A stretch of 7,131 bases of DNA from Kiritimatiellia bacterium (GTDB lineage: Bacteria; Verrucomicrobiota; Kiritimatiellia; RFP12; UBA1067). Position numbers and translations under genes: made by a program. The notes under the pieces are model-generated. The model saw only the letters and a list, made by a program, of their open reading frames with translations. It was not told the origin of the DNA and made no database searches. The stretch lies in contig JAQWAM010000059.1 of NCBI GenBank assembly GCA_028707675.1, positions 1 through 7,131 of the forward strand, written 5' to 3'. Shown here piece by piece: positions 1-7,131 of the stretch. The number at the start of each line of letters is the position of its first letter. Within the stretch, counting starts at the first letter, position 1.

Positions 1-113
1 ACTTGGCCGGCCTCGACAAACAAGGCCGAGATATCCGCGTCGGCCGCCAGATCCTTGCCCATGCCGGGAACTTGGGCGCCCTGCCCCGCGAAAACACACA
101 CGTCAGCGCTCAT
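1..113 (-). CDS. fabD: Malonyl-CoA:ACP transacylase FabD, N-terminal part
   Basis: Only the first 37 codons are in the window; the gene runs off the left edge. The start is ATG at 113-111, with AGAGG eight bases upstream. Residues 7-18 read VFAGQGAQVPGM, followed by GKDLA. This is the FabD signature near the N-terminus (F-x-GQG-x-Q-x-x-GMG), which helps form the acyl-binding oxyanion region in the known family. FabD moves malonyl groups from CoA to acyl carrier protein in the cytoplasm, at the start of type II fatty acid synthesis. It follows plsX after a 157-bp gap. The catalytic GHSxG serine and histidine lie outside the window. A fused or multidomain acyltransferase would look the same here, but the plsX context favours plain FabD. 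Confidence 0.88.
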   Translation of the reverse strand, partial: MSADVCVFAGQGAQVPGMGKDLAADADISALFVEAGQ

Positions 114-270
114 TAACAAAACCTCTATGAATCCGATGTTGCTATCTATAGTTCACTCAATAAGAGTCGAATTTTTCGATTTTGACAAAATCGCCAAAAA
201 CGTCAAACCAAAACCGCTTCCATGGCTGATAACTTTAGCATACGCCCAAATCCAAAGCTACCTGAAAAAA
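114..270 (-). promoter_or_regulatory. plsX-fabD intergenic region with palindromic site
   Basis: This 157-bp gap is markedly more AT-rich than its neighbours and holds no credible gene. At 178-192 is a perfect palindrome, GATTTTG-A-CAAAATC. It is overlapped on one side by TCGAA-TTT-TTCGA at 167-179. Reading toward fabD, TTGACG-like and TATAGA-like hexamers are present but poorly spaced, so the exact promoter is unclear. A palindrome in front of a fatty acid synthesis gene could be an operator for a lipid-responsive repressor such as the FabT or FapR types, but it does not match a consensus I can name with confidence. Confidence 0.4.
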
Positions 271-1302
271 TCAGGCGTTGCCGGCTCCGGCCGCTTCAAG
301 CGCGCCTATCTTATCGGCGATCTCGGCCGAAACATTCCCTGAAGCGGCAGCCGTGCCTGCTATGATCGCATGATAAATAGCGCGGTATGTTGAAGAACCG
401 TGCGTGATGATCACCGTTCCGGGCACGCCCAACAGCGGCGCCCCGCCGTAAATCTCCGGATCCATGCGGTGCTTGAGTGTTTCCAGCGCCCCCTTCAGCA
501 GCAGCGCCCCAAACATCCGCACGGGATGCCTGAAAAATTCCCTTTTCATCCAGTATCCAACCGCATGAGCCACACGCTCGGTGGTCTTCAAAACCACATT
601 GCCCACAAACCCGTCGCATACCACCACATCGGTCTTTCCGAGAAAAAGGTCATGCCCCTCCACATTGCCGCGAAATTTCACGCCGGTCTTCTGGATCAAC
701 GAAAATGCCTTCTTGGTCATCTCGTTGCCTTTGCAGTCCTCGGTGCCGATGCTCAACAACCCCACCACCGGCTCGGTACGCTTAAGCGCGTAACGGGAAT
801 ATATGCTGCCCATGACCGCGAACTGGGCCAGCCACGCCCCGTCGCAGTCCGTGTTGGCCCCCGCGTCGAGCAGCAACAGCGGACGCTTTGGCTGTCGCGT
901 CGGCATAACCGTCGCGATGGCCGGCCGCAACACCCCCGGGACCCTGCCGAGATTCAAGACCGCTGCCGCGGTCACGGCCCCCGAGTTGCCGGCTGAAACC
1001 ATGGCGTCCGCCTGCTTTCTTTTGAGCAGGTCCATGCAGATGTTTATCGAGCAGAGCTTTTTCTTGCGCACTGCCGTCACCGGCGACTCGTCCATGCCGA
1101 TCGATTCCGCCGCGTGCACGATCTCAAGCCTGCTGCCGACAGCCTTCGGCCACCGGGCCAGCTCGTCACGCACCACACTTTCATCACCCACCAGAAGCAA
1201 ACGGTCAATCTCTTTAAGCCGGATGGAAGCTTCAACCGCGCCCCGCACTATTTCTTGCGGCGCGTGATCTCCCCCCATCATGTCGAGAGCGATTCGCATC
1301 AT
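271..1302 (-). CDS. plsX: Phosphate acyltransferase PlsX
   Basis: The 343-residue protein is full length for PlsX. It opens with IALDMMGGDHAP, the family's N-terminal signature. It continues with VSAGNSGAVTAAA (about residues 102-114), DAGANTDC (about 146-153), a GLLSIGTEDCKGN segment, and VVVCDGFVGNVVLKT, all characteristic of the Rossmann-like PlsX fold. PlsX is a peripheral membrane enzyme that turns acyl-ACP into acyl-phosphate, the donor that PlsY uses to start phospholipid synthesis. Two adjacent ATG codons (1302 and 1299) could each start translation; the second gives the usual MRIALD start. The ribosome site is weak. The gene lies 80 bp after rpmF, behind a strong hairpin, and is followed by fabD, matching the common rpmF-plsX-fab arrangement. 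Confidence 0.97.
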   Translation of the reverse strand: MMRIALDMMGGDHAPQEIVRGAVEASIRLKEIDRLLLVGDESVVRDELARWPKAVGSRLEIVHAAESIGMDESPVTAVRKKKLCSINICMDLLKRKQADAMVSAGNSGAVTAAAVLNLGRVPGVLRPAIATVMPTRQPKRPLLLLDAGANTDCDGAWLAQFAVMGSIYSRYALKRTEPVVGLLSIGTEDCKGNEMTKKAFSLIQKTGVKFRGNVEGHDLFLGKTDVVVCDGFVGNVVLKTTERVAHAVGYWMKREFFRHPVRMFGALLLKGALETLKHRMDPEIYGGAPLLGVPGTVIITHGSSTYRAIYHAIIAGTAAASGNVSAEIADKIGALEAAGAGNA

Positions 1303-1323
1303 AAATCCCGTATGCGCATCTCA

Positions 1324-1360
1324 CGCGAAAGGTTCCCGCCAACAGCGGGAACCTTTCGCG
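1324..1360 (-). promoter_or_regulatory. Perfect 16-bp-arm hairpin between rpmF and plsX
   Basis: The left arm CGCGAAAGGTTCCCGC (1324-1339) and the right arm at 1345-1360 are exact reverse complements, separated by a five-base loop. No T-tract follows on either strand, so it does not look like a standard intrinsic terminator. In the rpmF-plsX transcript it would form a very stable stem 23 bases after the rpmF stop. Possible roles are protecting the 3' end of rpmF mRNA, partial termination, or an RNase processing point that sets different levels of L32 and PlsX. The structure is directly visible; the role is inference. Confidence 0.75.
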
Positions 1361-1382
1361 CACACACGGCTACCGCAACCTG

Positions 1383-1562
1383 TCACTCGGACACCGTCAG
1401 AACCTTGCGCCCGTTGTACATGCCGCAAGCGGCACAGACGCGGTGCGTCTGCTGCGAAGCTCCGCAGCTCGGGCAAGCCTGAACTTGAGCCACCGCGGCC
1501 TTGATATGTCCCTTGCGCTGATTCTTGCGCATTTTCGACTTCTTGTGTTTGGGTACAGCCAT
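1383..1562 (-). CDS. rpmF: 50S ribosomal protein L32
   Basis: This 59-residue protein begins MAVPKHKKSKMRKNQRKGH, the classic L32 N-terminus. It continues with a zinc ribbon of four cysteines: Cys30 and Cys33 (CPSC), then Cys43 and Cys46 (CAAC). It ends GMYNGRKVLTVSE. L32 is a late-assembling protein of the large ribosomal subunit; the four cysteines mark the zinc-binding (C+) form. The ATG is preceded by GGAGG with a nine-base spacer. It sits 70 bp after the DUF177 gene and upstream of plsX, the usual order in many bacteria. Its length and signature make the call nearly certain. Confidence 0.98.
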   Translation of the reverse strand: MAVPKHKKSKMRKNQRKGHIKAAVAQVQACPSCGASQQTHRVCAACGMYNGRKVLTVSE

Positions 1563-1632
1563 TTTCTCTATCCTCCATCGGTCTCGCCGCCGCGGGCCTG
1601 CAGCAGTCTTTCCTGCCGACAGTCACCTCTCC

Positions 1633-2121
1633 TCAAAAAACGTCAGGGTTAAGCGCATCCAACGCCGACCATTTTCCGTCTTTGACCTTCTGTCCGCATT
1701 CGCATGCGCCCTTGTTCAGGTTCACGCCGCAGCCCATGCACAGGCCGCGGCACTCCTCGTCACAAACCGGATATCCGGGAAGGGCAAGTATGATAGCCTC
1801 CCGGACATCAGCGGTCAAGTCCACGAACTCGGTTTGGGCGTTAATTTCCGTCGCGCAAAAAAAATCATCGTCCTCGGCCAGCGTCTCGAAAACATCAGCG
1901 CACCGCGAGCATACGCACCTTAGATTCTGCCGGACAACCCCGCGCGCCAGAAGCTGGTCGCCGACCGCCTCCGCCATTATATCGTAAATCATTCCGCCGA
2001 CCGGAATGACAAACTCGCTCTCTCCCAGCTCAAGCAGATCGGGCGCGGTCTCGCCCAGATACCGCTCCCCGCCCTTTTCCAGACGGGCGACATCAACGAT
2101 CAAACGCCCCGGTGTTTGCAA
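1633..2121 (-). CDS. YceD/DUF177 family protein
   Basis: This 162-residue protein has the DUF177 layout: a beta-rich N-terminal half (LIVDVARLEKGGERYLGE), a Cys-x-Cys-x-x-Cys cluster (LRCVCSRC, about 68-75), an acidic middle, and a C-terminal cysteine-rich segment with CDEECRGLCMGCG and CECG. DUF177 genes almost always sit just before rpmF, as here. Known members are linked to large-subunit rRNA accumulation and ribosome assembly, but the biochemical role is not settled. The proposed start is TTG at 2121, preceded by GGAGG five bases upstream and overlapping the end of coaD by 29 bp. A TTG at codon 7 is the alternative and would give a start closer to that of typical homologues. The overlap suggests translational coupling to coaD. 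Confidence 0.9.
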   Translation of the reverse strand: MQTPGRLIVDVARLEKGGERYLGETAPDLLELGESEFVIPVGGMIYDIMAEAVGDQLLARGVVRQNLRCVCSRCADVFETLAEDDDFFCATEINAQTEFVDLTADVREAIILALPGYPVCDEECRGLCMGCGVNLNKGACECGQKVKDGKWSALDALNPDVF

Positions 2122-2644
2122 CTCCGCCTCCCGCCTTTAAATCGCGCGCCGCATGACCGCGCCTGTAATCCTCGATTTGCCTCTGGACCGCTTTCGGCAC
2201 AAAAGCGCTGGTGTCGCCGCCGTAACGCGATATCTCCCGCACGGTGCTGGCCGTCACGTAACTGTAGTTCTCGTTCGGCATCATGAACAATGTCTCGACC
2301 GCCGACTCCAACTTGCGGTTGGTCAAAGCCATCTGAAACTCGTACTCGAAGTCCGAATATACCCGCAGCCCGCGCACAATCACGCCAACCTTCTTGCTGC
2401 GGCAGTAATCCACCAGCAGACAATCCAGGCTGTCTACCTCAATGTTCTGCATGCCAGCCTCTGCCACGCTCTCTTTAATCATGAGCATGCGGGTCTTCAG
2501 GTCAAACATGCCGGTCGCCTTGTGGGAAACCCCCGCGACCACCACAATCACCCGGTCGAACAACGCCGCGCTGCGGCGCAACAGATCAAAATGACCCAAT
2601 GTCAATGGGTCGAACGTGCCGGGATATACCGCTGTCCTGTGCAT
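2093..2644 (-). CDS. coaD: Phosphopantetheine adenylyltransferase CoaD
   Basis: The protein has the nucleotidyltransferase signature YPGTFDPLTLGH at residues 7-18, including Thr10 and the T-x-G-H motif ending at His18, which bind the ATP phosphates. Downstream are GLRVYSDFEYEFQMALTNRKL and the ATP-binding TASTVREISRYGG, both characteristic of bacterial PPAT. CoaD adenylates 4'-phosphopantetheine to dephospho-CoA, the penultimate step of coenzyme A synthesis, in the cytoplasm. At 183 residues it is about 20 longer than the usual ~160; the extra is a C-terminal tail after the conserved QRQIEDY region. The ATG has AAGGAG five bases upstream. It lies 37 bp after rsmD, a very common pairing. Confidence 0.97.
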   Translation of the reverse strand: MHRTAVYPGTFDPLTLGHFDLLRRSAALFDRVIVVVAGVSHKATGMFDLKTRMLMIKESVAEAGMQNIEVDSLDCLLVDYCRSKKVGVIVRGLRVYSDFEYEFQMALTNRKLESAVETLFMMPNENYSYVTASTVREISRYGGDTSAFVPKAVQRQIEDYRRGHAARDLKAGGGVANTGAFDR

Positions 2645-2681
2645 AATTCTCCTTGCCTATAACTTGAACGTTGGACGTTCG

Positions 2682-3272
2682 TTATTCGGCGTTCACCTGT
2701 TCCCGCTCTGCGGGCGGCGGGCCAACCAACCTGTACAACGCCAGACGCGTGTGCCCGTATGTGCGGTCACGCAGCAGCGTCCAGCCCTCCGCCTCTTCGG
2801 TCGCGCTGCCGTCAGGCATCTCGGCCACGAAGAAACCGCCCGCGCGCAAAACCTTTCCGTCCGCCAACAGCGCCATCACCGCCGCAAAATCCGGCCACCG
2901 GCCCGCAAGATAAGGCGGATCGGCGAAAACGATATCAGCCTGTCGCCCCGCGCCGGCAAACTTGAGCCACCGCAACACGTCGCAGCAGGCGGCCTCGCCC
3001 GCGCCCGCAGCCAAAGCGGCCGCGTTCTCTTTGATGACAGCGATGTTGCCCCGGTCTTTCTCCACCCACACCACACTGCGCGCCCCGCGGCTCAATGCCT
3101 CCAGCCCTACAACGCCCGAACCCGCGAAAAGGTCAATGAAGACAGATTCTCCGATCACGTTCGCCAGCATCGAGAACAAAGCCTCTCGCACCCGGTCCTG
3201 CGTGGGCCGCACCTTCTGACCCGCGGGGACCTTGATCCTCCGGCCACACATTTCTCCGCCTGATATGCGCAT
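2682..3272 (-). CDS. rsmD: 16S rRNA (guanine(966)-N2)-methyltransferase RsmD
   Basis: This 196-residue protein matches RsmD across its length. It has the MRISGG start, VRPTQDRVREALF (about 21-33), the SAM-binding DLFAGSG at 47-53 followed by GLEALSRGA, VEKD near residue 70, and the catalytic DPPY at 118-121. RsmD methylates G966 of 16S rRNA on the small subunit, using S-adenosylmethionine. I chose the ATG at 3272 because it gives the canonical start, although there is no clear Shine-Dalgarno; a second ATG at codon 8 has GGCGGAG nearby but would remove conserved residues. It is the first gene of the housekeeping block and has its own candidate promoter. Everything upstream of it is accessory DNA. 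Confidence 0.95.
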   Translation of the reverse strand: MRISGGEMCGRRIKVPAGQKVRPTQDRVREALFSMLANVIGESVFIDLFAGSGVVGLEALSRGARSVVWVEKDRGNIAVIKENAAALAAGAGEAACCDVLRWLKFAGAGRQADIVFADPPYLAGRWPDFAAVMALLADGKVLRAGGFFVAEMPDGSATEEAEGWTLLRDRTYGHTRLALYRLVGPPPAEREQVNAE

Positions 3273-3280
3273 TCGTTATT

Positions 3281-3310
3281 ATGATAGCGGAAAACCTCGC
3301 GCCTAAGCAA
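3281..3310 (-). promoter_or_regulatory. Candidate promoter for the rsmD operon
   Basis: On the minus strand TTGCTT (3310-3305) and TATCAT (3286-3281) are spaced by 18 bases. The -10 matches the sigma-70 consensus at five of six positions; the -35 is weak. Transcription would begin at or within a few bases of the rsmD ATG, giving a leaderless or nearly leaderless message, which fits the lack of a Shine-Dalgarno. Confidence 0.4.
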
Positions 3311-3317
3311 CAGCCTT

Positions 3318-3373
3318 CCAAACGCTAACAAAGTTTGGGGCACCATTCAACTGCGTTGAAGTCGCACCCCAAC
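3318..3373. repeat. Two overlapping, mutually exclusive hairpins beside the last attC
   Basis: CCAAAC (3318-3323) can pair with GTTTGG (3333-3338). Alternatively GTTTGGGG (3333-3340) can pair with CCCCAAC (3367-3373), enclosing a perfect TTCAAC-tgc-GTTGAA stem at 3346-3360. Both folds use 3333-3338, so only one can form at a time. The second fold includes the terminal box of the neighbouring attC site. This stretch lies between the array end and the rsmD promoter and contains no gene. Its role is unknown. Confidence 0.45.
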
Positions 3374-3422
3374 GTCGGCGGTGAAACGGCGGTATCCCGT
3401 CGCCTACACCGCCTTGTTCGGC
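3367..3422 (-). repeat. attC-like integron recombination site, array end next to rsmD
   Basis: Read on the minus strand the 56-bp site starts with box GCCGAAC (3422-3416), continues AAGGCGGTG, and ends CACCGCC-GAC-GTTGGGG, with the GTT box at 3373-3367. The stem GGCGGTG/CACCGCC is exact (3377-3383 with 3407-3413). The integron consensus is RYYYAAC ... GTTRRRY; each box here has one mismatch. The site begins five bases after the yafQ stop, the standard position of attC at the 3' end of a cassette. It shares 40 of 50 aligned bases with the site at 5988-6043, so the two are homologous. It is the last site before the housekeeping genes. Confidence 0.72.
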
Positions 3423-3427
3423 CGATT

Positions 3428-3700
3428 TCATTTTCCAAACAAATCTGCGTGTGTTCCCGTTCGTTCAAGCAAAAGGGTATCGATCCCCGGCGTATAAACA
3501 AGAATCCAGTCCGGCTCGACATGGCAGTCTCTCGATGGGGCCCATGCACCAAGGAGCGGATGATCGCAGTGTCGGGGGGAGAGCGGGCTGCCGTGTGCCA
3601 ACAGGCGGACGAGGGCCTGTAGTTTGGACAAATCCTTGCCGCGCTTTCGCATTCGTTTCACATCACGGTGAAACTGCTTGGTTTGCGATACCCGTTTCAC
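3428..3700 (-). CDS. yafQ: YafQ-family mRNA interferase toxin
   Basis: The protein is 90 residues from the chosen GTG start at 3700, close to the 92 residues of E. coli YafQ. All five residues known to matter for the E. coli enzyme appear at a constant offset of three: His47, His60, Asp64, Trp65 and His84. They lie in DHPLLGAW, CHVEPDW and RTGTHADLF. YafQ is a RelE-fold ribosome-dependent endoribonuclease that cuts mRNA during translation and is held inactive by DinJ. The GTG overlaps the antitoxin stop by four bases (GTGA), a typical coupled arrangement; a TTG at 3709 is the alternative start. The stop is five bases before an attC-like site, so this TA pair occupies the 3' end of a cassette. 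It looks intact. Confidence 0.9.
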   Translation of the reverse strand: MKRVSQTKQFHRDVKRMRKRGKDLSKLQALVRLLAHGSPLSPRHCDHPLLGAWAPSRDCHVEPDWILVYTPGIDTLLLERTGTHADLFGK

Positions 3701-3954
3701 TTCTCCCAACTTTCGAAAAGGGCGTCAAGGGTGTCGAATGCTTCCACGTCTTCACCTCGGCGACTCTTGGCAAGAGTTGCCGCTGTTTTTTCGTTAGGAA
3801 TCGAAACGACGAACGGTAGTCCGCGTCGGAGAGTGATTTGGCGGTAGAAGATGCGGATCGCATCCGTCGGGCTGATTCCGAGACTCTGAAGCACTTCTTC
3901 CGCCTGAATCTTCACCTGTGGTTCGATTCGCGCGTGTATGACTGCTGTTTTCAT
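3697..3954 (-). CDS. dinJ: RelB/DinJ-family antitoxin
   Basis: This 85-residue protein starts MKTAVIHARIEPQVKIQAE, a ribbon-helix-helix type N-terminus. It continues VLQSLGISPTDAIRIFYRQI and LRRGLPFVVSIPNEKT, the hallmark order of RelB/DinJ antitoxins: a DNA-binding dimer domain followed by a toxin-wrapping C-terminal part. I chose the ATG at 3954. An ATG at 3963 is possible, and a longer reading from 3984 would include promoter sequence. No Shine-Dalgarno is visible, and the candidate promoter ends only a few bases upstream, so translation may be leaderless. It neutralises the overlapping YafQ and probably represses its own promoter, where a 13-bp palindrome overlaps the -10. Confidence 0.88.
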   Translation of the reverse strand: MKTAVIHARIEPQVKIQAEEVLQSLGISPTDAIRIFYRQITLRRGLPFVVSIPNEKTAATLAKSRRGEDVEAFDTLDALFESWEK

Positions 3955-3961
3955 AGGAAGC

Positions 3962-3991
3962 ATTGTGACACAATTGCAACACATGAGTCAA
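3962..3991 (-). promoter_or_regulatory. dinJ-yafQ promoter with palindromic operator
   Basis: On the minus strand TTGACT (3991-3986) and CACAAT (3967-3962) are spaced by 18 bases. A perfect 13-bp palindrome, ATTGTG-A-CACAAT, covers 3962-3974 and so overlaps the -10. This fits autorepression by a ribbon-helix-helix antitoxin. The -35 lies over the end of the reading frame of the upstream hicA relic. Confidence 0.5.
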
Positions 3992-4240
3992 GTCGTGTAT
4001 TGGTGTTTCCGGCCTCGGGTGCTGTTTTTTCCGTTGAAGTTTAAGCGGCCTTGTGGTGCGAGCGGTAGCGTGCGTGGATTGTTTAACCGGTCGATGAACG
4101 GGTATGGTGAGTTTGAGTGTTTCCGATGGTGTGTGCTTTTGGAGGCGAATGTGGCTTCCCTTCTGCCGGACAACAACCCACCCGTCGCGCTGCAGAGCGC
4201 GTATGATGCGGTCGTACGACAGACTTGGAACTTTGCTCAT
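3988..4240 (-). pseudogene. hicA: HicA-type mRNA interferase, frameshifted near the C-terminus
   Basis: Residues 1-56 are a normal HicA: SLSYDRIIRALQRDGWVVVRQKGSH, with the catalytic-type His30 in GSH, then a strand and a PVHRPVK segment. After that the frame changes. A tandem CACG repeat on the minus strand (4069-4076) looks like a four-base duplication. Removing one copy restores STLPLAPQGRLN, which resembles the family's usual last helix (typically ...L-x-x-ILKQARL...). As it stands, the reading frame continues into the dinJ region as unrelated sequence to 3794. The end I give, 3988, is the stop of the repaired frame. HicA is a double-stranded-RNA-binding-fold ribonuclease that cleaves mRNA. 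The start overlaps the hicB stop (ATGA). Residual activity is possible because the catalytic part is intact. Confidence 0.65.
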
Positions 4241-4440
4241 ACGGCGACTTCAAGTTGTTCGGCCTTCTCCATTCCCATCGTGTCGTCCTCGACGGGTTCA
4301 AGATATAGAATAATAGCCTCGCGGATGTTTGCGAGGGTCTCGTCTCGTGTGTTGCCCTCGCTGATACAGCCCGGCAACGACGGCACAATGGCGGTAAAGC
4401 CGCCTTCATCACTAGGTTCAAGAAGTACCTTCAGGTTCAT
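4237..4440 (-). CDS. hicB: HicB-family antitoxin, short form
   Basis: This 67-residue protein has the HicB partial RNase H-like fold signature: MNLKVLLEPSDEGGFTAIV, then PSLPGCISEGNTRDETLANIREAI and a YLEP tail. It lacks a C-terminal DNA-binding domain, as is usual for this short subfamily. HicB binds and blocks HicA. The start has an excellent ribosome site, GGAGGTG four bases before ATG, and a good promoter lies just upstream. Its stop overlaps the hicA ATG by four bases. The antitoxin frame is intact although the partner toxin is frameshifted. Confidence 0.9.
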   Translation of the reverse strand: MNLKVLLEPSDEGGFTAIVPSLPGCISEGNTRDETLANIREAIILYLEPVEDDTMGMEKAEQLEVAV

Positions 4441-4458
4441 ATTTCACCTCCGGAAAAA

Positions 4459-4493
4459 ATAATACACGGTTTGTCCGTTCAGTTCAATCTGAA
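4459..4493 (-). promoter_or_regulatory. hicBA promoter with flanking palindrome
   Basis: On the minus strand TTGAAC (4487-4482) and TATTAT (4464-4459) are separated by exactly 17 bases; the -10 matches five of six consensus positions. A TTCAG-N6-CTGAA palindrome at 4478-4493 overlaps the -35 and could be an operator. The ribosome site of hicB follows at once. This is the best-formed promoter in the accessory block. Confidence 0.55.
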
Positions 4494-4497
4494 TGAA

Positions 4498-4537
4498 GCC
4501 AACCCGAAGGGTGAGTCGCCGGCCCCGGAGGGGCGGG
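4498..4537. repeat. 40-bp repeat, copy 1 (REP-like)
   Basis: This 40-bp sequence is identical to 5862-5901. It contains two small hairpins, ACCC/GGGT and CCCC/GGGG, and is very GC-rich. It lies between the stop of the brnA gene and the hicB promoter, where an attC site would be expected. It resembles repetitive extragenic palindrome elements, though no associated transposase is visible. Confidence 0.7.
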
Positions 4538-4547
4538 CTCTGCGTGT

Positions 4548-4760
4548 TCATGATGCCCATGTGAGGGATAACTTCTTTCCGGAATGGGCGCACTCACTCA
4601 GGTAGAGATTGATCAAGTTCTGGTAGGGCACTCCGGTCTCCTGGGCCAGAGCCTTGAAATAGGCGATGACATCCGTGCCCAAGCGCATAGTCACCCGCTT
4701 TCGCAAGTGCTTCGCGTAAGGGTTGCGAACCGAGTCGGTTAAATCGTATTCTTTTCTCAC
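4548..4760 (-). CDS. brnA: BrnA-family antitoxin, partner toxin decayed
   Basis: The 70-residue product reads RKEYDLTDSVRNPYAK, then KRVTMRLGTDVIAYFKALAQETGVPYQNLINLYL, then a KKLSLTW tail. This is the BrnA (PF14384-type) layout with a C-terminal ribbon-helix-helix domain. I chose GTG at 4760 because GGGAG lies six bases upstream, the protein then starts where the family does, and the GTG overlaps the stop of the brnT remnant (GTGA). An in-frame ATG at 4805 would add 15 residues read from former brnT sequence. BrnA normally binds the BrnT ribonuclease and represses the operon. Here the toxin is broken, so this antitoxin is an orphan. It may still bind other BrnT proteins or DNA. Confidence 0.82.
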   Translation of the reverse strand: MRKEYDLTDSVRNPYAKHLRKRVTMRLGTDVIAYFKALAQETGVPYQNLINLYLSECAHSGKKLSLTWAS

Positions 4761-4888
4761 AAATAGCTCCCGTATTATTTGCGTTCGTTTGGCGTTGCTT
4801 TTCATGCCGAGATGATGCGGCTCACCTCGTCATTCTCACGATAAGCATGGCACACGAGCAATAGCCGCAGCTTGACACTGAGTGTTTC
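4757..4888 (-). pseudogene. brnT: BrnT toxin remnant (C-terminal half, two in-frame stops)
   Basis: Immediately upstream of brnA, the frame ending in the TGA at 4759-4757 reads LRLLLVCHAYRENDEVSRIISA-stop-KATPNERK-stop-YGSYL. The first part is the conserved C-terminal strand pattern of BrnT (DUF497), which normally continues IISARKAT. The first stop is a TGA at 4804-4802 where an arginine CGA is expected, and the second is a TAA. Only about 44 codons remain of roughly 90; the N-terminal half is absent, and an attC-like site begins about 40 bp further upstream. The toxin can no longer be made as a functional protein. Confidence 0.7.
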
Positions 4889-4930
4889 TTATGGCGTTAT
4901 ACCGCAAAGATATTTTTTCCTCTTTATCCC

Positions 4931-4997
4931 GCAGAACGTTGAAATCACCTGTCAAATAAGCGCGCTTTTTTGATCAGGTGCATTTGCCTTGTTCTGA
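4931..4997 (-). repeat. attC-like integron recombination site after hicA
   Basis: On the minus strand the 67-bp site begins TCAGAAC (4997-4991) and ends GTTCTGC (4937-4931). These boxes are largely self-complementary (CAGAAC/GTTCTG). CACCTG (4946-4951) pairs with CAGGTG (4975-4980) and CAAA with TTTG, with unpaired bases between them. The centre is a perfect AAGCGCGCTT palindrome (4958-4967). It begins one base after the hicA stop codon. The boxes deviate from GTTRRRY at two positions, so the call rests on position, architecture and the match described for the cassette start at 5466-5473. Confidence 0.65.
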
Positions 4998-4998
4998 T

Positions 4999-5187
4999 TT
5001 ATTCTATTTCAGTTATGGAAAGACACTTACATATTTTTCGGGCTAGACGGTTCGGAACTTCTGTGTGACGAGGAACTGCCTCAATCCACCCTGTTTGAGG
5101 ATTACACCATAAGGAATGAGAACCGCCTTCTCTTTTCAAAAAACAGCCATTACGGCGCAGGTGTTTCAAAAGTGTGTTGCGTTTCAT
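4999..5187 (-). CDS. hicA: HicA-family mRNA interferase toxin
   Basis: The 62-residue protein reads MKRNTLLKHLRRNGC, then LKREGGSHSLW with the catalytic His24, then EAVPRHTEVPNRLARKICKCL. This is a complete HicA of the short type, with a double-stranded-RNA-binding-like fold. HicA cleaves mRNA independently of ribosomes in known systems and is blocked by HicB. The ATG overlaps the hicB stop by four bases. The TAA stop lies one base before an attC-like site. Nothing suggests damage; it differs clearly from the damaged HicA at 3988-4240, so the two are not recent duplicates. Confidence 0.92.
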   Translation of the reverse strand: MKRNTLLKHLRRNGCFLKREGGSHSLWCNPQTGWIEAVPRHTEVPNRLARKICKCLSITEIE

Positions 5188-5399
5188 CCTATTGCAACCA
5201 TTAATCGTTCCGCATCTTTTGGTAAACCTTTGGCTGCATCTTCACGCCTGTCAACTAGGATCAAGTCAATCGCCTGAGACAAGCTTCCGAGGGCTTCATC
5301 TTTTGTTTTTCCCTGACCGTTTGCACCAGGGATTTCCGGGGAATAGGCGAAAAACCACCCTTCATCTTTTTCAACTATGGCTGTGAATTCGTTATGCAT
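5184..5399 (-). CDS. hicB: HicB-family antitoxin
   Basis: From ATG at 5399 the product is 71 residues: MHNEFTAIVEKDEGWFFAYS, PEIPGANGQGKTKDEALGSL, then an AIDLIL helix. This is the HicB RNase H-like fold with the E-x-P-G-x-x-x-x-G core. The ATG has GGAG eight bases upstream. The same frame stays open upstream to 5594, but that part is nuclease relic and attC sequence, so the shorter start is right. It neutralises the overlapping HicA. A possible promoter (TTGCTC at 5451-5446, GATAAT at 5430-5425, 15-bp spacing) lies in the first part of the cassette; it is weak. Confidence 0.9.
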   Translation of the reverse strand: MHNEFTAIVEKDEGWFFAYSPEIPGANGQGKTKDEALGSLSQAIDLILVDRREDAAKGLPKDAERLMVAIG

Positions 5400-5466
5400 A
5401 ATATATCTCCATTTGTTGTATAAGATTATCATGTAGGCAGAGTCGGAGCAATTCTTCATTTTTTCA

Positions 5467-5490
5467 TCAGAACGCCGGCGGTGAGGCGGC
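5467..5490 (-). repeat. Remnant attC arm at the start of the hicBA cassette
   Basis: On the minus strand this ends CACCGCCGGC-GTTCTGA, with the GTT box at 5473-5467. The core GCGGTGAGGCG (plus strand, 5478-5488) is identical to the same part of the attC at 5988-6043. The other arm is missing; the sequence where it should be is coding sequence of the nuclease relic. It therefore looks like half an attC joined to a gene by deletion. Its terminal GTTCTGAT is the exact complement of the box starting the next attC (ATCAGAAC, 4998-4991 on the minus strand). Confidence 0.55.
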
Positions 5491-5851
5491 GCGATAGCGA
5501 CGAAAAAGGCGTTAGTGAAGCCAGCCGTCTTCAACTGTTCCAGAAAAACAATGCCTTTGCAGAAGCTGTACATTTTGTTCGGGGTATTGCCCATTCCTTG
5601 GATATTTGAATTCGATCACGTAATGAAGGGCGGTCTTATCTCGCGCCAACACCGCTAGATCGATCTCTTTTTTCAAGAAGTGGTTTGTCTCATCGAAGAA
5701 ATACGACACATTCCTTTCAAATTTAACCTTTGAGTCTCGTTGCGCATTTCATAATGAAGCCCCCCATTTCGTGTTGCAGGCTGAACTCGTTGTAAATCTC
5801 AATCTGGTCTTGTGCAACCATTCGCGCATAGTGGCTAAGTAATGTTTTCAT
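5474..5851 (-). pseudogene. PD-(D/E)XK-type nuclease-like gene, two frameshifts and lost 3' end
   Basis: Three frames must be joined to read one protein. The first runs from ATG 5851 (MKTLLSHYARMVAQDQ ... EFSLQHEMG ... RLKG) and stops at 5725-5723. The second continues KVKFERNVSYFFDETNHFLKKEIDLAV and YVIEFKYPRNGQYPEQ. The third resumes after CAAAA near 5575 as MYSFCKGIVFLEQLKTAGFTNAFFVAI. The E-I-D and E-F-K spacing fits a PD-(D/E)XK nuclease core, and the FLEQL-x-x-AGF tail resembles a hypothetical family with that fold. The precise function is unknown. The 3' end is replaced by a half attC. The start has a GGAAAG ribosome site, and the 40-bp repeat lies just upstream. Confidence 0.6.
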
Positions 5852-5861
5852 ATTTCTTTCC

Positions 5862-5994
5862 GCCAACCCGAAGGGTGAGTCGCCGGCCCCGGAGGGGCGG
5901 GTCGTAGTCGACCCGCTGGTTCGTCCGCGCAAGCGGCGAACTAGACGGTGGCTCACCCTTCGGGATGTCGGTGACGCGAAGCGTCGGCGACATC
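5862..5994. repeat. Nested palindromic element containing 40-bp repeat copy 2
   Basis: The left end (5862-5901) is identical to the repeat at 4498-4537. CCCGAAGGGTGAG (5867-5879) pairs with CTCACCCTTCGGG (5952-5964). Between them are GCGGGTCG/CGACCCGC (5897-5916, four-base loop) and GTTCG-t-CCGC/GCGG-CGAAC (5919-5941, GCAA loop). A further hairpin follows: GATGTCG-gt-GACGC/GCGTC-gg-CGACATC (5964-5994). The whole forms a branched structure about 130 bp long. It holds no gene. It sits between an attC and the nuclease relic, and its right end covers the attC crossover box. It may be a non-autonomous mobile element. Confidence 0.65.
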
Positions 5995-6043
5995 GTCAGC
6001 GGTGAGGCGACGGTATCCCGACGCCTCCACCGTTTTGTTGGCC
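5988..6043 (-). repeat. attC-like site with a lost crossover box
   Basis: On the minus strand the 56-bp site begins GGCCAAC (6043-6037). It has a ten-pair stem, CGGTG-AGGCG with CGCCT-c-CACCG, containing one unpaired base. It ends CGCTGAC-GATGTCG (5994-5988) where a GTTRRRY box is expected. Its length and 40 of 50 aligned bases match the site at 3367-3422. The PIN toxin reading frame runs through it and stops inside, which is common for cassette genes. The altered end box is shared with a palindrome of the neighbouring element, so the site is probably no longer recombinogenic. Confidence 0.68.
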
Positions 6044-6436
6044 CTTTTCAATTTCCCAGAATTGCCGGGGAGTCACAATTCGCAAGCGTCCGACCTGCGC
6101 CAGCCCGACGATCTCCTTGTCGCCCGTGACAAGGAGATCCGCGTTGCCATTGATGGCGGAGGACACGATGGCTATGTCGGCAGGGTCGCGCAGTCGCAGA
6201 TCAGCGAGCGGCAACACACTCGCCCTTACCGCGTCTTGCTTTAAAAGGCAGACGAGGTCTTCTACCAATTCCAACGGGGCGTGGAATTTGTCACCGAGGA
6301 TGCGCTTTATCTCTTCCAAGAGATGATCGGAAACAACCAGTTGATGAAACTCGATTACTGTTCGGAACAGATCGGCACAAAGCCCGCGTGCAGCCGTCGC
6401 GCTTGCGATGACGTTCGTATCGAGAGACACTCTCAT
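5996..6436 (-). CDS. PIN-domain toxin (VapC-like ribonuclease)
   Basis: The 146-residue protein begins MRVSLDTNVIASA with the first PIN aspartate at position 6. It has a glutamate pair at 41-42, then RDPADIAIVSSA (Asp84, Asp87) and ADLLVTGDKEIV (Asp106). These acidic residues form the metal-binding site of PIN ribonucleases. The layout fits the 'putative toxin-antitoxin PIN family' (COG1569 type) rather than classic short VapC. Residues up to about 132 (WEIEKG) belong to the domain; the last 14 or so are translated attC sequence. The ATG overlaps the antitoxin stop by four bases. It likely cuts RNA when released from its partner. Confidence 0.88.
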   Translation of the reverse strand: MRVSLDTNVIASATAARGLCADLFRTVIEFHQLVVSDHLLEEIKRILGDKFHAPLELVEDLVCLLKQDAVRASVLPLADLRLRDPADIAIVSSAINGNADLLVTGDKEIVGLAQVGRLRIVTPRQFWEIEKGQQNGGGVGIPSPHR

Positions 6437-6654
6437 GGCAGCTTCTCGAATACATCCTCATCCGTCAGGAAGCCTCGGGCTTCGGCAAAGGGCATCATTC
6501 GTCGACGTATTGTCTCAAACTGTGTCAGGCGGAGTTGTCGCCGCAATGCGTCTCGTGCGACCTCGCTGCGACTGTGTCCGAGTTGTCGTGAGGCCCTGCC
6601 GAGCAAACTGTCGAGTTCGCTGTCCAAGCGTATGCTGAGGGTTGCTGTCTTCAT
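6433..6654 (-). CDS. Ribbon-helix-helix antitoxin of the PIN pair
   Basis: The 73-residue product reads MKTATLSIRLDSELDSLLGR, then ASRQLGHSRSEVARDALRRQL: a beta strand and two helices of a CopG/RHH DNA-binding domain, with the usual turn at GHSRSE. The C-terminal part (MPFAEARGFLTDEDVFEKLP) would wrap the toxin. I chose ATG 6654, where homologues start; a longer frame from 6726 adds no family-like sequence. No Shine-Dalgarno is visible, but TGTATTAC just upstream (6672-6665) could be an extended -10, giving a very short leader. It should neutralise the overlapping PIN toxin and repress its own expression. Confidence 0.85.
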   Translation of the reverse strand: MKTATLSIRLDSELDSLLGRASRQLGHSRSEVARDALRRQLRLTQFETIRRRMMPFAEARGFLTDEDVFEKLP

Positions 6655-6655
6655 G

Positions 6656-6763
6656 TCACACAATGTAATACACCCGGATGCCATTGTTAACCGTCGTTTC
6701 CCCTGAGTCCGCTGATCTGTTGCCATGCCCCAGACCCTCCTGAGCCATTGCTACACCACACAT
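6656..6763 (-). other. Small open frame of 35 codons before the antitoxin, coding status uncertain
   Basis: From ATG 6763 an open frame reads MCGVAMAQEGLGHGNRSA ... GETTVNNGIRVYYIV and stops at 6658-6656, one base before the antitoxin ATG. It fills the space between the cassette start and the antitoxin. A second ATG lies at 6748. I do not recognise the product. It could be a leader peptide coupled to the antitoxin, the tail of an older cassette gene, or chance. Low confidence that it is translated. Confidence 0.2.
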
Positions 6764-6780
6764 TGCAGCAGGATTTCTTC

Positions 6781-6837
6781 GCGCAACGTCAGCGGCTACC
6801 GGCGCGTATTCTCGTTCGGTACGCCGCCTTGTTGGGT
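6781..6837 (-). repeat. attC-like integron recombination site after the BrnT-antitoxin pair
   Basis: On the minus strand the 57-bp site starts with ACCCAAC (6837-6831), a perfect RYYYAAC box, and ends GTTGCGC (6787-6781), one mismatch from GTTRRRY. The stem GCGGC-TACC (6792-6800) pairs with GGTA-c-GCCGC (6818-6827), nine pairs with one extrahelical base, a hallmark of attC. It starts one base after the antitoxin stop. This is the best-formed attC in the window. Confidence 0.78.
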
Positions 6838-6838
6838 G

Positions 6839-7072
6839 TCATTTTGAGTGTTGGACGGCATACGTATCCAATAGATTCCGAATCATCTTCTGGTACGCGG
6901 TTTTATGCAATCCAGCCTGTTCCTTGAAGAAGTCAAGGCTGGCTTTACTCAGTGAAATCGTGACCTTGACCTTCTCTTCTTTGAAGGCGAGTTGTTCCGG
7001 GGACGGGAGAAAGTCCTGCACCACCCGCACCTTGCCCATGGGTTCATCCGTGTATGTGATTTTGCTCTTCAT
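6839..7072 (-). CDS. CopG/BrnA-like antitoxin partnered with BrnT
   Basis: This 77-residue protein reads MKSKITYTDEPMGKVRVVQD, FLPSPEQLAFKEEKVKVTISL, then SKASLDFFKEQAGLHKTAYQKMIRNLLDTYA. The C-terminal strand and helices form a ribbon-helix-helix DNA-binding unit; the N-terminal part should contact the toxin. It overlaps the upstream BrnT frame by 29 bases, and a purine-rich stretch (AAAGGGAAG) precedes the ATG. It differs in length and sequence from the BrnA at 4548-4760, so it belongs to another subfamily. Its stop lies one base before an attC-like site, making this pair the most upstream cassette seen in the window. Confidence 0.83.
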   Translation of the reverse strand: MKSKITYTDEPMGKVRVVQDFLPSPEQLAFKEEKVKVTISLSKASLDFFKEQAGLHKTAYQKMIRNLLDTYAVQHSK

Positions 7073-7130
7073 AGAGTTTCTTCCCTTTCCGCCAGTATCC
7101 GGCGCCGAAGATCCGGATGACGTTGTTCCT
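7044..7130 (-). CDS. brnT: BrnT-family toxin, C-terminal 28 residues
   Basis: The frame entering from the right edge reads RNNVIRIFGAGYWRKGKKLYEEQ and ends NHIHG at a TGA at 7046-7044. IRIFGAGYWRKGK-x-YEEQ is a recognisable C-terminal pattern of a BrnT (DUF497) subfamily that pairs with antitoxins of the type next door. BrnT is a RelE-fold ribonuclease toxin. The N-terminal two thirds lie beyond the window, so intactness cannot be judged. It overlaps its antitoxin by 29 bases. Confidence 0.7.
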   Translation of the reverse strand, partial: RNNVIRIFGAGYWRKGKKLYEEQNHIHG

Positions 7131-7131
7131 G

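Follow-up and report, generated by a model that had tools for sequence, protein, structure and literature searches.

Toxin–antitoxin genes upstream of rsmD in a Kiritimatiellia bacterium: probable integron cassettes in a decaying, integrase-less attC cluster

The window—the whole 7,131-nt stretch analyzed here, contig JAQWAM010000059.1 of a Kiritimatiellia bacterium (GCA_028707675.1; a draft genome, completeness 81.6%)—carries a chromosomal operon and, upstream of its rsmD gene, a series of small genes and gene relics interspersed with short imperfect palindromes (Table 1). A first-pass annotation, made from the sequence alone, took the small genes to be toxin–antitoxin (TA) cassettes of an integron, bounded by attC sites and all in one orientation. 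The orientation is as described, for the four complete sites and the array genes are all on the minus strand. The TA families it named are recognized by Pfam (YafQ, RelB, HicB, HicA twice, PIN_3, RHH, and BrnA twice, the second below cut-off), but its count of five does not hold: there are four named families, with HicAB and BrnTA each present twice. YafQ/RelB and RHH/PIN_3 are predicted type II pairs, HicA2 probably pairs with its HicB-like neighbor, and BrnTA appears partial. No Pfam family matches that neighbor above cut-off, and none matches the piece beside the non-TA relic. The BrnTA remnant is ~90% identical to sequences in genomes G021, G025 and G005, each of which has ~175 extra nt at window position 4881/4882. 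Some seven modules can be counted, with four attC sites left. From 3422 to 4931 a single attC serves three modules, and the rule of one cassette, one attC therefore fails there.

Table 1. Features of the window (G and C numbers, genomes and contigs compared)
Feature	Position	Strand	Remarks
rsmD, coaD, yceD/DUF177, rpmF, plsX (chromosomal flank)	271..3272	-	Pfam
attC1	3367..3422	-	after yafQ; core G of G^TT at 3373; array end closest to rsmD; R2 34.9 bits
yafQ toxin, cassette 1	3428..3709	-	Pfam YafQ_toxin 101.7 bits
relB/dinJ antitoxin, cassette 1	3697..3984	-	Pfam RelB 50.9 bits
repeated element, ~60 nt, beside hicA1 cut	4018-4079		also in G025:C120 and G032:C3, 89-91%
hicA1, toxin relic, truncated near 4079	4079..4240	-	Pfam HicA positions 2-42 of 58
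hicB1 antitoxin	4237..4440	-	Pfam HicB_lk_antitox 43.2 bits
BrnTA cassette remnant	4548..4937	-	~175 nt of upstream toxin part gone; own attC absent
brnA1, intact	4548-4805	-	Pfam BrnA 30.7 bits
attC2	4931..4997	-	after hicA2; core G at 4937; R2 33.1 bits
hicA2 toxin	4999..5187	-	Pfam HicA_toxin 34.7 bits
hicB2-like antitoxin	5184..5399	-	name inferred from position; best Pfam DUF7387 15.9 bits, below cut-off
half attC, probable remnant, R'-L' side only	5467..5497	-	75% identity over 32 nt to attC1; weak
non-TA gene relic, broken	5512..5850	-	weak PD-(D/E)XK similarity: PDDEXK_9 16.0 bits, below cut-off; stops in translation
attC3	5988..6043	-	overlaps PIN gene end; core GTT mutated to GAT, core position 5994; R2 18.3 bits
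complete cassette, RHH antitoxin + PIN toxin, core to core	5994..6787	-	Pfam PIN_3, RHH_1
attC4	6781..6837	-	after brnA2; core G at 6787; R2 36.5 bits
brnA2 antitoxin	6839-7072	-	Pfam BrnA 20.0 bits, cut-off 26.1
upstream gene end, brnT expected, cut by contig end	within 6839..7131	-	

The covariance-model search that the first-pass annotation had proposed recovers its four complete sites to the base, with the same scores under default filters. The model, R2, is the family's own rather than IntegronFinder's, and was built from 28 attC sites of relatives, none of them from this genome. The next-best match in the window scores 9.0 bits. Sites 1, 2 and 4 begin 5, 1 and 1 nt past the stop codons of yafQ, hicA and brnA, respectively, and attC3 contains the stop, as had been noted. 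The boxes of attC sites follow the consensus RYYYAAC (R'') and GTTRRRY (R'), loosely in both cases. Of the AAC/GTT end boxes claimed for the window, AAC at R'' is present in all four, and GTT at R' in three, attC3 reading GAT instead. An unpaired stem base had been seen in at least two sites; a one-base bulge can in fact be drawn in all four, by a script that favors such bulges. It is a G, preceded by 8–9 nt after AAC, in attC2, attC3 and attC4, and a T in a wobble-rich alternative pairing in attC1. The imperfect hairpin with its extrahelical base is matched by the covariance model at 33–36 bits in three sites and at 18.3 bits in the fourth. Folding each site, another check proposed, gives single-strand DNA z-scores of -1.75 to -3.5 (both strands, four sites); this is weaker evidence, and would not have decided the identity of the sites had it been the sole proof. 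The folded plus strand, the bottom strand of attC, would be the one that recombines. As for the half site, its resemblance to attC1 stands, but R2 does not see it, and its fold z-scores (0.46 and -0.63) are no better than those of shuffled sequences.

How far can these scores be trusted? In 1,253,772 bases of control DNA R2 reached a maximum of 17.5 bits, and its stems covary: 113 cells are changed on both sides, whereas shuffles give 50 and the best slid version 72. Three of ten named genomes outside the family gave a match: Azoarcus taiwanensis has two sites (45.6 and 26.4 bits), and the unrelated whole genomes of Stenotrophomonas and Roseateles have one each (28.2 and 28.4 bits). Measured against the control maximum and against these single matches, the three window sites at 33–36 bits are more than chance. 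R2 is tuned to this Kiritimatiellae family; in two Xanthomonas genomes, which may or may not carry integrons, it found nothing at E<=0.1. By itself attC3 scores near noise, but an intact attC of 39.6 bits in G004:C24 is its homologue. An intact counterpart of attC1 stands on another contig of the same genome, C386 (91% identity over 55 nt); the yafQ gene beside attC1 has homologues in G003:C375 and G025:C120 with no attC at that place. Site attC2 is 93% identical over 61 nt to a site beside a HicA gene on G031:C198, a contig with a partial IntI gene. Other tools did less well. A first model, R1, with just six RNAalifold pairs, gave two window sites 16.0 and 11.8 bits and served only to gather sites for R2; a simple scan for pairing arms picked up one window site, or two after re-weighting; and Rfam returned nothing relevant, its two matches (E 0.91 and 1.3) both falling under the gathering threshold.

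The decisive evidence for reading the locus as integron-derived is unit-wise homology, a matter of sequence comparison. The PIN/RHH unit (5994–6791) is 95.4% identical over 798 nt to G004:C24, from another genus, and both ends of the match fall at attC cores, those of attC3 and attC4. Against G029:C154 the same unit is 82.6% identical over 690 nt, with its left end at the core and its right end at 6680; in G004 and G029 alike, gene and attC go together as one moving unit. Homology in the BrnTA leader extends as far as the attC2 core; beyond it come an attC3-type site in G005 and other sequence in G025, genomes of two other genera. The stretch with brnA2 and the cut upstream gene (6839–7131) is 89% identical over 259 nt to G029:C68, where brnA2 has a degenerate, R2-negative copy of attC4. 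Family-wide, 45 of 147 homologies that start within 60 nt of a core do so at -4 to 0, where 6.1 would be expected were starts uniform; counted by site, the figure is 13 of 45. Weighing against the cassette reading, most homologies with at least 60 nt in the downstream cassette (184 of 255) begin further than 8 nt past the core. The exchange of units among relatives with breakpoints at the R' core, the recombination-like presence and absence that the first-pass annotation had called for, is shown, as are the sites, their attC structure, their position at gene ends and their single strand. Recombination at the R' core is indicated by breakpoints that are comparative, not biochemical. We are highly confident that the TA genes of 3428–7131 lie in integron gene cassettes, that four attC sites mark these cassettes, with homology to other genera ending at the site cores, and that an integron integrase not found in the draft genome likely inserted them upstream of rsmD. 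Past movement by such an enzyme is likely because the match to the gene-plus-tag unit in another genus ends exactly at the attC sites.

Nor is the window the only such place in this genome. Scoring 150 of 1111 first-look candidates gave at least 19 candidate attC sites on seven contigs, five of which hold two to four sites each, always on one strand. Ten of the 19 start within 12 nt of an ORF stop and five more overlap an ORF end; the palindromes are therefore clustered, and mostly at gene ends, rather than scattered genome-wide, which was to have counted against cassettes. Eight of the 19 score below 28.4 bits, the level of single matches in two unrelated genomes, and some may be chance. A TA-type gene stands at 10 of the 19, compared with 6 of 40 genes in relatives' arrays (Fisher p 0.004), but with the window, which was chosen for its TA genes, set aside the count is 6 of 15 (p 0.07), and the enrichment is suggestive only. 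Genes were counted by their best Pfam family (E<=0.01), PIN included and an AbiEii-like minor match not, and two of the 19 sites have no ORF. The 40 genes, 29 of them from G031, were scanned at 58 sites on relatives' contigs with IntI or an IntI fragment; the count excludes ORF-less sites, repeats of the same ORF and short ORFs of doubtful standing. TA modules might be over-represented because their loss is costly. It is possible, if doubtful, that they are kept as phage defense instead of as array stabilizers: restriction endonuclease and TIR-domain genes also occur in relatives' arrays, but broken hicA and brnT copies persist here.

The first-pass annotation saw no integrase in the window, and none is found in the whole draft: among 469 contigs of this 81.6%-complete genome the best TIGR02249 match scores 18.1 bits against a cut-off of 265. 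At least two clustered attC sites and no integrase make a CALIN, a cluster of attC sites lacking an integrase; here there are four on the contig and no IntI in the genome, and the intI gene of a complete integron was not found in what is an incomplete assembly. The cluster is a CALIN, then, unless intI lies in the missing ~18%. We think it rather unlikely that the window forms the distal end of a normal, complete chromosomal integron, with integrase and attI beyond 7131 or on an unassembled contig. The contig does end within the array, inside the brnT–brnA cassette and on the side where IntI would be; the draft is incomplete; and six of 114 family genomes have a full IntI over cut-off, all six with attC as well. 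Against this, besides the lack of IntI, the genome's sites are spread over seven contigs, and the array on one of these, C212, is flanked by chromosomal genes at both ends and lacks IntI, a cleaner CALIN case than the window's, which the contig end cuts. (No empty insertion site for C212 could be drawn in G001, where its flanks are on two contigs.) Moreover, six of the 14 attC-bearing family genomes, all drafts, have no IntI match, bar matches of 76–82 bits to the C-terminal part in three, of a kind present in most family genomes. IntI could have made the insertions in trans, once resident, or from the unassembled ~18%, and the array would now behave as a CALIN in decay. We call it decaying because attC3 has lost its GTT, one site is half, and copies of hicA and brnT are broken; a decaying, TA-cassette-rich CALIN is the best label for the locus.

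The array joins a conserved chromosomal operon, as first described, and the gene-order comparison bears this out: the rsmD–plsX flank is 80% syntenic with G001:C212, whereas the array side is not syntenic, G001—the one same-genus genome compared—having a different gene upstream of rsmD. That the join is an assembly chimera of two contigs we regard as very unlikely. Homology with G001 stops at 3296 and array sequences recur within the genome (attC1, 91%, on C386), but the 70 nt at the join (3297–3366) match nothing outside their own contig at E<=1e-6 in 114 genomes, and there is therefore no repeat to explain a false join. Almost certainly, too, the palindromes are not repeats of a REP/MITE-like or terminator kind that follow genes by coincidence: the window has another repeat (4498–4537 = 5862–5901) and the fold z-scores are modest, but the sole R2 match over that repeat scores 6.0 bits (5861–5925), the four sites score 18–36 bits on one strand, with AAC/GTT boxes, at the ends of exchanged gene units, and core-to-core homology refutes the idea.

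Neither CALINs nor TA cassettes are new; what is new is a member in the Kiritimatiellae. The locus is like known CALINs in having several attC on one strand and no intI found, and unlike them in its family, its several small clusters, its TA genes at 10 of 19 sites and its partial decay. Two papers report CALINs to be commoner in bacteria than intI-bearing integrons, and to be expected in MAGs (PMC9668308; PMC8618304). With the Vibrio superintegron, a sedentary chromosomal integron, it shares TA modules as cassettes—a stabilizing role for which is named in the titles of cited works—but here the integrase is not found, the arrays are short, and there are several loci and several attC types. BrnT/BrnA, RelE/RelB and HicA/HicB are named among TA systems of metagenomic integrons in one account (PMC7370490); ours, by contrast, have a genomic location and can be followed, one unit at a time, in genomes of other genera. 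An uncultured family joins the known cases, one TA cassette being shared across its genera at 95% identity. The present genome, in which several attC clusters are rich in TA genes and no integrase is found, lends itself to the question of whether TA modules retain cassettes once the integrase is gone.

A more speculative idea, which we consider unlikely, is that attC can itself be swapped as a module. Ordinary TA genes would become cassettes, or take on another attC, through joining at R'' directly after the stop codon, in the direction of either gain or loss. Cassette formation is listed as an outstanding question in a 2021 review (PMC8618304). Gene pairs with and without attC bear on it, and if the idea is true they are before-and-after pairs for the birth of gene cassettes. 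The same genes do occur with and without attC, and they cease to match at R'' or a few bases ahead of it. The window's brnA2 shares CCCAAC with G059 (93.5%) and G021 (91.8%), the attC continuation being in the window only, and mazF on C212 differs in attC presence from its counterparts in G025 (98%) and G032 (95%). Four further gene pairs (76–84% identical), three of which survive a stricter length filter, carry unlike attC sites at the matching position, and there the break falls at R'' or as much as 9 nt ahead of it.

The toxin-antitoxin (TA) genes of the window most likely came to lie upstream of rsmD as gene-plus-attC units inserted by an integron integrase, IntI, which, going by established integron biology, would recognize the folded plus strand of attC. 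Homology between this array and its relatives arrives in units. When window 3297-7131 is compared by BLAST with 114 family genomes, matches occur in 14, its own among them. The PIN/RHH unit matches relatives G004 and G029 at 95.4% and 82.6%, respectively, and in the G004 alignment the right-hand switch comes after 'AACG' and the left-hand switch at the same C. Homology of the BrnTA leader extends to the core of attC2—the G of G^TT in the R' box—beyond which G005 continues with an attC3-type site and G025 with other sequence; copies of attC2 itself, 93-95% identical, occur in G031 (three) and G019. In G004 the PIN/RHH unit breaks at attC cores on both sides, and the BrnTA leader at that of attC2, in line with recombination-like exchange of units among relatives, the absence of which the first-pass annotation had listed among its refuting findings. 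Across 140 attC sites in the family loci fetched, 147 homologies begin within 60 nt of a core, and 45 of these start at -4 to 0 of it, where 6.1 would be expected if uniform; counted once per site (median), 13 of 45 sites behave so (binomial p 2e-8). Gene-side homologies that end near a site (n = 146) do so at the core (91), at R'', the AAC end box (22), inside the site (18) or after it (15). Judged from sequence, this is the pattern that integrase-mediated exchange at R' would predict. Since the arrays are related, the counts are non-independent; part of the loci were fetched for likeness to the window; and 184 of the 255 homologies that extend into the downstream cassette start deeper within it than the core.

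All four complete sites, proposed as attC by eye, are recovered by a covariance model, R2, built from relatives' sites (Table). With filters off, the next match in the window scores 9.0 bits; default filters leave the four scores unchanged and give 17.5 bits as the best match in 80 control loci (1.25 Mb; 79 of 80 named loci plus the rsmD locus of G001, a genome of the same genus). Candidates came from family-genome contigs with an integron integrase: the IntI profile TIGR02249 exceeds its cut-off in six of the 114 genomes, and G031 and G061 have partial IntI genes. A first model of 14 candidates served to gather further sites, and R2 comprises 28 of 55, picked by eye for uniform arm geometry, not all on integrase-bearing contigs, with the stem structure given by hand; all window-genome sequence was excluded, as was a G031 site 93% identical to attC2. 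Covariation supports the stems: they pair in 77.2% of cells versus 58.9% in shuffles, and both sides change in 113 cells versus 50, the structure being derived from the same sequences in each case. R2 is tuned to this family; of ten named genomes outside it, three yield matches at E<=0.1, including two with a single site each (28.2 and 28.4 bits).

Features of the window and of related loci
Feature	Location	Strand	Core	R2 bits	Remark
plsX, rpmF, yceD, coaD, rsmD	window, left of 3296	-			Pfam
TA genes	window, right of 3297	-			all on this strand
attC1	window 3367-3422	-	3373	34.9	
attC2	window 4931-4997	-	4937	33.1	
attC3	window 5988-6043	-	5994	18.3	GAT in place of GTT
attC4	window 6781-6837	-	6787	36.5	
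Half site	window 5467				R' half alone remains
PIN/RHH match, G004	window 5994-6791				
PIN/RHH match, G029	window 5994-6680				
Imperfect palindrome	window 3320-3373				GTTTGGGG...CCCCAAC
~60-nt element	window 4018-4079				also G025:C120, G032:C3
40-nt repeat	window 4498-4537, 5862-5901				GC-rich, identical copies
C212 TA modules	L226 2688-5544				RelB-YafQ, MazE-MazF (MazE below cut-off), VapB-PIN (VapBC), Phd-ParE, consecutive
Lone MazF cassette	L193 (C268) 4560-4993			24.1	
Gene pairs differing in attC	window 6831; L226:3492-4075; L194, L198, L199, L210, L158				

The window is the whole of contig C240 (7131 bases) in a draft genome of 2.28 Mb and 469 contigs. Its CoaD has a Kiritimatiellae MAG (L038) as best named relative, at 77%, the one match on which the group name is based, and the sequence left of 3296 is syntenic with G001 at 80% identity. 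In G001, rsmD is preceded upstream by a gene of 551 aa and by a second gene that looks helicase-like from its sequence. Under stricter filters G001 has no attC at E<=0.01; it has one 23.9-bit site, on a contig other than that of rsmD, and the cassette downstream is common to G005 from the core onward, at 93%. The palindrome abuts the outer edge of attC1, and 27 nt of it (3346-3372) match G012:C55 at 85%, perhaps by chance given an E of 0.32.

Parts of the array are decayed. hicA1 is truncated, the break adjoined by the ~60-nt repeated element; brnT1 lacks ~175 nt present in three relatives; and where brnA1 has its attC in G021 (31.9 bits), and a GTT-less copy of that site in G025, the window has the 40-nt repeat instead. 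This repeat is possibly REP-like; 37 nt of it have no match in the fetched loci beyond the window contig (of which L008 and L240 are pieces).

That no integrase is visible, as first remarked of the window, holds across all 469 contigs of this 81.6%-complete genome: the top TIGR02249 match scores 18.1 bits against a cut-off of 265. R2 finds 12 sites at E<=1 in the genome (150 scored of 1111 first-look candidates), and whole-contig searches of seven contigs bring the total to 19: C386 4, C459 3, C212 4, C422 1, C364 2, C268 1 and C240 4. Contigs with more than one site carry them on one common strand; the 19 scores span 18.3 to 43.4 bits, and 11 exceed 28.4. With stricter filters, attC occurs at E<=0.01 in 14 of the 114 family genomes; IntI is full in six of these, partial in two and not found in six. 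On C212, flanking genes on either side match chromosomes of relatives and TA modules lie between, so we regard it as a complete integrase-less cluster; no integrase was found there. Its first three modules are each followed by an R2-detected attC, and Phd-ParE by an extra attC-like site, 3' of parE, recognized by eye. Homologues of the MazF cassette on C268 occur in G059 and G032 at 88-92%, and homology stops inside attC.

Clusters of attC sites lacking integrase (CALINs) are already known in print, and the origins proposed for them are off-target insertion, intI loss and rearrangement (PMC8618304). Here the spread of attC sites among several contigs fits either off-target insertion or rearrangement. 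TA modules may slow loss of the array; enrichment of TA genes at the genome's own sites is suggestive at most. BrnTA, RelBE and HicAB cassettes (PMC7370490) and Verrucomicrobiota integrons (PMC8618304) are already published; among the titles and abstract openings searched, no publication devoted to integrons of Kiritimatiellae was found.

Composite sites are the subject of older work; in the part of the literature searched, no report was found of genes that carry attC in one copy and lack it in another, with the break at R''. In the loci examined here, some genes that are near-identical or related differ in this way: one has attC, its counterpart has none or a different attC, and the break falls at R'' or a few bases short of it.
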